DNA from: Aquimarina spinulae
GTDB taxonomy: Bacteria > Bacteroidota > Bacteroidia > Flavobacteriales > Flavobacteriaceae
Assembly: GCF_943373825.1 (NCBI RefSeq)
Contig: NZ_CALSBP010000002.1
Span: 3,709,501 to 3,773,500, forward strand
DNA: 64,000 nucleotides
Direction: 5' to 3'
The position numbers and the translations under genes are program-made. Positions 1 to 64,000 of this stretch are shown here, piece after piece. The notes beneath the pieces were generated by a model, which had not been told where the DNA came from, did no database searches, and saw nothing but the letters and a program-made list of their open reading frames with translations. Each line of letters begins with the position of its first letter. Within the stretch, counting starts at the first letter, position 1.

Positions 1-320
1 TTGTGTTTGGTATTGTCGTAGCCTTTATTTTTCCGTCTATGTTATCGATTTTAGAAACAGATAGCCGAATTATAGACTACGGGTTAGGTTTTATATTAGG
101 AATGATTTATTATTCTTTTTTTGAAATAACCACAGGTAGAACGATTGGTAAGTTGATTACAGGAACAAAAGTAGTTGATGAGTATGGAAATAACCCTGAC
201 ATGCAAACTATATTAGTACGTAGTCTATGCAGGCATATTCCTTTTAATGCGTTTTCGTTTTTGGGTGACGGTTCGGGCTGGCATGATACACTGTCTAAAA
301 CAAAAGTAATAGAAGTATAA
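1..320 (+). CDS. RDD family membrane protein, C-terminal part (cut by window edge)
   Basis: The frame is open from the first bases, so the true start probably lies to the left; the GTG at 3 is only the first start-like codon inside the window. The remaining 105 residues have two hydrophobic segments and the motif TTGRTIGKLITGTKV followed by RSLCRHIPF, typical of the RDD domain of small multi-pass inner-membrane proteins. The function of the family is poorly defined; some members affect ion or solute tolerance. The protein ends in a short polar tail. It opens a strip of small membrane-protein genes. Confidence 0.75.
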   Translation, partial: VFGIVVAFIFPSMLSILETDSRIIDYGLGFILGMIYYSFFEITTGRTIGKLITGTKVVDEYGNNPDMQTILVRSLCRHIPFNAFSFLGDGSGWHDTLSKTKVIEV

Positions 321-393
321 ATAAACGACTTTGATTATTTAAATAGGGTTAGATAAAAATAGGTGAAATGATACTAATAAATTATTCGTTGTT

Positions 394-855
394 ATGATTA
401 AAAAAATAGGTTTTGGGATCGTTTTTTCTTTACTAGGTATGGTGATTGCTCTTTTTTTGACTTCATTTTTTAGAAACCAGATTCAGTTATTGTTTCAACT
501 AACAACTAATGATAGGATTCAATATTTTGGAAAAGGTTTTTATCTTTTTTTGAGTACTATATATTACATAAGTTTTACAATTGCAATAGTAGTGTTAGGT
601 ATGGCTAATCTAACATTGAATTTTAAGTTGATACTAAAAAATGTGTTGATATGGATAGGAATATTTACCATCACATTGGTCATCATTTGTGCAATTAATG
701 CCAATTTCAAAATAATAGCATGCACGACTTGTGATGATGGAATACTTAGTATGCATCATAATGCAATTAATTACGGAATAATTCTGAGTATAAGTGCAGT
801 TTTTGCATCAATCCCGAGTATATTAAAAATCTCAAAACAAAAAAAGAGTAATTAA
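394..855 (+). CDS. Small multi-pass membrane protein, function unknown
   Basis: 153 residues with about four hydrophobic segments (near residues 5-25, 48-72, 82-106 and 124-143) and a short cytoplasmic Lys-rich tail (KISKQKKSN). A CTTCD pair of cysteines lies in the last extramembrane loop. I do not recognise a family. The stop is followed one base later by the start of the next gene, so the two are probably co-transcribed. A small membrane protein beside a small lipoprotein in an AT-rich accessory strip would fit an immunity or self-protection role, but that is inference only. Confidence 0.6.
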   Translation: MIKKIGFGIVFSLLGMVIALFLTSFFRNQIQLLFQLTTNDRIQYFGKGFYLFLSTIYYISFTIAIVVLGMANLTLNFKLILKNVLIWIGIFTITLVIICAINANFKIIACTTCDDGILSMHHNAINYGIILSISAVFASIPSILKISKQKKSN

Positions 856-856
856 A

Positions 857-1276
857 ATGCGGAAATATAATTTTTTTGTAATGATTATAATTATTTCTAT
901 GACGATTATAAGTTGTAATAATTGTAATGAAATTCAAGGAATAGAGATTCCAGAACTTTTAAATAGACAAATAGATGATTCATATTGTGATACACTAGAT
1001 AAAGCAATTAAATTAGATAAAGAAGCAATAATTAAAATTTCAACTTATAAAATTTCGGATGCAGGAGGATATGAGCATGGTTATGTTTTAATTCGTTTAA
1101 TCGAAAAGATTGGAGAGCAGGAATATTTAAGAGCAATTGAAAACCTATCGTTAGAAGAAAAAAAATCTATTGAATCATATTTGTGGGCAGGTTTAGGTTA
1201 TGGAGTAAATAAAATATATAAAACTAAAAAACTAAATGAAGTTTTACCTCTATTAGCAGAATTATTAAAACGATAA
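857..1276 (+). CDS. Small putative lipoprotein, function unknown
   Basis: 139 residues. The N-terminus MRKYNFFVMIIIISMTIISC is a short signal sequence ending in a Cys, consistent with a lipoprotein signal peptide though the lipobox is not canonical. The rest is a mixed helical domain rich in Lys and Glu, with no motif I recognise. It starts one base after the upstream membrane-protein stop, so the two likely form a pair. The stop is followed at once by a copy of the GCGGATTT repeat and a gene-end remnant. The reading frame looks intact. Confidence 0.6.
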   Translation: MRKYNFFVMIIIISMTIISCNNCNEIQGIEIPELLNRQIDDSYCDTLDKAIKLDKEAIIKISTYKISDAGGYEHGYVLIRLIEKIGEQEYLRAIENLSLEEKKSIESYLWAGLGYGVNKIYKTKKLNEVLPLLAELLKR

Positions 1277-1277
1277 T

Positions 1278-1482
1278 AAGTCAAATCCGCGCCATCGGGT
1301 GAAGAACCTAAGAATAGTGTTTTAGGTTATGATTTAAAAGGAGATAAATTGAGAAAGGTACTATAAAGAACATTATGATAAAAGATCCGGAAAAGAAAAA
1401 GAAAGAATTCAAGCATTTAACAGATTCATTGAAAAAATGAAACGTCAATTTGAAAACGCACCAAAAAAGACAAATTAATTAT
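1278..1482 (+). pseudogene. Frameshifted remnant of a gene 3' end
   Basis: Reading from about 1284, one frame gives PSGEEPKNSVLGYDLKGDKL without a stop. A shift of one base near 1355-1360 gives a second coherent stretch, YYKEHYDKRSGKEKERIQ, ending KMKRQFENAPKKTN and a TAA near 1479. The two halves join into a plausible basic, charged C-terminal tail of about 65 residues with no start codon. This looks like the decayed end of a larger, removed protein, perhaps a polymorphic-toxin or RHS-type C-terminus. The family assignment is a guess; the split frame is visible in the sequence. Confidence 0.45.
1283..1299 (-). repeat. GCGGATTT repeat, copy 1 (inverted)
   Basis: Reads cccgatggcgcggattt on the minus strand, matching copies at 2461 and 2946. 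It is the only inverted copy and lies directly after a stop codon. Confidence 0.6.
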
Positions 1483-1969
1483 GAAAAAAATAGTTATAAT
1501 AATTATAATTCTACCCTTTCTTAGGTATTTTCCATTAAATTTTAATGAATCATTAAACGATTTTTTTGTTAATAACTCTTTCTATTTATCAATTATAGCA
1601 ATATTCGCACTAACAATTTTTGCTTTTAAGATCAGAAAAAGAATTACTTATATTAGCTTAGGAGTAGTTTTATTTCAAATAGTATTAGGTAATCAAATTC
1701 AAAACATTTGCAATTATACAGTTATCGAAATCAATAAAGGGAAACAAGTAAAGGATTTTAACAATCCATTTTTAGGAATGAAAATGAAACTAGGAGAAAA
1801 TAACGCTGTTTTCTATTATGAAAATTATTTCTCCTCATACAAATCGTTGTTATTTGAAAAATCGCACGGCATAAAAGATGAAGACTTAAAAAATGATGAA
1901 TTAAATTTTGAACTAACCGATGTTATTAAGGTATATAATAATGATTGGTATTTAATAAGAGTAGATTGA
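1481..1969 (+). CDS. Small membrane protein, function unknown
   Basis: 162 residues: hydrophobic segments near residues 3-19, 31-49 and 53-68, then a soluble domain of about 90 residues (KGKQVKDFNNPFLGMKMK...) ending in VYNNDWYLIRVD. No family recognised. Its start overlaps the end of the frameshifted remnant, and it is flanked by repeats and non-coding debris, so it looks like an orphan accessory gene. The ATG start with a run of Ile just after Lys-Lys is a normal membrane-insertion signal. Alternatively it could be an immunity-type protein for a lost toxin; nothing in the sequence proves this. Confidence 0.55.
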   Translation: MKKIVIIIIILPFLRYFPLNFNESLNDFFVNNSFYLSIIAIFALTIFAFKIRKRITYISLGVVLFQIVLGNQIQNICNYTVIEINKGKQVKDFNNPFLGMKMKLGENNAVFYYENYFSSYKSLLFEKSHGIKDEDLKNDELNFELTDVIKVYNNDWYLIRVD

Positions 1970-2078
1970 AGGTAGTGTCGGTAATAAGTCAAACTGGTAA
2001 TGGGTCAAACTGATGCCTTTGAGAAAAAGTATTATAAAGTTTGATTACCAAAAAAATTAATAGGAAGTTTTAGACCAT

Positions 2079-2348
2079 ATGAATAAGAAATCCTTTTTAA
2101 GAGAGAAAAAATGGAGAACAATTTTATTTCTTCTTATTTTGTTTATAAATTATTTTTTTTTCAAACCTAAAAATATAGAATGTGATGTTTTACCATCTTT
2201 TATAAAAAGTAATTTAGGTTCATTGTTATTGTTTTTAGCAGCTTTTATTTTAACACCAATACTTTTAGGAAAAAGAACAATATGGGTGCTTTTTATTGTA
2301 ATTGTTAGCTATGACATACTCTTTATACTTTGCTCAACAATGAACTAG
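2079..2348 (+). CDS. Very small membrane protein, function unknown
   Basis: 89 residues with three likely membrane segments (about 15-28, 47-65 and 68-86) and a basic N-terminus (MNKKSFLREKKWR) on the predicted cytoplasmic side. I recognise no family. About 110 bases separate it from the upstream membrane-protein gene, and its own downstream region is 250 bases of repeat-bearing non-coding DNA. It belongs to the same strip of isolated small membrane proteins. Confidence 0.5.
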   Translation: MNKKSFLREKKWRTILFLLILFINYFFFKPKNIECDVLPSFIKSNLGSLLLFLAAFILTPILLGKRTIWVLFIVIVSYDILFILCSTMN

Positions 2349-2460
2349 TAATAGTAGCTTAGTAGACTTGCGCTCATAGAAGAGTGATGCTCTGCGATAG
2401 TTTGCAATTTCGCAAGGTTCTGAGTAAGAAATAAATATTGATAAATCCACAGCATTGACC

Positions 2461-2502
2461 TCGATGGCGCGGATTTAAGATACAAACCCAGACCATCGGG
2501 TA
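2461..2502 (+). repeat. GCGGATTT repeat, copy 2
   Basis: The core tcgatggcgcggattt at 2461-2476 is followed by a second half-match, gaccatcggg, at 2491-2500. The preceding 110 bases (2349-2460) show no gene; they contain a short imperfect inverted repeat around tttgcaatttcgcaa (2401-2415). Confidence 0.55.
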
Positions 2503-2564
2503 TATGTTAAAATATTAAGTCTATAAAAATATATAATTGTCTGTAATATTGTTTGTTAAATTTT

Positions 2565-2572
2565 TATTTTTG
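2565..2572 (+). promoter_or_regulatory. Putative -7 element for the leader-peptide gene
   Basis: TATTTTTG matches the Bacteroidota -7 consensus TAnnTTTG and lies 29 bases upstream of the ATG at 2602. TTG triplets upstream are not at the ideal 17-20 base spacing, so the -33 half is weak. Confidence 0.4.
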
Positions 2573-2601
2573 GATTATTAACCAAATTTAAATATAGAAA
2601 A

Positions 2602-2808
2602 ATGAAAAAAATCCTAGATATTTCTAAAGCAATTATCCTTAAAAAAAAAGAACAAAAACTAATTAATGGAGGAAAAGCAGATTTGTGTTCACCAAATAAA
2701 TGTCTTGTTAGTCTACATCTTATGATTAAATGCTGTTCAGGAAAAAAATGTACCAGGCTTATACCTGTTATTGGTGTCCCTAATATGGCCTCAGGTGTTT
2801 GTGTTTAA
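2602..2808 (+). CDS. Double-glycine leader peptide, Cys-rich core (bacteriocin or natural-product precursor-like)
   Basis: 68 residues. The leader MKKILDISKAIILKKKEQKL ending INGG matches the Bacteroidota double-glycine leader pattern (MKKIL-x-LSK...L-x-K-x-EQK-x-I-x-GG) seen in secreted peptide precursors. Such leaders are cut after GG by peptidase-containing ABC transporters. Cleavage would release a core of about 44 residues starting KADLCSPNKC and ending SGVCV, with six cysteines including an adjacent CC pair and a CCSGKKC segment. No transporter, maturase or immunity gene is recognisable beside it, so export would rely on machinery elsewhere. A TATTTTTG promoter element lies just upstream and a strong terminator about 50 bases downstream. 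The mature activity cannot be told from sequence. Confidence 0.75.
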   Translation: MKKILDISKAIILKKKEQKLINGGKADLCSPNKCLVSLHLMIKCCSGKKCTRLIPVIGVPNMASGVCV

Positions 2809-2812
2809 TGAA

Positions 2813-2847
2813 CTCGATGATGCGGATTTGTAATCCGTGAAACATAA
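2813..2847 (+). repeat. GCGGATTT repeat, copy 3
   Basis: This copy contains the inverted pair GCGGATT / AATCCGT (2822-2837), so it can form a small cruciform or hairpin. It is followed at a fixed distance by a rho-independent terminator, as are the copies at 2946 and 5105. Confidence 0.65.
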
Positions 2848-2855
2848 CAAAATAT

Positions 2856-2885
2856 AAAACAGTTACAGTAATGTAACTGTTTTTT
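2856..2885 (+). terminator. Rho-independent terminator after leader-peptide gene
   Basis: Perfect 10-bp stem aacagttaca / tgtaactgtt with a 4-base loop and a run of six T. It probably ends the leader-peptide transcript. Confidence 0.85.
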
Positions 2886-2945
2886 GATGTATAAAAGTGA
2901 ACTACCTAATTAGCATACAAAAAAACGATCATTGTAAGCCAATAT

Positions 2946-2980
2946 CCCGATGGCGCGGATTTAAGGTTGCAATCCGTGAA
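2946..2980 (+). repeat. GCGGATTT repeat, copy 4
   Basis: The core cccgatggcgcggattt (2946-2962) matches the inverted copy at 1283-1299 base for base. It is followed by ttgcaatccgtgaa, giving the GGATT...AATCC pairing, and then by a hairpin at the same spacing as copy 3. Confidence 0.65.
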
Positions 2981-2994
2981 GTATAAGTAATATC

Positions 2995-3027
2995 AAAACG
3001 GTTACTTATAATGTGGCTGTTTTTTTT
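2995..3027 (+). terminator. Hairpin terminator linked to repeat copy 4
   Basis: Stem acggttac / gtggctgt holds through G-U wobbles, followed by eight T. Compared with the stems at 2856 and 5133 the changes largely preserve pairing. Confidence 0.7.
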
Positions 3028-3050
3028 GTTATAGTAAATTACTAATAAAC

Positions 3051-3070
3051 CTGATGGCTCGGATTTACGA
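3051..3070 (+). repeat. GCGGATTT repeat, copy 5 (degenerate)
   Basis: Reads ctgatggctcggatttacga, with one mismatch in the GCGGATTT core and only a weak right half (gaaatc at 3073). No hairpin follows. Confidence 0.5.
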
Positions 3071-3195
3071 TAGAAATCACATTAAATTCATTAAAGATTT
3101 AGAAAAAGATGCAACCTATTGTTTTTTCGGTTGTCATTAGATGAACAACATACATTCATATCATTACATCATAACAAATTAAAACTAACGCCTAA

Positions 3196-4071
3196 ATGAT
3201 AAGAAAAAATAGAATTGTCATTATGCTGTTACTGTTTATATCGGTAGCAGGTATTTCGCAAACAGAAAACCCAGAGCTTTCTAAGAAAGAAAAAAGAAAA
3301 AACAGACCTGCTTATATAGGGTTTACAGTAGGACTAGGGAAATCATCTTTTAGAGATTTTGCAACCTCTCCACTTTTTTATAAAGGCACACCAAAAAACA
3401 TAGCGCTATCATATATCAAAGCTGATATAGAAAGAGAATCCGAAATTGGAGCATCCTATTTTTTTGGGCAGTTCCACAATAACTTTAACAGGCATTTCCA
3501 AAGTAGTAAGCTTCATAGTGTATCCTTGTACTATTCTAGGTTATACCGGTTAAACATGCTTAGTTCTCCTAAGTTAAATGTAAAAGTCGGTGGATTATTT
3601 AATACCACTACTAATTTTAGAACCAATGAAGGATTTGGTAATAACGGAGTAGGAGTAGAAATTATTCCAACTCTTTTTGGCTCTGTTAAAATCGAAAAAG
3701 ATATAAGCCGTAAAGAAGAAAAGAGTAAAAAGTTCTTATTTATTAAATATAAACTAAAGAAAAGAACAAGAAATTTAGCATTTAGACTAAATGTTGGATT
3801 GGTCAATAGCTCGTTTAGAAATGGATATGTGTATAATGGGCAATCAGGTTTGTTAAACGAAGCAAATATATTTGATGAGTATGAGTTCGATATGTTTTCT
3901 GGGTTTAGGGTAAATAGTTCTTTAGACTATACAATTTCCCTTAAGAACAAAAATGCATTACGATTTTCGTATGTATGGGATGCCTATAAAACCGGAGGGG
4001 ATTTTGATAAATTCGAAATGTCTGCCCATCTTTTAAAACTCACTTTTCTATTTAATACCAATAATAAGTAA
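3196..4071 (+). CDS. Secreted, probable outer-membrane beta-barrel protein
   Basis: 291 residues with a signal peptide (MIRKNRIVIMLLLFISVAG, likely cut near ISQTEN). The mature part alternates short hydrophobic and polar strands, for example YIGFTVGLGKSS, HSVSLYYSRLYRL and ALRFSYVWDAYKTGG. It ends in LLKLTFLFNTNNK, close to the aromatic C-terminal strand of outer-membrane barrels. A Lys-rich segment (about residues 172-195) may be a periplasmic turn or a loop. No named family recognised. Its stop overlaps the start of the S41 protease gene by one base (TAATG), so the two are translationally coupled and probably act at the same surface. Confidence 0.65.
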   Translation: MIRKNRIVIMLLLFISVAGISQTENPELSKKEKRKNRPAYIGFTVGLGKSSFRDFATSPLFYKGTPKNIALSYIKADIERESEIGASYFFGQFHNNFNRHFQSSKLHSVSLYYSRLYRLNMLSSPKLNVKVGGLFNTTTNFRTNEGFGNNGVGVEIIPTLFGSVKIEKDISRKEEKSKKFLFIKYKLKKRTRNLAFRLNVGLVNSSFRNGYVYNGQSGLLNEANIFDEYEFDMFSGFRVNSSLDYTISLKNKNALRFSYVWDAYKTGGDFDKFEMSAHLLKLTFLFNTNNK

Positions 4072-5072
4072 TGAGAAAGTTATATAGTATAGTAATAATA
4101 AGTCTATCTCTTATCTCTTGTGAGAAAGCACTTTTTGAAAACGACCTGGCCTCTACAAATCCAAAAGATAATTTTGAATATCTATGGAACGAATGCAATG
4201 AGAAATATTCCTATTTTGATGTGAAAAATATTGATTGGGATGTTGTAAAATCCGAATATTCTGCCAAAATTTATGATGGAATGAGTCAAGATTCCCTATT
4301 TAAAGTATTGGGAGGAATGTTAACAGAACTAAGAGATGATCATACCAATCTAATATCCAATTTTAATATCTCTACGTTTAGAGTAGATTACTTGGGACAG
4401 GATAATTTTGATTGGCGTATCATCGAAGATCACTATTTAAATCGGGACTATTACATTACAGGACCATTTTTGCATAATTTTCTTGATAATAAAGAAATAG
4501 GATATGTACGTTTTCCTTCTTTTCCAGGTACTGTAGATGGCGATAACCTGAATTTTGTTCTAAACAGATATAAAAATACAAAAGGATTAATCTTAGATTT
4601 ACGAGAAAACGGAGGCGGAGCTGTAACCGATATTTTTGCAATTTTAAGCCGTTTTGTAGAGCGTAAAACGCTGGTTAACTATTCTAGAATAAAAAGTGGC
4701 CCGGGGCGAAATGATTTTTCTGAAGCAGAACCGGTATATGTCTCTCCGTATAGTGGAATACGTTATAAAAATAAAATTGTTGTATTAGTAGATCGGGGAA
4801 CATATAGTGCAGGTTCATTTTTCTCACTTGCGACCAAAGCGCTTCCAAATATTACACTTATTGGGGATACTACAGGCGGGGGGCTTGGCCTACCTAATGG
4901 CGGACAATTACCTAATGGTTGGACCTACAGGTTCTCTATTACACAAGCATTAACATTAGATAAGAGCCCTGATTACGAAAATGGAGTTCCACCAGATATT
5001 GAAGCCTTGGTAGATTGGAGTGATTTGACAAAAGATGAAGTCCTGGAGCGTGCAATTTTAGAACTGCAATAA
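4071..5072 (+). CDS. S41 family serine protease, lipoprotein
   Basis: 333 residues. The N-terminus MRKLYSIVIISLSLISCEK has a lipobox-type Cys, so the protein is probably anchored in an envelope membrane. Residues 28-95 form the helical N-terminal part of Bacteroidota S41 proteins (FEYLWNECNEKYSYFD). The catalytic half shows GLILDLRENGGGAVTD, then GTYSAGSFF with the likely nucleophile Ser near residue 246, then GDTTGGGLGLPNGG. I see no clear PDZ domain between them, which makes it shorter than tail-specific proteases. S41 enzymes cut C-terminal tails of envelope proteins; the substrate here is unknown. It overlaps the upstream barrel gene by one base. Confidence 0.85.
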   Translation: MRKLYSIVIISLSLISCEKALFENDLASTNPKDNFEYLWNECNEKYSYFDVKNIDWDVVKSEYSAKIYDGMSQDSLFKVLGGMLTELRDDHTNLISNFNISTFRVDYLGQDNFDWRIIEDHYLNRDYYITGPFLHNFLDNKEIGYVRFPSFPGTVDGDNLNFVLNRYKNTKGLILDLRENGGGAVTDIFAILSRFVERKTLVNYSRIKSGPGRNDFSEAEPVYVSPYSGIRYKNKIVVLVDRGTYSAGSFFSLATKALPNITLIGDTTGGGLGLPNGGQLPNGWTYRFSITQALTLDKSPDYENGVPPDIEALVDWSDLTKDEVLERAILELQ

Positions 5073-5104
5073 GGCATTATTTTAATACTATTTCAGTTCG
5101 TATT

Positions 5105-5123
5105 CGTAATCCATGAAACATAG
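5105..5123 (+). repeat. GCGGATTT repeat, copy 6 (right half only)
   Basis: cgtaatccatgaaacatag matches the right half of copy 3 with few changes and precedes a hairpin at nearly the same distance (20 versus 19 bases). The left half is not recognisable. Confidence 0.5.
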
Positions 5124-5132
5124 TAAAAGAAA

Positions 5133-5160
5133 AAAACAGTCACATTGTAGTGACTGTTTT
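5133..5160. terminator. Bidirectional terminator between S41 protease and cupin genes
   Basis: An 11-bp stem, aaaacagtcac / gtgactgtttt, with a 6-base loop. It has A and T runs on both sides, so it can end both convergent transcripts. Confidence 0.85.
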
Positions 5161-5176
5161 TACTTTTATATGTGGT

Positions 5177-5518
5177 TTATTGCTCGGTTACTTTTTGTAC
5201 TCTTTCTACAGAATCATTCTTAGAGAGCGAAAGTCGAACTATACTATCTTCTACTGCGATTAAATTATGAATGATGCTAGGCTCCAGAGAAATAAGATCT
5301 CCTTTTTTAAGAATATGATCGGTAGTGTCGACTCCAAAATTAATCTCACCTTCAAAAATAGACACAGTAATTGGGAATGGGGTCTTATGACTTTTCATTT
5401 CCTGTCCTTTTTTAAAAACGATTCTAATTTCTTTGGTAGCATCATTTTCTATTAATTTGGTGATGACTGGTTTTGTATCTCCGTAGGTAAGATCCTTGAG
5501 TAATGAGGTTAATTGCAT
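5177..5518 (-). CDS. Small cupin-domain protein
   Basis: 113 residues, no signal peptide, so cytoplasmic. The fold pattern is that of a one-domain cupin: FKKGQEMKSHKTPFPITVSIFEGEINFGVD (first cupin motif region) and LKKGDLISLEPSIIHNLIAVEDSIVRLSL (second). Both motifs keep a His (SHK and IIHN), but the first lacks the usual HxH pair, so metal binding is uncertain. Similar small proteins often sit with redox or regulatory genes. Here it is the only gene between a protease and a divergent ferredoxin gene. A TAGTTTTG element lies on the minus strand at 5545-5538, about 20 bases before the start. Confidence 0.75.
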   Translation of the reverse strand: MQLTSLLKDLTYGDTKPVITKLIENDATKEIRIVFKKGQEMKSHKTPFPITVSIFEGEINFGVDTTDHILKKGDLISLEPSIIHNLIAVEDSIVRLSLSKNDSVERVQKVTEQ

Positions 5519-5629
5519 AGTAATTGTTTTTATACAGCAAAACTAACTATATTCTTCTGCTTGTTTTATGAGTTAAATCATAAGGTAAAGTAAACTCCTA
5601 ATCGTAATTTGCAGGCATAATTAGATGTA

Positions 5630-5947
5630 ATGTATACGATAAATGTCATAGATACTATTGGATATGCTCATGTTTTAGAGTTTAAAAAATTTGAGTATCG
5701 CAACCTTATGGAATTATTAGTCAACAGGCTACATGATGAAATAGGAGATTGTAAAGGCAGAGGGCTATGTGGTACCTGTCATATTCGGGTACATTCATCT
5801 AATACTTCAATGCAATTTTTTGAAGGACTAGAAGAGAATATACTAAAAAATCAATTAGACTATTATCCCAACAGCAGATTGGCCTGTCAAATTCTTTTGG
5901 ACGAACATATCGATACGATGCAAATCGAGATTATAGGAGGAGATTGA
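5630..5947 (+). CDS. 2Fe-2S ferredoxin
   Basis: 105 residues. The cluster motif CKGRGLCGTC gives C-x5-C-x2-C, and a fourth Cys follows in SRLACQILL, as in adrenodoxin-type and plant-type 2Fe-2S ferredoxins. It lacks a signal peptide, so it should be a cytoplasmic electron carrier. The C-terminus (IDTMQIEIIGGD) resembles the end of Isd/Fdx-type ferredoxins. It stands alone, divergent from the cupin gene and convergent with ridA, so its redox partner cannot be inferred from the neighbourhood. Confidence 0.9.
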   Translation: MYTINVIDTIGYAHVLEFKKFEYRNLMELLVNRLHDEIGDCKGRGLCGTCHIRVHSSNTSMQFFEGLEENILKNQLDYYPNSRLACQILLDEHIDTMQIEIIGGD

Positions 5948-5956
5948 TTGCTAACA

Positions 5957-6008
5957 AAGCTTGTTGAAGTATTATACGATTAATCGCCAAAAAAACCACA
6001 ACAAGCTT
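5957..6008. terminator. Inverted repeat between convergent ferredoxin and ridA
   Basis: Perfect 10-bp arms aagcttgttg (5957-5966) and caacaagctt (5999-6008) with a 32-base loop. The right arm is not followed by a T run, so it may be a weak terminator or only a transcript-end stem. Confidence 0.5.
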
Positions 6009-6031
6009 CGAACTAACAATACCGCTATAGA

Positions 6032-6412
6032 TTACTTTACAGCAATTACAGAGATTTCTACATTCACAGATTTTGGTAGCGTTAATACCGCTACAGTTTC
6101 TCTTGCAGGTGCAGTGGCTTCATTAAAATAACTGCCATATACAGCATTTACTTCAGCAAAATTATTCATGTCACTTAAAAAAATAGTGGTTTTAATCACA
6201 TTTTCGAATGTCATTCCTGCTTCATCCAACACAGCTTTTAGATTTTGCATAACCAGTTTGGCTTCAGTAGTGATATCATCCAAAACTAATGCTCCTGTTT
6301 CTGGATTAATTGCAATCTGACCTGATGTATATAATGTATTTCCGGTTAAAATAGCCTGACTATAAGGACCAATAGGAGCAGGGGCTTTGGTCGTAGTTAT
6401 GATTTTTTTCAT
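6032..6412 (-). CDS. ridA: RidA family enamine/imine deaminase
   Basis: 126 residues, the family's usual length. The family hydrolyses reactive enamine and imine intermediates such as 2-aminoacrylate in the cytoplasm. Signatures seen: PAPIGPYSQAI near residue 12, LYTSGQIAINPETG, VMQNLKAVLDEAG, and the C-terminal block ATAPARETVAVLTLPK containing the substrate-binding Arg, then VEISVIAVK. It lies downstream of and on the same strand as the LptD-like gene (83-base gap), an arrangement that may allow read-through. Confidence 0.95.
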   Translation of the reverse strand: MKKIITTTKAPAPIGPYSQAILTGNTLYTSGQIAINPETGALVLDDITTEAKLVMQNLKAVLDEAGMTFENVIKTTIFLSDMNNFAEVNAVYGSYFNEATAPARETVAVLTLPKSVNVEISVIAVK

Positions 6413-6494
6413 GTGATAGGATATAATATTAGTTTATAATTTTATTGCTAATCTGAAAATTTGAAAACCAGAAACTTGACTCCAAACCAAGAAC

Positions 6495-9260
6495 TTATAG
6501 TTGTCTGTCTGGCTCACGTCTTTTGTCCCATTTAATATCGCTAAGCATCGATGATTTGATACCTATAAAGAAGTTCCATGATGTTCTTTCACTAAAAGGA
6601 ATCCAATTAAAATTCATCACCCAACTTTCCAGGTCCCGTTGAAACCTTAAATTAGTATAGGTAAATCCGGGATTCTTTAGATCATATCCCGAAGATACTC
6701 CAACCGACCATCGCGGTGCAAGTTCTACATCACCAGAAAACATGATAGAGTGCGATGATATTTCATTTTGCCGGGCGCTATTACTATAATTAACATTATA
6801 TGACAATCGCAATGTCCAGGGGATTTTATAATTATAATTTTTTATGTCTTTATCGGTATCTTTACTTTTGTTTTTATCAAAAGAACGAGTCTCTCCAAAG
6901 TCGGTAACTCCCCCAAACAGATTGTCAGGCCGACCTTCATTTCTAAAGTTTTGATTATCTAATGGGTCTTCATTAACTTTTCCTTTTTCAAAGTCTTTAC
7001 TCGAAAATGAATACCCAAAATTAGCACTAGCTCTGGTTAAACGAAAAAGGCTACCTCCATTATTGATATTCCACACATCGATTTTACGATTATTATTATC
7101 TAATGCATAAGGGTCTAATTGTGCATTAAAGTTAATATCCAGCTTATTTTGGATTATCGGGATATTACCGGTAATAGATAGCGGACTTAACTTTAAAGAA
7201 TCTCCTGCAACATTATAAGATGTACTAAAATTAAGGTTGTTTAATAAAGTCACTTTTTTAGCTTCTGTAGCTGTGCTGTCCTTACTTTTTACCTTCATTT
7301 CTACATTGTTACTAAGAGAAAAACCAATACTGCTAGAAAATGTATTACTAGGTGCTCCAAAATAACCTCCTTCGAACCTGGAGTATTCTACAACTTCTGT
7401 TTCATCAATAGTAGTCGTATTAGGATCATCGGTAACCGTATAGCTATCATAAAACTCACTAAATGCGGGATTTATACTATAGCTAATAGATGGTCTCATA
7501 GTGTGGCGAATCGCTTCTATTTTTTTGCCTTTCTTAAACTTGAAAGTACCATAAATAGTGGTACCCAGGCTTGTCGAAAAATTATACGTACGAAAAGCAT
7601 CAAAACCTTTTATAGTATCCCGTACTACTTCGCCAGCACCATCATTAGCACTAGAGTCATAACTTTGCTTTATCGTTTCAAATACCCAGTTTTCCTGAAA
7701 ATTTGTTCCCGCAGTAGCACTAAGATATTTAAACAGCTTAAAATTTGTTGATAAAGGAATGGTATGTTGCATTCCTAATTTAGCACCTTTAAACATATCA
7801 GATGAGAATAAATCATCATCGGTCGTTTGTATTCTGTTTTCTCCTTTAAAATTATATTGTGTATTTATATTCTGTATGATTCCTTTTTTTGCACCTACTT
7901 TTGGAGCAAAAGGAAATACCCTTGATACACTTACATTCATATTAGGAAGTGATAAATTTACAGTCCCAGTGTTGGTATTAGAGTTATGAGTAGCTGCAAG
8001 GTTAACATTAACCTGTGGGTCTCCCTGAAATGTCTTTGAATAGGATATATTAGAACTAATTTGATTGTTCAGGAAATTACCCGTATTAAGCTGGTTGGTG
8101 GATTGCTGAAAAAAGTCACTACTTCCAAAATTTACAGAGGCCGAGAACCTGGAGTTTGGATTGGCTTTTGCATCCTGGCTATGTGTCCATTGGATATTGT
8201 ATGTAGTGGTTTTGGCAAAATCGGGAAACCCTCTTTCGCTTTGCAGAATATTTTCATACCTAAACCTAAGACTTCCCCTGTATTTATAGCGTAAGGCATA
8301 GGCCGATTCTGCAGCAAAACTATAACTACCATTAGTATAATAATCCCCCATAAGAGTTAGATCTACATAATCGCTAATGGCAAAATAATACCCACCATTT
8401 TGAAGAAAATACCCACGATTATTCTCTTCTCCCGGACTGGGAATAATAAATCCTGAAGTCCTATCCTCTGTTAAAGGAAAATACCCAAAGGGTAATCCTA
8501 ACGGTGTAGGAACATCGGCAATAAACATATTCACAAGTCCCGTTACGATTTTCTTTTTAGGAACAAACTTAATTCTACGAGCATAGAAATAGTATTCGGG
8601 GTCTTCGATATTTTCTGAAGTAGTGAATTTTACATTTTTCATGTAAATCACAGAGTCATTCTCCCGTTTTGAAATCTCATTTTTAATTCTAAACCCATTC
8701 TGTTCTGTTCTAGAATTGTATATCAGTGCTTTTTCGGTATCAAAATTAAAACGAATAGAATCTGGTTCTACTACATTTTGTGCTTGTTTAAAAACAGGAG
8801 TTTGTACATATTCGCCCAGAGAATCTTTAATTCCATAAGCATATACTTCATTTTTGCTGTTGTCTACTACAATAAACCCCGCATTAATCTGCATCTCTCC
8901 ATATACGATTTCGGCATTATCATAAAGATACATTTTATTCTCTTTACGACTCAATCTCATATAATCAGTAGCTTTATAGACCACTTTGTCTGTTAATAGC
9001 TGTGGTTCTGCGAGTGTGTCTTTTTTAACCGTATCCTGAGCTTTTTCATTAAGTAATTCCTCTGGATTGATTTCAAGAGGTTTTATAGTGTCCTGATTAG
9101 CAGGAATAGGCACCTCCTTAGTTTCGTTTATTTCCTGTGCTGTAATTTGACAAATACAAAGCAGTGAAAAACTTAGTGAATAAAGTATGTAACGTACCGT
9201 TGTTTGCAATGGTTTAAATCCTATTTTTGTATAACTATGGCTCAGTTTTTGAAGTGCCAA
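6495..9260 (-). CDS. lptD: LptD-like LPS-assembly outer-membrane protein
   Basis: Up to 921 residues. After the signal segment (YILYSLSFSLLCICQITAQ) there is an OstA/LptA-like beta-jellyroll region at about residues 95-240 (MYLYDNAEIVYGEMQINAGFI). A large C-terminal barrel follows, with GLPFGYFPLTEDRTSGFIIP at its start and WVMNFNWIPFSERTSWNFFIGI near the end. This is the usual architecture of the Bacteroidota LptD family, which would insert lipopolysaccharide into the outer leaflet. The start is uncertain: the TTG at 9260 lies inside a TAATTTTG element (minus strand, 9265-9258), so an internal TTG near codon 18 is possible. It is divergent from the amidase gene. Confidence 0.85.
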   Translation of the reverse strand: MALQKLSHSYTKIGFKPLQTTVRYILYSLSFSLLCICQITAQEINETKEVPIPANQDTIKPLEINPEELLNEKAQDTVKKDTLAEPQLLTDKVVYKATDYMRLSRKENKMYLYDNAEIVYGEMQINAGFIVVDNSKNEVYAYGIKDSLGEYVQTPVFKQAQNVVEPDSIRFNFDTEKALIYNSRTEQNGFRIKNEISKRENDSVIYMKNVKFTTSENIEDPEYYFYARRIKFVPKKKIVTGLVNMFIADVPTPLGLPFGYFPLTEDRTSGFIIPSPGEENNRGYFLQNGGYYFAISDYVDLTLMGDYYTNGSYSFAAESAYALRYKYRGSLRFRYENILQSERGFPDFAKTTTYNIQWTHSQDAKANPNSRFSASVNFGSSDFFQQSTNQLNTGNFLNNQISSNISYSKTFQGDPQVNVNLAATHNSNTNTGTVNLSLPNMNVSVSRVFPFAPKVGAKKGIIQNINTQYNFKGENRIQTTDDDLFSSDMFKGAKLGMQHTIPLSTNFKLFKYLSATAGTNFQENWVFETIKQSYDSSANDGAGEVVRDTIKGFDAFRTYNFSTSLGTTIYGTFKFKKGKKIEAIRHTMRPSISYSINPAFSEFYDSYTVTDDPNTTTIDETEVVEYSRFEGGYFGAPSNTFSSSIGFSLSNNVEMKVKSKDSTATEAKKVTLLNNLNFSTSYNVAGDSLKLSPLSITGNIPIIQNKLDINFNAQLDPYALDNNNRKIDVWNINNGGSLFRLTRASANFGYSFSSKDFEKGKVNEDPLDNQNFRNEGRPDNLFGGVTDFGETRSFDKNKSKDTDKDIKNYNYKIPWTLRLSYNVNYSNSARQNEISSHSIMFSGDVELAPRWSVGVSSGYDLKNPGFTYTNLRFQRDLESWVMNFNWIPFSERTSWNFFIGIKSSMLSDIKWDKRREPDRQL

Positions 9261-9459
9261 AATTACATATATTTTTTATGCTTAGATTGTAATTCAGAAA
9301 AAAATAAAAAATTATGTCAAAAGCATACCTTCTAAGCTGTATAAACATAGAAGATATAGGTTTATTATATAAATCACAATCTTTAGATTTTTAACTTGTT
9401 ATATTAAATACTGAAACATAACAGAAATGTTTCAAAATTAGTAGTAAAATTATTTGTAG

Positions 9460-10587
9460 TTGATGAGACGAAGTATAGTATGTAGTGTTTTTTTATTGGT
9501 CTTTATGTTTGTTATATCTGTTTTTAACACAGATGTGGTTGCCCAGGAAAAAGAAAAGTTTATTGTTGTTTTGGATGCTGGACATGGTGGTCATGATCCC
9601 GGCAACCGAGGAAATGGCTATAAAGAAAAAGAAATTGCACTAGATGTAGTTTTGGCCGTAGGCGCGGCTTTAGAAGATGATGGTAGGTTTAAAGTAGTGT
9701 ATACCCGAAAAACAGATACCTTTATAGAATTACATGAGAGAGGAAGTATTGCCAATAAGGCGGGAGCAAATCTTTTTGTATCTGTACATTGCAATTCGCA
9801 CCGCTCTCAGGCTTTTGGTACAGAAACCTTTGTTTTAGGACTACATGCTAACAATGAAAATTTTAATGTAGCAAAAAAGGAAAACTCGGTAATCCTTCTG
9901 GAAGATAATTACGAAGCTAATTATGATGGGTTTGATCCTAATTCTCCAGAATCAATTATCGGACTTACTTTAATGCAGGAAGAATATCTGGATCAGAGCC
10001 TTACACTGGCTAGTTTTGTGCAGAATAGATTTAAAAAAGCATTAGACAGAAAGAGTAGAGGAGTAAAACAAGCTGGTTTTGTCGTTTTACATCAAACCTA
10101 TATGCCTAGTGTTCTTATCGAATTAGGTTTTCTAACTAACAATAGTGAAGGAAAATATCTTAACTCTAAAAAAGGACAGGGAGAGATGGCAAAATCTATC
10201 ACTACCTCGATTGTAGATTATAAAGAGAGCCTTGATGCTATCTATAAAGTAGATCCTCCTAAAACTCCCGAAGTAACCAAAGTAACTGCCAAAATGGATG
10301 GTGATCGCGTGTTTGATGATATTACATTTAAGGTGCAAATAGCAGCCGGATCCAGTGATATAGAGTTACAATCGTTTAATTTTAATGGCTTGGATCAACT
10401 GTCTAAAAATAAAACAGGAGACCTCTATAAGTATTACTTCGGAAGTACGTCTAATTATACTTTAATACAGGAATTAAGAGAAATTGCAGTGGGTAAAGGA
10501 TTTGATTCTAGCTTTATCGTTGCTTTTCGTAATAGTGAATCGATTCCTTTAACCGAAGCTTTAAAAGCTGATACATCTTCGAATTAA
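9460..10587 (+). CDS. N-acetylmuramoyl-L-alanine amidase (Amidase_3)
   Basis: 375 residues with a signal peptide (VFLLVFMFVISVF, cut near VVAQEK), so it acts on peptidoglycan in the periplasm. The zinc hydrolase motifs are visible: VVLDAGHGGHDPGNRG (first His), the Glu in YKEKEIALDV, VHCNSHRSQAFGTETF (second His) and the catalytic Glu in VLIELGFLTN. A C-terminal stretch (about residues 285-360) resembles a SPOR-like fold, with FKVQIAAGS and KYYFGSTSNYTLIQELRE, which would localise it to septal glycan. The MCE/MlaD gene follows after about 85 bases. Confidence 0.9.
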   Translation: MMRRSIVCSVFLLVFMFVISVFNTDVVAQEKEKFIVVLDAGHGGHDPGNRGNGYKEKEIALDVVLAVGAALEDDGRFKVVYTRKTDTFIELHERGSIANKAGANLFVSVHCNSHRSQAFGTETFVLGLHANNENFNVAKKENSVILLEDNYEANYDGFDPNSPESIIGLTLMQEEYLDQSLTLASFVQNRFKKALDRKSRGVKQAGFVVLHQTYMPSVLIELGFLTNNSEGKYLNSKKGQGEMAKSITTSIVDYKESLDAIYKVDPPKTPEVTKVTAKMDGDRVFDDITFKVQIAAGSSDIELQSFNFNGLDQLSKNKTGDLYKYYFGSTSNYTLIQELREIAVGKGFDSSFIVAFRNSESIPLTEALKADTSSN

Positions 10588-10644
10588 TCTAAATAAATAC
10601 TGATAATTCCTTAGGAAATTACCAGTAGAAATGTATTTTTATTC

Positions 10645-10652
10645 TAAATTTG
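10645..10652 (+). promoter_or_regulatory. Putative -7 element for the MCE-domain gene
   Basis: TAAATTTG matches TAnnTTTG, 22 bases before the TTG start at 10674. I see no TTG at the ideal -33 spacing. Confidence 0.35.
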
Positions 10653-10673
10653 TGTCCTAAAATGTAATCTATT

Positions 10674-11624
10674 TTGAAATTTACTCGAGAAGTCAAAACA
10701 GGAATATTAGCAATCTGCGCAATAGCACTTTTAATCTTTGGCTATAGTTTCCTGAAGGGAAAAAATCTCTTAGAAAATGATAGAACCTTTTATGCTGTTT
10801 ATGATAATGTAGAAGGGTTAATACCTTCTTCTCCCGTAACCATAAATGGTATGGTTGTAGGGCAAGTGGTTTCTATCGGTTTTGCAGATGCCAAAGGTAA
10901 CCTTGTTGTAGAGTTTAATGTAGATAGTGATTTTTCGTTTTCAAAGAATAGCCTGGCCAAAGTATATGGAGGTGGCTTGATAGGTGGTAAATCCCTAGCA
11001 ATAATGCCTAAATATGAACAAGGCCTTGAAGCAAAAGATAAAGACACACTACCCGGTAGAATAGAAGCAGGTCTTCTAGAGTTGGTAAATGATAAACTCG
11101 CTCCTTTACAAGAAAAACTTGAAGCTGCAATTACAGATGCAGATACACTTCTAAACTCGGTTAATGGGATTCTTAATGTAGATAATAAAAATAATCTGAA
11201 TTCTATTTTTAAAGATTTAAGCATAACAGTTAAGAATTTTAAAGGAGCTTCAAACTCTTTAAATACGATTCTTTCGGGTAATGAAGAAAAGCTAAACAAT
11301 ACATTTACAAACCTGGATAAAATGTCTACTAATCTTAATAAGGTTTCAGATTCCCTGGCTCAGATAAATGTAGCCAAATTAGGAAAAGACCTGGAAAAGG
11401 TACTAGCTAATTTTGAGAAAATTTCAAAAGACATTAACTCAGGAAGAGGAACTGTTGGAAAATTACTGAAAGATGATAAATTATATGATAATTTAGAAAA
11501 AACCAGTAAACAACTAGAATTACTGATACAGGATTTACGATTAAATCCAAAACGATATGTTCATATTTCGGTTTTTGGAAAGAAAAATGCTCCTTACGAA
11601 AAACCAACAGATTCAATAAATTAA
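10674..11624 (+). CDS. MCE/MlaD family protein
   Basis: 316 residues starting at TTG; the sequence KFTREVKTGILAICAIALLI is the conserved beginning of Bacteroidota MlaD-like proteins, which supports this start. One N-terminal transmembrane helix (residues 9-25) is followed by a single MCE domain (about 37-115: VEGLIPSSPVTINGMVVGQV). A long helical region rich in Asn and Leu repeats follows (about 135-285), ending GRGTVGKLLKDDKLYDNL, a motif common to this family. MCE proteins form hexameric rings that carry phospholipid between membranes. The ATPase and permease partners (MlaE/MlaF) are not in this window. Confidence 0.88.
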   Translation: MKFTREVKTGILAICAIALLIFGYSFLKGKNLLENDRTFYAVYDNVEGLIPSSPVTINGMVVGQVVSIGFADAKGNLVVEFNVDSDFSFSKNSLAKVYGGGLIGGKSLAIMPKYEQGLEAKDKDTLPGRIEAGLLELVNDKLAPLQEKLEAAITDADTLLNSVNGILNVDNKNNLNSIFKDLSITVKNFKGASNSLNTILSGNEEKLNNTFTNLDKMSTNLNKVSDSLAQINVAKLGKDLEKVLANFEKISKDINSGRGTVGKLLKDDKLYDNLEKTSKQLELLIQDLRLNPKRYVHISVFGKKNAPYEKPTDSIN

Positions 11625-11630
11625 AACATT

Positions 11631-12956
11631 ATGCAATACATACCTAATATCCTATTTATACTTGTTTTGGTAGCGGGTATTGGATATTTCACAAAAAATG
11701 TCCGTAAAGTCATTCGTAATATCCGATTAGGAAAAGACGTAGATCGTTCTGATAATAAAGGAGAACGATTTAAAAATATGGCTAGGATAGCATTAGGACA
11801 GTCCAAAATGGTACGACGACCTGTAGCTGGGATATTGCATATTGTTGTATATCTAGGGTTTATTATCATCAATATAGAAGTATTAGAAATTATCATCGAT
11901 GGTATTTTTGGTACGCATAGAATCTTTGCGTTTTTAGGAGGATTGTATGATTTCTTAATTGGTTCATTCGAGATTTTGGCATTCCTTGTATTTGTAGGGG
12001 TGGTTTTATTTTGGATTCGTCGTAATGTGATTAAATTAAAACGTTTCTGGAATCCAGAGATGAAAGGATGGCCAAAAAATGATGGGAACTTAATCTTGTA
12101 TTTCGAGATGGTTTTGATGACTCTGTTTTTGGTAATGAATGCATCAGATCTTCAACTACAAGCGTTAGGAGCAGAGCATTATATCAAGGCTGGAGCGTAC
12201 CCAATAAGTCAGTATATATCTCCACTTTTTAATGGGATGTCAGAAACAGCTCTAATCGTATTAGAAAGAGCATGCTGGTGGGTGCATATTATAGGAATAT
12301 TAGTGTTCTTAAATTATTTATATTTTTCAAAACATTTACATATCCTGTTGGCATTTCCGAATACATATTATGGAGACTTAAACCCTAAAGGAGAACTTGA
12401 TAATCTCGAAGCTGTTACCAAAGAAGTGCAATTAATGATGGATCCGAGTGCAGATCCTTTTGCTGCTCCTGCAGATGATCAACAAGAGGGAGAGCCCGAG
12501 AAATTTGGAGCATCAGATGTTGCAGATTTAAACTGGGTGCAATTGCTAAATGCATATACGTGTACCGAGTGTGGCCGTTGCACAAGCGAATGCCCTGCAA
12601 ATCAAACAGGAAAAAAACTATCTCCGCGTAAAATCATGATGGATACCAGAGATCGTTTAAAAGAAGTAGGAGACAATATTGATAAGAATGGTAGTTTTGT
12701 AGATGATGGAAAACAATTGCTGAATGACTACATTACTCCTGAAGAATTGTGGGCTTGTACCAGTTGTAATGCCTGTGTAGAGACTTGCCCGGTTAGTATT
12801 AGCCCATTGTCTATTATTATTGATATGAGACGCTATCTGGTAATGGAGCAAAGTGCAGCACCATCTGACCTAAATAATATGATGACCAATATAGAAAATA
12901 ATGGAGCTCCATGGCCGTTTAACCAAATGGACAGATTAAACTGGAGCAATGAATAA
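11631..12956 (+). CDS. Membrane Fe-S oxidoreductase, HdrC/NarI-like
   Basis: 441 residues. The N-terminal half has about five membrane helices (residues 2-20, 66-86, 104-124, 160-178 and 210-230) with histidines that could bind heme, as in the NarI/HdrE-type domain. The C-terminal half has two 4Fe-4S motifs: CTECGRCTSECP near residue 311 and CTSCNACVETCP near 376. This is an electron-transfer module of a membrane-bound heterodisulfide-reductase-like complex; its donor and acceptor are not known. It starts 6 bases after the MCE gene, and its natural partner is the CCG-domain protein at 13529. Confidence 0.85.
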   Translation: MQYIPNILFILVLVAGIGYFTKNVRKVIRNIRLGKDVDRSDNKGERFKNMARIALGQSKMVRRPVAGILHIVVYLGFIIINIEVLEIIIDGIFGTHRIFAFLGGLYDFLIGSFEILAFLVFVGVVLFWIRRNVIKLKRFWNPEMKGWPKNDGNLILYFEMVLMTLFLVMNASDLQLQALGAEHYIKAGAYPISQYISPLFNGMSETALIVLERACWWVHIIGILVFLNYLYFSKHLHILLAFPNTYYGDLNPKGELDNLEAVTKEVQLMMDPSADPFAAPADDQQEGEPEKFGASDVADLNWVQLLNAYTCTECGRCTSECPANQTGKKLSPRKIMMDTRDRLKEVGDNIDKNGSFVDDGKQLLNDYITPEELWACTSCNACVETCPVSISPLSIIIDMRRYLVMEQSAAPSDLNNMMTNIENNGAPWPFNQMDRLNWSNE

Positions 12957-13036
12957 TTTTTATTAAATAACCAATCAGAATACATTAAATTTTAACCAAA
13001 ACTTTTAACCAATTAAACCACAAATTAATAGAAATT

Positions 13037-13483
13037 ATGAAAAAGGAAGAAGTAGAAAAATTATTGCATGATAAAATAGAAGAAGGAGAGCATGTAAGTC
13101 CGGTCCTGCCAGAAGGTGTCAAGAATTACCTTATTGATATTGATGGGACTATAACCGAAGATGTACCTAATGAAGAACCAGGGCGAATGGTTACTTGTGA
13201 GCCTTTTCCTGATGCATTAGTTACATTAAATAAATGGTATGATCAAGGACATGTTATATGCTTCTTTACTTCAAGAACCGAAGAACACAGAGATGTGACC
13301 GAAACATGGTTAAGAAAATGTGGCTTTAAGTATCACAGTCTTTTGATGGGAAAACCAAGAGGAGGAAACTATCATTGGATTGATAATCACCTGGTAAAAG
13401 CAACACGATATACGGGTAAATTTACAGAACTGGTAGAAAGAGTTGTGACGATCGAAGTTTTTGATGATGGAAAACATGATTAA
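13037..13483 (+). CDS. HAD-like hydrolase domain protein
   Basis: 148 residues, cytoplasmic. It keeps the HAD nucleophile motif YLIDIDGTITED (DxDGT), a second motif ICFFTSRTEEHRD with Thr-Ser, and a late WIDNHLVKATRY segment in place of the usual DD motif. Proteins like this are often labelled phosphoheptose isomerase in flavobacterial genomes, but no SIS domain is present; a small phosphatase or nucleotidase is more consistent. It sits between the two Fe-S oxidoreductase subunit genes, so it may be co-regulated with that complex. The substrate is unknown. Confidence 0.75.
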   Translation: MKKEEVEKLLHDKIEEGEHVSPVLPEGVKNYLIDIDGTITEDVPNEEPGRMVTCEPFPDALVTLNKWYDQGHVICFFTSRTEEHRDVTETWLRKCGFKYHSLLMGKPRGGNYHWIDNHLVKATRYTGKFTELVERVVTIEVFDDGKHD

Positions 13484-13528
13484 AATATGAGTTTTGGGAG
13501 TGTATTCCTAGACTTTAAATAGTATAAT

Positions 13529-14320
13529 ATGAGTGAGACAGTAAAGGTGCCAACAATGGCAGAATATATGGCAGAAGGCAAAAAACCAGAAGTTTTATTT
13601 TGGGTGGGTTGCGCTGGTAGTTTTGATGACAGAGCTAAAAAAATTACAAAAGCTTTTGTGAAATTACTTCATAATGCAAATGTGGATTTTGCTGTATTAG
13701 GTACCGAAGAAAGCTGTACGGGAGATCCGGCAAAAAGAGCAGGTAATGAATTCTTGTTTCAAATGCAGGCCGTTACAAATATAGAGGTAATGAATGCTTA
13801 CGAAATTAAAAAAGTAGTTACTGCATGTCCTCACTGTTTTAATACTTTAAAAAATGAATATCCTGTACTAGGAGGAGATTATGAAGTAATGCACCATACT
13901 CAATTCTTAAAATCCCTTCTTGATGAAGGTAGATTAAAAGTTGAAGGAGGAAAATTTAAAGGTAAACGAATTACATTTCACGATCCCTGCTATCTCGGTA
14001 GAGCAAATAATGTATACGAGGCACCAAGAGATTTACTTAGAAAATTAGAAGTAGAACTTGTAGAAATGAAACGCTGTAAGCGAAATGGCTTATGTTGTGG
14101 AGCTGGTGGTGCACAGATGTTTAAAGAACCAGAACCTGGAAATAAGGATGTTAATGTCGAAAGAACAGAAGATGCCTTAGAAACCAAACCAGATATTATT
14201 GCCGCCGGATGTCCTTTTTGTAATACAATGATGACAGATGGGGTAAAAAGTAAAGAAAAAGAAGAAAGTATACAAGTGATGGATGTGGCCGAACTTATTG
14301 CCAACGCTCAGGATTTGTAG
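13529..14320 (+). CDS. Fe-S-binding CCG-domain protein, HdrB/LutA-like
   Basis: 263 residues, soluble. Two cysteine-rich (CCG-type) modules are visible: VGCAGSFDDRAKK plus VTACPHCFNTLKNEY in the N-terminal half, and ITFHDPCYLGRANN plus LCCGAGGAQMFKEP plus AGCPFCNTMM in the C-terminal half. In HdrB such modules bind unusual 4Fe-4S clusters at the catalytic site. Together with the membrane protein at 11631 this makes a two-subunit HdrCB-like reductase or dehydrogenase; the substrate is not evident. Spacing to the HAD gene (45 bases) suggests one operon, and a hairpin terminator follows. Confidence 0.85.
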   Translation: MSETVKVPTMAEYMAEGKKPEVLFWVGCAGSFDDRAKKITKAFVKLLHNANVDFAVLGTEESCTGDPAKRAGNEFLFQMQAVTNIEVMNAYEIKKVVTACPHCFNTLKNEYPVLGGDYEVMHHTQFLKSLLDEGRLKVEGGKFKGKRITFHDPCYLGRANNVYEAPRDLLRKLEVELVEMKRCKRNGLCCGAGGAQMFKEPEPGNKDVNVERTEDALETKPDIIAAGCPFCNTMMTDGVKSKEKEESIQVMDVAELIANAQDL

Positions 14321-14349
14321 ATTTTTTCTTAATTATACACAATTTTATT

Positions 14350-14384
14350 AGAGTTAATATGTTTTTTCATATTAACTCTTTTCT
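14350..14384 (+). terminator. Terminator of the Fe-S operon
   Basis: A perfect 12-bp stem, agagttaatatg / catattaactct, with a T6 loop and a short T-rich tail. Confidence 0.8.
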
Positions 14385-14432
14385 ATAATCGTAAATAGCA
14401 ATAGTTTTTGTTACTTTAGTAAAAAATAGCTC

Positions 14433-14918
14433 ATGTTGGTAGATTTTAATGACCTTCCGGAAACATCTCGAGTGTGGATTTATCAGGCAAATCGGTCATT
14501 CACTTTGGATGAACTGGAAGAGATCGAGAAAAAAATAAAAGAATTTATAACTCAGTGGACAGCCCACGGTGCTGATCTAAAAGCGGGTTATGAAATAAAG
14601 TATAAACGATTTATAACCATTGGACTAGATCAAGGAGTGAATCAGGCAACTGGATGCTCTATAGATGCTTCTGTTCGTTTTATTCAGGAACTAGAACAAG
14701 TATATAATGTAGACTTGATGGACAAGATGAACGTGTCTTTTAAACAAGGAGAATTTGTAGCCTATAAACCTCTTGCAGATTTTAGGAAAATGGCTAAAAA
14801 TAGATCAGTATCCCCAAATACTATCGTTTTCAATAACCTGGTTACTAATATTGCCGAATATCGAATCAATTGGGAAATCCCTGCAAAAGATAGTTGGCAT
14901 AACCGTTTTTTAAATTAA
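14433..14918 (+). CDS. Conserved protein of Bacteroidota, function unknown
   Basis: 161 residues, cytoplasmic. Related flavobacterial proteins are often named 'ABC transporter ATPase', but no Walker A (GxxxxGKS/T), signature or Walker B motif is present here, so that name is not supported. The sequence has a conserved-looking GCSIDASVRFIQELE segment with a Cys, preceded by ITIGLDQGVNQATG, and ends NWEIPAKDSWHNRFLN. It precedes the GH3/beta-lactamase gene by 7 bases, so both are probably in one transcript. Confidence 0.7.
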   Translation: MLVDFNDLPETSRVWIYQANRSFTLDELEEIEKKIKEFITQWTAHGADLKAGYEIKYKRFITIGLDQGVNQATGCSIDASVRFIQELEQVYNVDLMDKMNVSFKQGEFVAYKPLADFRKMAKNRSVSPNTIVFNNLVTNIAEYRINWEIPAKDSWHNRFLN

Positions 14919-14925
14919 AATTTAC

Positions 14926-17850
14926 GTGCGGCAGATCATAAAAAAGTATTTTTATTTTATATTTTTTCTAATAACTTTTGGCGTTGATGCTCAATCAGAA
15001 AATCCTTTATTAGTAGAAGATGTTGAGACTCAAAGAAGATGGGTAGATAGTATTTATAATAGAATGACCCTTAAGGAAAAAGTAGGGCAGTTATTTATGG
15101 TAAATGTATCTTCTTCTGATCCCCAAAAAGAAACAGATAAAATAAAACGACTCATCGAAGAGTTTATGATCGGAGGCGTTATTTTTTCTAAAGGAGGACC
15201 TAAGCGACAGGTTAAACTAAATAATGAATATCAGAAGTTATCCAAAATACCATTGTTAATAGGTATTGATGCAGAGTGGGGACTTGGTATGCGATTAGAT
15301 TCGACACAAGCTTTCCCCTGGAATATGACTCTTGGAGCAATACAAGATGATCATTTAATAGAAGAAACCGGAAGACAGGTAGCACGGCATTGTAAACGAA
15401 TGGGAGTCCATATTAATTTTGCACCCGTAGTAGATATTAATACAAACCCCAAAAACCCGATAATTGGTAACCGTTCTTTTGGAGAAGATAAAGAAAAGGT
15501 AGCTCAAAAAGCACTGGCTTTTATGAAAGGAATGCAAAGAGAAGGGATTCTGGCCGCTGCTAAGCATTTTCCTGGTCATGGTGATACCGATACCGATTCG
15601 CATAATACATTGCCGACTATTAATTTTGATGCCAAAAGAATTGATAGTATCGAATTATACCCATATAAAAAACTTATTAATGAAGGGTTATCTAGTATTA
15701 TGGTAGCTCATCTTAATATTCCTAGTTTAGAATATAGATCAGACTATCCATCTTCTATTTCTAAAAAAGTAGTTTCTGGAGTATTAAAAGATAGCTTAAA
15801 GTTTGAAGGTTTAATTTTTACAGATGCTCTTAATATGAAAGGAGCTTCTGATTTTAAAGCGCCTGGAGATATTGATTTGGCAGCTTTTTTAGCAGGAAAT
15901 GATATTCTTTTAATGTCTGAAGATGTACCGTTGGCATCTCAGAAAATAGTATCTGCATATTACTCTGGAGCTTTAACAGAAGAGCGTTTGTCTTATTCTG
16001 TTAGAAAGATCTTATTTGCCAAATATAAAGCAGGCCTTAACACCTATCAACCTGTAGAAACAGGTTTTCTTTATGAGGAACTAAATAGTGTTAAAAATAA
16101 AGTGCTGTTTCATGATTTGGTCGAAAATTCTTTGACCGTTATAAAGAATGAAAGAGCAACACTGCCAATTAAGAACCTTGACCTGAAAAAAATTGCTTAT
16201 GTTTCTCTTGGTGATGACTCTGGAGAAGCTTTTTATGAAGAATTAAGTAAATATACTCAGGTCGAATGGGTGAAAGCCAATCAATTGGGTGAAATGGTAG
16301 AACAATTGAAAAACTATAATTATGTTATTGTAGGTTTTCATAAATCAAACGATTCACCCTGGGCAGAATATAAGTTTAAGGATAAAGAATTAGTTTGGTT
16401 ATACGAAATTGCCAGATTAAATACTACGGTTCTTAGTGTATTTGCAAGACCTTATGCAATGTTAGATATGTTAACCACTACGAATTTTGAAGGGATAGTG
16501 ATGTCTTATCAAAATAGTAAAGTGGCTCAGGAAAAAACAGCACAATTACTTTTTGGAGCGTTAGAAGCCAAAGGAAAACTTCCTGTAAGCATCGGAGAAG
16601 AGTTTCCTGCTGGTACAGGACTGCATACGAGGGCCTTAAATAGATTATCTTATGGGTTACCCGAAAGTGTTGGGATGAATTCTTATAAACTTAATAGAAT
16701 TGATTCTATAGTAGATTTTGCACTAAAAGAAAAAATGGCACCTGGTGTGCAACTCATTGTTGCAAGAAAAGGAAAAGTAGTATTTAATAAAAATTATGGG
16801 TACCATACCTATAGTAAATTTAGAAAAGTTAAAGGATCTGATGTTTATGATTTGGCATCTTTAACCAAAATATTAGCTACTTTACCACTTACTATAGAGT
16901 TAAAGGATAAGGGAATAATTTCCTTAAATACAAAGGTAGGAAAGATGTTACCTTCCTTTAAAGGTTCTAATAAAGAGAATATTACCATAAGATCAATGCT
17001 GTCACATTATGCAAAATTAAAGGCCTGGATTCCTTTTTATTTGCAAACAATGGATTCTATTACCCGAAAACCGGATAAGAAATATTATCGAAATAGTCGC
17101 TCTAAAGATTTTAATATAGAAGTTACTAATAACCTTTATTTCAGAAGTGATATGAAGGATTCTTTACTGCTAAGAATTAGAGATAGTGAATTGAGAGATA
17201 GATTAAAATATAAGTATAGTGATTTACCGTACTATCTTTTAAAAGCATATATAGAAAGTCATTATAGTAATACATTGCATAAGCTAACCCAACAACATTT
17301 TTATAAGCCATTGGGGGCTAATAATACCTCATATTTACCTTTAACACGTTTCAGAAAAAAAAGAATAGTTCCTACAGAGTATGATAAGATCTTTAGAGAC
17401 GAAGTTGTTCATGGGTATGTTCATGATCAGGGAGCTGCTATGTTAGGAGGAATTGCTGGGCATGCAGGACTATTTGCTAATGCAAATGATATTGCCAAGA
17501 TCATGCAAATGTATCTCAATAAGGGGTATTATGGAGGTAAGCAATATTTTAGAGAAGAAACGTTGGATGAGTTTAATACATGTCATTATTGTCATCGAAA
17601 TGTACGACGGGGAATAGGTTTTGATAAACCACAACTAGGAGATGTAGGCCCGACTTGCGGGTGTATATCAATGACTAGTTTTGGGCATAGTGGATTTACA
17701 GGAACCTTTACCTGGGCAGATCCAGAACAGGAAATGATATATGTCTTTTTAAGTAACCGTACTTTTCCTAATGCCGCAAATAGAAAACTCATATCACATG
17801 ATATTCGCTCAGAGATACAAAGGTTGATCTATGAAGCAATAGATTATTGA
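14926..17850 (+). CDS. GH3 beta-N-acetylglucosaminidase fused to a beta-lactamase-type serine hydrolase
   Basis: 974 residues from a GTG start (no nearby ATG), with a signal peptide (YFYFIFFLITFGVDAQSE). Residues 40-400 are a GH3 domain of NagZ type: KHFPGHGDTDTDSHNTLP with the catalytic His/Asp loop and LIFTDALNMKGAS with the nucleophile Asp. Residues 400-580 look like the GH3 C-terminal sandwich. Residues 590-974 are a beta-lactamase/D-Ala-D-Ala peptidase domain: SLTK (SxxK, near 645), a YSD in place of YxN, and HSGFTGT (HxG). The fusion is common in Bacteroidota and suggests combined cutting of glycan and peptide or ester bonds in cell-wall turnover. Confidence 0.9.
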   Translation: MRQIIKKYFYFIFFLITFGVDAQSENPLLVEDVETQRRWVDSIYNRMTLKEKVGQLFMVNVSSSDPQKETDKIKRLIEEFMIGGVIFSKGGPKRQVKLNNEYQKLSKIPLLIGIDAEWGLGMRLDSTQAFPWNMTLGAIQDDHLIEETGRQVARHCKRMGVHINFAPVVDINTNPKNPIIGNRSFGEDKEKVAQKALAFMKGMQREGILAAAKHFPGHGDTDTDSHNTLPTINFDAKRIDSIELYPYKKLINEGLSSIMVAHLNIPSLEYRSDYPSSISKKVVSGVLKDSLKFEGLIFTDALNMKGASDFKAPGDIDLAAFLAGNDILLMSEDVPLASQKIVSAYYSGALTEERLSYSVRKILFAKYKAGLNTYQPVETGFLYEELNSVKNKVLFHDLVENSLTVIKNERATLPIKNLDLKKIAYVSLGDDSGEAFYEELSKYTQVEWVKANQLGEMVEQLKNYNYVIVGFHKSNDSPWAEYKFKDKELVWLYEIARLNTTVLSVFARPYAMLDMLTTTNFEGIVMSYQNSKVAQEKTAQLLFGALEAKGKLPVSIGEEFPAGTGLHTRALNRLSYGLPESVGMNSYKLNRIDSIVDFALKEKMAPGVQLIVARKGKVVFNKNYGYHTYSKFRKVKGSDVYDLASLTKILATLPLTIELKDKGIISLNTKVGKMLPSFKGSNKENITIRSMLSHYAKLKAWIPFYLQTMDSITRKPDKKYYRNSRSKDFNIEVTNNLYFRSDMKDSLLLRIRDSELRDRLKYKYSDLPYYLLKAYIESHYSNTLHKLTQQHFYKPLGANNTSYLPLTRFRKKRIVPTEYDKIFRDEVVHGYVHDQGAAMLGGIAGHAGLFANANDIAKIMQMYLNKGYYGGKQYFREETLDEFNTCHYCHRNVRRGIGFDKPQLGDVGPTCGCISMTSFGHSGFTGTFTWADPEQEMIYVFLSNRTFPNAANRKLISHDIRSEIQRLIYEAIDY

Positions 17851-17892
17851 TTGTATCAACAGAAAAACAATAATTTTCAAAAGTTAAAAAAT

Positions 17893-18795
17893 ATGAGTGT
17901 CAGGGTTTCAAATCAAGATGCAATATGCTCGCGTATAATAGCTGGGTGTATGAATTGGGGAGAATGGGGAGCTAATTTAACCGTAAATCAGGCTCAGGAA
18001 TTGATAGAAGATTGTCTTGCAATAAATGTTACCACTTTTGATCATGCAGATATCTATGGGTATTATACGACAGAAATATTATTTGGTAATGCGCTTAAAA
18101 AACGACCTTCTCTTCGAGAAAAAATGCAACTTGTTACCAAATGTGGTATTAAACTAGTAACACCTAACCGTCCTGATACTACTATTAAATCATATAATAC
18201 TAGTAAAGAATACATTATAAGTTCTGCAGAACAATCTTTGCAGAATCTAAATACAGATTATATAGACCTTTTTTTGATTCATAGACCAAGCCCGTTAATG
18301 AATCCAGAAGAGATTGCAGAGGCTTTTACCCAACTTAAAAATGATGGTAAGGTGTTGCATTTTGGAGTATCAAACTTTACGATACATCAATTTGAAATGT
18401 TACATAAGTTTATACCTCTGGTAGCAAATCAGATAGAAGTATCTTCTCTTCACCTGGATCCTTTTGTAGATGGTACTTTAGATCAATGTATTACCAAGCA
18501 TATTATGCCCATGGGATATTCTACATTAGCAGGAGGGAAATTCTTTGCCAAACACCCAAAAGATAGAGTTATTAGGATTAATAAGGTGGTAAATGCATTG
18601 GCAGAAAAATATAATGTTACCCCTGACCAGATTCTAACATCCTGGATCATAAAACACCCTTCTGGTATTCTTCCAATTATTGGTTCAACCAAAATCAATC
18701 GTATTAAATCTGCAATAGATGCTTTAGCTATTAATATTACAGACGAAGAATGGTTTATGGTTTGGGAAGCTTCTACAGGGAAAGAAGTAGCTTAG
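17893..18795 (+). CDS. Aldo/keto reductase
   Basis: 300 residues from the ATG at 17893; an upstream TTG at 17851 would add 14 residues, but the family starts close to the ATG. NADPH-dependent oxidoreductase of a TIM-barrel fold. The catalytic tetrad is visible: Asp and Tyr in TFDHADIYGYYTTE, Lys in LVTKCGIK, His in LFLIHRPSPL. The nucleotide-binding end is GSTKINRIKSAIDAL. It resembles the YdhF-type group (IAGCMNWGEWG at the start). It follows the GH3 fusion by 42 bases, perhaps in the same operon. The physiological substrate is unknown. Confidence 0.92.
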   Translation: MSVRVSNQDAICSRIIAGCMNWGEWGANLTVNQAQELIEDCLAINVTTFDHADIYGYYTTEILFGNALKKRPSLREKMQLVTKCGIKLVTPNRPDTTIKSYNTSKEYIISSAEQSLQNLNTDYIDLFLIHRPSPLMNPEEIAEAFTQLKNDGKVLHFGVSNFTIHQFEMLHKFIPLVANQIEVSSLHLDPFVDGTLDQCITKHIMPMGYSTLAGGKFFAKHPKDRVIRINKVVNALAEKYNVTPDQILTSWIIKHPSGILPIIGSTKINRIKSAIDALAINITDEEWFMVWEASTGKEVA

Positions 18796-19060
18796 AAGAA
18801 GACTGTGTTGGTTATAAAATATGCCTCAATGTATATATAATTGGTTGCCAGTTTCTTTGCTTTACAAGCATGGGAGAGCACGTTAATTGGATCTATACAT
18901 AATGTTAAAATACTTGTAAATTACTGTATGTTGCTGTTTTTTACTATATATTTAATATTGAAAATCGAACGTTTATTTACAATTTCATGTAAAATTTGTA
19001 AACCGTAACATTTAAATTCTTCACAAATCGTTATTCCCCTAACCCCCTAACCTTAAACTA

Positions 19061-19516
19061 ATGAGTAAGTATAAACTAACATGTATCGGATTAGTGTTGT
19101 CTGTTTTTATTTATGTAACAACTATTGTTTTAGAATTAGAATTGTTTGAAAAAGCTATCGCATTATTGGAGAGTATAGAACAATTTGAGTTTGACGAAAT
19201 GATAATTCCATTAATAGTATTTTTTGTATTTCTATTTATAGATACACAACAAAATGCTAAAAAAGTAAAGATGGAAAATGCTAAACTAAATATTTATAAA
19301 GCTATGCTTTCTTCTAGTCATCATATCCTAAATAATTTTATTTATCAAATGGATATATTTAAAATCACAGCAGAAGATACCCCTGGTTTTGATGTAAAAG
19401 TTTTGGCTTTTTATGAAGATATTATTAATAATGCTGCTCATCAAATTCATTCTTTGAGCAACCTTACTACTATTGATGAATTTTCAATACGAACTTCGGT
19501 AATGAATGAGACTTAA
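19061..19516 (+). CDS. Small membrane protein with a DHp-like helix, function unknown
   Basis: 151 residues: two membrane segments (about 6-26 and 46-63), then a helix (TQQNAKKVKMENAKLNIYKA) leading into SSSHHILNNFIYQMDIF. The last motif resembles the H-box region of some atypical histidine-kinase dimerisation domains, with a conserved-looking His followed by LNNF, but no ATPase domain follows. It could be a truncated sensor or dimerisation partner; this is inference. The 265 bases before it (18796-19060) hold no gene I can see; a CCCTAACCCCCTAACC run lies 15-35 bases before the ATG. Confidence 0.6.
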   Translation: MSKYKLTCIGLVLSVFIYVTTIVLELELFEKAIALLESIEQFEFDEMIIPLIVFFVFLFIDTQQNAKKVKMENAKLNIYKAMLSSSHHILNNFIYQMDIFKITAEDTPGFDVKVLAFYEDIINNAAHQIHSLSNLTTIDEFSIRTSVMNET

Positions 19517-19544
19517 TGTGTAGTATACAGGTTTTTACGTAGAT

Positions 19545-20081
19545 TTATATTTCAAAAAAGCTAAAAACAGATCCTCCATATTTTCTCGAATTACTAAAAT
19601 GTGGTGATTCCTCGAGAGAGGTATGTTTAGAGTGCTCAATAATCAAGACCCCGTGTTCATTTAGTAATTCATTTTCAAAAACTAATGTTGCAATTTTGTG
19701 AAATTGATCTGTTGTAAAATCATATGGGGGATCAGCAAAAATAATATCTACTTTTCGTTTTACTTTTTCGAGGTAACTGTACACATCACTTTTTATAGTC
19801 TCAATAGGAGCATCTAGTTCTTTTGCTACGCTTTTGATATACCCAAGACAGGCATAGTGAGCATCTACTGCGGTTATATCCTCTGTTCCTCTGGATAAGA
19901 ATTCATAGCTTATGTTTCCTGTACCTGCAAAAAGATCTAGAATTGATATCTGAGAGAAGTTATATTGATTTCTTAGGATATTGAACAATGCTTCTTTTGC
20001 CATATCGGTAGTAGGACGTACAGGCAGTTTTTTAGGTGCTGTAAGTCTTTTTCCTTTATATTTTCCTGAAATAATACGCAT
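19545..20081 (-). CDS. rsmD: 16S rRNA (guanine(966)-N2)-methyltransferase RsmD
   Basis: 178 residues, the usual length. MRIISGKYKGKRL at the start and RPTTDMAKEALFNIL are family signatures. SAM is bound at LDLFAGTGNISYEFLSRG, and the catalytic DPPY motif is in IIFADPPYDF. It methylates G966 of 16S rRNA during 30S assembly. It is the last gene of a three-gene operon (20889, 20084, 19545); the gap to DUF3822 is 2 bases, a pairing typical of Bacteroidota. Confidence 0.95.
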   Translation of the reverse strand: MRIISGKYKGKRLTAPKKLPVRPTTDMAKEALFNILRNQYNFSQISILDLFAGTGNISYEFLSRGTEDITAVDAHYACLGYIKSVAKELDAPIETIKSDVYSYLEKVKRKVDIIFADPPYDFTTDQFHKIATLVFENELLNEHGVLIIEHSKHTSLEESPHFSNSRKYGGSVFSFFEI

Positions 20082-20083
20082 AT

Positions 20084-20908
20084 CTAAAAATGGCTAAGTA
20101 ATACAAAATGTTTATGAGGCTCAAAAGATGTTATATCTTCTGTTACTTGTGGTTTCTTAAGAAGGTTTCCGAAACGTATATGACGAATATAAGTATATGC
20201 AATATTGAAAAACTCACTATCCCTGGAAATATCTCCCAAAAACACTAAACTAAATTCTTCTGGATTTAGTTGTAGTTGTTCTGTAGTGTACAATAGATAA
20301 TACAAAAAATCTTCTTTAGTTTGATATTTATAGGTATTACTTAATATCAGATTCCCTTTATTGATTACTATAATATCGAAAGAAGCATCATTTATATTCG
20401 CAAAAACGGTGATAGATTCACTGTTTTTTTCTTGAGTAAGTAAAGAATTTATTAAAATGGTACTAGAATGCTTATAAGTAAAAGAACCAAATGTATCAAA
20501 AAAGAAATTATTGATGTTGGTATAAGGAATGTAGACTGTTGTTATATTATGAGGGTGTAATTCATCATAAGCAATAAAATCATTTTGAAGCACTTTGGTA
20601 TTAAATTTAAGGTACTCCTTTAATGAATCTTCGTTAAATAAAGCTTTAGGAACAACAGTATATAAGTCATTTTGATGAATTACTTCGATAGTATCAAAAG
20701 TTCCTTTTAGATTATGATTGTGATCAAAAGTATATTTGATTTTATCAAGTACTTGTGTGGGAGTTAATTGTATACCAAAGGATTCATGCGCTATTGATGT
20801 TATTTGATTATTAGTATTTACGGTACAAAAAGAAAGTCCATTCAAGCTTACCTGAATGGACAATGTTTTTGATGTATTATCAATTGTATTATTGATCGTT
20901 TGCACCAT
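20084..20908 (-). CDS. DUF3822 family protein
   Basis: 274 residues, no signal peptide. The pattern SIQVSLNGLSFCTV near the start, IPYTNINNFFFDTFGSF, ITVFANINDASFDIIVINKGNLILSNTYKYQTKEDF and the end GNLLKKPQ...FEPHKHFVLLSHF fit DUF3822, a Bacteroidota family with an actin/ASKHA-like arrangement of two halves and no assigned function. It overlaps the upstream gene by 20 bases and precedes rsmD by 2 bases, so all three are translationally linked. Confidence 0.85.
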   Translation of the reverse strand: MVQTINNTIDNTSKTLSIQVSLNGLSFCTVNTNNQITSIAHESFGIQLTPTQVLDKIKYTFDHNHNLKGTFDTIEVIHQNDLYTVVPKALFNEDSLKEYLKFNTKVLQNDFIAYDELHPHNITTVYIPYTNINNFFFDTFGSFTYKHSSTILINSLLTQEKNSESITVFANINDASFDIIVINKGNLILSNTYKYQTKEDFLYYLLYTTEQLQLNPEEFSLVFLGDISRDSEFFNIAYTYIRHIRFGNLLKKPQVTEDITSFEPHKHFVLLSHF

Positions 20909-21533
20909 AAGTTCTTGGCCAGTTACCAGAAGTCATTACTTCTGTCATTGATCCTACCGAAAGGAATCCTCCATTAACTTCATCAACAGAACGTACTTCT
21001 TTCTCTTGAGCTAATAAATCTTTATCCTGATCGTGTAGTAGTATATCTTTAGCTACTTTAGCTTCAAAAACCGGAATTCGTAGATCATTTTTGTTAATAT
21101 AACCTGCATCCATTTCAAAATTAGATTCAACACCTTCGATCGGTATTTTAATCATATTTTTATGATTTCCTGTTTTAAATAAAGAATCTTTTACCGATGC
21201 ATATCCAAGGGTATCAACAATAACTGTATCTCTTGGCTCATCAATTTTAAGTATCTTATTAAATGCAATATAACTAGAATCTCTTCTTTGGGTTAGTGTA
21301 AATTTAGCAGTATCTATAAAAGCAACTAATTTAACAGGATCTTTAGTAAATTTTCCAGTTACTGATCTGTATGCCAATTGAGCTGTACGAATATCTCTTA
21401 AATTTTCAACAGCTTTTGCATATCTAGCTTGCTTTATTTTATTGAACTTTACAGGACCATTAACAGAATTGAATACCAAGTATCCTAAAACTCCTATAAT
21501 AACCCACAGAACTAATTGAACAACAATTTTCAT
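20889..21533 (-). CDS. Conserved membrane-anchored protein, function unknown
   Basis: 214 residues with one N-terminal membrane helix (IVVQLVLWVIIGVLGYLVF) and an extracytoplasmic domain. The stretch FNKIKQARYAKAVENLRDIRTAQLAYRSVTGKFTKD resembles the start of pilin-like or PulG-type helices, though a prepilin cleavage site is not clear. First gene of the rsmD operon. A TAGATTTG element lies on the minus strand at 21574-21567, about 35 bases upstream. Such proteins are conserved next to DUF3822 in flavobacteria; the role is unknown. Confidence 0.75.
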   Translation of the reverse strand: MKIVVQLVLWVIIGVLGYLVFNSVNGPVKFNKIKQARYAKAVENLRDIRTAQLAYRSVTGKFTKDPVKLVAFIDTAKFTLTQRRDSSYIAFNKILKIDEPRDTVIVDTLGYASVKDSLFKTGNHKNMIKIPIEGVESNFEMDAGYINKNDLRIPVFEAKVAKDILLHDQDKDLLAQEKEVRSVDEVNGGFLSVGSMTEVMTSGNWPRTYGANDQ

Positions 21534-21566
21534 TTTATGATTTAGCTTTAAACATTAGTGTATACG

Positions 21567-21574
21567 CAAATCTA
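21567..21574 (-). promoter_or_regulatory. Putative -7 element of the rsmD operon
   Basis: TAGATTTG on the minus strand fits TAnnTTTG. It faces away from a TATCTTTG element on the plus strand at 21620-21627, giving divergent promoters for the two operons. Confidence 0.45.
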
Positions 21575-21619
21575 CAATTTTTTTTTAATCGTAAAAGTTT
21601 ATTGCCAAAAAATCATCCC

Positions 21620-21627
21620 TATCTTTG
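21620..21627 (+). promoter_or_regulatory. Putative -7 element of the helicase gene
   Basis: TATCTTTG with an upstream TTG at 21602-21604, a 15-base gap that is shorter than ideal. The helicase ATG is 43 bases downstream. Confidence 0.45.
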
Positions 21628-21669
21628 ATTTATTAATAGTAATATGAATCATATAGATAAGTTTTTTTA

Positions 21670-23097
21670 ATGAAGGAAAAAGAATTTTATGAATTATTAA
21701 AAGAAGATTTTCCTTTTGAACCTACTATAAAACAAGATATTGTCCTACAAAAACTATCTTATTTTGTGTTATCAGGGGCAAAAGAATCACTTTTTCTACT
21801 AAAAGGATATGCAGGTACAGGAAAAACTACTTTAATAGGATCTTTGGTGAAAAACCTTTGGAAAGCTAAATTAAATGCTGTTTTACTTGCTCCCACGGGT
21901 CGTGCGGCTAAAGTGATTAGTAATTTTTCGGGAAAGCAGGCTCAAACCATACATAGGAATATTTATTATCCCAAAAAGGATAAAAGTGGGGGATTAGCTT
22001 TTCAATTAAAACAAAATAAAAATCGTAATACTATTTTTATTGTAGATGAAGCTTCTATGATACCAGACACACCCAGTGATAGTAAATTGTTCGAAAACGG
22101 ATCTTTACTAGATGATCTAATGATGTATGTGTATTCTGGATTTAATTGTAAAATCCTTTTTATTGGGGATACTGCGCAATTACCGCCAGTAAAACTAGAA
22201 GTAAGCCCGGCACTCGATCCTAATAACCTTGCAATGGGATTTAATAAAGAGGTTACCCAGATAGAGTTAGACGAAGTAGTACGACAAGCAGAGAATAGTG
22301 GCATTTTAATGAATGCTACCCAGCTAAGAGAAACAATTAATGATGGTTTTTATGACTCTTTTCGGTTTCAGGTGTCAGGATATCCAGATGTAGTTCGGTT
22401 TTTTGACGGCCATGAGATTATGGATGCATTAAATGAAGCATATGCTAGTGTAGGACACGAAGAATCAGTGATTATACTTCGTTCTAATAAAAGAGCTAAT
22501 ATTTATAATCAGCAGATTCGCTCAAGGATACTTTTTCAGGAAGAAGAACTGTCACCCGGTGATTATTTAATGGTGGTTAAGAATAATTATTTTTGGCTGG
22601 ATAACAAAAGTGAAGCTGGTTTCATTGCTAATGGAGATATAATTAAAATTTTAGAGATTTTTTCTATAAAAGAATTGTATGGATTTCGGTTTGCTATAGT
22701 TAATGTTAGTATGGTTGATTATCCAAATCAAAAACCTTTTGAAACGGTTTTGTTATTAGATACATTAACATCAGAAACTCCATCTTTATCTTATGAAGAA
22801 TCAAATAAATTGTATCAGGAAGTCCTAAAAGATTTTGAAGATGAGAAATCGAAGTACAAACGGTTTATGGGAGTAAAGAATAATAAGTTTTTTAATAGTT
22901 TGCAAGTCAAATTCTCTTATGCCATTACGTGTCATAAGTCACAAGGAGGGCAATGGGATAATGTTTTTATAGAGCAGCCTTATCTTCCCGATGGGATCAA
23001 TAAAGATTATTTGAGATGGTTGTATACTGCTGTTACCAGAGCTAAGAAAAAGTTATATTTAATAGGATTTAAAGATGATTTTTTTATTGAAAACTAA
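21670..23097 (+). CDS. RecD-like / UvrD-type ATP-dependent DNA helicase
   Basis: 475 residues, cytoplasmic. Superfamily 1 motifs in order: Walker A GYAGTGKTTL (residues 46-55), motif Ia LLAPTGRAAKV, Walker B IVDEASMI, motif III FIGDTAQLPPV, motif V/VI TCHKSQGGQWDNVFIE and YTAVTRAKKKLYLIG. This is a compact RecD2-like helicase without the N-terminal extension of full RecD. The family name 'ATP-dependent endonuclease' is sometimes used for it, but no nuclease motif is seen. Its likely role is DNA repair or recombination. Confidence 0.88.
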   Translation: MKEKEFYELLKEDFPFEPTIKQDIVLQKLSYFVLSGAKESLFLLKGYAGTGKTTLIGSLVKNLWKAKLNAVLLAPTGRAAKVISNFSGKQAQTIHRNIYYPKKDKSGGLAFQLKQNKNRNTIFIVDEASMIPDTPSDSKLFENGSLLDDLMMYVYSGFNCKILFIGDTAQLPPVKLEVSPALDPNNLAMGFNKEVTQIELDEVVRQAENSGILMNATQLRETINDGFYDSFRFQVSGYPDVVRFFDGHEIMDALNEAYASVGHEESVIILRSNKRANIYNQQIRSRILFQEEELSPGDYLMVVKNNYFWLDNKSEAGFIANGDIIKILEIFSIKELYGFRFAIVNVSMVDYPNQKPFETVLLLDTLTSETPSLSYEESNKLYQEVLKDFEDEKSKYKRFMGVKNNKFFNSLQVKFSYAITCHKSQGGQWDNVFIEQPYLPDGINKDYLRWLYTAVTRAKKKLYLIGFKDDFFIEN

Positions 23098-23192
23098 AAT
23101 TTGCATAACATATGTATAGTGTAGTTTAGTTTTTTTTAAATAAATTATGAAACTAAATATAATGGTTGGCCCGAAAATTGATTTAAAAAAGT

Positions 23193-23200
23193 TATTTTTG
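23193..23200 (+). promoter_or_regulatory. Putative -7 element of the KdsB-KdnB fusion gene
   Basis: TATTTTTG, 23 bases before the TTG start. The nearest well-placed TTG (23166-23168) is 24 bases upstream, longer than ideal. Confidence 0.35.
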
Positions 23201-23223
23201 CAACTCTAGAAAAGCAACAAATT

Positions 23224-25098
23224 TTGAACAAAAATACTCTAAAAACTATCGCAATGATACCTGCGAGGTATGCTGCCACGCGTTTTCCTGGCAAGCTAAT
23301 GCAGGACCTAGAAGGGAAAAGCGTTATAAGAAGAACGTATGAAGCGACCCTAAATTCAGGACTTTTTGATGCCGTATATGTAGTTACCGACAGCGATGTT
23401 ATATATAAAGAAATTACTTCTCATGGTGGTATAGCTATTATGAGTAAGAAGGAACATAGCTGTGGTAGTGATCGAATAGCCGAGGCAGTCGAAGACATGG
23501 ATGTTGATATTGTAGTAAATGTCCAGGGAGATGAACCTTTTACCGATAGAGAAAGTTTAGAAAAAGTGCTAAGCGTATTTTATCAGGAAGATTCTGATCG
23601 TATAGACTTAGCTAGTCTAATGACTCCTATGGATGACTGGGATGATATCATGAATCCTAATAGTGTAAAGGTCATTGTGGATGAAAATAATTATGCATTA
23701 TATTTTTCTCGTGCACCTATACCATACCCAAGAGATAAAGAAATAAACCACGTTTACCATAAACATAAAGGTGTTTATGCGTTTAAGAAACAAGCTATTT
23801 TAGATTTTTACCGTTTACCAATGCGTTCTTTGGAAGCTTCAGAGAAAATAGAATGTATTCGATATCTCGAATATGGTAAAAATATTAAAATGGTTGAAAC
23901 GCACCACGAAGGTGTAGAAATTGATACCCCGGAAGATTTAGAAAGAGCAAAAAGAATAATAAATAAAGAAAATCTATTGAATCCAAAATCTATAATTACT
24001 CCAGAAGAATCTACTTCTACGCATAAAAATTTCCCAATGGTACCAAAAGTAGTATTTGGGAAAGGAGCTTTTAATCAGATTTGTGATATTATTTCACCCG
24101 AACGAAATGGTGTTGCTCCTTTTATCTTTTTGGTAGATGACGTTTTTAAGAACAATACCTCGTTTATAGAGGATAGAATACCATTATCTTATACCGATGA
24201 GATAGTTTATGTGTCAACTGTTGAAGAACCTAAAACATCACAGGTAGATGAGATAGTTACTAAAATAAGAAATGATTATCAGTATGTTCCCAGTGGAATT
24301 ATTGGAATAGGTGGGGGCTCTATATTGGATTTGTCCAAGGCGGTAGCGATCATGCTAACCAACCCGGGAAGTGCTGCAGATTACCAGGGATGGGATCTGG
24401 TAAAGAATAAAGCTGTATTCCATGTTGGGATTCCAACAATCTCAGGAACAGGAGCAGAAGTATCTCGTACCACTGTACTTACAGGACCCGAACGTAAATT
24501 AGGAATCAATTCTGATTTTACACCTTTTGATCAGGTGGTATTAGATCCAGAATTAATAAAAGATGTTCCTAAAGATCAATGGTTCTATACGGGTATGGAT
24601 TGTTATATTCACTGTATTGAATCACTAGACGGAACGTATTTAAATGCATTTAGCCAGAGCTATGGCGAAAAAGCCTTAGACTTATGCAAAGAGATTTTTC
24701 TCGAAAATAACCTAAACAAAGAAGAGGTAGATGCAAAATTAATGATGGCTTCCTGGCATGGCGGGATGAGTATTGCATATTCTCAGGTTGGTGTTGCTCA
24801 TGCGATGAGTTATGGGCTGGCATATGTATTAGGTACAAAGCATGGGATAGGTAACTGTATCGTATTTGATAAATTAGAAAAATACTATCCTGAAGGTGTA
24901 GCTGTGTTCAAAAAAATGAAAGAATTTCATAATATCAATTTACCCACAGGAGTTTGCGCTAATGTAACCGAAGAGCAATTAGATGTAATGACTAAGGTCG
25001 CACTAAGTTTAGAACCGCTCTGGGAAAATGCCCTGGGATGCGATTGGAAATCTAAAATAAATACAGATATGTTGAAAGAACTTTATCGTTCTTTGTAA
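23224..25098 (+). CDS. Fusion of CMP-Kdo synthetase (KdsB) and Kdo 8-oxidase (KdnB-like) domains
   Basis: 624 residues in one uninterrupted frame. Residues 10-250 are a KdsB-type cytidylyltransferase: [33 protein letters not shown] and [14 protein letters not shown]. Residues 270-624 are an iron-dependent alcohol dehydrogenase with [13 protein letters not shown] and the metal ligands Asp459, His463, His526 and His540 in the normal DxxxH / 14-residue spacing. KdnB in Shewanella oxidises Kdo C8 as the first step to 8-amino-Kdo, and KdsB-type enzymes then activate the sugar. The fusion therefore points to 8-amino-Kdo in this LPS; the aminotransferase KdnA is not in the window. The start codon is TTG. 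Confidence 0.85.
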
Positions 25099-25122
25099 AT
25101 CGTTTTTCAATCTTTTATTTTC

Positions 25123-25677
25123 ATGCGATACTTTTCTTCCTTCATATATCATAAAATTATAGGGTGGAAGTTTATTGGTGATTTCAGTGCTGATACTGTA
25201 AAAAAATGTATTGTTATTGTAGTACCTCATACGAGCTGGCACGATTTTTATATTGGCCTTTTGGTACGACAAGTAGCCGGTATTAAGATAAGTTTTTTGG
25301 CCAAAAAAGAACTTTTTAAATGGCCATTAGGTTGGTACCTTAAAAGAGTAGGAGGGATTTCTCTGGATAGAACTCCTGGTCAGAATAAGGTTGAAGCTAT
25401 TGCAGAGTTATTTGAAAAAAAGGATGAATTGCGTTTAACCATTGCCCCCGAAGGAACAAGGAAAAAAGTTAAAGAATGGAAAACAGGGTTTTACCATATT
25501 GCCAAAGCTGCAAATATCCCTATTATTATGGTCGCTTTTGATTTTGGAAAAAAACAATGTATGGTTTCTAATCCTTATTATCCTACAGAGGATATTAAAA
25601 AGGATTTCGAATATATGTATCGTTTCTTTAAAGATGTTAAAGGCAAAGTCCCCGAAAACAGCTTTGACGGGACTTAA
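25123..25677 (+). CDS. Small 1-acylglycerol-3-phosphate acyltransferase-like protein
   Basis: 184 residues. It has the acyltransferase catalytic motif HTSWHD (H36-x4-D41), the acceptor-binding motif APEGTRKK near residue 108, and the late IPIIMVAFDFGKK block. It is shorter than PlsC and has little hydrophobic N-terminus, as in a group of Bacteroidota PlsC-like proteins. Likely role: transfer of an acyl chain in phospholipid or lipid A-related synthesis. It follows the KdsB-KdnB fusion by 24 bases, which would fit envelope lipid work. Its 3' end overlaps the convergent 25674 gene by 4 bases. Confidence 0.82.
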   Translation: MRYFSSFIYHKIIGWKFIGDFSADTVKKCIVIVVPHTSWHDFYIGLLVRQVAGIKISFLAKKELFKWPLGWYLKRVGGISLDRTPGQNKVEAIAELFEKKDELRLTIAPEGTRKKVKEWKTGFYHIAKAANIPIIMVAFDFGKKQCMVSNPYYPTEDIKKDFEYMYRFFKDVKGKVPENSFDGT

Positions 25678-26174
25678 AATTTATGAATTTTTTCTTCTGG
25701 GGTAGCATCTTTAGGTTTTTCCTTTACGCTTCCTGCTCCAAAAATAAGCTCTGTACTAGAAAAAGTGGTACCAAAAGTTTTTGCGGCATAATATACTTGT
25801 GATATAGCACTATTTACCTGTTCATTCGTAAGTTCTTTTAAAGGGTGGATATAAACCGACCATAAAATTTTATTGGTGATAGCATATTTTACATCAAGAG
25901 CAGAATGAAAATTGGCAGTCATTGCGTCGAGGAGTAAATCTTTATCAAGACGATCTGATGCTATAATAGGAGAAATAATTCTCATTCGATTATTGGTTTT
26001 ATCGGTAACACAAAGCATAGGAATCTCTTTGTATATAAATTTCCAGTTACCGGGAATGCCATCTAGAGTATCTGCATTTTTTTTAATAATTAACTCTAGT
26101 TTGGTATTATCCATATGTTGGGCATGTACTATGCCTGCAAAAGAAAATAGAAGAAGTATGGCTAATCTTTTCAT
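25674..26174 (-). CDS. Secreted conserved protein, function unknown
   Basis: 166 residues with a clear signal peptide (MKRLAILLLFSFAGIVHAQ). The mature part resembles small alpha/beta proteins of a YbjN/CesT-like fold: NTKLELIIKKNADTLDG, NNRMRIISPI, LDKDLLLDAMTANFHSALDVKYAI and LTNEQVNSAISQVYYAAKTFG. That fold suggestion is an inference from the secondary-structure pattern. It is convergent with the acyltransferase gene (4-base overlap). The 245 bases upstream of its start (26175-26420) hold no gene I can see. Confidence 0.65.
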   Translation of the reverse strand: MKRLAILLLFSFAGIVHAQHMDNTKLELIIKKNADTLDGIPGNWKFIYKEIPMLCVTDKTNNRMRIISPIIASDRLDKDLLLDAMTANFHSALDVKYAITNKILWSVYIHPLKELTNEQVNSAISQVYYAAKTFGTTFSSTELIFGAGSVKEKPKDATPEEKIHKF

Positions 26175-26420
26175 AGCTTATATTTTATCTATAGTCGGGG
26201 TATTATAGTAAACATAACAAAAAACGAACTCAGAAACCATAAAACAAACTTATTCGGTATATATCTTAGGGCCAAGGTATTTGTTGTGTCAAGCTGCTTC
26301 TAGATAGTTTGTTTATAGAACAGTAACCCTCTTAACATAAAGATTGAATTAGAATTAAAACATATTTGTTTCTGTAAATAAATAGATTATTTTTAAAACT
26401 ACTTTTAAAACCTGTATACA

Positions 26421-27293
26421 ATGAAAGATATTATAACTGCTTTTTTTCAAACAAGTAGAGAAAGGTTGAAAAATCCGTTTTTGGGCGCCTTTTTGTTTTC
26501 CATAATTACAGTAAACTGGAAACCAATATCAATATTATTTTTTTCCACAGACATTATAGAGTTGAGAATAAAAAAGATTGAAGATTATTATACCTTAACC
26601 TGGACTAAATTCTGGATTGTCTTAGGAATAACCTTGTGTTATATAGTAGTATTGCCTTATTTAATGTGGGTATTAGAAAAGATAACCTATTTTGCAGCTG
26701 AATGGAGAAAGAATATTTTGAATAAACAAAAGATTAAATCAGTTAAGAGGAGTATTGAGCTAGCTGGAGTAGAAATTGATCTAGAGGATACCAAAGCTAA
26801 ATTAAAGGATAAGTCAGAGCTAAATGATAAAATAGAATCGTTAAAAGCGGAAATTTTAGGAAAAGATGAGGTTATTCATGAAATGAAAGTAGAACGTGAT
26901 AAATTAAATGAAGCAATAAATACGCACAATGAGAGCTTGAGTATATTAAAAGAAAAAGATTCTAAATCGGATTTTTCTTATGACGATATTTTTTCCTCTA
27001 ATTATAGAAAAAGTATCGTTATAAGAGAAGGATATAGTATTGATGATTTTGAAAAAATTAATAACCATTCAAATAATAAAGGGTTTAGGAAAATATATTT
27101 GGAATTGAAAGATTCTCCTTCCAAGTTAAAAGGATTTCATAAAACTGTAAAAGAATTCTATGAATCTCAAGGTATTATAGAACTTTACAATGATGAAAAA
27201 ATGAAACTTGACCTTTACCGTTTTACGAATAAAGGAGATATATTTAAACAATTTTATCTGTTAAGTGTGGCAGCAGATGCTATTCTCAAATAA
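26421..27293 (+). CDS. Membrane protein with coiled coil, function unknown
   Basis: 290 residues: a conserved-looking amphipathic start (DIITAFFQTSRERLKNPFLGAFLFSIITVNWKPI), two membrane segments (about 25-45 and 66-87), then a long coiled coil (about 105-180, KAEILGKDEVIHEMKVERDKLNEA) and a C-terminal globular domain of about 100 residues (YRKSIVIREGYS to FKQFYLLSVAADAILK). No family recognised. It stands alone between convergent genes on both sides. Such a membrane plus coiled-coil plus effector-like layout appears in some phage-defence proteins, but nothing specific supports that here. Confidence 0.65.
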   Translation: MKDIITAFFQTSRERLKNPFLGAFLFSIITVNWKPISILFFSTDIIELRIKKIEDYYTLTWTKFWIVLGITLCYIVVLPYLMWVLEKITYFAAEWRKNILNKQKIKSVKRSIELAGVEIDLEDTKAKLKDKSELNDKIESLKAEILGKDEVIHEMKVERDKLNEAINTHNESLSILKEKDSKSDFSYDDIFSSNYRKSIVIREGYSIDDFEKINNHSNNKGFRKIYLELKDSPSKLKGFHKTVKEFYESQGIIELYNDEKMKLDLYRFTNKGDIFKQFYLLSVAADAILK

Positions 27294-27395
27294 AATAGGA
27301 ACAATTAGTATTTTTATAGTTAATCAATATTCCTTATTCTAGCCTTTATACTTTTTATAAACTATTGTTTCTCTATAATGAGTGAAAAATACTAG

Positions 27396-28118
27396 CTATT
27401 CCTGAGTTAACTCTTCCATGGTATGATAAACGTTCTGCACGTCATCATCTTCTTCTATTTTTTCCAGTAATTTTTCTACATCTGCAGCTTGCTCTGGAGT
27501 TATTTTTTTAGTAACCTGTGGGATACGTTCAAATCCAGAGGATAGAATTTCGATTTCACGACTTTCTAATTCCTTTTGTATCGTTCCAAAACTTCCAAAA
27601 GGAGCATAGATCAATATCCCATCGTCATCCTGAAAAACTTCTTCTGCTCCAAAATCAATAAATTCAAGTTCGAGTTCTTCTGGATCTAATCCTTCACTAT
27701 TAATTCTAAAATTACAGGTATGATCAAACATAAACTCTACAGAACCTGATGTTCCCAGGTTACCCTCGCATTTATTAAAATAGGATCGAATATTGGCAAC
27801 TGTTCTATTATTGTTATCTGTTGCAGTTTCTACCAAAATAGCTATTCCGTGAGGAGCGTATCCTTCAAAAAGAACTTCTTTATAGTCGCCTTGATCTTTA
27901 TCAGATGCCTTTTTAATTGCCCTTTCGATATTATCTTTTGGCATGTTCACAGATTTGGCATTCTGGATCACTGCTCTTAAACGAGAGTTAGAAGCTGGGT
28001 CAGGTCCACCTTCTTTTACTGCCATTACAATATCTTTACCAATTCGAGTAAACGCTTTTGCCATTGCCGACCAGCGTTTCATCTTACGTGCTTTTCTAAA
28101 TTCAAAAGCTCTTCCCAT
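27396..28118 (-). CDS. YebC/PmpR-family protein
   Basis: 240 residues, the family's usual length. MGRAFEFRKARKMKRWSAMAKAFTRIGKDI is the conserved start; RLRAVIQNAKSVNMPKDNIERAIKKA and YEGYAPHGIAILVE-type (here FEGYAPHGIAILVETATDNNNRT) are family signatures, ending KLLEKIEEDDDVQNVYHTM. The family was described as a transcriptional regulator and, more recently, as a ribosome-associated factor helping translation of proline stretches. It has its own good promoter on the minus strand. Confidence 0.93.
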   Translation of the reverse strand: MGRAFEFRKARKMKRWSAMAKAFTRIGKDIVMAVKEGGPDPASNSRLRAVIQNAKSVNMPKDNIERAIKKASDKDQGDYKEVLFEGYAPHGIAILVETATDNNNRTVANIRSYFNKCEGNLGTSGSVEFMFDHTCNFRINSEGLDPEELELEFIDFGAEEVFQDDDGILIYAPFGSFGTIQKELESREIEILSSGFERIPQVTKKITPEQAADVEKLLEKIEEDDDVQNVYHTMEELTQE

Positions 28119-28141
28119 ATGCTAATTTTAAAATCTAAATA

Positions 28142-28173
28142 CAAACATAAGTAGAAACCAAGTTTTTGACAAA
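28142..28173 (-). promoter_or_regulatory. Promoter of the YebC-family gene
   Basis: On the minus strand TTTG (28173-28170), 20 bases, then TATGTTTG (28149-28142): a close match to the Bacteroidota consensus, 23 bases before the start codon. Confidence 0.65.
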
Positions 28174-28289
28174 TGTTTGTGTACGATCAATTTTGATTAC
28201 GCCTAAAGTACCAAAATTCAAAAAGTAAAACAAGAAGTTTTGACCTTAGAATTTGATACTTGTTTTTTGATTTAAAATGAGTTCAATAA

Positions 28290-28577
28290 CTATTCTCCTT
28301 CGATAATGTTATCTATAGTTTTTGCAAGATTAAAATCATTTTCGGTTATACCACCAGCATCATGAGTAGAAAGGCTAATATGTAATTTATTATAAACATT
28401 AGACCAGTCGGGATGATGTTGTTGTAGTTCGGCTTCAAAAGCGATACGAGTCATGACAGAGAACGCATCTTTAAAATCGTTAAATTCAAAAGTGGTATGA
28501 AGAGCATTATCATGGTATTCCCAACCATCTATGTCGTTTAGTTTTTCTTTTATCTCAGATTCTGATAATTTTACCAT
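28290..28577 (-). CDS. phhB: Pterin-4a-carbinolamine dehydratase
   Basis: 95 residues, normal length. The active-site block ELQQHHPDWSNVYNKLHISLSTHDAGGIT carries the two adjacent His and the later His of the family; the start KLNDIDGWEYHDNALHTTFEFNDFKDAF is typical. It recycles the pterin cofactor of aromatic amino acid hydroxylases by dehydrating 4a-hydroxytetrahydrobiopterin. No hydroxylase gene is in this window. It is 36 bases downstream of the 28614 gene on the same strand, so the two may share a transcript. Confidence 0.93.
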   Translation of the reverse strand: MVKLSESEIKEKLNDIDGWEYHDNALHTTFEFNDFKDAFSVMTRIAFEAELQQHHPDWSNVYNKLHISLSTHDAGGITENDFNLAKTIDNIIEGE

Positions 28578-28613
28578 TAGTATTGTATTAGTTAGTTGTA
28601 AGTTACTTAATGT

Positions 28614-29564
28614 TTATTTTTGATTTGTAAGCCCTAATTCATCACGCAAGACTTCATCTTTATTACTGTTTTTACCCCAATAGGCAGATTTAATACTTTT
28701 GATTTTAGTTGCTTTTGTAGTAAGCTTCTTTGCATTTGGCCCAAACCCACTTTTATAGGTTTCTGTCCAATGCTCAATTTCATAAGGAAAAGAGGCGTTA
28801 AAAGTAATACTGATACTCCTATCGAGTTCGGGATATTCTATCGTATATGTATTAGTATCAGTGTCTTTTTGTATAGATGCTTTAGCCGAGTATGCTTTGA
28901 TTTCTTTATGCCTTAATCTAGAATACTCAAAAGAAGGAATAATTTGTAGATCTCCTTGTGGCAATGCATCAGGATTAATTCTGATTTTTGTCCAAAGTTC
29001 ATTTTCTAAAATAGCTTTGTCTAATTTAAAATCCTGATCTGATTCATTTTCAAAATAGGAATGCGAAGTAATCTCGAATTGTTTTCTGTTATTTAATTGC
29101 GCATATACATGACCACACCATTCCTGCATCGAATTAGATACTTTAATAGCATGTCGGTTATCTGCCACAGGATAAAATGTGCTCTGCATCACAGAATATG
29201 GGTAGATTCCTGTATTAAATTTTTTGGTAGCATTAAGTTTTAGAACGGGTATGTTATTTGTATTTTGGCGATCTGCTTTCACCTGTTTTTTTGGTAAAAA
29301 ATCTTCAGTAACATAAATAAGAACCGCGGTTCCTTTTCTTATTTCACCATATCGAGCTTGTTCTAGTTGATATGATGATATTTCTGCTTCACCAGCATAC
29401 CAGTATTTCTTAAAATCTTCGGAGAGCGTTTTTGCAGGTGGTACCTTTTCTTTAATGACCTCTTCAGTTGTAGAGGCTTTGCTCACTTCGTCTGCCTTAA
29501 TATTGCTACAAGCAATAAAGACTAATACGCCTAATAAAGCGAACAGTAGTATTGACTTTTTCAT
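28614..29564 (-). CDS. Conserved lipoprotein of flavobacteria, function unknown
   Basis: 316 residues from the ATG at 29564; an upstream ATG would add 7 residues before an otherwise normal signal sequence, so the inner start is preferred. MKKSILLFALLGVLVFIAC is a lipoprotein signal peptide ending in Cys. The body is beta-rich: KYWYAGEAEISSYQLEQARYG, MQSTFYPVADNRHAIKVSNSMQEWCGHVYAQLNN and IEHWTETYKSGFG. Related proteins are sometimes mislabelled septum formation inhibitor Maf, perhaps by neighbourhood, since a true maf gene lies nearby. No enzyme motif recognised. Confidence 0.75.
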   Translation of the reverse strand: MKKSILLFALLGVLVFIACSNIKADEVSKASTTEEVIKEKVPPAKTLSEDFKKYWYAGEAEISSYQLEQARYGEIRKGTAVLIYVTEDFLPKKQVKADRQNTNNIPVLKLNATKKFNTGIYPYSVMQSTFYPVADNRHAIKVSNSMQEWCGHVYAQLNNRKQFEITSHSYFENESDQDFKLDKAILENELWTKIRINPDALPQGDLQIIPSFEYSRLRHKEIKAYSAKASIQKDTDTNTYTIEYPELDRSISITFNASFPYEIEHWTETYKSGFGPNAKKLTTKATKIKSIKSAYWGKNSNKDEVLRDELGLTNQK

Positions 29565-29795
29565 GATAACGTTTTTATATAGCAAATTACAATAAACCTT
29601 GGATTTGGCAAGTACTGTTAACGTTTCAGTAACTATCTAACCTTTATAATTGACAAATGAATGAGAAATTATCTAATGTAATGAGTAGTTAAGAATGTTT
29701 TTTGGTATAGAGAGAAATCTACTTATAAGAATGAGAGAGAGAACAGGCAAAAATTAATAAAGACAGTTTAGAAAATACTTCACAATTTAAAAGTG

Positions 29796-29823
29796 AAAAA
29801 CGGGATACTTAAATCCCGTTTTT
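29796..29823. terminator. Bidirectional hairpin terminator
   Basis: An 11-bp stem, aaaaacgggat / atcccgttttt, around a 6-base loop, with A and T runs on both sides. It sits just after the small double-glycine peptide gene, which it probably terminates. Confidence 0.85.
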
Positions 29824-29839
29824 AATTTTTTATATGGTA

Positions 29840-30001
29840 TTAGTTAGGCCCACAAAAAACCTGATTCATACACACGTATCCTGGTGGTAAATATTGATCA
29901 CAAGAGTGACACATAACATAGGTCCAACCTCCTTTTAGAGATTTTTGTTCTGTTTTGTTAAGTGTTTTGATACCATCCAGGTTTAAGAGATTCTTTAGCA
30001 T
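29840..30001 (-). CDS. Short double-glycine leader peptide, Cys-containing core
   Basis: 53 residues, translated by me from the minus strand; ATG at 30001-29999, TAA at 29842-29840. The leader MLKNLLNLDGIKTLNKTEQK ending SLKGG fits the Bacteroidota leader pattern (L-x-G-x-K-x-L-x-K-x-EQK-x-x-x-GG). Cleavage after GG would release a 28-residue core starting WTYVMCHSCDQYLPPGY, with four Cys (a CxxC pair and two later). A strong terminator follows within 20 bases, which supports a real short transcript. No transporter or modifying enzyme is adjacent. It is distinct from the peptide at 2602 in the core but shares the leader logic. Confidence 0.8.
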   Translation of the reverse strand: MLKNLLNLDGIKTLNKTEQKSLKGGWTYVMCHSCDQYLPPGYVCMNQVFCGPN

Positions 30002-30151
30002 AATATTAAGTTTTAAAAATAATTAAAGAAATATAAACAAAATAAAAACCAGGTAATTACGGAAAAACCTCATTTAACATTTTGTTACGATAAGAAATAT
30101 TAATTAAAAAATTAATATATTCTATGTGCTAAATTTATTGAGATGGTACTT

Positions 30152-30733
30152 TTAGGCTAGCTGTCTTAATGTTTCGTAGACAAGATGTGTGGGGAGCCCC
30201 ATTACATTAAAATGACTCCCTTCTATATTGGATATACCAATAAAACCTATCCATTCTTGTATCCCATAAGCTCCGGCTTTATCCAGAGGCTTATAAGTTT
30301 GTACATAATATTCGATTTCTTCTGGAGATAACTCCTTAAAAGTAACCTTGGTGGTTTGATGCACTACAATGATCTGATTGATTGTCTTAAAACACACCGA
30401 AGTAATAACCTCATGCGTATCTCCGGATAGAGAATTAATCATTTCTGAAGCTTCTATCAGGTTTTTTGGCTTACCTAAGGCATTGTTTTTATGCCAAACA
30501 ATGGTATCACTAGTGATTAAAATATCTTTGGGGTGTAAATCTGTAAAAGCATTTGCTTTAAGCTTAGCAAGGTAATCCGAAATTTCTTCGGCTTTAAGAT
30601 GATCAGGATAAACCTCTTCAATCTCTTTTAATTGTATTGAAAAATCCAGGTCCAGATCCTTAAAAAATTGTTGCCTTCTAGGAGAACCAGACGCAAGAAT
30701 TATATTTTTACCTTTTAATATATCTTTTAACAT
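30152..30733 (-). CDS. maf: Maf family nucleoside triphosphate pyrophosphatase
   Basis: 193 residues, normal length. The start NIILASGSPRRQQFFKDL is the Maf signature (SxSPRR), followed by the ITSDTIVWHKN catalytic region and the late block KAGAYGIQEWIGFIGISNIEGSHFNVMGLP. The family hydrolyses non-canonical or modified NTPs (dTTP, UTP and analogues) in the cytoplasm. It starts 3 bases after the stop of the UbiA-family gene, so the two are co-transcribed, as is usual in flavobacteria. Confidence 0.95.
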   Translation of the reverse strand: MLKDILKGKNIILASGSPRRQQFFKDLDLDFSIQLKEIEEVYPDHLKAEEISDYLAKLKANAFTDLHPKDILITSDTIVWHKNNALGKPKNLIEASEMINSLSGDTHEVITSVCFKTINQIIVVHQTTKVTFKELSPEEIEYYVQTYKPLDKAGAYGIQEWIGFIGISNIEGSHFNVMGLPTHLVYETLRQLA

Positions 30734-30736
30734 ATG

Positions 30737-31639
30737 TTATACTAAAACAAATTGATAAAATAACAAAGAAATAGATGCACCAAATAAAATTATCTTTAAA
30801 AGCAATGCTAATCTTTTAAACTGCTGATCTGATTCGGCACTAAAGCTTTTGATCATAAAATAGAGTAAAGGAGCAACAATAAGTATCAGTACAAAAATAA
30901 CAGCTTTACTGTTAGAAAAAAGATAATTATATATGTAATAAATTACAGATATAATTGGAAGCAATGTTAATACTCCGATTAATTTTGTTGTTCGATTTTT
31001 ACCTAGAACTATTGGGATGGTTCTAATTCCTAAATTATGATCTCTATCTATGTGCAGACAATCTTTTATAATTTCTCTTAAGAGTATAATCATAAATGCA
31101 AATATTGAATAATCTAAAATAATAGAAAAAATAACGGTTTGTGATGCTCTATTCTTTTCGGTGATAGCAGGAAGAAGATCAAAAATCCCAACGACAATCA
31201 AACTTAATCCTATAAGTAGTGCGAGAATACAATTTTTAAGAACAATGATTTCTTTTAAATAAGAAGCGTAGATGTAAAATACTCCAGAAATTACTATAAA
31301 TAATGCAGCAAAACCTGGCCTGTTAATAAGGTTAGCTAAGTAAAATCCAATAAGAACACCAATTACATTAAGAATAATAAATAATCGATTGGCCGATTTT
31401 TCGGTTATAGAATCATATAATACACCTTTTACACCGGTATCTTCTTGATTGTAAATTTCGATAATTATGTTTCCTGCAGCAGCAATACAAAATGTTGCCG
31501 CCATCAAAATAGCAATACCCAAGCCATTTAAGGTAATAGCAATATTAAAGGGTTCAAAAAGGCCATATTTAAGACATAATTGTGCAAAAGCAATTATAAG
31601 TAAGTTATCAAATTTTATAAGCTTCAGATAAGATAGCAT
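30737..31639 (-). CDS. UbiA-family prenyltransferase, divergent active-site motif
   Basis: 300 residues with about eight or nine membrane helices. The second Asp-rich motif is recognisable in LREIIKDCLHIDRDHNLGIRTIPIVLGK. The first, usually NDxxDxxxD, reads NIIIEIYNQEDTG here: the Asn-Asp is Ile-Glu and one Asp is Asn. Flavobacterial relatives next to maf are often called geranylgeranylglycerol-phosphate geranylgeranyltransferase; the actual substrate is not shown. If the motif change is real, activity or metal binding may differ. A TACATTTG element on the minus strand at 31671-31664 lies about 25 bases before the start. Confidence 0.8.
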   Translation of the reverse strand: MLSYLKLIKFDNLLIIAFAQLCLKYGLFEPFNIAITLNGLGIAILMAATFCIAAAGNIIIEIYNQEDTGVKGVLYDSITEKSANRLFIILNVIGVLIGFYLANLINRPGFAALFIVISGVFYIYASYLKEIIVLKNCILALLIGLSLIVVGIFDLLPAITEKNRASQTVIFSIILDYSIFAFMIILLREIIKDCLHIDRDHNLGIRTIPIVLGKNRTTKLIGVLTLLPIISVIYYIYNYLFSNSKAVIFVLILIVAPLLYFMIKSFSAESDQQFKRLALLLKIILFGASISLLFYQFVLV

Positions 31640-31781
31640 AGAGGTGATTGGTTAATTAGTCAGCAAATGTAATAATTAATACCAATTTTAGCCCTATTAA
31701 CATAGATACTTGAAAGCCTTGTTTTTATAGTAGTGAAGAGGTGTATTAACGTTAATAGAGGGTTAATGAAGGCTGATTTTA

Positions 31782-31811
31782 TTGAATAAAAGGATGTTTG
31801 CTATACTTTTG
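31782..31811 (+). promoter_or_regulatory. Promoter of the two-component operon
   Basis: TTG (31782-31784), 19 bases, TACTTTTG (31804-31811): a near-perfect Bacteroidota promoter. Transcription would begin close to 31818, at the start of the repeated leader motif. Confidence 0.75.
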
Positions 31812-31812
31812 G

Positions 31813-31839
31813 AATCATCATCAATCAAAAAACGAATAG
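31813..31839 (+). repeat. Leader motif ATCAATCAAAAAACGAAT, copy 1
   Basis: The motif tcaatcaaaaaacgaatag lies in the predicted 5' leader of the sensor kinase gene. Close variants precede the genes at 33977 (33955-33979) and 34452 (34423-34451). Confidence 0.5.
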
Positions 31840-31871
31840 GTATTAAAAAATAAATAAGCTGTATATCACTA

Positions 31872-33266
31872 ATGAAGAAAAAGATAAACATACTCATTAT
31901 TACATCTATTTTAACCTTATTGGCATTGTCTGGTATTCAGGGGTATTTGATTTATAACACGTACCAGCTTAAAAAGGATGTGTTTATTAAAGAAACCAAG
32001 AAGGCTGTTTCGAGTATAGATAATACTAAAGAAATGGATTCTATAGCAGAACTTTGGTATAATCAGCTAACAAAGAACCTGATAGAATATAGAAAGAATA
32101 ATCTTCTTAAAAATGAAACTATAGAACGTTTCAAGCCTTTTACAGATTCGTTAAATAATATATTTAATGAATATTATAAAAAAGAAATTGGTAAGGTTAA
32201 TCTGAGATATGAGTTAAAATATAAGAAAACAATAAAGAGTATTATTATTCATGATAATAACCTTTTAGATACCGTTTTTAAAGCAAAAGAAGAGAGTAAT
32301 TACTTTCTGTTCGGAGAAGATTTTCCTGATGAAGAAGGTAATGTGATAAGTAGTGGTAGATGGTTTACAGAACAAGATATAGAGGATGATAGTGGTGTTG
32401 AAATTATAAAAACTCAACTTAATCTCGAAATTCGAACAGTAGATTCGATTAGTATTATTGGATGGAAAAGAATAGTTTTTGGGCAAATGGCAAGCCTGTT
32501 TTTATTCTCTGTTATATTGTTACTATTTGTAGTTGTCTTACTTTTTTATTCGATTAAAACTGTAATTAGACAAAAGAAAATAGCTGATGTGCGCAATGAT
32601 TTTATAAATAACATTACTCATGAGCTTAAAACTCCTTTGGCAACTTTGGGTATTGCTTCGAAAAGTTTAAGGAGCAAAGAGACCCAAAATTCACCAAAAA
32701 TATTCTCTAGTGCATTAGATATATTAGATCGACAGAATAACCGATTGCAGAAACTAATTGATCAGGTAATGAATAATACTTTGGGATCGGAAGAAATCAT
32801 TTTGAGTAAAGAACAGGTTTTGGATGCTAAGTATTTTAAAGAAGTTGTAGAGGATTTTAAGGTATCGGTTAAAGATAAGCAAGTCGACGTAAGTATGAAG
32901 ATAGAATTTAGAGATGTAAATCTTTATATCGATAAATTTCTATTTACCACAGCATTATTTAATGTACTGGAAAATGCTGTGAAATACGGGAAAGAAAAAG
33001 TCGAAATTAGAATACGAACAGAACGTAAAAACGATACATATACAATTTCGATTCGTGATAATGGGATCGGGATTTCTGAAAAAGAACATCATAAGATTTT
33101 TGAAAAATTTTATAGAGTAACAACAGGAAACATACATGATGTAAAGGGATTAGGTCTGGGATTGTTCTATACCAATCAAATTATTAAAGCACACCAGGGA
33201 GAAATTAATATTGAAAGTAAACCCGAAGAAGGAACAGATTTTAAAATAACCATACCAATAATTTAA
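31872..33266 (+). CDS. Membrane sensor histidine kinase
   Basis: 464 residues. Two membrane helices (about 7-27 and 202-226) enclose a periplasmic domain of about 175 residues, rich in Lys and Glu, with no named sensor fold I recognise. There is no clear HAMP domain. The kinase core has the H-box INNITHELKTPLATLG with the phospho-acceptor His250, N-box ALFNVLENAVKYG, G1 ISIRDNGIGIS, F-box KIFEKFYRV and G2 GLGLGLFYTNQII. It signals to the regulator gene that starts 5 bases later. The downstream genes for small secreted proteins may belong to its regulon. Confidence 0.93.
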   Translation: MKKKINILIITSILTLLALSGIQGYLIYNTYQLKKDVFIKETKKAVSSIDNTKEMDSIAELWYNQLTKNLIEYRKNNLLKNETIERFKPFTDSLNNIFNEYYKKEIGKVNLRYELKYKKTIKSIIIHDNNLLDTVFKAKEESNYFLFGEDFPDEEGNVISSGRWFTEQDIEDDSGVEIIKTQLNLEIRTVDSISIIGWKRIVFGQMASLFLFSVILLLFVVVLLFYSIKTVIRQKKIADVRNDFINNITHELKTPLATLGIASKSLRSKETQNSPKIFSSALDILDRQNNRLQKLIDQVMNNTLGSEEIILSKEQVLDAKYFKEVVEDFKVSVKDKQVDVSMKIEFRDVNLYIDKFLFTTALFNVLENAVKYGKEKVEIRIRTERKNDTYTISIRDNGIGISEKEHHKIFEKFYRVTTGNIHDVKGLGLGLFYTNQIIKAHQGEINIESKPEEGTDFKITIPII

Positions 33267-33271
33267 TAATT

Positions 33272-33952
33272 ATGAAGCATATACTACTCGCAGAAGATGA
33301 TTTTGATTTTGGAAGTATATTAAAGCAATATCTCGAAATACATAATTATAAGGTGATCTGGGCAAAAGACGGTAAAGAAGCACTATCGATATTTTCTGAA
33401 GGAAAATTTGATATATGTGTCTTTGATGTGATGATGCCAAAAATGGATGGGTTTACATTGGCAGAGCAAGTAGTAGAAATAGATCCCGAAATTCCATTCG
33501 TTTTCCTTACTGCTAAGAAAATGAAAGAAGATAAAATAAGAGGATTAAAATTAGGAGCAGATGACTACATCGTGAAACCATTTGAAGCAGATATTCTAGT
33601 CCTTAAACTTCAGAATATTTTAAAGCGAACACAGAAAATAGAATCCTTAAAAGATGATGTGGTAAAAATCGGAAATTATGAGTTCGATATTGTTAACCAT
33701 CAATTAAAATTGAATGGAGAATCACAACGATTAACCGAAAAAGAAACATTGCTTATTCAATATTTATGGGAACATAGAAATAGAATGATTAAAAGAGAAG
33801 ATGTGTTAAAAGATATTTGGGGTAATGATGATTTCTTCTCTGGTCGAAGTATGGATGTATTCATAAGTCGATTAAGAAAATATTTTAAAGAAGACAATAC
33901 TATAAATATAGAAAGTGTACGTGGGGTTGGCCTCACATTTAGTATAGCTTAA
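33272..33952 (+). CDS. OmpR-type response regulator
   Basis: 226 residues. The receiver domain (1-118) has the acidic pair EDD near residue 9, the phospho-acceptor Asp52 in CVFDVMMPKMDGF, the Thr in VFLTAKK and the Lys in DDYIVKPFE. The C-terminal winged helix (about 130-226) shows LTEKETLLIQYLWEHRNRMIKREDVLKDIWG and SRLRKYFKEDNTINIESVRGVGLTFS. It pairs with the kinase directly upstream and would bind DNA as a dimer at direct repeats. Confidence 0.95.
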   Translation: MKHILLAEDDFDFGSILKQYLEIHNYKVIWAKDGKEALSIFSEGKFDICVFDVMMPKMDGFTLAEQVVEIDPEIPFVFLTAKKMKEDKIRGLKLGADDYIVKPFEADILVLKLQNILKRTQKIESLKDDVVKIGNYEFDIVNHQLKLNGESQRLTEKETLLIQYLWEHRNRMIKREDVLKDIWGNDDFFSGRSMDVFISRLRKYFKEDNTINIESVRGVGLTFSIA

Positions 33953-33954
33953 AT

Positions 33955-33979
33955 CTTCAATTAAAAAACGAATAGTATG
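33955..33979 (+). repeat. Leader motif, copy 2
   Basis: cttcaattaaaaaacgaatagtatg ends at the start codon of the 33977 gene and shares ttaaaaaacgaatag with copy 1. Confidence 0.45.
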
Positions 33980-34423
33980 AAAACATTAATCACCGTTTTG
34001 GTAAACCTACTAATAGGGTTACTAACCATGAATGCGCAAACAAGTGCTACAAGTTCTTCTAAATCATCATCACAAGTAACCATAAGTATTAGTGATGATT
34101 CTGGAGAGAAAAGTTATTCTAGATCCTTTGCGATCATTGATATGGAAGAGAGTTTTAGGATCAAAATTAGATTCATGAAATATATGAAGGGCGATGTAAA
34201 GTCTTATCTGATCGATCAATTTGGAAAAGAAAATATGATCATCGACGATGAAGCCTATCTGTGGAGAAAAGAAATAGAAGATGATGAGTTATATGAAGTG
34301 CGACTCAAAGACAATAAATTAAGAATCAATGTAGATAAAGAACTGGCCTCGAATAAATTGATTAAGAAATTTGAACGAATCGGCAAAGAATTAAAATCAA
34401 TTACATCAAAAAACGAAAATTAA
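33977..34423 (+). CDS. Small secreted protein, paralogue A
   Basis: 148 residues with a signal peptide (LITVLVNLLIGLLTMNAQ). The mature part starts with a Ser/Thr-rich stretch (SATSSSKSSSQVTISIS), then FRIKIRFMKYMKGDVKSYLIDQF and an end LINK-type amphipathic helix (NKLIKKFERIGKELKSI). It aligns by eye with the next gene: Ser-rich start, 'VTISIS / VSISYS', 'F-K...L...LKQFL / VKSYLI', and 'KLRINVDKEL / KLNVFMDKEF'. It follows the response regulator by 24 bases and is probably in the same operon. The function is unknown; a periplasmic stress or accessory protein is possible. Confidence 0.7.
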   Translation: MKTLITVLVNLLIGLLTMNAQTSATSSSKSSSQVTISISDDSGEKSYSRSFAIIDMEESFRIKIRFMKYMKGDVKSYLIDQFGKENMIIDDEAYLWRKEIEDDELYEVRLKDNKLRINVDKELASNKLIKKFERIGKELKSITSKNEN

Positions 34424-34451
34424 ATCAATCATCAATCAAAAAACAGAAATT
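34423..34451 (+). repeat. Leader motif, copy 3
   Basis: aatcaatcatcaatcaaaaaacagaaatt lies directly before the ATG at 34452 and matches copy 1 across tcatcaatcaaaaaac. Confidence 0.5.
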
Positions 34452-34874
34452 ATGAAAACAATCATTTGTACATTAAGCCTTGTATTTGCTCTTTCTTTGA
34501 GCAATGCTCAAACAGCTTCAACTTCAAACTCTAAAGTATCTATTAGTTATTCTAGTGATGAACCAGGAGAAGGTAACTATAGAGTTAACATTTCTATCTC
34601 TAATACAGAAGATATGTATATCTTAAAAGCTAGCTTTCCATCATCTAAAACAGGAAAATTAAAACAATTCTTAAAAGATCATTTAACTCCAGAAATGACC
34701 AAAAACGGAACGACATCTACCTGGAAATATAATACCAAAGGAGAAACAGGGTATGTTGTAAAGCTGAAAAGAGGAAAACTAAACGTTTTTATGGATAAAG
34801 AATTCGTACCTGCAGACGTAGTAGAAGATCTTATAGACATGTTTAGCGATCTTAAAGATATTGTAAAAGAATAA
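34452..34874 (+). CDS. Small secreted protein, paralogue B
   Basis: 140 residues, signal peptide MKTIICTLSLVFALSLSNAQ. Mature Ser/Thr-rich start (TASTSNSKVSISYSSD), then YILKASFPSSKTGKLKQFLKDHL, WKYNTKGETGYVVKLKRGKLNVFMDKEF and a C-terminal amphipathic helix (VVEDLIDMFSDLKDIVKE). It is a paralogue of the preceding gene and carries a matching leader motif, so the pair likely arose by tandem duplication including the leader. No domain family recognised. Confidence 0.7.
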   Translation: MKTIICTLSLVFALSLSNAQTASTSNSKVSISYSSDEPGEGNYRVNISISNTEDMYILKASFPSSKTGKLKQFLKDHLTPEMTKNGTTSTWKYNTKGETGYVVKLKRGKLNVFMDKEFVPADVVEDLIDMFSDLKDIVKE

Positions 34875-34899
34875 CTAGATCTTTTATAATAATTTAGAT

Positions 34900-35925
34900 A
34901 TGAGAAAACTTATAGTATTTTCAATTGTTTTATTAGGACTATTTAGTTGTAAAAAAAACGATTCTGATTTAATCTGTGAAAGAATTAATTACCTGGTAGA
35001 TACAAAAAGTAATGTCGCAAAAAAATATTGGAAAGATTTTGATAAGCAGTTACTTTTTGGTCCTATGTTATATTATACAAAAGATGGTCTTTTTACAATA
35101 GATGCTAATGAAGCATTAAAAGAAAAAATAAACCTAGTAGCATATAATTGTAATGATTCTAATATATCTGTGGGGTTTACTCCCATAATTGACACTACAA
35201 ATTTTTATATGAATGTGTCTTATGAAGACAAAAACATATCGGCATTAGAGTATAAAAATACATTAGGAATGTTTAGTGATGTAGAATTAACAGAAAAATT
35301 CATCACCGATGTTAAAGATACAGAAGAATGGATGACAATGGTTATTCATGAAATATTTCATCAATATCAAAAAAAATTCAAAAAGTTTCGAGAAAAACAG
35401 ATGTCGAGCCAAAGAGATTTTGATAGAGATACATTAAATTATTTCTTTAAAAACGAGAATTGGTTTAATACAACAGTTAAGAGCGAAAATCAACTTCTTC
35501 TTAAGATAATACAAGAAGATAATAATGATAGTGTTAAGAATTACATTTCAGAATATTTAGAAAGTAAAGAGCAAAGATATGCTAAGATAAAGAATGAATT
35601 CAGAATAGATATATCTGCATTAGAAGCTAGCTTGTCTAAATCAGAAGGCACGGCCAGGTATATTGAATACTGTACCAAATTAGCGTTATCGACGAGTTCT
35701 AATAATCATACCTTATCCGAAATAGACAGCAAATATGTTGCTAATCGATTTAAAGATTATAATTTAAAACAAGACGAGTGGATGTATAACTTAGGAGGAG
35801 GATATTATTATTCTTTAGGATTTAATTTAACTCGAGTTCTGGAAAAATTAAAAATAAAGTATCAAGAAGATATTTTTTTAGAAAACAAATCATTTGATCA
35901 ATATCTAAAAGAATACCTTGAGTAA
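34900..35925 (+). CDS. HEXXH zinc-metalloprotease-like lipoprotein
   Basis: 341 residues with a lipoprotein signal (MRKLIVFSIVLLGLFSC). The motif MVIHEIFHQYQKKF holds HEXXH at residues 149-153, and an Glu-containing helix (SEGTARYIEYC, Glu near residue 249) could provide the third metal ligand of a gluzincin. The spacing of about 95 residues is long but seen in some families. The rest is Lys-rich helix, with GGGYYYSLGFNLTRVL near the end. It follows paralogue B by 25 bases and may belong to the same regulon. Substrate unknown; a structural role cannot be excluded. Confidence 0.65.
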   Translation: MRKLIVFSIVLLGLFSCKKNDSDLICERINYLVDTKSNVAKKYWKDFDKQLLFGPMLYYTKDGLFTIDANEALKEKINLVAYNCNDSNISVGFTPIIDTTNFYMNVSYEDKNISALEYKNTLGMFSDVELTEKFITDVKDTEEWMTMVIHEIFHQYQKKFKKFREKQMSSQRDFDRDTLNYFFKNENWFNTTVKSENQLLLKIIQEDNNDSVKNYISEYLESKEQRYAKIKNEFRIDISALEASLSKSEGTARYIEYCTKLALSTSSNNHTLSEIDSKYVANRFKDYNLKQDEWMYNLGGGYYYSLGFNLTRVLEKLKIKYQEDIFLENKSFDQYLKEYLE

Positions 35926-35931
35926 TATTAT

Positions 35932-35963
35932 AATGAACCTTATCTGTGATGGTAAGGTTCATT
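35932..35963. terminator. Hairpin overlapping the end of rlmH
   Basis: An 11-bp stem, aatgaacctta / taaggttcatt, with a 10-base loop spans the convergent ends of the 34900 gene and rlmH; the last codons of rlmH lie inside it. Confidence 0.6.
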
Positions 35964-36413
35964 TCTTAATATGGTAAATCCACGATATAACTGTTCTACA
36001 AAAAATAAACGTATCATTTGATGCGAAAATGTCATTTTGGATAACGATAGTTTACTATTAGCCCGGCTGTAAACTTCGGGGCTAAACCCATAGGGTCCTC
36101 CTATTGCAAAAATCAACTGTTTGATTCCGCTATTCATATGTTTTTGTAATACTTCAGAAAATAGTACAGAATCATATTGCTTTCCATTTTCATCGAGCAA
36201 TATCAATACATCAGAATTTTCTACGTGATTAAGGATTAATTTTCCTTCTTTTTCCTTTTGTTGAGCTTCGCTTAAGTTTTTGGCATTTTTAATATCCGGA
36301 ATAATTTCAAAACTAAATTTAATATAAAACTGTAACCTTTTGATATAGTTGTTGATAAGGTCATTGAGCTGCTTGTCATCTGTTTTGCCAACAGCAAGTA
36401 ATTTGATATTCAT
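35940..36413 (-). CDS. rlmH: 23S rRNA (pseudouridine(1915)-N3)-methyltransferase RlmH
   Basis: 157 residues, normal length. MNIKLLAVGKTDDKQLNDLINNYIKRL at the start, the SAM-binding loop LIFAIGGPYGFSPEVYSRA and the conserved tail KMTFSHQMIRLFFVEQLYRGFTILRNEPYHH are clear RlmH signatures. It methylates pseudouridine 1915 in helix 69 of 23S rRNA on the assembled ribosome. Stands alone on the minus strand. Confidence 0.96.
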   Translation of the reverse strand: MNIKLLAVGKTDDKQLNDLINNYIKRLQFYIKFSFEIIPDIKNAKNLSEAQQKEKEGKLILNHVENSDVLILLDENGKQYDSVLFSEVLQKHMNSGIKQLIFAIGGPYGFSPEVYSRANSKLSLSKMTFSHQMIRLFFVEQLYRGFTILRNEPYHHR

Positions 36414-36554
36414 GTGTATTTAATATTATAATAGTTTTTACTCAAAAACCAGATGAAACATAGATTTGTGATGTAAAGTAAATAAAAATACGATGTGCTT
36501 CTCACTTCGTACTTCCGACTTCTTTTTTTACATTAGCAAAAATAACCATTCAAT

Positions 36555-37412
36555 ATGATTAGCGAAACCCAATTCAATAAAGAAATTGATTTGATAATTA
36601 CCAATGCCATACGCGAAGATGTAGGAGATGGCGATCATAGTTCATTAGCTTGTATTCCCGAATCAATCACAGGAAAAGCAAAACTTTTAGTTAAGGATGA
36701 AGGGATTCTGGCTGGAGTAGAGTTTGCAAAAAAAGTATTTAATTATGTAGACCCAAATATAAAAATCGAGACTTTACTAGAAGACGGGTCTCGTGTTAAA
36801 TACGGAGATGTAGCTTTTTATGTTTCAGGAAGCTCACAATCTATTCTTAAAGCAGAACGATTAGTGCTTAATGCTATGCAAAGAATGAGTGCAATTGCTA
36901 CCAAAACAAACCATTTTGTAACCCTTTTAGAAGGAACAGGAACTAAGATTTTAGATACCCGTAAAACAACTCCAGGAATACGAGCATTAGAAAAATGGGC
37001 GGTAAAGATTGGAGGAGGAGAGAACCATAGATTTGCATTATATGATATGGTAATGCTAAAAGATAACCATATCGATTTTGCCGGGGGAATTACTAAAGCT
37101 ATAGAAAAAACCAAACAATACCTTTCTAATCAAAACCTTGATCTTAAAATTATTGTTGAAGCTCGAGACCTTAATGAGATCAAAGAAATACTTCAAACAC
37201 CGGGAGTATATCGAATATTAATTGATAATTTTAATTATGAAGATACTCGGGAAGCTGTAAAATTAATTGGTGATTCGTGTCTTACTGAATCTAGCGGAGG
37301 AATTAATGAAGAAACCGTACGTAACTATGCAGAATGTGGTGTAGATTATATTAGTAGTGGTGCGCTAACACATTCTGTATATAATCTGGATTTGAGCTTG
37401 AAAGCTGTTTAA
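36555..37412 (+). CDS. nadC: Nicotinate-nucleotide pyrophosphorylase (carboxylating)
   Basis: 285 residues. It converts quinolinate and PRPP to nicotinate mononucleotide in NAD synthesis. Signatures: AIREDVGDGDHSSLACIP at the start, LNAMQRMSAIATKT, ILDTRKTTPGIRALEKWAVKIGGGENHRFALYD and MLKDNHIDFAGG, VEARDLNEI, then SSGGINEETVRNYAECGVDYISSGALTHS. nadA and nadB are not in the window. The BrkB-family gene follows after 3 bases, so both are co-transcribed. Confidence 0.97.
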   Translation: MISETQFNKEIDLIITNAIREDVGDGDHSSLACIPESITGKAKLLVKDEGILAGVEFAKKVFNYVDPNIKIETLLEDGSRVKYGDVAFYVSGSSQSILKAERLVLNAMQRMSAIATKTNHFVTLLEGTGTKILDTRKTTPGIRALEKWAVKIGGGENHRFALYDMVMLKDNHIDFAGGITKAIEKTKQYLSNQNLDLKIIVEARDLNEIKEILQTPGVYRILIDNFNYEDTREAVKLIGDSCLTESSGGINEETVRNYAECGVDYISSGALTHSVYNLDLSLKAV

Positions 37413-37415
37413 TAT

Positions 37416-38339
37416 ATGTCGAAACCCGTAGAAGATAGGCTTAATAAGATTCCTGTGATCAATATATTGGTCAAAATAGGGAAGAAACTTATTCTTCCTG
37501 GTTTTGAAGGACTGTCGATATACGACCTAATAGAGATTTATGTAATCGGAATTATAAAAGGCACTTTTTCGGCTAGAGCCAGTGCGATATCATGGAGTTT
37601 TTTTCTTTCTCTATTTCCATTCTTATTATTTCTTCTTAATTTGATTCCTTACGTGCCGATAGATGGGTTTGAGGAGAATTTTTTTGAATTTGTTAACGGA
37701 GCATTACCGAATCAATCGTCAGATTTTTTCTCCGGGATATTCGAAGATATTGCATCTAATCCTCGAGGAGGATTATTATCAACTGTTTTTGTGCTATCTA
37801 TACTTTTTATGACTAATGGGATTAATGCAGTTTTCTCTGGTTTTGAATATTCGTATCATGTAACACTTAATAGAAATTTTGTACGACAGTATGTAGTAGC
37901 ATTAGGGGTGTCTATTATCGTGGCATCGTTATTGTTAATTACAGTTATAGGAACTTTATACTTTTCGTATTTGGTAGATGATTTAAATAAAATGGGAGTT
38001 GTTGACGATACTGTTTTTTGGTTAACATTAGGTAAATATGCGCTATTTGTCTTTATGATATTTGTAATTATTGCTACCTTATTTTATTTCGGTACCTCAG
38101 AAGGAAAACAAAATAAATTCTTTTCACCCGGTGCGTTTATGACCACTTTTTTGATTATTATTACAACATATCTATTTGGAGTATATATAGATAACTTCTC
38201 TAATTATAATCAATTGTATGGTTCTATTGGAGCAATGTTGATATTAATGTTATATATATGGCTTAATGCTAATTTGTTATTGCTGGGTTTTGAACTTAAT
38301 GCATCATTAAATCAATTAAGAAAGAATTTTAATACATAA
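37416..38339 (+). CDS. YihY/BrkB-family membrane protein
   Basis: 307 residues with about six membrane helices. The conserved SARASAISWSFFLSLFPFLLFLLNLIPYVP and the late block YNQLYGSIGAMLILMLYIWLNANLLLLGFELNA are signatures of the BrkB/YihY family. The family is of unclear biochemical role (earlier called ribonuclease BN in error). It starts 3 bases after nadC. The C-terminal tail after the last helix is short. Confidence 0.92.
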   Translation: MSKPVEDRLNKIPVINILVKIGKKLILPGFEGLSIYDLIEIYVIGIIKGTFSARASAISWSFFLSLFPFLLFLLNLIPYVPIDGFEENFFEFVNGALPNQSSDFFSGIFEDIASNPRGGLLSTVFVLSILFMTNGINAVFSGFEYSYHVTLNRNFVRQYVVALGVSIIVASLLLITVIGTLYFSYLVDDLNKMGVVDDTVFWLTLGKYALFVFMIFVIIATLFYFGTSEGKQNKFFSPGAFMTTFLIIITTYLFGVYIDNFSNYNQLYGSIGAMLILMLYIWLNANLLLLGFELNASLNQLRKNFNT

Positions 38340-38373
38340 TTTTACTAACATAGATTTCTAATAATTTTTTAAA

Positions 38374-38934
38374 ATGAAAAAACTAAGTATATTATTTATA
38401 GCGCTTTTAACTATTGTATCTGTTCAGGCTCAAACCAAAATTGGTGATGCTACATTACCTAATATGGTAAAATTTAATGAAGAAGATTTGACCATTAATG
38501 GAGGAGGCCTAAGAGAAAAATTCTTTTTTGATATTTATGCAGGAGCATTATATCTTAAGAAAAAAAGTAGTAATGCCAGTGCAATAGCCAAAGCAGATGA
38601 AACTATGGCAATTAAATTACATATTCTATCAGGTATGATGTCTAGAAGTAAAATGGCTAATGCATTACGTGAAGGATTTAAAAAATCAACTAACGGAAAT
38701 ATGAAGCCTTATAACGAAAGAATAGAAAAATTTATAGGCTTTATTAATAATGAAATAGAGGTTGATCAAATCTATGATATGGTGTATGAAAAAGGAAAAG
38801 GAAGTGTAATCTATAAAGATGGTAAAGAAAAAGGATATGTGACTGGACTAGATTTTAAGGAAGCACTTTTTAATATCTGGTTAGGAAGTAAACCAGCAGA
38901 CAAAGGGCTTAAAAAAGAGATGCTTGGGCGTTAA
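38374..38934 (+). CDS. Chalcone isomerase-like secreted protein, paralogue 1
   Basis: 186 residues, signal peptide MKKLSILFIALLTIVSVQAQ. The mature part has the chalcone-isomerase-like pattern IGDATLPNMVKFNEEDLTINGGGLREKFFFDIYAGALYLKK, MAIKLHILSGMMSRSKMANALREGF and the end GLDFKEALFNIWLGSKPADKGLKKEMLG. Such bacterial proteins share the fatty-acid-binding fold of plant enzymes; no chalcone activity is implied. First of three related genes here, all with signal peptides, so they act in the periplasm. It is the most divergent of the three. Confidence 0.85.
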   Translation: MKKLSILFIALLTIVSVQAQTKIGDATLPNMVKFNEEDLTINGGGLREKFFFDIYAGALYLKKKSSNASAIAKADETMAIKLHILSGMMSRSKMANALREGFKKSTNGNMKPYNERIEKFIGFINNEIEVDQIYDMVYEKGKGSVIYKDGKEKGYVTGLDFKEALFNIWLGSKPADKGLKKEMLGR

Positions 38935-38991
38935 ATCAATAAGATATAATTGTATTTTTGTTAAAAATTTAAGTAAATGTATTTCAAGATG

Positions 38992-39020
38992 TTGTGCATG
39001 CATAATATTTTTTATATTTG
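38992..39020 (+). promoter_or_regulatory. Promoter of chalcone-isomerase-like paralogue 2
   Basis: TTG (38992-38994), 18 bases, TATATTTG (39013-39020). It overlaps the start-like codon at 39018, showing that the true start is the ATG at 39078. Confidence 0.7.
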
Positions 39021-39077
39021 TGCGCTTTAAAAATTAAGTTTAAACAAATATTAATACCCCAAATACCTTTAGTTATA

Positions 39078-39641
39078 ATGAAAAAAATTACTTTAGTACT
39101 GGTAGCACTAATTTCCCTGTCTACTGCTACTGCGCAAATTAGAGTTGGTAAAGCTATTTTGCCTTATGAAGAAAATTTTGGTGATACCGATTTAAAATTA
39201 AATGGTGCCGGAATGAGAAAAGTGCTTTGGATCGACATGTATGCAGGAGGGCTTTATTTAACAAAAAAGAGCAAAGACCCTAAAGAAATTCTTGATGCAG
39301 ATGAAACTATGGCTATAAAACTAAATATTGTTTCCGGTTTTGTTACCCAAAAGAAAATGATAAAAGCGGTAAAAGATGGATTTGATAGAGCTACTTTTGG
39401 TAATACCAAAGCATTAGATGAGAGAATAAATAAATTTATTAAATTTTTCTCAGAGCCTATAGTAAAGAATGACATCTTTGATATTGTATATATTAAAGGT
39501 AAAGGGGTGACTGCTTTTAAAAATGAAAAAGAACTTGGTGTAATCAAGGGGCGTGATTTTAAATATGCATTATTCAAAATTTGGCTTGGAGATGAACCAG
39601 CAAGTGAAGAAATTAAAAATGGAATGTTAGGTATACAATGA
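39078..39641 (+). CDS. Chalcone isomerase-like secreted protein, paralogue 2
   Basis: 187 residues from the ATG at 39078, which gives a proper signal peptide (ITLVLVALISLSTATAQ) and lies downstream of the promoter. The pattern IRVGKAILPYEENFGDTDLKLNGAGMRKVLWIDMYAGGLYLTKKS, then TKALDERINKFIKFF and the end GRDFKYALFKIWLGDEPASEEIKNGMLG, is close to paralogue 3, so these two are the more recent duplicates. The DUF2147 gene follows after a hairpin terminator. Function unknown; lipid or small-molecule binding is the usual guess for the fold. Confidence 0.85.
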   Translation: MKKITLVLVALISLSTATAQIRVGKAILPYEENFGDTDLKLNGAGMRKVLWIDMYAGGLYLTKKSKDPKEILDADETMAIKLNIVSGFVTQKKMIKAVKDGFDRATFGNTKALDERINKFIKFFSEPIVKNDIFDIVYIKGKGVTAFKNEKELGVIKGRDFKYALFKIWLGDEPASEEIKNGMLGIQ

Positions 39642-39665
39642 CCTAAAATCATTAATATAATACGC

Positions 39666-39700
39666 AAAAAGCTATCGGTTTTAATCGGTAGCTTTTTGTT
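39666..39700 (+). terminator. Terminator after paralogue 2
   Basis: Stem aaaaagctatcg / cggtagcttttt (one T-G wobble) with an 8-base loop and a T-rich tail. Confidence 0.85.
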
Positions 39701-39741
39701 TTTACCATATTTTTTTATCTTAGAATGTATAAACACAAATT

Positions 39742-40182
39742 ATGATGAAAGTTATGAATTTTCGCAACATCCATTTTGTAGCAATAGTATTAATATCTGT
39801 AACAATAAGTGCGCAACAACAAATAGTAGGACAATGGAAAACTATTGATGATACTACTGGCGAACCACGATCTATTGTAGAAATTTATAAGAAAGGAAAC
39901 AAACTGTTTGGGAAGATTTTACAGGTATTAGATGAAGCAGAGAGAAATAAGTTATGCATCGAATGTAAAGGCAATGACCATAATAAGCCCATAGAGGGAA
40001 TGGTAATTATTAAAGAACTTGAAAAAGATGGGAGTCAATATGAGGATGGTACTATTATGGATCCCGAGAATGGCAAAGTATATCGATGCAAAATCTGGAT
40101 TGATGAAGATAACCCAAATGTGCTTAATGTAAGAGGATATATAGCTTTTTTATATAGAACACAAAAATGGATTCGAGTATAA
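39742..40182 (+). CDS. DUF2147 family secreted protein
   Basis: 146 residues with a signal peptide (HFVAIVLISVTISAQ). IVGQWKTIDDTTGEPRSIVEIYKKGNKLFGKILQV at the start and YEDGTIMDPENGKVYRCKIWIDEDNPNVLNVRGYIAFLYRTQKWIRV at the end are DUF2147 signatures. The family is a periplasmic beta-barrel-like fold of unknown role, possibly lipid- or ligand-binding. An alternative start 4 codons inside is possible. It sits between two chalcone-isomerase-like genes, which suggests a related task. Confidence 0.85.
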   Translation: MMKVMNFRNIHFVAIVLISVTISAQQQIVGQWKTIDDTTGEPRSIVEIYKKGNKLFGKILQVLDEAERNKLCIECKGNDHNKPIEGMVIIKELEKDGSQYEDGTIMDPENGKVYRCKIWIDEDNPNVLNVRGYIAFLYRTQKWIRV

Positions 40183-40296
40183 TAATCACAACATATTTCT
40201 TTCTTGAAATTTAAAGAATTATAAATTTTAACAATTCTTTTGGTTAGGTTTTAAAAGATTTAGGACTAACTCCTTGAAATTTTAATAATCTAAACC

Positions 40297-40863
40297 ATGA
40301 AAAAAATAATTACATTAATAGTTGTAGTCCTTATATCTACCTTCGCTATGGCTCAGGTAAGAGTAGGGGATATCGTATTACCTTATAAGGTTAGTTTTGA
40401 AGGAGAAGAACTATCATTAAATGGAGCCGGGATGAGAAGCATTCTTGGATTTGATACCTATTCGGGAGGTCTATATACCAAGAAAAAATATAATGATCCG
40501 GGAGTAGTCTTGGATTCTGATGAGAGCATGTCTATTCGTTTAAATATAGTATCTAAGAAAGTAACAAATAAACGAATGATTAAAGTTTTTAGAAAAGGCT
40601 TTGATGATGCAATGTTTGGTAATACCCAAACCTTAGATGTGAGAATAGAAAAGTTTTTAAAATTATTTTCTTCGCCAATGCAGATCAATGATTACTTTGA
40701 TTTGGTATACATCAAAGGAAAGGGAGTTAAAACCTATAAAAATGGTGAAGAGCTTGGTTTTATAAAAGGTCGAGATTTTAAGTATGCCCTGTTTAAAATT
40801 TGGTTAGGAAATGAACCTGCTTGCAAACTTATTAAAGGAGGAATGTTAGGGTTGAGTAAGTAA
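40297..40863 (+). CDS. Chalcone isomerase-like secreted protein, paralogue 3
   Basis: 188 residues, signal peptide ITLIVVVLISTFAMAQ. The mature part VRVGDIVLPYKVSFEGEELSLNGAGMRSILGFDTYSGGLYTKKK and the end GRDFKYALFKIWLGNEPACKLIKGGMLG closely match paralogue 2. Its own terminator follows. The shared late block DFKYALFKIWLG is the best common marker of the three paralogues. Confidence 0.85.
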   Translation: MKKIITLIVVVLISTFAMAQVRVGDIVLPYKVSFEGEELSLNGAGMRSILGFDTYSGGLYTKKKYNDPGVVLDSDESMSIRLNIVSKKVTNKRMIKVFRKGFDDAMFGNTQTLDVRIEKFLKLFSSPMQINDYFDLVYIKGKGVKTYKNGEELGFIKGRDFKYALFKIWLGNEPACKLIKGGMLGLSK

Positions 40864-40884
40864 GGAATATAAGTTAATATAAGT

Positions 40885-40918
40885 AAGTCTGATTTATTAT
40901 TTAAATCAGACTTTTTTT
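40885..40918 (+). terminator. Terminator after paralogue 3
   Basis: Stem aagtctgattt / aaatcagactt, 7-base loop, then seven T. Confidence 0.85.
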
Positions 40919-40957
40919 ATTCTTAAAAATTAAACTTTATTCTATGGGTTAAACTCG

Positions 40958-40965
40958 TATTTTTG
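40958..40965 (+). promoter_or_regulatory. Putative -7 element of priA
   Basis: TATTTTTG, 42 bases before the priA ATG. The -33 half is weak. Confidence 0.4.
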
Positions 40966-41007
40966 TTGTTTTACACTAAACTATTCCGAATTTTGTTATA
41001 ATTGGTA

Positions 41008-43461
41008 ATGTCATACTTTATAAATGTAATTCTTCCTATACCTCTTGATAAAGAGTTTACCTATAGTATTAATAAAACTGAAGCTGCATTTTTGCAACCA
41101 GGAATGCGGGTGGCTGTTCAATTTGGAAAAAGTAAGGTATATGCTGCTTTGGTAACGAAGGTGCATCAAAATCCACCTTTGGTATATGAAGCCAAAGAGA
41201 TAGAACATATTCTTGATGAATCACCAATAGTTACCCAACATCAATTAGAACTATGGTCCTGGATTTCTAACTATTATATGTGTACAAAAGGAGAAGTAAT
41301 GCGAGCAGCACTTCCCGGAGCCTTCTTACTAGAAAGTGAAACTATAATTCTGAAAAATGAAAAATCTCTTTTTGACGAATCCTTGTTAAAAGATGATGAG
41401 TTTTTGATTTATGAAGCATTACAATATCAGAGCTTACTTCGTATACAAGAAGTGATGAATATTGTAGGTAAGAAAAATGTATTACCCGTCATAAAACGAC
41501 TAATAGAAAAAGAAGTTATTACGGTTCAGGAAGAAATTTATGAGCAGTATAAACCCAAAATAGTTCGGTATATTCGATTAAATACAACATACACTAAAGA
41601 AGAAGCACTGCGGGATCTACTAGATACAATGACCAGAGCACCTAAACAGCGAGAGGTGTTGATGCATTTATTTACGTTACAGGCTCAAGCCACTAAGCCA
41701 ATTAAAGTAAGTGAACTTGTGAAAACTTCTAATAGCTCTGCAGCTGTAATACGAGCATTAGTAGATAAGAATATCTTAGATGAATACCATTTGCAAACAG
41801 ATCGTGTTCAATATACAGGAGAGACGACAGGAAATACCAAACAGCTTAATGAGTATCAACATAAGGCTTATGAAGAAATAAAAAGTTCTTTTGAAAATAA
41901 AGATGTATGCCTTTTTCATGGGGTTACTTCATCTGGCAAGACAGAAGTATATGTAAAACTTATAGAGCAAGCTATCCAGAAAGAAGAGCAGGTATTGTAT
42001 TTACTTCCAGAAATTGCTCTAACAACACAACTTATTACTCGATTACAGGAATATTTCGGAGAAAAACTCACCGTATATCACTCAAAGTATTCTGTTAATG
42101 AAAGAGTAGAGGCGTGGAACAATGTAAAAGCCAAAAAATCAAAAGCGCAGGTAGTTATTGGTGCGAGGTCGGCCATATTTTTGCCATTTGCCAATTTGGG
42201 ATTAATTATTGTAGATGAAGAACATGAGAATACCTTTAAGCAATATGACCCTGCACCCAGGTATCATGCTAGAGATACAGCAATTGTCTTAGCAAAAATG
42301 TTTTGCGCCAAAGTGGTGCTAGGATCTGCGACTCCGGCTCTTGAAACGTACTATAATGCCCGACAAAAAAAATATGGATTTGTGCAATTGACCAGAAGAT
42401 ATGGTGATGTACTAATGCCAGATATTAGTTTAGTAGATATAAAGACAAAATATCGAAAAAAAGAAATGACAGGTCATTTTAGTGATACCTTGTTAACAGG
42501 TATTCATAATGCTTTAAAAGAAGGAGAGCAAGTTATTCTTTTTCAAAACAGAAGGGGATATTCTCCTGTGGTAGAATGTAACACTTGTGGACACTCCCCC
42601 CAATGTCCAAATTGTGATGTTAGTCTTACCTTTCATAGCTTTAGAAATCAATTACGATGCCATTACTGTGGGTATCATATAGCAATGCCCCAAAAGTGTA
42701 TGGCTTGTGATAGTGTTGATTTAACGACAAAAGGTTTCGGAACAGAGCAAATAGAGAAAGAGCTGCAAGAGCTTTTTCCTGATCATAATATTGGCAGAAT
42801 GGATCAGGATACAACCAGAGGAAAACATGGCTATGAAAAGATTATAAGCCGTTTTGAAGAAGGAGATATTGATATTATGGTGGGTACACAAATGCTCTCT
42901 AAGGGATTAGATTTTAGAAATGTGAGTCTTGTTGGTATAATGAATGCTGATAACTTACTTAATTTTCCGGATTTTAGAGCACATGAACGTAGTTTTCAAT
43001 TAATGCAACAGGTAGCAGGTAGGGCAGGTAGAACCAAAAAAAGAGGTAAAGTTCTGATTCAAACTTACAATCCTTTTCATCAGATTTTACAACAGGTATC
43101 TGTTAATGATTATATGGGAATGTTTACCGATCAAATTGAGGAAAGACATCAATATAAATATCCTCCTTTTTATAAAATAATAAAGATTACTGGTAAACAT
43201 AAAGATTACAATAGAGTAAATGAAGCTACAAATTGGTTAGCAAAATCATTTAGAAACGTATTTAATGAAAATGTTTTAGGACCAGAGTTCCCTCCAGTTT
43301 CAAGAATACGAAATCAATATCATAAAAATATAGTAATAAAAATACCGCAAGGTCAATCTTTAAATAAAACAAAAGAGGTGATAAAAAAAATCAACACTTC
43401 TTTTAAGAGTATTAAAGAATTTTCAGGGGTAAGAGTTATAATTAATGTAGATAACTACTAA
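41008..43461 (+). CDS. priA: Primosomal protein N' (PriA helicase)
   Basis: 817 residues from the ATG at 41008 (an upstream TTG would add 2). It restarts stalled forks by loading the replisome. Signatures: N-terminal 3'-DNA-binding domain start NVILPIPLDKEFTYSI, Walker A GVTSSGKTEVYVKL, LLPEIALTTQL, Walker B IVDEEHENTFKQ, VLGSATPALETY, the zinc-binding Cys cluster (CNTCGHSPQCPNCD and CHYCGYH with CMAC), MVGTQMLSKGLDF and QVAGRAGRTKKRGKV. The 3' end overlaps the convergent LytTR gene by 4 bases. Confidence 0.97.
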   Translation: MSYFINVILPIPLDKEFTYSINKTEAAFLQPGMRVAVQFGKSKVYAALVTKVHQNPPLVYEAKEIEHILDESPIVTQHQLELWSWISNYYMCTKGEVMRAALPGAFLLESETIILKNEKSLFDESLLKDDEFLIYEALQYQSLLRIQEVMNIVGKKNVLPVIKRLIEKEVITVQEEIYEQYKPKIVRYIRLNTTYTKEEALRDLLDTMTRAPKQREVLMHLFTLQAQATKPIKVSELVKTSNSSAAVIRALVDKNILDEYHLQTDRVQYTGETTGNTKQLNEYQHKAYEEIKSSFENKDVCLFHGVTSSGKTEVYVKLIEQAIQKEEQVLYLLPEIALTTQLITRLQEYFGEKLTVYHSKYSVNERVEAWNNVKAKKSKAQVVIGARSAIFLPFANLGLIIVDEEHENTFKQYDPAPRYHARDTAIVLAKMFCAKVVLGSATPALETYYNARQKKYGFVQLTRRYGDVLMPDISLVDIKTKYRKKEMTGHFSDTLLTGIHNALKEGEQVILFQNRRGYSPVVECNTCGHSPQCPNCDVSLTFHSFRNQLRCHYCGYHIAMPQKCMACDSVDLTTKGFGTEQIEKELQELFPDHNIGRMDQDTTRGKHGYEKIISRFEEGDIDIMVGTQMLSKGLDFRNVSLVGIMNADNLLNFPDFRAHERSFQLMQQVAGRAGRTKKRGKVLIQTYNPFHQILQQVSVNDYMGMFTDQIEERHQYKYPPFYKIIKITGKHKDYNRVNEATNWLAKSFRNVFNENVLGPEFPPVSRIRNQYHKNIVIKIPQGQSLNKTKEVIKKINTSFKSIKEFSGVRVIINVDNY

Positions 43462-44165
43462 TTATTTAAAGCTTCTATCAGAGAATGTTTTTTATGCCTG
43501 CTAAGAGGTATTTTTTCATCCGCTATTTCTATATTACGACTATTGTAACGCTCTACTTTATCCAGATTCACAATATAAGATTTGTGAATTCTTAAAAAGC
43601 GATCACTAGGTAATTGGGCTTCAAAAGATTTCATTGTAGCTAATACAACAATGGGATCACCTTCTTCCATTATAAGTTTTACATAATCTCCTAAAGCTTC
43701 TACATACTTTAATTGATTAAGGAAAATTTTTCTTTTTTTCAGATTACTCTTTACAAAAATATAATCGTCATCTTCTACAGTAGTATTTTCTCCTCCTATA
43801 CGGGACATGCTCAAAGCTTTATCAACAGCAGCATTAAAACGATCTTTTTTTAATGGTTTTCTTAAATAATCTATTGCATCATAGTCGAAAGCTTTAAATG
43901 CATATTTCGTTTTTCCTGTGACAAAAATAATATGAGGTTTATTCTCTAAATCATCCAAAAGATCAAAGCCAGTAAGAATTGGCATTTCAATATCTAAGAA
44001 TAATAAGTCCACTTGAGTGTCGAGTAAACCATTTTTTGTCTCAATAGCATTATTCCACTCAGCCACTAATTCTAGTGAAGAATGTTCGTCTATTAGCTTT
44101 ACAATAGCTAGTCTTTGGAGGCGGGAATCATCTACTACCGCACATTTTAATTGAGATTGCTCCAC
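43458..44165 (-). CDS. LytTR-family response regulator
   Basis: 235 residues. The receiver domain has VVDDSRLQR, the phospho-acceptor Asp58 in LLFLDIEMPILTGFD and the Lys in DAIDYLRKPLK. A LytTR DNA-binding domain follows (about 130-235): IFVKSNLKKRKIFLNQLKYVEALGDYVKLIM and FLRIHKSYIVNLDKVERYNSRNIEIADEKIPLSRHKK. The partner kinase (a LytS/YehU-type protein) is not adjacent. In flavobacteria such regulators often sit near ribosomal genes without obvious partners. Confidence 0.92.
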   Translation of the reverse strand: MEQSQLKCAVVDDSRLQRLAIVKLIDEHSSLELVAEWNNAIETKNGLLDTQVDLLFLDIEMPILTGFDLLDDLENKPHIIFVTGKTKYAFKAFDYDAIDYLRKPLKKDRFNAAVDKALSMSRIGGENTTVEDDDYIFVKSNLKKRKIFLNQLKYVEALGDYVKLIMEEGDPIVVLATMKSFEAQLPSDRFLRIHKSYIVNLDKVERYNSRNIEIADEKIPLSRHKKHSLIEALNN

Positions 44166-44275
44166 TTGTTTAGTGTTATATATTCCAATACAATATTAAT
44201 GAATATATCTTATTTGCACAAACAATTTCGGCTTTTTATCGATAAAAATAGTGTTTCGTCGAAATGACATTAGGG

Positions 44276-44306
44276 TTTGAAAATCCAAAAAATAGTCTTA
44301 CTTTTG
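44276..44306 (+). promoter_or_regulatory. Promoter of the rpsF-rpsR-rplI operon
   Basis: TTTG (44276-44279), 19 bases, TACTTTTG (44299-44306): the best promoter match in the window. The rpsF start is 31 bases downstream of it. Confidence 0.8.
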
Positions 44307-44336
44307 CACCCAATTTTAATTTAAATATAGATTTTT

Positions 44337-44675
44337 ATGAATCAATACGAAACTGTTTTCATCTTGAATCCCGTTTTATCTGAAGATCAGATAAAGGAAA
44401 CAGTTAAGAAATACGAAGACATTCTTGTTTCTAATGGTGCCAAGATGATATCAAAAGAGGATTGGGGGCTTAAAAAGCTTGCTTATGCAATCCAACACAA
44501 AAAAAGTGGATTTTACCACTTATTCGAATACCAGGTACCTGGTGAAGCTATCAATGCTTTAGAAGTTGAGTACAGAAGAGATGAACGAGTAATGCGTTAC
44601 CTTACTGTACGCCTTGATAAGCATGCAATTGCTTGGGCAGAGAAGAGAAGAAATAGAAACAAACAAAAAGCTTAA
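44337..44675 (+). CDS. rpsF: 30S ribosomal protein bS6
   Basis: 112 residues. [27 protein letters not shown] and the central block [24 protein letters not shown] are bS6 signatures; the tail [14 protein letters not shown] is basic. It binds 16S rRNA with bS18, whose gene follows 2 bases later. First gene of the operon behind a strong promoter. Confidence 0.97.
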
Positions 44676-44677
44676 TT

Positions 44678-44974
44678 ATGTCATCTATAGAACAACAAGC
44701 GAAAGGAAAAAAAGACGGAGAGATCAGATATCTTACTCCTCTTAATATAGATACATCAAAAACGAAGAAATATTGTCGTTTCAAAAAATCTGGTATTAAG
44801 TATATTGATTATAAAGATCCAGATTTCTTAATGGCATTTGTAAATGAACAAGGTAAGTTATTGCCTCGTCGTCTTACAGGAACTTCATTAAAATATCAAC
44901 GTAAAGTAAGTGTTGCTGTAAAAAGAGCAAGACATCTAGCTTTAATGCCATACGTTGGTGATTTATTAAAATAA
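44678..44974 (+). CDS. rpsR: 30S ribosomal protein bS18
   Basis: 98 residues. The core [63 protein letters not shown] is characteristic. A single Cys (YCRF) is present; the zinc-binding set is not complete, so a C-minus-like form is possible. It forms a heterodimer with bS6 on the platform of the 30S subunit. rplI follows after 18 bases. Confidence 0.97.
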
Positions 44975-44992
44975 AACTCGTCATAACATATT

Positions 44993-45445
44993 ATGGAACT
45001 TATATTAAAGAAAGACGTTGAGAATCTAGGATTCGCAGACGATGTAGTAGAAGTTAAGAATGGTTATGGTCGTAACTATTTAATTCCTAATGGACTTGCA
45101 TTATTAGCAACTCCTTCTGCAAAAAAAGTACTTGCCGAAACATTAAAGCAACGTGCTTTTAAAGAAAAGAAAGAGATCGAAGATGCAGAAAAAGTAGGAA
45201 AGAAACTTAGTGGATTAGAGATCAAAATTTTAGCAAAATCTGGAGCCGGAGACAAGTTATTTGGTTCTGTATCTAATGCTGATGTTGCAGAAGCATTTGC
45301 TAAAGAAGGAGTTGAATTAGAAAAGAAATTTATTACTGTACCAGGTGGAACCATTAAACGTCTAGGTCAGTACGAAGCTTCTGTTCGCCTTCATAGAGAA
45401 GTGATTGTTCCTATTGCTTTTGAAGTAATCACTCAAGCTAAATAG
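44993..45445 (+). CDS. rplI: 50S ribosomal protein bL9
   Basis: 150 residues. The N-domain MELILKKDVENLGFADDVVEVKNGYGRNYLIPNGLALLAT and the connecting helix EKKEIEDAEKVGKKL are typical; the C-domain has SGAGDKLFGSVSNADVAEAFAKEGVELEKKFI. bL9 binds 23S rRNA near the L1 stalk and helps keep the reading frame. Last gene of the rpsF operon; a strong terminator follows. Confidence 0.97.
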   Translation: MELILKKDVENLGFADDVVEVKNGYGRNYLIPNGLALLATPSAKKVLAETLKQRAFKEKKEIEDAEKVGKKLSGLEIKILAKSGAGDKLFGSVSNADVAEAFAKEGVELEKKFITVPGGTIKRLGQYEASVRLHREVIVPIAFEVITQAK

Positions 45446-45480
45446 ATAAATAACAGTTGATAACTGTTTTATAATATTAT

Positions 45481-45510
45481 AAAAAATCGCTCTTATGAGC
45501 GATTTTTTTA
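45481..45510 (+). terminator. Terminator of the rpsF operon
   Basis: Stem aaatcgctc / gagcgattt with a 4-base loop and a run of seven T after it. Confidence 0.88.
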
Positions 45511-45553
45511 TTTTATTTTTATTCTTAATCAATTAATTAAAAGTTATTATTAC

Positions 45554-48500
45554 ATGAAAAAAATTATTCTATTAATTTTGGTATTGATAGGGGGTACGAT
45601 CAATGCTCAGGTCACTACTTCTAATATTTCGGGGATAGTACGTGATAGCGAAAATCAATTACTACCAGGGGCTAATGTTACCGCAGTGCATGGGCCTACA
45701 GGCACTTCGTATGGTGGAGTGACTGATTTCGACGGGCGTTTTAATCTAAACAATTTACGAGTAGGAGGACCATATAGAATAACAATAAGTTATGTAGGTT
45801 TTAAAAAACAACTTATTGATGAAGTGTTTTTGCAGTTAGGGCAAACCTTCAATCTTAATATAACATTGGTCGAGGATAGTAATCAATTAGAAGAAGTTGT
45901 AATTACGACAAATAAGAACTCTACATTTAGTAGTGATCGCACTGGTGCAGAAACTAGTGTAGGCAGAAGAGAATTGCGAACATTACCTACAATATCACGT
46001 TCTGCAGCCGATTTTACAAGGCTGGAACCTACCGCAAGCGGAAACTCTTTTGGAGGAAGAAATGATCAGTTTAATAATTTCAGCTTAGATGGTGCTGTAT
46101 TTAATAATCCTTTTGGATTAGATGCTGCAACTCCCGGAGGCCAGACCGATGCGCAACCAATCTCATTAGATGCTATCGATCAGATTCAGGTGTCTACAGC
46201 TCCTTATGATGTAACATTATCGGGGTTTACAGGAGCATCTGTTAATGCGGTTACAAAAAGTGGAACTAATACTTTTAAAGGAACTGCTTATGGATTCTTT
46301 AGAAATGAAAGTCTTACCGGAGGAAAAGTAAAGGGAGAAGATGTGTTTAAGTCTGATCTCGAGCAAACACAATATGGATTTAGTATTGGCGGACCTATCA
46401 TAGAAAATAAACTATTCTTTTTTGCGAATGCAGAGAGAGATCAACGTACCGATTTAGGTTCATCCTGGTTACCTAATACAGGTAGTGGTGCAATAAATGA
46501 ATCTCGTGTATTAGAATCCGATATGATTGCAGTTAGTAATGCACTCGCAAATTTAGGATATACCACTGGCGCATACCAAGGGTTTACGTATGATTCTGAA
46601 TCGACCAAAGGGATTCTTAAATTGGATTGGAATATTAATGATAAACATAGAGCAGCTATTATTTATAATTTTTTAAGAGCTTCTAAAGAAAAACCTGCAC
46701 ACCCAACAGCATTAGGAATTCGAGGGCCTAGTGCTTCTACATTACAGTTTGAAAATTCTGGCTATGAGATTAATAATAATATAAATTCTTTCCAGTTAGA
46801 AGTCAATTCTACGTTCTCTAGTAAGTTTGCTAATAAATTTCAGGCAGGGTACACCCATTTTGATGATTTTAGAAATCCATTATCAACACCGGCACCTGTA
46901 ATTACAATTCAGGATGGTGCTGGATCAAATTATATCATTGCTGGTCACGAACCATTTTCTATCAATAATAAATTAGATCAAAAAGTAATTCAGGCAACTA
47001 ATAATCTTAATATCTTCTTAGGAGATCATACAGTTACGGTTGGAGCATCTTTCGAGATGTTTAGATTTAAGAATTCGTTTAATTTAACGGCATATGAAGA
47101 CTTTGCTAATTTTGGATCAACATATCGAGGATTATTTTCACCCTATGGTTCGGTAAGTTCTTTTTTAGATGATGCAAATAATGGTGTAGTTGCTGCTAAC
47201 CTGCAATTTGCACAAGATCGTTTTGCTGCGCTAAATGCTGCAGGAGATGGTAATGATGGAGGATGGAAATTGGCAGAATTAAACGTTGGGCAATTGGCTT
47301 TTTATATTCAGGAAGAATGGAATATTACAGAGCGATTTAAGTTTAGTTATGGGCTTAGACTTGATAAACCACTATATTTTGATACCGATGAACGTATACA
47401 AGAGTATATAGATACAGATAATGGAGCTAGTAGAGATGAGAGTGTCGTATATTTTAATCCTAATGAAGGACCAGTATCTTTAAACTCTACTACTTTACCA
47501 ACAGATAGACTTTTAATATCACCAAGATTAGGGTTTAATTATGATGTAAGAGGAGATAAAACTTTTCAACTACGTGGGGGGACCGGTATATTTACAGGTA
47601 GATTGCCATTTGTATGGATAGGGAATCAGGTGAGTGGGGCAGATGATGGTTTCTTTCAAATTGTAGATCCGGATTTTCAGTTTCCACAGGTATGGAGATC
47701 TAGCTTAGGAGTTGATTATAGATTAAGTAATGGTATAATCCTAACAGGTGATTTTGCGTATACAGAAGATGTTAATGGAATTCATGTTCAGAATTGGGGA
47801 TTACGCGAACCAACACAAACACTGTCGGGAGTTGATAATAGACAAATATATGGAGCTACAGATAGAGGTGCTAATAATGCTTTTGTGCTAACTAATTCTA
47901 ACAAAGGAAGAATTGTAAATGCCTCTTTTAAGGCAGCTAAGAATTTTGACAATAACCTGTATGCTAGTATAGCCTATAGTTATTTGGATGCTAAAGATGT
48001 AAATTCTATTGAAGCAGAAATTACCGGAGATGCATTCGCGGGTAATCCTGCTTTAGGGAATGCAAATAATGATGTCCTATCATACTCTAAATATGGAGAT
48101 CGACACAGAATTATTGCTATTGCTTCTAAAAAATGGACATATGGTAACGAGAAATTTGCTACTACTATTTCTGCTTTTGCAGAGTTTGCACAAGGAGGCA
48201 GGTTTAATTATACATATGCAGGTGATATTAATGGAGACGGATCTTCTTTGAATGATTTAATTTATATCCCTACACAGACCGAATTGGCAACATATGCATT
48301 TAGTGGTGCTTCATTTAATGAAAGAGAAGCGCAAAGAGCTGCTTTTGAGGCGTATGTTCGGCAAGATGATTACCTTAGGGATAACAGAGGAAGTTATGCA
48401 AAACGATATGGAGCTATTGCTCCTTGGAGAAATAAGGTTGATTTTAAATTACTTCAGGATTTTAATATTAATGTTGGAGAAAGAACAAATACGATACAGT

Positions 48501-48715
48501 TGAGCTTAGATGTTTTAAACCTAGGTAATTTAATAAATTCGGATTGGGGATTAGTGCAACAACCAAATAATGTGCAAGTGTTGGGAGTTAATGTAGATAC
48601 AGCTACAAATACACCTACCTATTCTTTTGATCCTAATTTGGTTGATACTTTTGGATATGACTCTAGCCTTCAATCAAGATGGCAGGCTCAGGTAGGACTA
48701 CGATATATATTCTAA
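45554..48715 (+). CDS. TonB-dependent outer-membrane receptor, Oar type
   Basis: 1053 residues with a signal peptide (IILLILVLIGGTINAQ). Residues 22-115 are a carboxypeptidase-regulatory-like beta-sandwich (ISGIVRDSENQLLPGANVTAVHGPTG ... FDGRFNLNNLRVGGPYRITISYVGF). The plug follows with SVGRRELRTLPTISRSAADFTRLEPTASG, SLDGAVFNNPFG and ISLDAIDQIQVSTAPYDVTLSGFTGASVNAVTKSGTN. The rest is the barrel, ending QSRWQAQVGLRYIF with a C-terminal Phe. This resembles Oar-type proteins; the substrate is unknown. Ribosomal rplI upstream and an M20 peptidase convergent downstream give no clear substrate hint. Confidence 0.92.
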   Translation: MKKIILLILVLIGGTINAQVTTSNISGIVRDSENQLLPGANVTAVHGPTGTSYGGVTDFDGRFNLNNLRVGGPYRITISYVGFKKQLIDEVFLQLGQTFNLNITLVEDSNQLEEVVITTNKNSTFSSDRTGAETSVGRRELRTLPTISRSAADFTRLEPTASGNSFGGRNDQFNNFSLDGAVFNNPFGLDAATPGGQTDAQPISLDAIDQIQVSTAPYDVTLSGFTGASVNAVTKSGTNTFKGTAYGFFRNESLTGGKVKGEDVFKSDLEQTQYGFSIGGPIIENKLFFFANAERDQRTDLGSSWLPNTGSGAINESRVLESDMIAVSNALANLGYTTGAYQGFTYDSESTKGILKLDWNINDKHRAAIIYNFLRASKEKPAHPTALGIRGPSASTLQFENSGYEINNNINSFQLEVNSTFSSKFANKFQAGYTHFDDFRNPLSTPAPVITIQDGAGSNYIIAGHEPFSINNKLDQKVIQATNNLNIFLGDHTVTVGASFEMFRFKNSFNLTAYEDFANFGSTYRGLFSPYGSVSSFLDDANNGVVAANLQFAQDRFAALNAAGDGNDGGWKLAELNVGQLAFYIQEEWNITERFKFSYGLRLDKPLYFDTDERIQEYIDTDNGASRDESVVYFNPNEGPVSLNSTTLPTDRLLISPRLGFNYDVRGDKTFQLRGGTGIFTGRLPFVWIGNQVSGADDGFFQIVDPDFQFPQVWRSSLGVDYRLSNGIILTGDFAYTEDVNGIHVQNWGLREPTQTLSGVDNRQIYGATDRGANNAFVLTNSNKGRIVNASFKAAKNFDNNLYASIAYSYLDAKDVNSIEAEITGDAFAGNPALGNANNDVLSYSKYGDRHRIIAIASKKWTYGNEKFATTISAFAEFAQGGRFNYTYAGDINGDGSSLNDLIYIPTQTELATYAFSGASFNEREAQRAAFEAYVRQDDYLRDNRGSYAKRYGAIAPWRNKVDFKLLQDFNINVGERTNTIQLSLDVLNLGNLINSDWGLVQQPNNVQVLGVNVDTATNTPTYSFDPNLVDTFGYDSSLQSRWQAQVGLRYIF

Positions 48716-48744
48716 AAAAAGAATTTATTCTTCTTTTAAAGCAT

Positions 48745-48773
48745 AAAAAAGCCTTCATTTAGAAGGCTTTTTT
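48745..48773. terminator. Bidirectional terminator between TonB receptor and M20 peptidase
   Basis: A perfect 12-bp stem, aaaaaagccttc / gaaggctttttt, with a 5-base loop. Confidence 0.9.
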
Positions 48774-48785
48774 ATATTTTGGAAA

Positions 48786-50090
48786 CTATTGATTGATTAA
48801 TCGATAGATAAGTATTGCAGTACGCTTGGTCAACGCTTCAAAAGTCGTTAGATCTAATGTTTCTTTTGGAGTATGTGCTCCGGTACCCATAGTTCCTAAT
48901 CCATCCAGACAATCTACATGCTCTGCTACAAAAGAAGTATCTGCAGCTCCACGTTTACCAGGATCATAAGCTTCGACTACTCCTTGTTCTAGATCTTTAC
49001 TTATTTCATTTAGTAATGTTAATAATTTGTGGTTGCCTTCAGTTGGTTGCATTGCCGGATAGCTATCGGTAAAAGTGATAGTCGCACTGGTATGAGGTAA
49101 GTTTTCTTCAGTAATTTTTTTCATTTTTGAACGGGCTCTTTCTTTTTGTTCTTCAGAGATAAAACGCAATCCTCCTTTTACCATAACGGTTTGTGGCACA
49201 ACATTACTTTTTCCGAAGGCTTCTCCTTTGCTTATTGAGCTATCAAACTTAACTTCTGTTCCTCCCAGAATTACTCCAGGATTAAAGGTTAAAAATTCTT
49301 CTCCTTTAACATCGGTATAGAAGGCGTTTAAAATTCTGGAAGCTTCAAAAATAGCACCTGCACCTACACGTTCATTAAAAACACCAGATGAATGTGCTCT
49401 TTTTCCCTTAACTTCTAGTTTCCATCCAGAAGACCCTCTACGGGCAACAGTAGCATAATTAAATCCTGTAGATGTTTCAAAACCCAGAGCAACTTCGCTT
49501 TTTTTTGCTGCATCAATTAAATCTTTTCTACTAATATCTAATGGTTGACCTGTGCTTTCTTCATCTCCGGTAAAAGCAACTATGATTTGTGCATTATTAA
49601 GTAATTTATTTTCGTGTAAGGCTTTTAAAGCATATAATACAACAACATTTCCGCCTTTCATATCATTGGTCCCGGGACCATATGCAATATCACCATCCTT
49701 CTTAAATTTCTGAAAAGGACTATCTTTTTCAAATACTGTGTCCAGGTGTCCAATGAGTAGTATTTTTTTCCCTTTACTTCCAGAAGTTTCGGCAAACAAA
49801 TGTCCTGCTCGATTTACTTCTGCAGGCATATCAATCCATCGAGTATTAAAATCAATTGCATCAAATTGCTCTTTAAACACCATTCCTACCTCTTTTACAC
49901 CTTCATGATGCATTGTTCCGCTATTAATATTTACGACCTTCTCTAAAAATTGAATAGCCGATTCATGATTGGCTTCTATCGAATTAATAATTTTTTTTTC
50001 TGTTTTAGAAAGTTTTTGAGCGTTCATAGTTAGTGTTATGAAAAGAAATAAAAAGAGATGTGGTATACGTGTAGTGAAAAAAGTATTCAT
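48786..50090 (-). CDS. M20 family zinc peptidase (glutamate carboxypeptidase-like), secreted
   Basis: 434 residues with a signal peptide (HLFLFLFITLTMNAQ). The M20 metal ligands are visible: LIGHLDTVFEKDSPF, GPGTNDMKGGNVV, the catalytic Glu in FTGDEESTGQP and the late TMGTGAHTPKE His. A dimerisation (lid) domain lies at about 215-330, with GKRAHSSGVFNERVGAGA. It resembles carboxypeptidase G2 and acts in the periplasm or outside the cell on peptides or acyl-amino acids. It is convergent with the TonB receptor gene. Confidence 0.92.
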   Translation of the reverse strand: MNTFFTTRIPHLFLFLFITLTMNAQKLSKTEKKIINSIEANHESAIQFLEKVVNINSGTMHHEGVKEVGMVFKEQFDAIDFNTRWIDMPAEVNRAGHLFAETSGSKGKKILLIGHLDTVFEKDSPFQKFKKDGDIAYGPGTNDMKGGNVVVLYALKALHENKLLNNAQIIVAFTGDEESTGQPLDISRKDLIDAAKKSEVALGFETSTGFNYATVARRGSSGWKLEVKGKRAHSSGVFNERVGAGAIFEASRILNAFYTDVKGEEFLTFNPGVILGGTEVKFDSSISKGEAFGKSNVVPQTVMVKGGLRFISEEQKERARSKMKKITEENLPHTSATITFTDSYPAMQPTEGNHKLLTLLNEISKDLEQGVVEAYDPGKRGAADTSFVAEHVDCLDGLGTMGTGAHTPKETLDLTTFEALTKRTAILIYRLINQ

Positions 50091-50194
50091 GTTGTGTGAT
50101 GTTATTTGTTGAATGATAAATATAAGGACTTTAGGAGTTATAGGTTTTATATTTTTGAGTGAAGGGAAAAATAGAGATTAGAAGACAGTATTTA

Positions 50195-50228
50195 TTGTTT
50201 TAAAATCATCTTTTTATAATTACTTTTG
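50195..50228 (+). promoter_or_regulatory. Putative promoter of the 50246 gene
   Basis: TACTTTTG at 50221-50228 is a perfect -7 element; the nearest TTG (50195-50197) is 23 bases upstream, slightly long. Confidence 0.5.
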
Positions 50229-50245
50229 CAGTCAATTTTTTTACA

Positions 50246-50725
50246 ATGAAATATCAAAGATTAAGTAAGGAACAATTAGAAGAATTACATGTAGAATTCA
50301 TCAACTTTTTGGCAACACAATCTATTACTGCAGAGGAGTGGAATGAAATTAAAGAAAATAAACCTCAGGTTGCCGAAGAAGAGATTGATATTTTTAGTGA
50401 TTTGGTCTGGGAAAAAGTACTTACTAATGCACAATATCTAGAACATTTTTCGAAAGATCAGATACATTTGTTCGAATTACAGGATAATGAGATGTGTCTT
50501 ATAGCGGTAAAGGTAAATAATGACGCTATTGATATCACTACACAAGAAGGATATCAATGGTTGCAAGGGAATTTGCTAAATGACGAAGTGGTATTTTATA
50601 ATGCGTCTAAGCACTATAGTGATGATAAAAACCTGGATAAATTTACATTAATCCAAAAAGGAGCAAATATTACTAAAGGAGAGTTATATCACTATTTTGC
50701 TAATATGATCGAAAACAGAGAATAA
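50246..50725 (+). CDS. Conserved cytoplasmic protein of Bacteroidota (DUF6495-like)
   Basis: 159 residues, no signal peptide. It begins MKYQRLSKEQLEELHVEFINFLATQSITAEEWNEIK, then VAEEEIDIFSDLVWEKVLTNAQYLEHFSKDQIHLFEL, and ends ITKGELYHYFANMIENRE. This matches the flavobacterial family DUF6495 as I recall it; no function is assigned. It is a single-gene unit with a good promoter element, and a divergent M20 gene upstream. Confidence 0.75.
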   Translation: MKYQRLSKEQLEELHVEFINFLATQSITAEEWNEIKENKPQVAEEEIDIFSDLVWEKVLTNAQYLEHFSKDQIHLFELQDNEMCLIAVKVNNDAIDITTQEGYQWLQGNLLNDEVVFYNASKHYSDDKNLDKFTLIQKGANITKGELYHYFANMIENRE

Positions 50726-50813
50726 TAGCAACTGTTTTAAAACAATAATTAGTGATCACAGGATTATAAGAAATGTCTTATATAGGATGTGAAAGGTAAT
50801 ATGTAAGTTAATA

Positions 50814-52049
50814 CTATTCGTATCTCAAAGATTCTATAGGATCTTGTTTTGCTGCTTTTACGGCAGGATACAATCCGGAAACAACTGCAATAACAAAAGA
50901 AATAGTAGTGGCTGCAAATATGGCGAGCCAGGGAGTGCTAAAGGAAAAATTAGCAGCAGCCGAAATCCCTCCACCAATCAGGATTCCTAGAATAATCCCT
51001 ACAAGGCCACCAATTTGACCAATAATAATGGTTTCCATAAAAAATTGTCCTGCAATGGTATGTTTTTTAGCTCCCAACGCTTTTCTTACCCCAATTTCCC
51101 GAGTTCGTTCGGTTACAGAAACCAGCATAATATTCATTAAGGCAATTGAAGAACCAAATATGGTAATAATACTAATAATCCAGGCAGCGTAATACAGATA
51201 AACAGTAATACTAGCTATTCGGTTTAATAAGTCATCACTACGTTCAAGTCCAAAATTATTTTCTTCAATTGGATTTAATTTTCTTATGTTTCTAAAAGTG
51301 AGAATGGCTTCATCTTGAGCGCCTTCTAGAAATTGTTTATCATCTACTTTTACACTAATACCATAATTAATATTAGGGAGTGTAAAAATAGATCTCGCTA
51401 TCTGCAAAGGAATAAGGACTCGTAAATCCTGATTATTTCTAAATGTGGCTCCTTTACTCTCCAGAAGCCCAATTACTTTAAATTTCACTCCTCGAATACT
51501 TATCGTTTTTCCCAAAGGATTCGTATCCTTAAATAAATTCTTTTTGAAATCAGATCCGATGAGACACACATGATTATTGTTTTCTACATCAAAAAAAGTA
51601 AAATTTCTACCATTGTCTATCTCAGTTCCTGTGTTTTCAAGATAATTTTCATTAATCCCTACTACAGATACTTCGGGATCGGTTTTTTTACTTTCATATT
51701 TTACTTCGGCATTACGTGTACCAGTGAAGTGAATAGAGGTTTTAGAGAAAGGATAACTAAACTTATCTTTAAATTCTTTTACATTACGATAACTAATAAT
51801 AGGATTGATTTTGTCTCGATCCCGACTATTTCTTGTGTTAAATTCGTAACGTTGAATATTAAAAGTATTCGCACCCATTGAAGCAAAATCTCCAGAAATT
51901 GTATTTTCTAAAGCGCCAACCAAAGTAAGTATTCCAACCAATGATGTAATACCAATTGCAATGATTAATATAGTAAGAACAGTTCGTAGAACTTGCCCTT
52001 TTATAGAGTCCATTGCGATTCTGATATTTTCTCTAAAAAGTGAAAACAT
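50814..52049 (-). CDS. ABC transporter permease, MacB/FtsX type
   Basis: 411 residues. One N-terminal helix (VLRTVLTILIIAIGITSLVGILTLV), a periplasmic MacB-like core of about 230 residues (NTFNIQRYEF to ERSDDLLNRIAS), then three helices of an FtsX domain with SVTERTREIGVRKALGAKKHTIAGQFFMET before the second. The C-terminal PAVKAAKQDPIESLRYE is typical. Such permeases work as mechanotransmission or lipoprotein/peptide efflux systems with a separate ATPase and periplasmic adaptor, neither of which is adjacent here. The 315 bases upstream contain no gene. Confidence 0.9.
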   Translation of the reverse strand: MFSLFRENIRIAMDSIKGQVLRTVLTILIIAIGITSLVGILTLVGALENTISGDFASMGANTFNIQRYEFNTRNSRDRDKINPIISYRNVKEFKDKFSYPFSKTSIHFTGTRNAEVKYESKKTDPEVSVVGINENYLENTGTEIDNGRNFTFFDVENNNHVCLIGSDFKKNLFKDTNPLGKTISIRGVKFKVIGLLESKGATFRNNQDLRVLIPLQIARSIFTLPNINYGISVKVDDKQFLEGAQDEAILTFRNIRKLNPIEENNFGLERSDDLLNRIASITVYLYYAAWIISIITIFGSSIALMNIMLVSVTERTREIGVRKALGAKKHTIAGQFFMETIIIGQIGGLVGIILGILIGGGISAAANFSFSTPWLAIFAATTISFVIAVVSGLYPAVKAAKQDPIESLRYE

Positions 52050-52364
52050 AATAGTTTTTAATAGTGAGTTCTTTATATAGGACTACAAAACGTGTTTAAA
52101 GTTACTCAAAAAACCAGATTTTTTATAAGTATTGATCCACGTCTTTATACTTTTTTTAGATATTTGCAGCTCGAAATAACAGGTAGATATTAGGGAGTAG
52201 TTAATGGTTTGTAGCTATGGTGCTGATCCTTAACTATCTAATCGCTGCTTGTATACAGATTAAAATGACATATGAGTACTGTATAGAATAGTATATTTGC
52301 ATGCTTTATAAATTTGATAAACATGGTGATATATCTTCTATTGGCTCTTAATAAAAACTAGATA
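52050..52364. other. Divergent intergenic region
   Basis: No gene seen. It separates the permease gene (minus) from hisS (plus). It contains TATATTTG at 52292-52299, 65 bases before the hisS ATG, as the likely hisS promoter, and a near-match GATATTTG at about 52155. Confidence 0.45.
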
Positions 52365-53735
52365 ATGGCACAAAAACCATCAATACCAAAAGGAACACGT
52401 GACTTTTCGCCTATAGAAGTGGCTAAGAGAAGTTATATTATGAATGTTATCAAATCACAGTTTCAATTATTTGGTTTTCATCCTATCGAAACTCCTAGTT
52501 TTGAGAATAGTGATACCTTGATGGGCAAATATGGAGAAGAAGGAGATCGATTGATTTTTAAAATATTAAATAGTGGTGATTATCTAAATAAAGTGGATGA
52601 AGCTTTATATTCATCTAAGAATAGTACTAAAATGACTACCAAGATCAGCGAAAAAGCACTTCGTTATGATCTTACAGTACCATTTGCACGTTATGTTGTG
52701 CAACACCAGAATGAAATTGATTTTCCGTTTAAAAGATATCAAATGCAGCCCGTATGGAGGGCAGATAGGCCACAAAAAGGACGTTTTAGAGAATTTTATC
52801 AATGTGATGCAGATGTGGTAGGAAGTACTTCTTTATGGCAAGAAGTCGACTTTGTTAAACTTTATGATTCGGTTTTTACCAAGCTAAAACTTGAAGGAGT
52901 AACCATTAAAATTAATAATCGTAAAATCCTTTCAGGTATTGCAGAAGTAATAGGAGCGAGCGATAAACTAATTGATTTTACAGTTGCCCTGGATAAATTA
53001 GATAAAATTGGTGAAGATGGAGTAAAAAAAGAGATGTTAAATAAAGGGATTTCTGAAGCTGCTATAGAAAGTGTAAAACCACTTTTCAACTTTACAGGAA
53101 CAACTTCAGAAAAGCTTGATAAATTGCGAAATATGTTAGCTTCTTCTGAAGAAGGAATGCAGGGAGTAGAAGAATTACAATTTATAATTAATGCTTTTAA
53201 GGAGATTCCTTTGGAGACTGCAACTTTGGACCTTGATGTTACACTAGCGAGAGGATTAAACTATTATACAGGGGCTATTTTTGAAGTATCTGCACCAGAT
53301 ACTGTAAAAATGGGATCTATTGGCGGTGGAGGTCGATACGATGATCTAACGGGAATTTTTGGATTAAAAAACATTAGTGGTGTGGGAATTTCTTTTGGTT
53401 TGGATAGAATTTATCTTGTTCTTGAAGAATTAGGATTGTTTCCAGAAACTGTTGCACCTTCGACCAAAGTACTATTCATAAATTTTGGAGAAGAAGAAGC
53501 ATTTTATTGCTTAAAAACAGTTAATATACTTAGAAATGATAACATAATTGCTGAGCTATATCCAGATAATGCCAAAATGAAAAAACAAATGGGGTATGCG
53601 AATAAAAGAGCAATACCTTATGTTGTACTTGCAGGGTCTTCTGAAATGAATAATAATACATTTACGATCAAGGATATGCAATCCGGAACTCAAAAAGAAA
53701 TGGATTTAAAGGAATTAAAAGAGCTTTTGCGATAA
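52365..53735 (+). CDS. hisS: Histidyl-tRNA synthetase
   Basis: 456 residues, normal length. Class II signatures: [13 protein letters not shown] at the start (motif 1 region), [12 protein letters not shown] and [31 protein letters not shown] (motif 2), [23 protein letters not shown] (here [15 protein letters not shown]) and [13 protein letters not shown] (motif 3). The C-terminal anticodon-binding domain follows from about residue 360. It charges tRNA-His in the cytoplasm. Confidence 0.97.
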
Positions 53736-53825
53736 TTTTTTTCTTATTTTTAAGAAATAAAATACTAAATTAACGTTACTACTTATAACATTAATTTAAC
53801 TATATATTGTCTTAAAACTAGAATT

Positions 53826-54308
53826 ATGAAAACCCCTATTTTATCCATTTTCCTTTGCCTGATATTATTATCTGTAGTTTCTTGTAAAAAAGATCCTAAA
53901 ACAGATACCGTAGATCCTGTAGAAATCCCTAGAGGTGATACCTCTAATTTTATCGAAGAAACTGAAAAAGAAAAGAAACCTGTAGTTAAAAAGAAGAAAA
54001 AAACAACTAAAGAAAAAAAGGCTACAAAAGATGATAATACACTACACATACCAGGAATTTTTGATACTACAGATAACTCTTATTCTAAAAAGTATATAAA
54101 AGATTATGAACGCTATGTGGAAAACTATAAGAAAGCTGTAGAAGCAAATGATATGGATTCTTTTCTTAAATTAAGTGATGCAAGTAGTGATCTTAGTAAG
54201 CAATATAACCGTCTCATGAATATACTTCCAGGAGAGGAAATACAAAAACTCAGTGAATATATGCAAGTTAAATCAGAACAACTTGCAGAATTATCTTCTA
54301 AAATGTAA
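53826..54308 (+). CDS. Lysine-rich lipoprotein, function unknown
   Basis: 160 residues: lipoprotein signal (ILSIFLCLILLSVVSC), a linker rich in Lys and Glu (about residues 46-70, with VVKKKKKTTKEKKATK), then a helical domain (YSKKYIKDYERYVENYKKAVEANDMDSFLKLSDASSDLSKQYNRLMNILPGEEIQKL). The Lys-rich linker could cross peptidoglycan or bind it or LPS; that is inference. It lies 90 bases after hisS and before a 392-base spacer. Confidence 0.7.
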   Translation: MKTPILSIFLCLILLSVVSCKKDPKTDTVDPVEIPRGDTSNFIEETEKEKKPVVKKKKKTTKEKKATKDDNTLHIPGIFDTTDNSYSKKYIKDYERYVENYKKAVEANDMDSFLKLSDASSDLSKQYNRLMNILPGEEIQKLSEYMQVKSEQLAELSSKM

Positions 54309-54541
54309 CTTCTTAGATTCAGTGTTTTCAAAAGGGGATAAGTAATCGTCCATTTCTCTTTTGATTCATAATACCAACCTATTTAAAACACCAAAAATGC
54401 TAGGTGTATTGAGTTTTTTTAATTCTTTACACCTGCTTTTGTACTCGGTTTTTATATTCAATTTTAACAATATTGTTTATGTCGTGTGCTTTTAGTTTTA
54501 ATTCCTAAAAAACAACTAATACACTAAATAATGTGCTTTTT

Positions 54542-54559
54542 TTCACTGAATTCAGTGAA
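54542..54559. promoter_or_regulatory. Perfect 18-bp palindrome, possible operator
   Basis: ttcactgaattcagtgaa reads the same on both strands, with T runs on both sides. It has no loop, so a protein-binding operator is more likely than a terminator. It ends just upstream of the expected -33 position of the TATATTTG promoter. Confidence 0.5.
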
Positions 54560-54580
54560 TTTTTTTCTTATTGAGATGTA

Positions 54581-54588
54581 TATATTTG
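54581..54588 (+). promoter_or_regulatory. Putative -7 element of the giant-protein operon
   Basis: TATATTTG, perfect to consensus. No TTG lies at the ideal -33 spacing; a T-rich run takes its place, which would suit an activator- or repressor-controlled promoter. Confidence 0.55.
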
Positions 54589-54700
54589 CACCGAATGTTA
54601 ACTCTTTAAAACTTTTAAATGCCAATATAGATAGCAATACTATAGTGGTTTTAGAGATTTTAAGTATATAATTATTGTATCACCACTTTTTATTATTCTT

Positions 54701-57700
54701 ATGAAAATAAAAGTACTTCTAATCTTATCTTTGATAGTCCCTACAGTACTATATCCTTTTAGTAATGGAAAAGATTCACTTACCGTTAAAACAGATAAAA
54801 GAGAAAAAGTAGTAACAGAAAATACAGCAATTTCTAAGTTTGTTAAATTCCCCGAACTGGATAAAAAATTCCCTCTAAAAAATACGATAGACATCTCCTA
54901 TGCTCCAGAATTTACATTTAGTAATATCAAGAAAGAATATAATGCTCCAGGAGAATTAGTTAATCAAGGGAAAGAAGATGCTAAAGTTGGTTTTGAAGAA
55001 ATAGATAAAGAAGGGAAATGGGTAACATCATTTAGTAATGAAGATATACAAACATTACCTGTTGGAGTAAAATACATAGCAAACGAAGTCGAATACCAGC
55101 TTGGTTTTACTAAAGCCAGATTTAATAAGGAATATACAGAACTCACTGTTTTTGTTAGGGTTATTCTTCCTCAGACAGACGAAAAAGGAGATCCTTTAGA
55201 GATTTTTTTTGGAGCTAATAATGTAAAACTTTCACACCAGGGTGGATTAATGGGTGATGCTAATTTGGTATTACTTGGAGATGTGTTTATACCTTTTAAT
55301 GGTGGTAATTGGCTACTGTCTTTAAAAGGAGGGTTTGATTTTAAAACCGGAGATACCCAAAACAAAACATTTGTAACGATTAATTGCGACGGAGTAAAAG
55401 AAATGAGATTGGATGGAGAAGTTCAATTTTCTCGTAATATGTTACTTCCGGTTGATGAGAAAGGAAAACTTTTAGAAGAAACGAGATCATATACTGGTGC
55501 AGATAATAAAATTAGGCAGATACCGAATAGAGTACACGGAAATTTTAAAGCAGTAGCGTCAAATTGGAATGATCTGATCGTAGAGATCGGAATTACACCA
55601 TTTGTTCTGACCAATCAGAAAGACAAATTTATGTTTTCGCTAAACAAAGCAGTATTTGATTTTAGTGACCTAAGAACAGAAAATGTTACTTTTCCAAATC
55701 ACTATTACGAAAAAGGACTTTTATTACCCAGTGAAGAAGCATGGCGAGGAGTATTTGTTGAGTCACTAGAAGTAGTACTTCCAAAAGAATTTAAAACAAA
55801 GGAAAGTATTTCTAAAAACGAGAGAGTACGTTTTGAAGCTGCTAATTTACTCATTGATAGTTACGGGGTTTCTGGTCAATTTGCTGCAGAAAATATTATC
55901 CCTTTAGAATCAGGAAGAACATCAGAATCTAAGGCATGGGCTTTCTCTGTTGATAAGATTGGTATTGAGCTGGCTTCGAATAGATTAATAGGAGCAGATT
56001 TTAGTGGCCGTATCTTACTCCCTATTTCTGATAAAGGACAAGAACAGAATAGTAATGAGAAAATGGGATTGGGATATAAAGGAATTATATCAGAAGAAGA
56101 ATATGGTCTTGTTGTTTCTACTTTAGATACATTACAATTTGATGTATTTCAGGCCAAAGCAGAATTATTACCTAATTCTGCTGTAGAATTAAAGGTTGAA
56201 GATGGCTCTTTTTTGCCCAAAGCTATTCTTAATGGAAGAATGGCTATTTCTGCAAGCCAAAAAGAATCATTGGCTAATGAAGGAAATAAAATCGATGAAG
56301 ACAATACCGTTCAATTTAAAGGAATCGAATTTCAAAATTTAGTACTTCAGACAACATCACCAATTATAAAAGTAGATTATTTTGGATATAAAGATGAAGT
56401 GAAGCTAAGCAGTTTTCCTGTATCGATAGCTGATATTGCTTTTACTTCAAATGAGTATGAAGCAGGAATTGAATTTGACCTGAAGGTAAATCTGATGGGA
56501 AAAGGGTTTGCTGCCGATGCTCGTTTAGGAATTTTCGGAAAGTTTGAAGAAGAAGAGTATAAGCAACGATGGAAATACGACAGGTTAGACATTTCAGAAA
56601 TTCATCTTGTAGCAGATATGGGGGCTATACAATTAGAAGGCTCTTTACTGTTAATGGATAATGATCCGGTGTATGGAGATGGTTTTTCTGCAGAAATCAC
56701 TGGTACGTTTGGTAGTTTTGGGCCACTGAGCTGTAAAGCGATTTTTGGAAAAAATGAATTTAGATATTGGTATGTTGATGCTGCGATAAAAGGTTTAAAA
56801 ATACAAGCTGGACCGTTTCAAATAAATGGGTTTGCCGGTGGTGCATTCTATAGAATGAGTAGAAGACCTAATGCAGGCCCTGATTTCTCACCTTCTGGGC
56901 TTTCTTATATTCCTGATGAATCTACACGATTGGGGGTAAAAGCAGCTGTTTTTGCAGCAATCGGAGATGAAAGCGCAATTGCAGTAAGTGCCGGTTTTGA
57001 AATAGAGTTTAATAAAAGCGGAGGTGTAAATCGACTTGGGTTTTATGGAGAAGCACAAGCCATGAAAGCATTTAGTTTTGAAAACCCTGTAGCAAAACTT
57101 TCAGAAAAGCTTAGTGGAATGGTAGATAATGAAATGGTAAATGGCATTATGGACACCAAAGCAGGCAAAACATTCATGGATAAAGCAACAGAAGAATATC
57201 CTGAAGAAATTGTAGGAGAAGTAGCAATTAGTGCAAAATTAGCCATGGAACTTGATTTTGTGAACAAGTCATTTCATGCTACACTAGATCTATATGTTAA
57301 TGTAGGTAGTGTTATTGTAGGAAGAGCATCCAGAGGTCGTGCCGGATGGGGGGTTGTACATATATCACCAGATGAATGGTATGTTCATATGGGGACACCA
57401 ACGGATAGATTAGGTCTAAAAATGGGAATAGGTCCTCTTTCTATGGAAACGGGAGGGTATTTTATGACTGGAGATCGAATACCAGGTAGCCCACCACCAC
57501 CACCCGAGGTAGCCCAGATACTTGGAGTAGAAGCAGAAGTTTTAGACTATATGCGAGACGAAAATGCATTGGGAGATGGTAGAGGTTTTGCCTTTGGAAG
57601 TGATTTTAAACTAGATACCGGAGATCTACGATTCCTTATTTTTTATGCACGTTTTCAGGCTGGTTTAGGATTCGATATCATGCTTAAGGATTATGGAGAC

Positions 57701-59440
57701 GCTCGCTGTGTAAATACAGGTGATGAAGTTGGGATTAATGGATGGTATGCTAACGGACAAGCATATGCATATTTGCAAGGAGAACTCGGAATTCGAATCA
57801 AATTATTTTTTATAAAGAAAAAGATTCCGATTATAAAAGGAGGAACAGCAATACTAATGCAAGCCAAAGGTCCAAATCCGTTTTGGATGCGAGGGTATGC
57901 AGGAGGGTATTTTGATTTACTCGGAGGTTTGGTAAAAGGAAGCTATCGATTTAAAATTACATTAGGTAAAGAATGTGAGTTTGAAGATGCCGCACCATTA
58001 GGAGGTATAAAAATGATTACAGATCTTACTCCCAAAGATGGGGATAATGATGTCGATGTTTTTGCAGCTCCACAAGCAACATTTGCAATGAAAGTAAATC
58101 AACCTATTGTAATTCCTGAGGATGATGGCGATAAAACATATAAAGTTATTCTAGAAAGGTTTACCGTTGTAGATGAAACCGAAAAAGAGATTATAGGTGG
58201 ATTAGAGTGGGGGTACATGAATGATAGAGCAACATTTATCTCTGATGATATTTTGCCTCCGGCAACTAAATTAAAAGCTACTGTAGAAGTAAGCTTTCAG
58301 GAAAAAATAGATGGAGTCTTTCAAACTATTTTAGAAGATGGTCAGAAAGTGATTGAGATCGAAGAGAGAAATTTTACAACAGGTACAGCCCCAGACCATA
58401 TTCCTTTACATAATATACAATATTCCTATCCCGTAGTAGATCAACAATTATTCTATTCTGGAGAATATAATACCGGATATATACAATTACAACGAGGACA
58501 AGATTATCTCTTTGATAACACGCAATGGCAAAGTATAGTAAAATATATAGATGATAACGGAAGAATAGAAGAGTCTGCTTTTAACTATAATAATTCTGGA
58601 AATAAGGTAAGCTATACTATACCAAAAACCAGTAAAGAGACTAAGTATTTAATGACTATAGTAAGTACTACCAAATCTTCAAAAGATTCGAACCAAGATG
58701 AAACCACTACAGAGACCAAAGATTTAGGCGAAAATAATACTCTCGAAATTCGAAAAAACAATGCTCAAAATGTCATAAAAGAAGGAGAAATAGAAAGACT
58801 GAGTTATGAATTTAAATCAAGTGAGTATAAAACCTTTGCTGCAAAAGTGAAAGATATAAGTGTTACAGATAATGATTGGGGAAAAATTACTTCTGATGTA
58901 GTATACTTAACGTCTAAGATAAAAAATCATGAAGGTTTTGATATCGTAGAACTTAGAGGAAATAAATATTCAGAAAAGAAATCTTTGGTAGTAGTAGAAT
59001 CGACATTAAAAGATGAGTATTTGATAGAAGATATAGACCCTATATTATATCGATATTATGGAATAAGTAAAAAGTATACGATTAGCAGAGACCCATCGAT
59101 CTTAGGATTTATACCCAAAAGAGCCCTCCCCATTAGTTCAAATTATCTTACTAGCCTAGAACACGGGGTAGATCTAAATTGGAGAGCGATTAATTTCCCA
59201 TATCGATATAATTTACCAGAAGTATATAAAGTTGATTATTTAGATGTAAGAAATAAAGTGATGAATGATTATGTAGATGGAGTTATTCCTGCTAATGATC
59301 CTGCACTACAAATATTGGATAGCGAATATCTATTTATGAGATATGGAAATTATAATGTAAAACTTACCTATAAGCTTCCTGGCGGAATAACAGGAAGTAG
59401 TGCATATTACAAATTTAAAAACCCAATGAAAATACGTTAA
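54701..59440 (+). CDS. Giant exported beta-rich protein with Ig-like domain, function unknown
   Basis: 1579 residues, signal peptide MKIKVLLILSLIVPTVLYPF. Most of the chain is unrecognised and beta-rich, with recurring units of the type 'FxFxxxKxxFDFSDLR' and 'EYDAGIEFDLKVNL' (for example near 290, 575 and 720), suggesting duplicated sandwich or solenoid modules. A five-proline run (GSPPPPPEVAQ) is at about residue 930. An Ig-like domain of the SbsA/Big_5 type spans about 1105-1235 (LTPKDGDNDVDVFAAPQATFAM ... RNFTTGTAPD). The C-terminus has no type IX secretion sorting domain that I recognise. Its stop overlaps the next start by one base, so the genes are coupled. It may be a surface scaffold or adhesin. 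Confidence 0.8.
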   Translation: MKIKVLLILSLIVPTVLYPFSNGKDSLTVKTDKREKVVTENTAISKFVKFPELDKKFPLKNTIDISYAPEFTFSNIKKEYNAPGELVNQGKEDAKVGFEEIDKEGKWVTSFSNEDIQTLPVGVKYIANEVEYQLGFTKARFNKEYTELTVFVRVILPQTDEKGDPLEIFFGANNVKLSHQGGLMGDANLVLLGDVFIPFNGGNWLLSLKGGFDFKTGDTQNKTFVTINCDGVKEMRLDGEVQFSRNMLLPVDEKGKLLEETRSYTGADNKIRQIPNRVHGNFKAVASNWNDLIVEIGITPFVLTNQKDKFMFSLNKAVFDFSDLRTENVTFPNHYYEKGLLLPSEEAWRGVFVESLEVVLPKEFKTKESISKNERVRFEAANLLIDSYGVSGQFAAENIIPLESGRTSESKAWAFSVDKIGIELASNRLIGADFSGRILLPISDKGQEQNSNEKMGLGYKGIISEEEYGLVVSTLDTLQFDVFQAKAELLPNSAVELKVEDGSFLPKAILNGRMAISASQKESLANEGNKIDEDNTVQFKGIEFQNLVLQTTSPIIKVDYFGYKDEVKLSSFPVSIADIAFTSNEYEAGIEFDLKVNLMGKGFAADARLGIFGKFEEEEYKQRWKYDRLDISEIHLVADMGAIQLEGSLLLMDNDPVYGDGFSAEITGTFGSFGPLSCKAIFGKNEFRYWYVDAAIKGLKIQAGPFQINGFAGGAFYRMSRRPNAGPDFSPSGLSYIPDESTRLGVKAAVFAAIGDESAIAVSAGFEIEFNKSGGVNRLGFYGEAQAMKAFSFENPVAKLSEKLSGMVDNEMVNGIMDTKAGKTFMDKATEEYPEEIVGEVAISAKLAMELDFVNKSFHATLDLYVNVGSVIVGRASRGRAGWGVVHISPDEWYVHMGTPTDRLGLKMGIGPLSMETGGYFMTGDRIPGSPPPPPEVAQILGVEAEVLDYMRDENALGDGRGFAFGSDFKLDTGDLRFLIFYARFQAGLGFDIMLKDYGDARCVNTGDEVGINGWYANGQAYAYLQGELGIRIKLFFIKKKIPIIKGGTAILMQAKGPNPFWMRGYAGGYFDLLGGLVKGSYRFKITLGKECEFEDAAPLGGIKMITDLTPKDGDNDVDVFAAPQATFAMKVNQPIVIPEDDGDKTYKVILERFTVVDETEKEIIGGLEWGYMNDRATFISDDILPPATKLKATVEVSFQEKIDGVFQTILEDGQKVIEIEERNFTTGTAPDHIPLHNIQYSYPVVDQQLFYSGEYNTGYIQLQRGQDYLFDNTQWQSIVKYIDDNGRIEESAFNYNNSGNKVSYTIPKTSKETKYLMTIVSTTKSSKDSNQDETTTETKDLGENNTLEIRKNNAQNVIKEGEIERLSYEFKSSEYKTFAAKVKDISVTDNDWGKITSDVVYLTSKIKNHEGFDIVELRGNKYSEKKSLVVVESTLKDEYLIEDIDPILYRYYGISKKYTISRDPSILGFIPKRALPISSNYLTSLEHGVDLNWRAINFPYRYNLPEVYKVDYLDVRNKVMNDYVDGVIPANDPALQILDSEYLFMRYGNYNVKLTYKLPGGITGSSAYYKFKNPMKIR

Positions 59441-61521
59441 TGAAAAGGCTTTTATACATAATAGTATTTTTTGGAATAACTAGTTTGGGTTATAGCCAGG
59501 GAAATGAAGATACTTCTCAAAATGAAGTTCAGATCATTGCCAGGTTTCAAAATAGTAAAGTTCTATTGCGATGGGCACCAACTGCTGCTGGAGTATGGTT
59601 AAAAGGGAATAAATATGGATATCTTTTAGAGAGATTTACAGTCAAAAAACAAGGAAAACTCTTAACACCACCATATGAAAGAGTTGTTTTGCAAGATTCT
59701 ATTCGCCCCAGACCTGTAGAAGAATGGGAAGATATAGTTCATAAAAATGATTACGCAGCTATTATTGCTCAAGCTATATACGGTGAAGGTTTTCAGGTAG
59801 AAGACATGCAGGAGGGAGGAGTAGCTCAGATCATTAATAAATCTGCAGAGATAGAACAGCGATATTCATTTTCGTTATATGCTGCGGATATGAATTTTGA
59901 AGGTGCTCAAATGGCAGCTTTAGGATATGTTGATGAGACAATAACCGCAGGAGAAGAGTATTTATATCGTATAAAAAGTAGAATTCCGAAAACAAAAAAT
60001 AGTAAAGAGATATCAAGCTCGGTTATTGTTAATACAGTACACTCAGAACCTTTACCATCTCCAATAGACCTTATTGCTGTTCCCGATGATAAAAGTATTT
60101 TATTAACCTGGGAATATGAGATGTTTAAGAGTGTTTTTACTTCTTATTTTGTAGAACGCTCAGAAAATGGTTCAGATTTTAATAGGCTTGGAGATATACC
60201 TTTGGTTAACCTTAATGATAAACCTGATCATCCTGCAAAACGAATGTTTTATGTGGATACCATATCACAAAATAATAAAAGATATCACTATCGGGTAATT
60301 GGGATTTCACCATTTGGAGAAGAAAGTCCGGCATCCAAAATTGTTTCGGCTAAAGGAGTTAAAAAATTAGCTGCAACTCCACATATTTTAAGACATGAGT
60401 TTGATGCAGAGGGAAATATAGTTTTAACATGGGATTTTTTAAAAGAAGCTGAACATGAGATTACAAGTTTTGAATTGAATTGGGCAGCTCAGGAAGCTGG
60501 TCCGTATAAAGCGGTACTATCCAACATTAGTCCAAGTGCCCGTAAAACTACATTCAGACAACCAGAACCTTCAAATTATTTTAAGATTACAGCTCATGGT
60601 CAGAATAACCAAAAAAGCACGTCATTAAGTGCATTTGTTCAAACTATAGATAGTATTCCTCCATCAACACCTATTGGATTAGTAGGTACGGTAGATAGTT
60701 TGGGAGTAGTGCAAATAAAGTGGCAGGCAAATACAGAAAAGGACATGTTGGGGTATCGTATATTTAGAGGAAACTTGAAAAATGAAGAAGTAACCCAAAT
60801 AACAATTTCTCCTATAGAAAGCACATCGTTTCAGGATACAGTTCAGGTAAAGTCGCTAAATAAAAAAGTGTATTATCAGGTTGTTGCTGTAGATCAACGT
60901 TTTAATATGTCTGAGTATTCAGAAAAACTTACCCTAAAAAAACCAGATGTTGTCCCTCCATCTTCCCCGGTATTCGAAGAATATAAAGTAATCGATAAAG
61001 GAGTATTTGTAAAATGGATCAATAGTTCTAGTGATGATGTTAGCTATCATCAATTGTATCGCCAAAATACAAAGGAAGCTGATAAAGGATGGCAATTATT
61101 ATTTGAAACAGATACCATAAACTCATATACCGATACAAAGTTAAAATCTAATCAAAAATACCGGTACGCTATTTTCGCTCAAGATGATAGCGGATTAGTA
61201 TCGGCACCTTCTGTACCGATTACTGTTATTGTTAAGAATGTTGATTTAGATAAAGTAATTAAAGGATTTTCGGGAACAGTAGATAGGGTAAGTAAAAAAA
61301 TTAGTTTGTCATGGCGCGTAACTACCAAAGAAGTACAGGAAGTATTGATTTATAAATCAAAAGAGAATGAAACACCAGTATTGTGGAAGCAACTTTTGTC
61401 ATCAAAAACAAATTTGATAGACACTAATATTTCTCCTAACAATACCTATGTATATCACATAAAACCTTTCCTAAAAGCAGGAGGCTATGCTTCTATGGAA
61501 ACAATTAAAATAAAATATTAA
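59440..61521 (+). CDS. Exported protein with five fibronectin type III modules
   Basis: 693 residues, signal peptide LLYIIVFFGITSLGYSQ. Residues 27-200 are a unique N-terminal part (IIARFQNSKVLLRWAPTAAGVWLKGNKYGYLLERF, itself FN3-like). FN3-type modules begin near 202, 306, 402, 500 and 605, each with the usual Trp and Tyr spacing (for example SPIDLIAVPDDKSILLTWEY and TPIGLVGTVDSLGVVQIKW). There is no sorting domain at the C-terminus. It overlaps the giant gene by one base and precedes the SprB-repeat gene by 3 bases, so three products are made together. An extracellular linker or adaptor role is likely. Confidence 0.82.
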   Translation: MKRLLYIIVFFGITSLGYSQGNEDTSQNEVQIIARFQNSKVLLRWAPTAAGVWLKGNKYGYLLERFTVKKQGKLLTPPYERVVLQDSIRPRPVEEWEDIVHKNDYAAIIAQAIYGEGFQVEDMQEGGVAQIINKSAEIEQRYSFSLYAADMNFEGAQMAALGYVDETITAGEEYLYRIKSRIPKTKNSKEISSSVIVNTVHSEPLPSPIDLIAVPDDKSILLTWEYEMFKSVFTSYFVERSENGSDFNRLGDIPLVNLNDKPDHPAKRMFYVDTISQNNKRYHYRVIGISPFGEESPASKIVSAKGVKKLAATPHILRHEFDAEGNIVLTWDFLKEAEHEITSFELNWAAQEAGPYKAVLSNISPSARKTTFRQPEPSNYFKITAHGQNNQKSTSLSAFVQTIDSIPPSTPIGLVGTVDSLGVVQIKWQANTEKDMLGYRIFRGNLKNEEVTQITISPIESTSFQDTVQVKSLNKKVYYQVVAVDQRFNMSEYSEKLTLKKPDVVPPSSPVFEEYKVIDKGVFVKWINSSSDDVSYHQLYRQNTKEADKGWQLLFETDTINSYTDTKLKSNQKYRYAIFAQDDSGLVSAPSVPITVIVKNVDLDKVIKGFSGTVDRVSKKISLSWRVTTKEVQEVLIYKSKENETPVLWKQLLSSKTNLIDTNISPNNTYVYHIKPFLKAGGYASMETIKIKY

Positions 61522-61524
61522 GAG

Positions 61525-64000
61525 ATGAAAAAGATAGCTTATTTATTTTTTATGACCTTTTTCTTATTATTAGGAACCTCGGGTATAGCTCAAAGTTATG
61601 AACTTACAATAGGTGGATATGTAGGAGATGGTAGCCCCGGAACAAGTTGTGGTTCTGGTTCTAAAGGATTACAATATATAGAAGCAACATACCAAAACGG
61701 AACGAAAACAAGAATTTTTGAGCCGGGAGTGTATGAGAATAAACCTCTTGTAATGACTCCGGTTATATTTAATGAGAGTAATAAAATTGTACACCTACGT
61801 TTTCATACCAATAAAAGAAGAAGAAACTCGATAGGTAACTGTAAATCTAAACGAAGAAATGGAGATATAAATATTACAGGGTGTTATTATAGAGATTATA
61901 ATTTTAGCGAGTTTTTACCAACTCCATCTGCTGTACCAGGAAATGCTATCATAAATGTAAGACCAATTATTACATTAAATACTTCTGCAGTTTCTGATAT
62001 TATTGGATATGAAGACTCGTTTGAAGTAACTTCAACTGCCGGATTTAATACCGGAGTTTATAAATGGCAATACCAATTATCCCCTGGAGCTGTTAATCCT
62101 AATGGTTCATGGCAAAATATTCCATTACCCGCAACACCTAATGTATTTAGAGCAATACCGCAGGATTTTTTACCAAAATCAGCAATAGGACAGAATATTT
62201 ATTTTAGGATTTTACCTTGTGTAGATAAACCATCAGAGAATATTATTAGTTTTAGATTACGAAGATCTGCACCTCATATTGTTTCTCCTCCAACAATAAC
62301 AGATGTTAGTTGTTATGATAGTATTGATGGTGAAGTAAGAGTAACTTTTGACAGAGCATTAGAACCAGGAGATAATTTGGGAATAGCTGTAAGCGATATG
62401 TCAAGACCAATAGGAACTGATCCAGATGGTAATACAATTTATGCTGCTGTAGAATCATATTCTAATATTTCGTTTGATGGATCTAACAGCTATACTTTAA
62501 CCGGGCTTCCACCTAGTACTGCCGGTTTTAAATTAGATATGATAGGAGGGTATAACGGATTTGTGTATTACACAGGAGATGCAAGCCATACGGCTGTTGT
62601 AAATATAGGTAAACCTACCCCGGTTTCTTTTGAAGTTACAGAAATCGTAGATGTATGGTGTAATGATGGTGATACAGACATTAATAATAATACCGATGGA
62701 GAAATACATCTAAGTGCAGCAGGAGGTGGTACCGGTAATTATGAATTTGCTATAAAAGAAGCAGGAACGTCCTCTTTTACATGGCTTCCTTTTGCAAATA
62801 CTAGTACTCATGACATAACAGGTTTAAAATCGGTTACTTATGAAGTGCAGGTGCGTAAAAGGGTTAGAGGAGGAAGTGTATATTGTGTTGCTCGAGAACA
62901 AATAAATGTAGCAGGAGAAATAAGACTGGGAGACGATATAGTAGAGTCTGAAATCATAGAAGAACCAGATGAACCATTACAGGTAGAATTATTAGAATAT
63001 AAAGAGCCAACCGCCTACGGTTTTTTAGATGGGTTTTTTAAAGTTCGCATTTTTGGAGGAACCGCCTTAAATGATGATAGCTATACTTTTGAATGGAAAG
63101 ATGATACCGGAAATGTATTAACTACTACCACAACAAGTGTATTACCGGGAAATCAGGGATATCAAGTGATATTACATTCGATAGGCGAAGGAGTCTATAA
63201 TTTAAGTGCAAGAGATGCCAACTATAATGATGCCACTTACAAAGATGGATGTTTCTTTACCAATATTGAATATAATCTGGAACAACCCGAACCACTTGAA
63301 GTAACCATAGAAATATATAATCCTATCTCGTGTAATATTGATAACGAATATAGTGATGGCATCGATTTTAATACCCCTCTGGGAATTCCAGATCAATTTC
63401 AGGATGGAGCATTAGTGGTACATGCAAAGGGAGGCGTGAAATTTGATAATACTATTGCCAATCCCGGGGAATGTAGGGCTAATTTTATGCCGTATTGTTA
63501 TCGTTGGAAAAAGAATGTAGGAGGAGTTTGGCAAAATATTGCTGTGAATGATAGTATTATAGAGAATCAGAGTGTAGGTATGTATGCACTAAATGTAGAA
63601 GATAAAAATGGTATTGTATTAGGGACTTATGAAGCCTATACAGATGTAGATGGTACCCGACAATATAGGTTAGTTCAGGCAATTGATAGCACAAAATATT
63701 TAACACAGCCGGATAAACTAGGAATTTCTTTTACCAATACTGTTGTCACATGTGCTAATGGAGACGATGCAGAGGCAACGACTTTTGTTGTTGGAGGAAC
63801 ACCACCATATACATATGAGTGGAGTAATGGAGAAACTACTCCAACCATAACCAATCTTATAGCAGGAACATATTTGATTTTTGTTACAGACGCTAAAGGC
63901 TGTCAAATAGAAGGAAGTGTAAAAATCGATCAGCCTGGCGGACTTGAAATAAACCCTATATCAGTAATATCTCCAACATGTTTTGAAGGTAATGATGGGC
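61525..64000 (+). CDS. SprB-repeat surface protein, N-terminal part (cut by window edge)
   Basis: The frame from ATG 61525 is open for 825 codons to the right edge, so the gene is incomplete. The signal peptide is IAYLFFMTFFLLLGTSGIAQ. The N-terminal 230 residues are unique. From about 250 on there are SprB-type repeats: clearest at 732-802 (VVTCANGDDAEATTFVVGGTPPYTYEWSNGETTPTITNL), with weaker ones near 253, 370, 592 and 808. SprB repeats are found in large mobile adhesins of gliding flavobacteria, usually exported by the type IX system. Whether this protein has a T9SS tail, RHS repeats or a toxin end lies outside the window. Confidence 0.85.
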   Translation, partial: MKKIAYLFFMTFFLLLGTSGIAQSYELTIGGYVGDGSPGTSCGSGSKGLQYIEATYQNGTKTRIFEPGVYENKPLVMTPVIFNESNKIVHLRFHTNKRRRNSIGNCKSKRRNGDINITGCYYRDYNFSEFLPTPSAVPGNAIINVRPIITLNTSAVSDIIGYEDSFEVTSTAGFNTGVYKWQYQLSPGAVNPNGSWQNIPLPATPNVFRAIPQDFLPKSAIGQNIYFRILPCVDKPSENIISFRLRRSAPHIVSPPTITDVSCYDSIDGEVRVTFDRALEPGDNLGIAVSDMSRPIGTDPDGNTIYAAVESYSNISFDGSNSYTLTGLPPSTAGFKLDMIGGYNGFVYYTGDASHTAVVNIGKPTPVSFEVTEIVDVWCNDGDTDINNNTDGEIHLSAAGGGTGNYEFAIKEAGTSSFTWLPFANTSTHDITGLKSVTYEVQVRKRVRGGSVYCVAREQINVAGEIRLGDDIVESEIIEEPDEPLQVELLEYKEPTAYGFLDGFFKVRIFGGTALNDDSYTFEWKDDTGNVLTTTTTSVLPGNQGYQVILHSIGEGVYNLSARDANYNDATYKDGCFFTNIEYNLEQPEPLEVTIEIYNPISCNIDNEYSDGIDFNTPLGIPDQFQDGALVVHAKGGVKFDNTIANPGECRANFMPYCYRWKKNVGGVWQNIAVNDSIIENQSVGMYALNVEDKNGIVLGTYEAYTDVDGTRQYRLVQAIDSTKYLTQPDKLGISFTNTVVTCANGDDAEATTFVVGGTPPYTYEWSNGETTPTITNLIAGTYLIFVTDAKGCQIEGSVKIDQPGGLEINPISVISPTCFEGNDG

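Follow-up and report, generated by a model that had tools for sequence, protein, structure and literature searches.

A putative TANFOR-type polymorphic-toxin operon of Aquimarina spinulae and the giant-protein gene set that travels with it

We analysed a locus at the end of a 64,000-nucleotide stretch of the Aquimarina spinulae genome (the window; C2:3709501-3773500, genome 6.24 Mb) and see about an even chance that it is a TANFOR-type polymorphic-toxin operon in which the proteins P6, P1 and P2 make up an outer-membrane complex dedicated to displaying or exporting TANFOR-headed proteins. The P6, P1 and P2 genes (the chassis) constitute a well-supported genetic unit. They are found together across Bacteroidota, P1 is usually fused to a TANFOR head in distant lineages, and the toxin-like protein of the operon, P5, has its tail replaced between near-identical strains.

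Operon layout

The initial annotation described three giant genes with a 1-base overlap and a 3-base gap, and the coordinates and the P1/P2 and P2-P3 spacing were all borne out. P4, P5 and P6 continue on the same strand past the window edge, giving a six-gene run. The three genes do belong together as a supposed three-gene operon would, but the unit comprises six genes, and its widely conserved core is P6, P1 and P2. The features are as follows.

54542-54559, + strand: terminator-like hairpin, assigned to the upstream gene (consensus match only)
54581-54588, + strand: single Bacteroidetes-type -7 box TATATTTG (TAnnTTTG; consensus match only)
54701-59440, + strand: P1, 1579 aa, exported giant beta-rich protein, headless form (without TANFOR)
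59440-61521, + strand: P2, 693 aa, exported FN3 protein of the P6/P1/P2 chassis
61525-64000, + strand, open at the window edge: P3, SprB-repeat protein, first 825 of 1136 aa inside the window
L009:7525-10935, + strand: P3, complete gene, 1136 aa, with a T9SS type A tail past the window edge
L009:10960-12321, + strand: P4, 453 aa, PKD lipoprotein with PKD repeats and, by eye, a lipobox
L009:12327-18371, + strand: P5, 2014 aa, TANFOR-headed, polymorphic-toxin-like
L012:1005-3446, + strand: P6, 813 aa, outer-membrane barrel

Past the edge the gaps are at least 24 bases between P3 and P4 (depending on the start codon), 5 between P4 and P5 and 133 between P5 and P6. Of the 392 intergenic bases before P1 (54309-54700), those at 54542-54588 with the hairpin and the -7 box are likely the operon start region, judged from consensus matches that are not above chance over the region (4 terminator-like sites against a shuffle mean of 5.5, i.e. 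no excess). Directly before P1 lies a 160-aa lipoprotein-like gene (53826-54308); genes of similar size precede P1 in several Aquimarina loci, not in copies B-E, and a protein encoded at C2:252994-253404 resembles the 160-aa protein at its start and end.

Domains of P1, P2 and P3

P1 belongs to no family at the Pfam or NCBIfam cut-off and a PDB sequence search gave no match for it. The initial annotation had recognised no family beyond one Ig-like domain; the first part stands, while the Ig-like domain was left unscored by Pfam, though PF13205 is present in two close homologues among the matches listed. A protein of Aquimarina sp. AU58 shares 99% identity with P1, which has 1527 homologues at E <= 0.001 (120 of them listed); among those listed, UniRef labels some 'Cell surface protein SprA' and JGI names two 'TANFOR domain-containing protein'. 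For P2, five FN3 modules had been counted, which is fair from the tryptophan spacing (W224, W331, W428, W526, W625), but by profile Pfam scores a single significant FN3. The claimed lack of a sorting tail in P1 and P2 was confirmed, as neither Pfam nor NCBIfam found Por_Secre_tail in them. P3 carries the sorting domain TIGR04183 (E 4.6e-8, 32.9 bits against a cut-off of 23), which classes it as a T9SS substrate. SprB repeats are abundant in the host genome, with 49 matches at E <= 0.001 across several giant genes, one of them of 4873 codons at about 2.63 Mb of C2. PADLOC returned nothing for P1, P2 or P5.

P5 has a constant head and a replaceable tail

A toxin-type or RHS gene had been expected beyond the edge, and the downstream sequence does contain a toxin-type gene, P5, but it is TANFOR-headed and has no RHS domain; an RHS or Tc-type toxin identity was rejected, there being no RHS/YD match in Pfam or NCBIfam. 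The TANFOR match (TIGR02542, residues 40-170, E 5.8e-7) scores 29.5 bits, below the NCBI cut-off of 67 bits, a value reached in none of 296 genomes. P5 also carries FN3 and, at residue 866, the segment HELGHGVFGLEHPF, a zinc-peptidase-like HExxH of which close copies occur in the TANFOR proteins of host loci D and E and none in B1 or C. Its N-terminus is hydrophobic by eye, and no sorting tail was found by Pfam or NCBIfam.

We compared P5 across four near-identical strains whose P1 proteins are 97-99% identical. Over residues 1-900 the identity per 150-residue block is 80-98%. Farther on, the A. macrocephali match stops at residue 1124 and the AU58 match at 1806, the Aq78 match extends to 2013, and the A. 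atlantica match resumes at 1164-2013 with 57% identity; the tail is replaced in two strains and kept in two. This constant head with a replaceable tail is the polymorphic-toxin pattern. The tail in the window's own copy (copy A) gave DUF4168, under cut-off, as its sole Pfam row and has no Pfam family. No immunity gene directly follows P5 in copy A, where the bases up to P6 hold no ORF of at least 80 aa, and a downstream immunity gene is not universal among TANFOR toxins. Small genes lie beside the TANFOR gene in loci C and D; because their Pfam rows are weak or membrane-type, we do not name them immunity genes.

Five loci in the host genome

P1 paralogues occur at five places (loci A-E), the other four being 42-65% identical to P1, and a second copy begins 476 bases past P6. 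P1, P2, P3, a TANFOR gene and the P6 barrel are present in all five, in the order P1-P2-P3-P4-TANFOR-P6 in A, B and C and P6-TANFOR-P1-P2-P3 in D and E. Copy B also has two TANFOR genes that enclose four large proteins of 2180, 1185, 989 and 1062 aa (L011:4605-20000; L025, C2:3799605-3816073), which share repeats like 'IKEAGGYDAWK' ('GG-x-x-x-WK'-like, by eye) and differ at their ends; Pfam was blank in the three scanned. In the second TANFOR protein of this copy (L025:1215-4406, 1064 aa), a region close to the C-terminus resembles reprolysin-type metallopeptidases (PF13688, E 1.2e-5, slightly under cut-off).

Structure models of P6 and P1

The P6 model is a wide beta-barrel of outer-membrane type with some 25 long strands. 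Structure comparison of the model places it nearest to the Mtr-complex barrel (chain 6r2q_B, which we take to be MtrB), outer-membrane channels and ushers, with Z high toward usher/MtrB barrels and ordinary channels alike. The barrel has no family match in Pfam or NCBIfam; NCBIfam returned for P6 one row in the helical tail (E 0.018, far under cut-off) and the PDB sequence search only a tail-needle row (E 1.6). For a P6 relative (L041), Pfam gave the outer-membrane barrel family PF14905, slightly under cut-off (E 1e-5). The helical tail follows the barrel (model residues 609-798) and is absent from most distant P6 proteins aligned; a DinG-model match (PADLOC, E 5e-5) falls within it and was taken as a coil match. 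OprD/Occ substrate channels and TonB-type receptors also occur among the fold rows of P6, as would suit a system that takes up or senses large nutrients and to which the toxin link is secondary; we regard this as very improbable, inspection of the loci read having revealed no constant neighbour enzyme, plug or regulator.

The P1 model (pTM 0.46) is mostly beta, with membrane-barrel-like strands and not a clearly closed barrel. Its porin matches have a large rmsd, the top VIA row is ApoB and SprA rows stand low in the Foldseek listing. SprA_N was not detected in P1 by Pfam, and P1 was rejected as an SprA paralogue at an hhalign probability of 0.3% against seven SprA sequences, some of them possibly incomplete. 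The fold rows of P1 and P6 both include the S-layer-related barrels SlpA and SDBC. Furthermore, FN3 and SprB repeats are frequent in adhesins. Both points would agree with P6, P1 and P2 being an outer-membrane-anchored structural surface layer or adhesin that merely carries toxins leaving by another way, a reading we find distinctly unlikely and return to below with the distant cassettes. The wider expectation of the initial annotation, a cell-surface system, seems right: the locus looks like a surface or outer-membrane system.

The chassis across the phylum

Among 296 Bacteroidota genomes, P1 was found in 31, P2 in 57, P6 in 90 (of which the weakest rows may be other barrels) and TIGR02542 in 9, below cut-off. 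Since at most two (P1), three (P2) or four (P6) candidates were scored per genome, copy numbers are lower bounds, the host showing two of its five P1 copies. All 31 P1-positive genomes have both P2 and P6: in 29 of them a P2 gene is found on the P1 strand no more than 3 kb away, and in 30 P6 is no more than 15 kb away. Since loci near P1 supplied the seed sequences of the P2 and P6 profiles, the 15 non-seed P1-positive genomes are given apart, with P2 near in 13 and P6 near in 14. Moreover, P6 lies within 16 kb of P2 in 20 of the 26 genomes that have P2 and lack P1. One P1 copy of genome G198 is broken into two frames, of 994 and 596 aa (L051:4631-9484); the other copy (L052) is a single frame.

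SprA_N is present in 228/296 genomes: in all 57 with P2 against 171 of the 239 others (Fisher p 5e-8). This difference fits a link to T9SS, and it also follows clade lines, SprA_N being present in 20/20 same-family genomes without P1. It bears on the alternative that T9SS itself exports TANFOR proteins devoid of a classical tail, leaving P1, P2 and P6 as post-export surface partners or accessories. The T9SS tail of P3 in the same operon and the reported presence of T9SS in >95% of TANFOR genomes (PMC7073777, from its accessible text) speak for such export. On the other hand, the SprA contrast tracks clades, P5 and the two distant TANFOR giants tested lack the T9SS tail, and P6 is a dedicated barrel travelling with TANFOR, so that we hold direct export by T9SS to be unlikely.

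Gene order was read in the named P1 loci, the best 79 of 474 confirmed stretches. The trio proposed as a coupled set keeps the order P1-P2-P3 in 58 of the 79 and lies in one locus in 18 of the other 21, but permuted there. The order P2-TANFOR-P1 on a single strand is seen in fourteen of the 79, those of F. hydatis DSM 2063 and F. johnsoniae CI04 among them; TANFOR lies 7.1-8.9 kb from P2, and P1 lies 10.8-16.8 kb from TANFOR, a shared contig being deduced from the coordinates. L146 and L148 read P2-P3-P4-P6-P1-TANFOR, L147 and L150 have P1-TANFOR and then P2, and the gene order of L121, L131 and L141 (3/79) could not be placed.

The TANFOR head is fused to P1 in most of the distant loci read

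P1 neighbourhoods (L033-L050) were read in 18 of the 22 P1-positive genomes outside the window's family, in stretches of 8-20 kb per locus, beyond which toxin genes would be missed. Among the 17 loci that contain the P1 start (L043 begins within the gene), 14 have the TANFOR head N-terminally on P1 by a profile built from the five host P5 heads alone. In two of the remaining three, L041 and L042, P1 lacks the head and TANFOR is a gene apart in the neighbourhood; in the third, L045, a head was found by the wider profile only. The wide profile was trained on matches in L033-L052, and the independent support for those loci comes from the own-head profile. A second TANFOR gene was not seen in the stretch for 13 of the 15 fused loci, and the usual distant set is P6, TANFOR-P1 and P2, a separate gene for a TANFOR toxin being absent from the stretch read. 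A single gene next to TANFOR-P1 encodes a TANFOR-like head followed by a P6-type barrel in L045 (6010-8709) and L048 (1509-4352).

Sixteen further loci (L055-L070) were reached from P2 or P6 matches. Thirteen hold a TANFOR giant of 1351-4150 aa, and 11 have contiguous P6, giant and P2 (the P6 of L062 was taken from the genome-wide P6 survey); L060, L061, L065, L067 and L069 have no such contiguous set, which counts against the chassis reading, and two of them end at the stretch edge. No TANFOR head was found in host P1 (A-C), P2, P3, P4 or P6, nor in the P1 genes of any of the 79 named loci: in flavobacteria the head is carried by the toxin and not by P1. In a FastTree tree of 35 P1 cores the headless P1 proteins share one side of a branch whose support is 1.0. 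P1 and the distant giants likely have a core in common, as alignment suggests: three single giants matched the P1 profile at 6e-7 to 2e-12, and hhalign gave a probability of 92% over 328 columns against six aligned giants of about 4000 aa, a weak relation, and 13% against a mid-size group of seven. No T9SS tail was present in the six distant giants and P2 proteins tested, two TANFOR giants included.

Distant lineages often have cassettes for which the stretch read contains no separate TANFOR toxin gene, as would suit the structural surface layer or adhesin introduced above; against it, the head common to P1, some P6-type barrels and toxins suggests a specific docking role. P6, TANFOR-P1 and P2 could also be a separate, undescribed outer-membrane machine of Bacteroidota for export or display, often toxin-less, for which TANFOR is the targeting head. 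We propose, tentatively and as something less than probable, that polymorphic toxins arose when the head moved from P1 onto a toxin, and that toxins therefore use the P6/P1/P2 route and bypass T9SS.

Proposed mode of action

For the polymorphic-toxin operon that we favour, the TANFOR-headed protein would reach the periplasm by Sec and be received by the P6/P1/P2 complex; in distant Bacteroidota it would usually be P1 itself, and in flavobacteria the toxin. Because the flavobacterial toxin bears the TANFOR head, we propose that P5 docks on the complex, which would then display it at the outer membrane or let it pass through. The target cell would be held by P3, the SprB-repeat protein of T9SS type, and the HExxH segment may release the P5 tail by cleavage. 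Toxins may have joined the complex by wearing the TANFOR head. Against this reading count the P1 model, which is not clearly closed, the copy-A P5 tail with neither a Pfam family nor a directly following immunity gene, and TIGR02542 scores that stay below cut-off in every genome; the SprA_N distribution suits export by T9SS equally well.

The exit route of TANFOR toxins was left speculative in 2020, leaning to T9SS, as far as the accessible text of PMC7073777 goes, and P6, P1 and P2 are co-conserved candidates for it. In addition, the TANFOR head is distributed more widely than toxins, and a large family of unnamed giants (the P1 homologues) is placed in a defined gene set.

Comparison with known systems

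The sole description of TANFOR proteins that searches of openly licensed PMC papers turned up is that of Jana, Salomon and Bosis (2020; PMC7073777), who identified them as polymorphic toxins. According to the text of that article accessible to us, SprB, Fn3, PKD and Por_Secre_tail domains are enriched near TANFOR genes, many members have no recognised toxin domain, export by T9SS is a speculation, and the tested BaCT toxin comes from F. hydatis DSM 2063. In our data the locus of that strain has a TANFOR frame of 1842 codons, linked to BaCT at the genome level only. P1 and P6 could not have appeared in the published enrichment, in which, by its accessible text, known domains were counted, since both are without a family at cut-off. 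No description of P1, P6 or the cassette was found among openly licensed PMC papers. The system had been put forward as undescribed; its toxin class and several neighbour domains are already published (PMC7073777, accessible text), but the chassis, the TANFOR-P1 form and the toxin-less cassettes appear to be undescribed, as far as searches of openly licensed PMC papers go.

P5 resembles the published TANFOR toxins in its TANFOR head, FN3, replaceable tail and SprB, Fn3, PKD and T9SS-tail neighbours; as differences, neither a known toxin domain nor an immunity gene next to it was found for P5 of copy A, and the TANFOR-P1 fusion and the toxin-less cassettes are not described in the accessible text of PMC7073777. 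The T9SS translocon SprA/Sov is, like P1, a giant beta-rich outer-membrane protein, but it has no profile similarity to P1 and the genuine SprA gene lies elsewhere in the host genome. P6 is similar in shape alone to MtrB, to the chaperone-usher proteins FimD and PapC and to OprD/AlgE, with about 10% identity and other gene partners.
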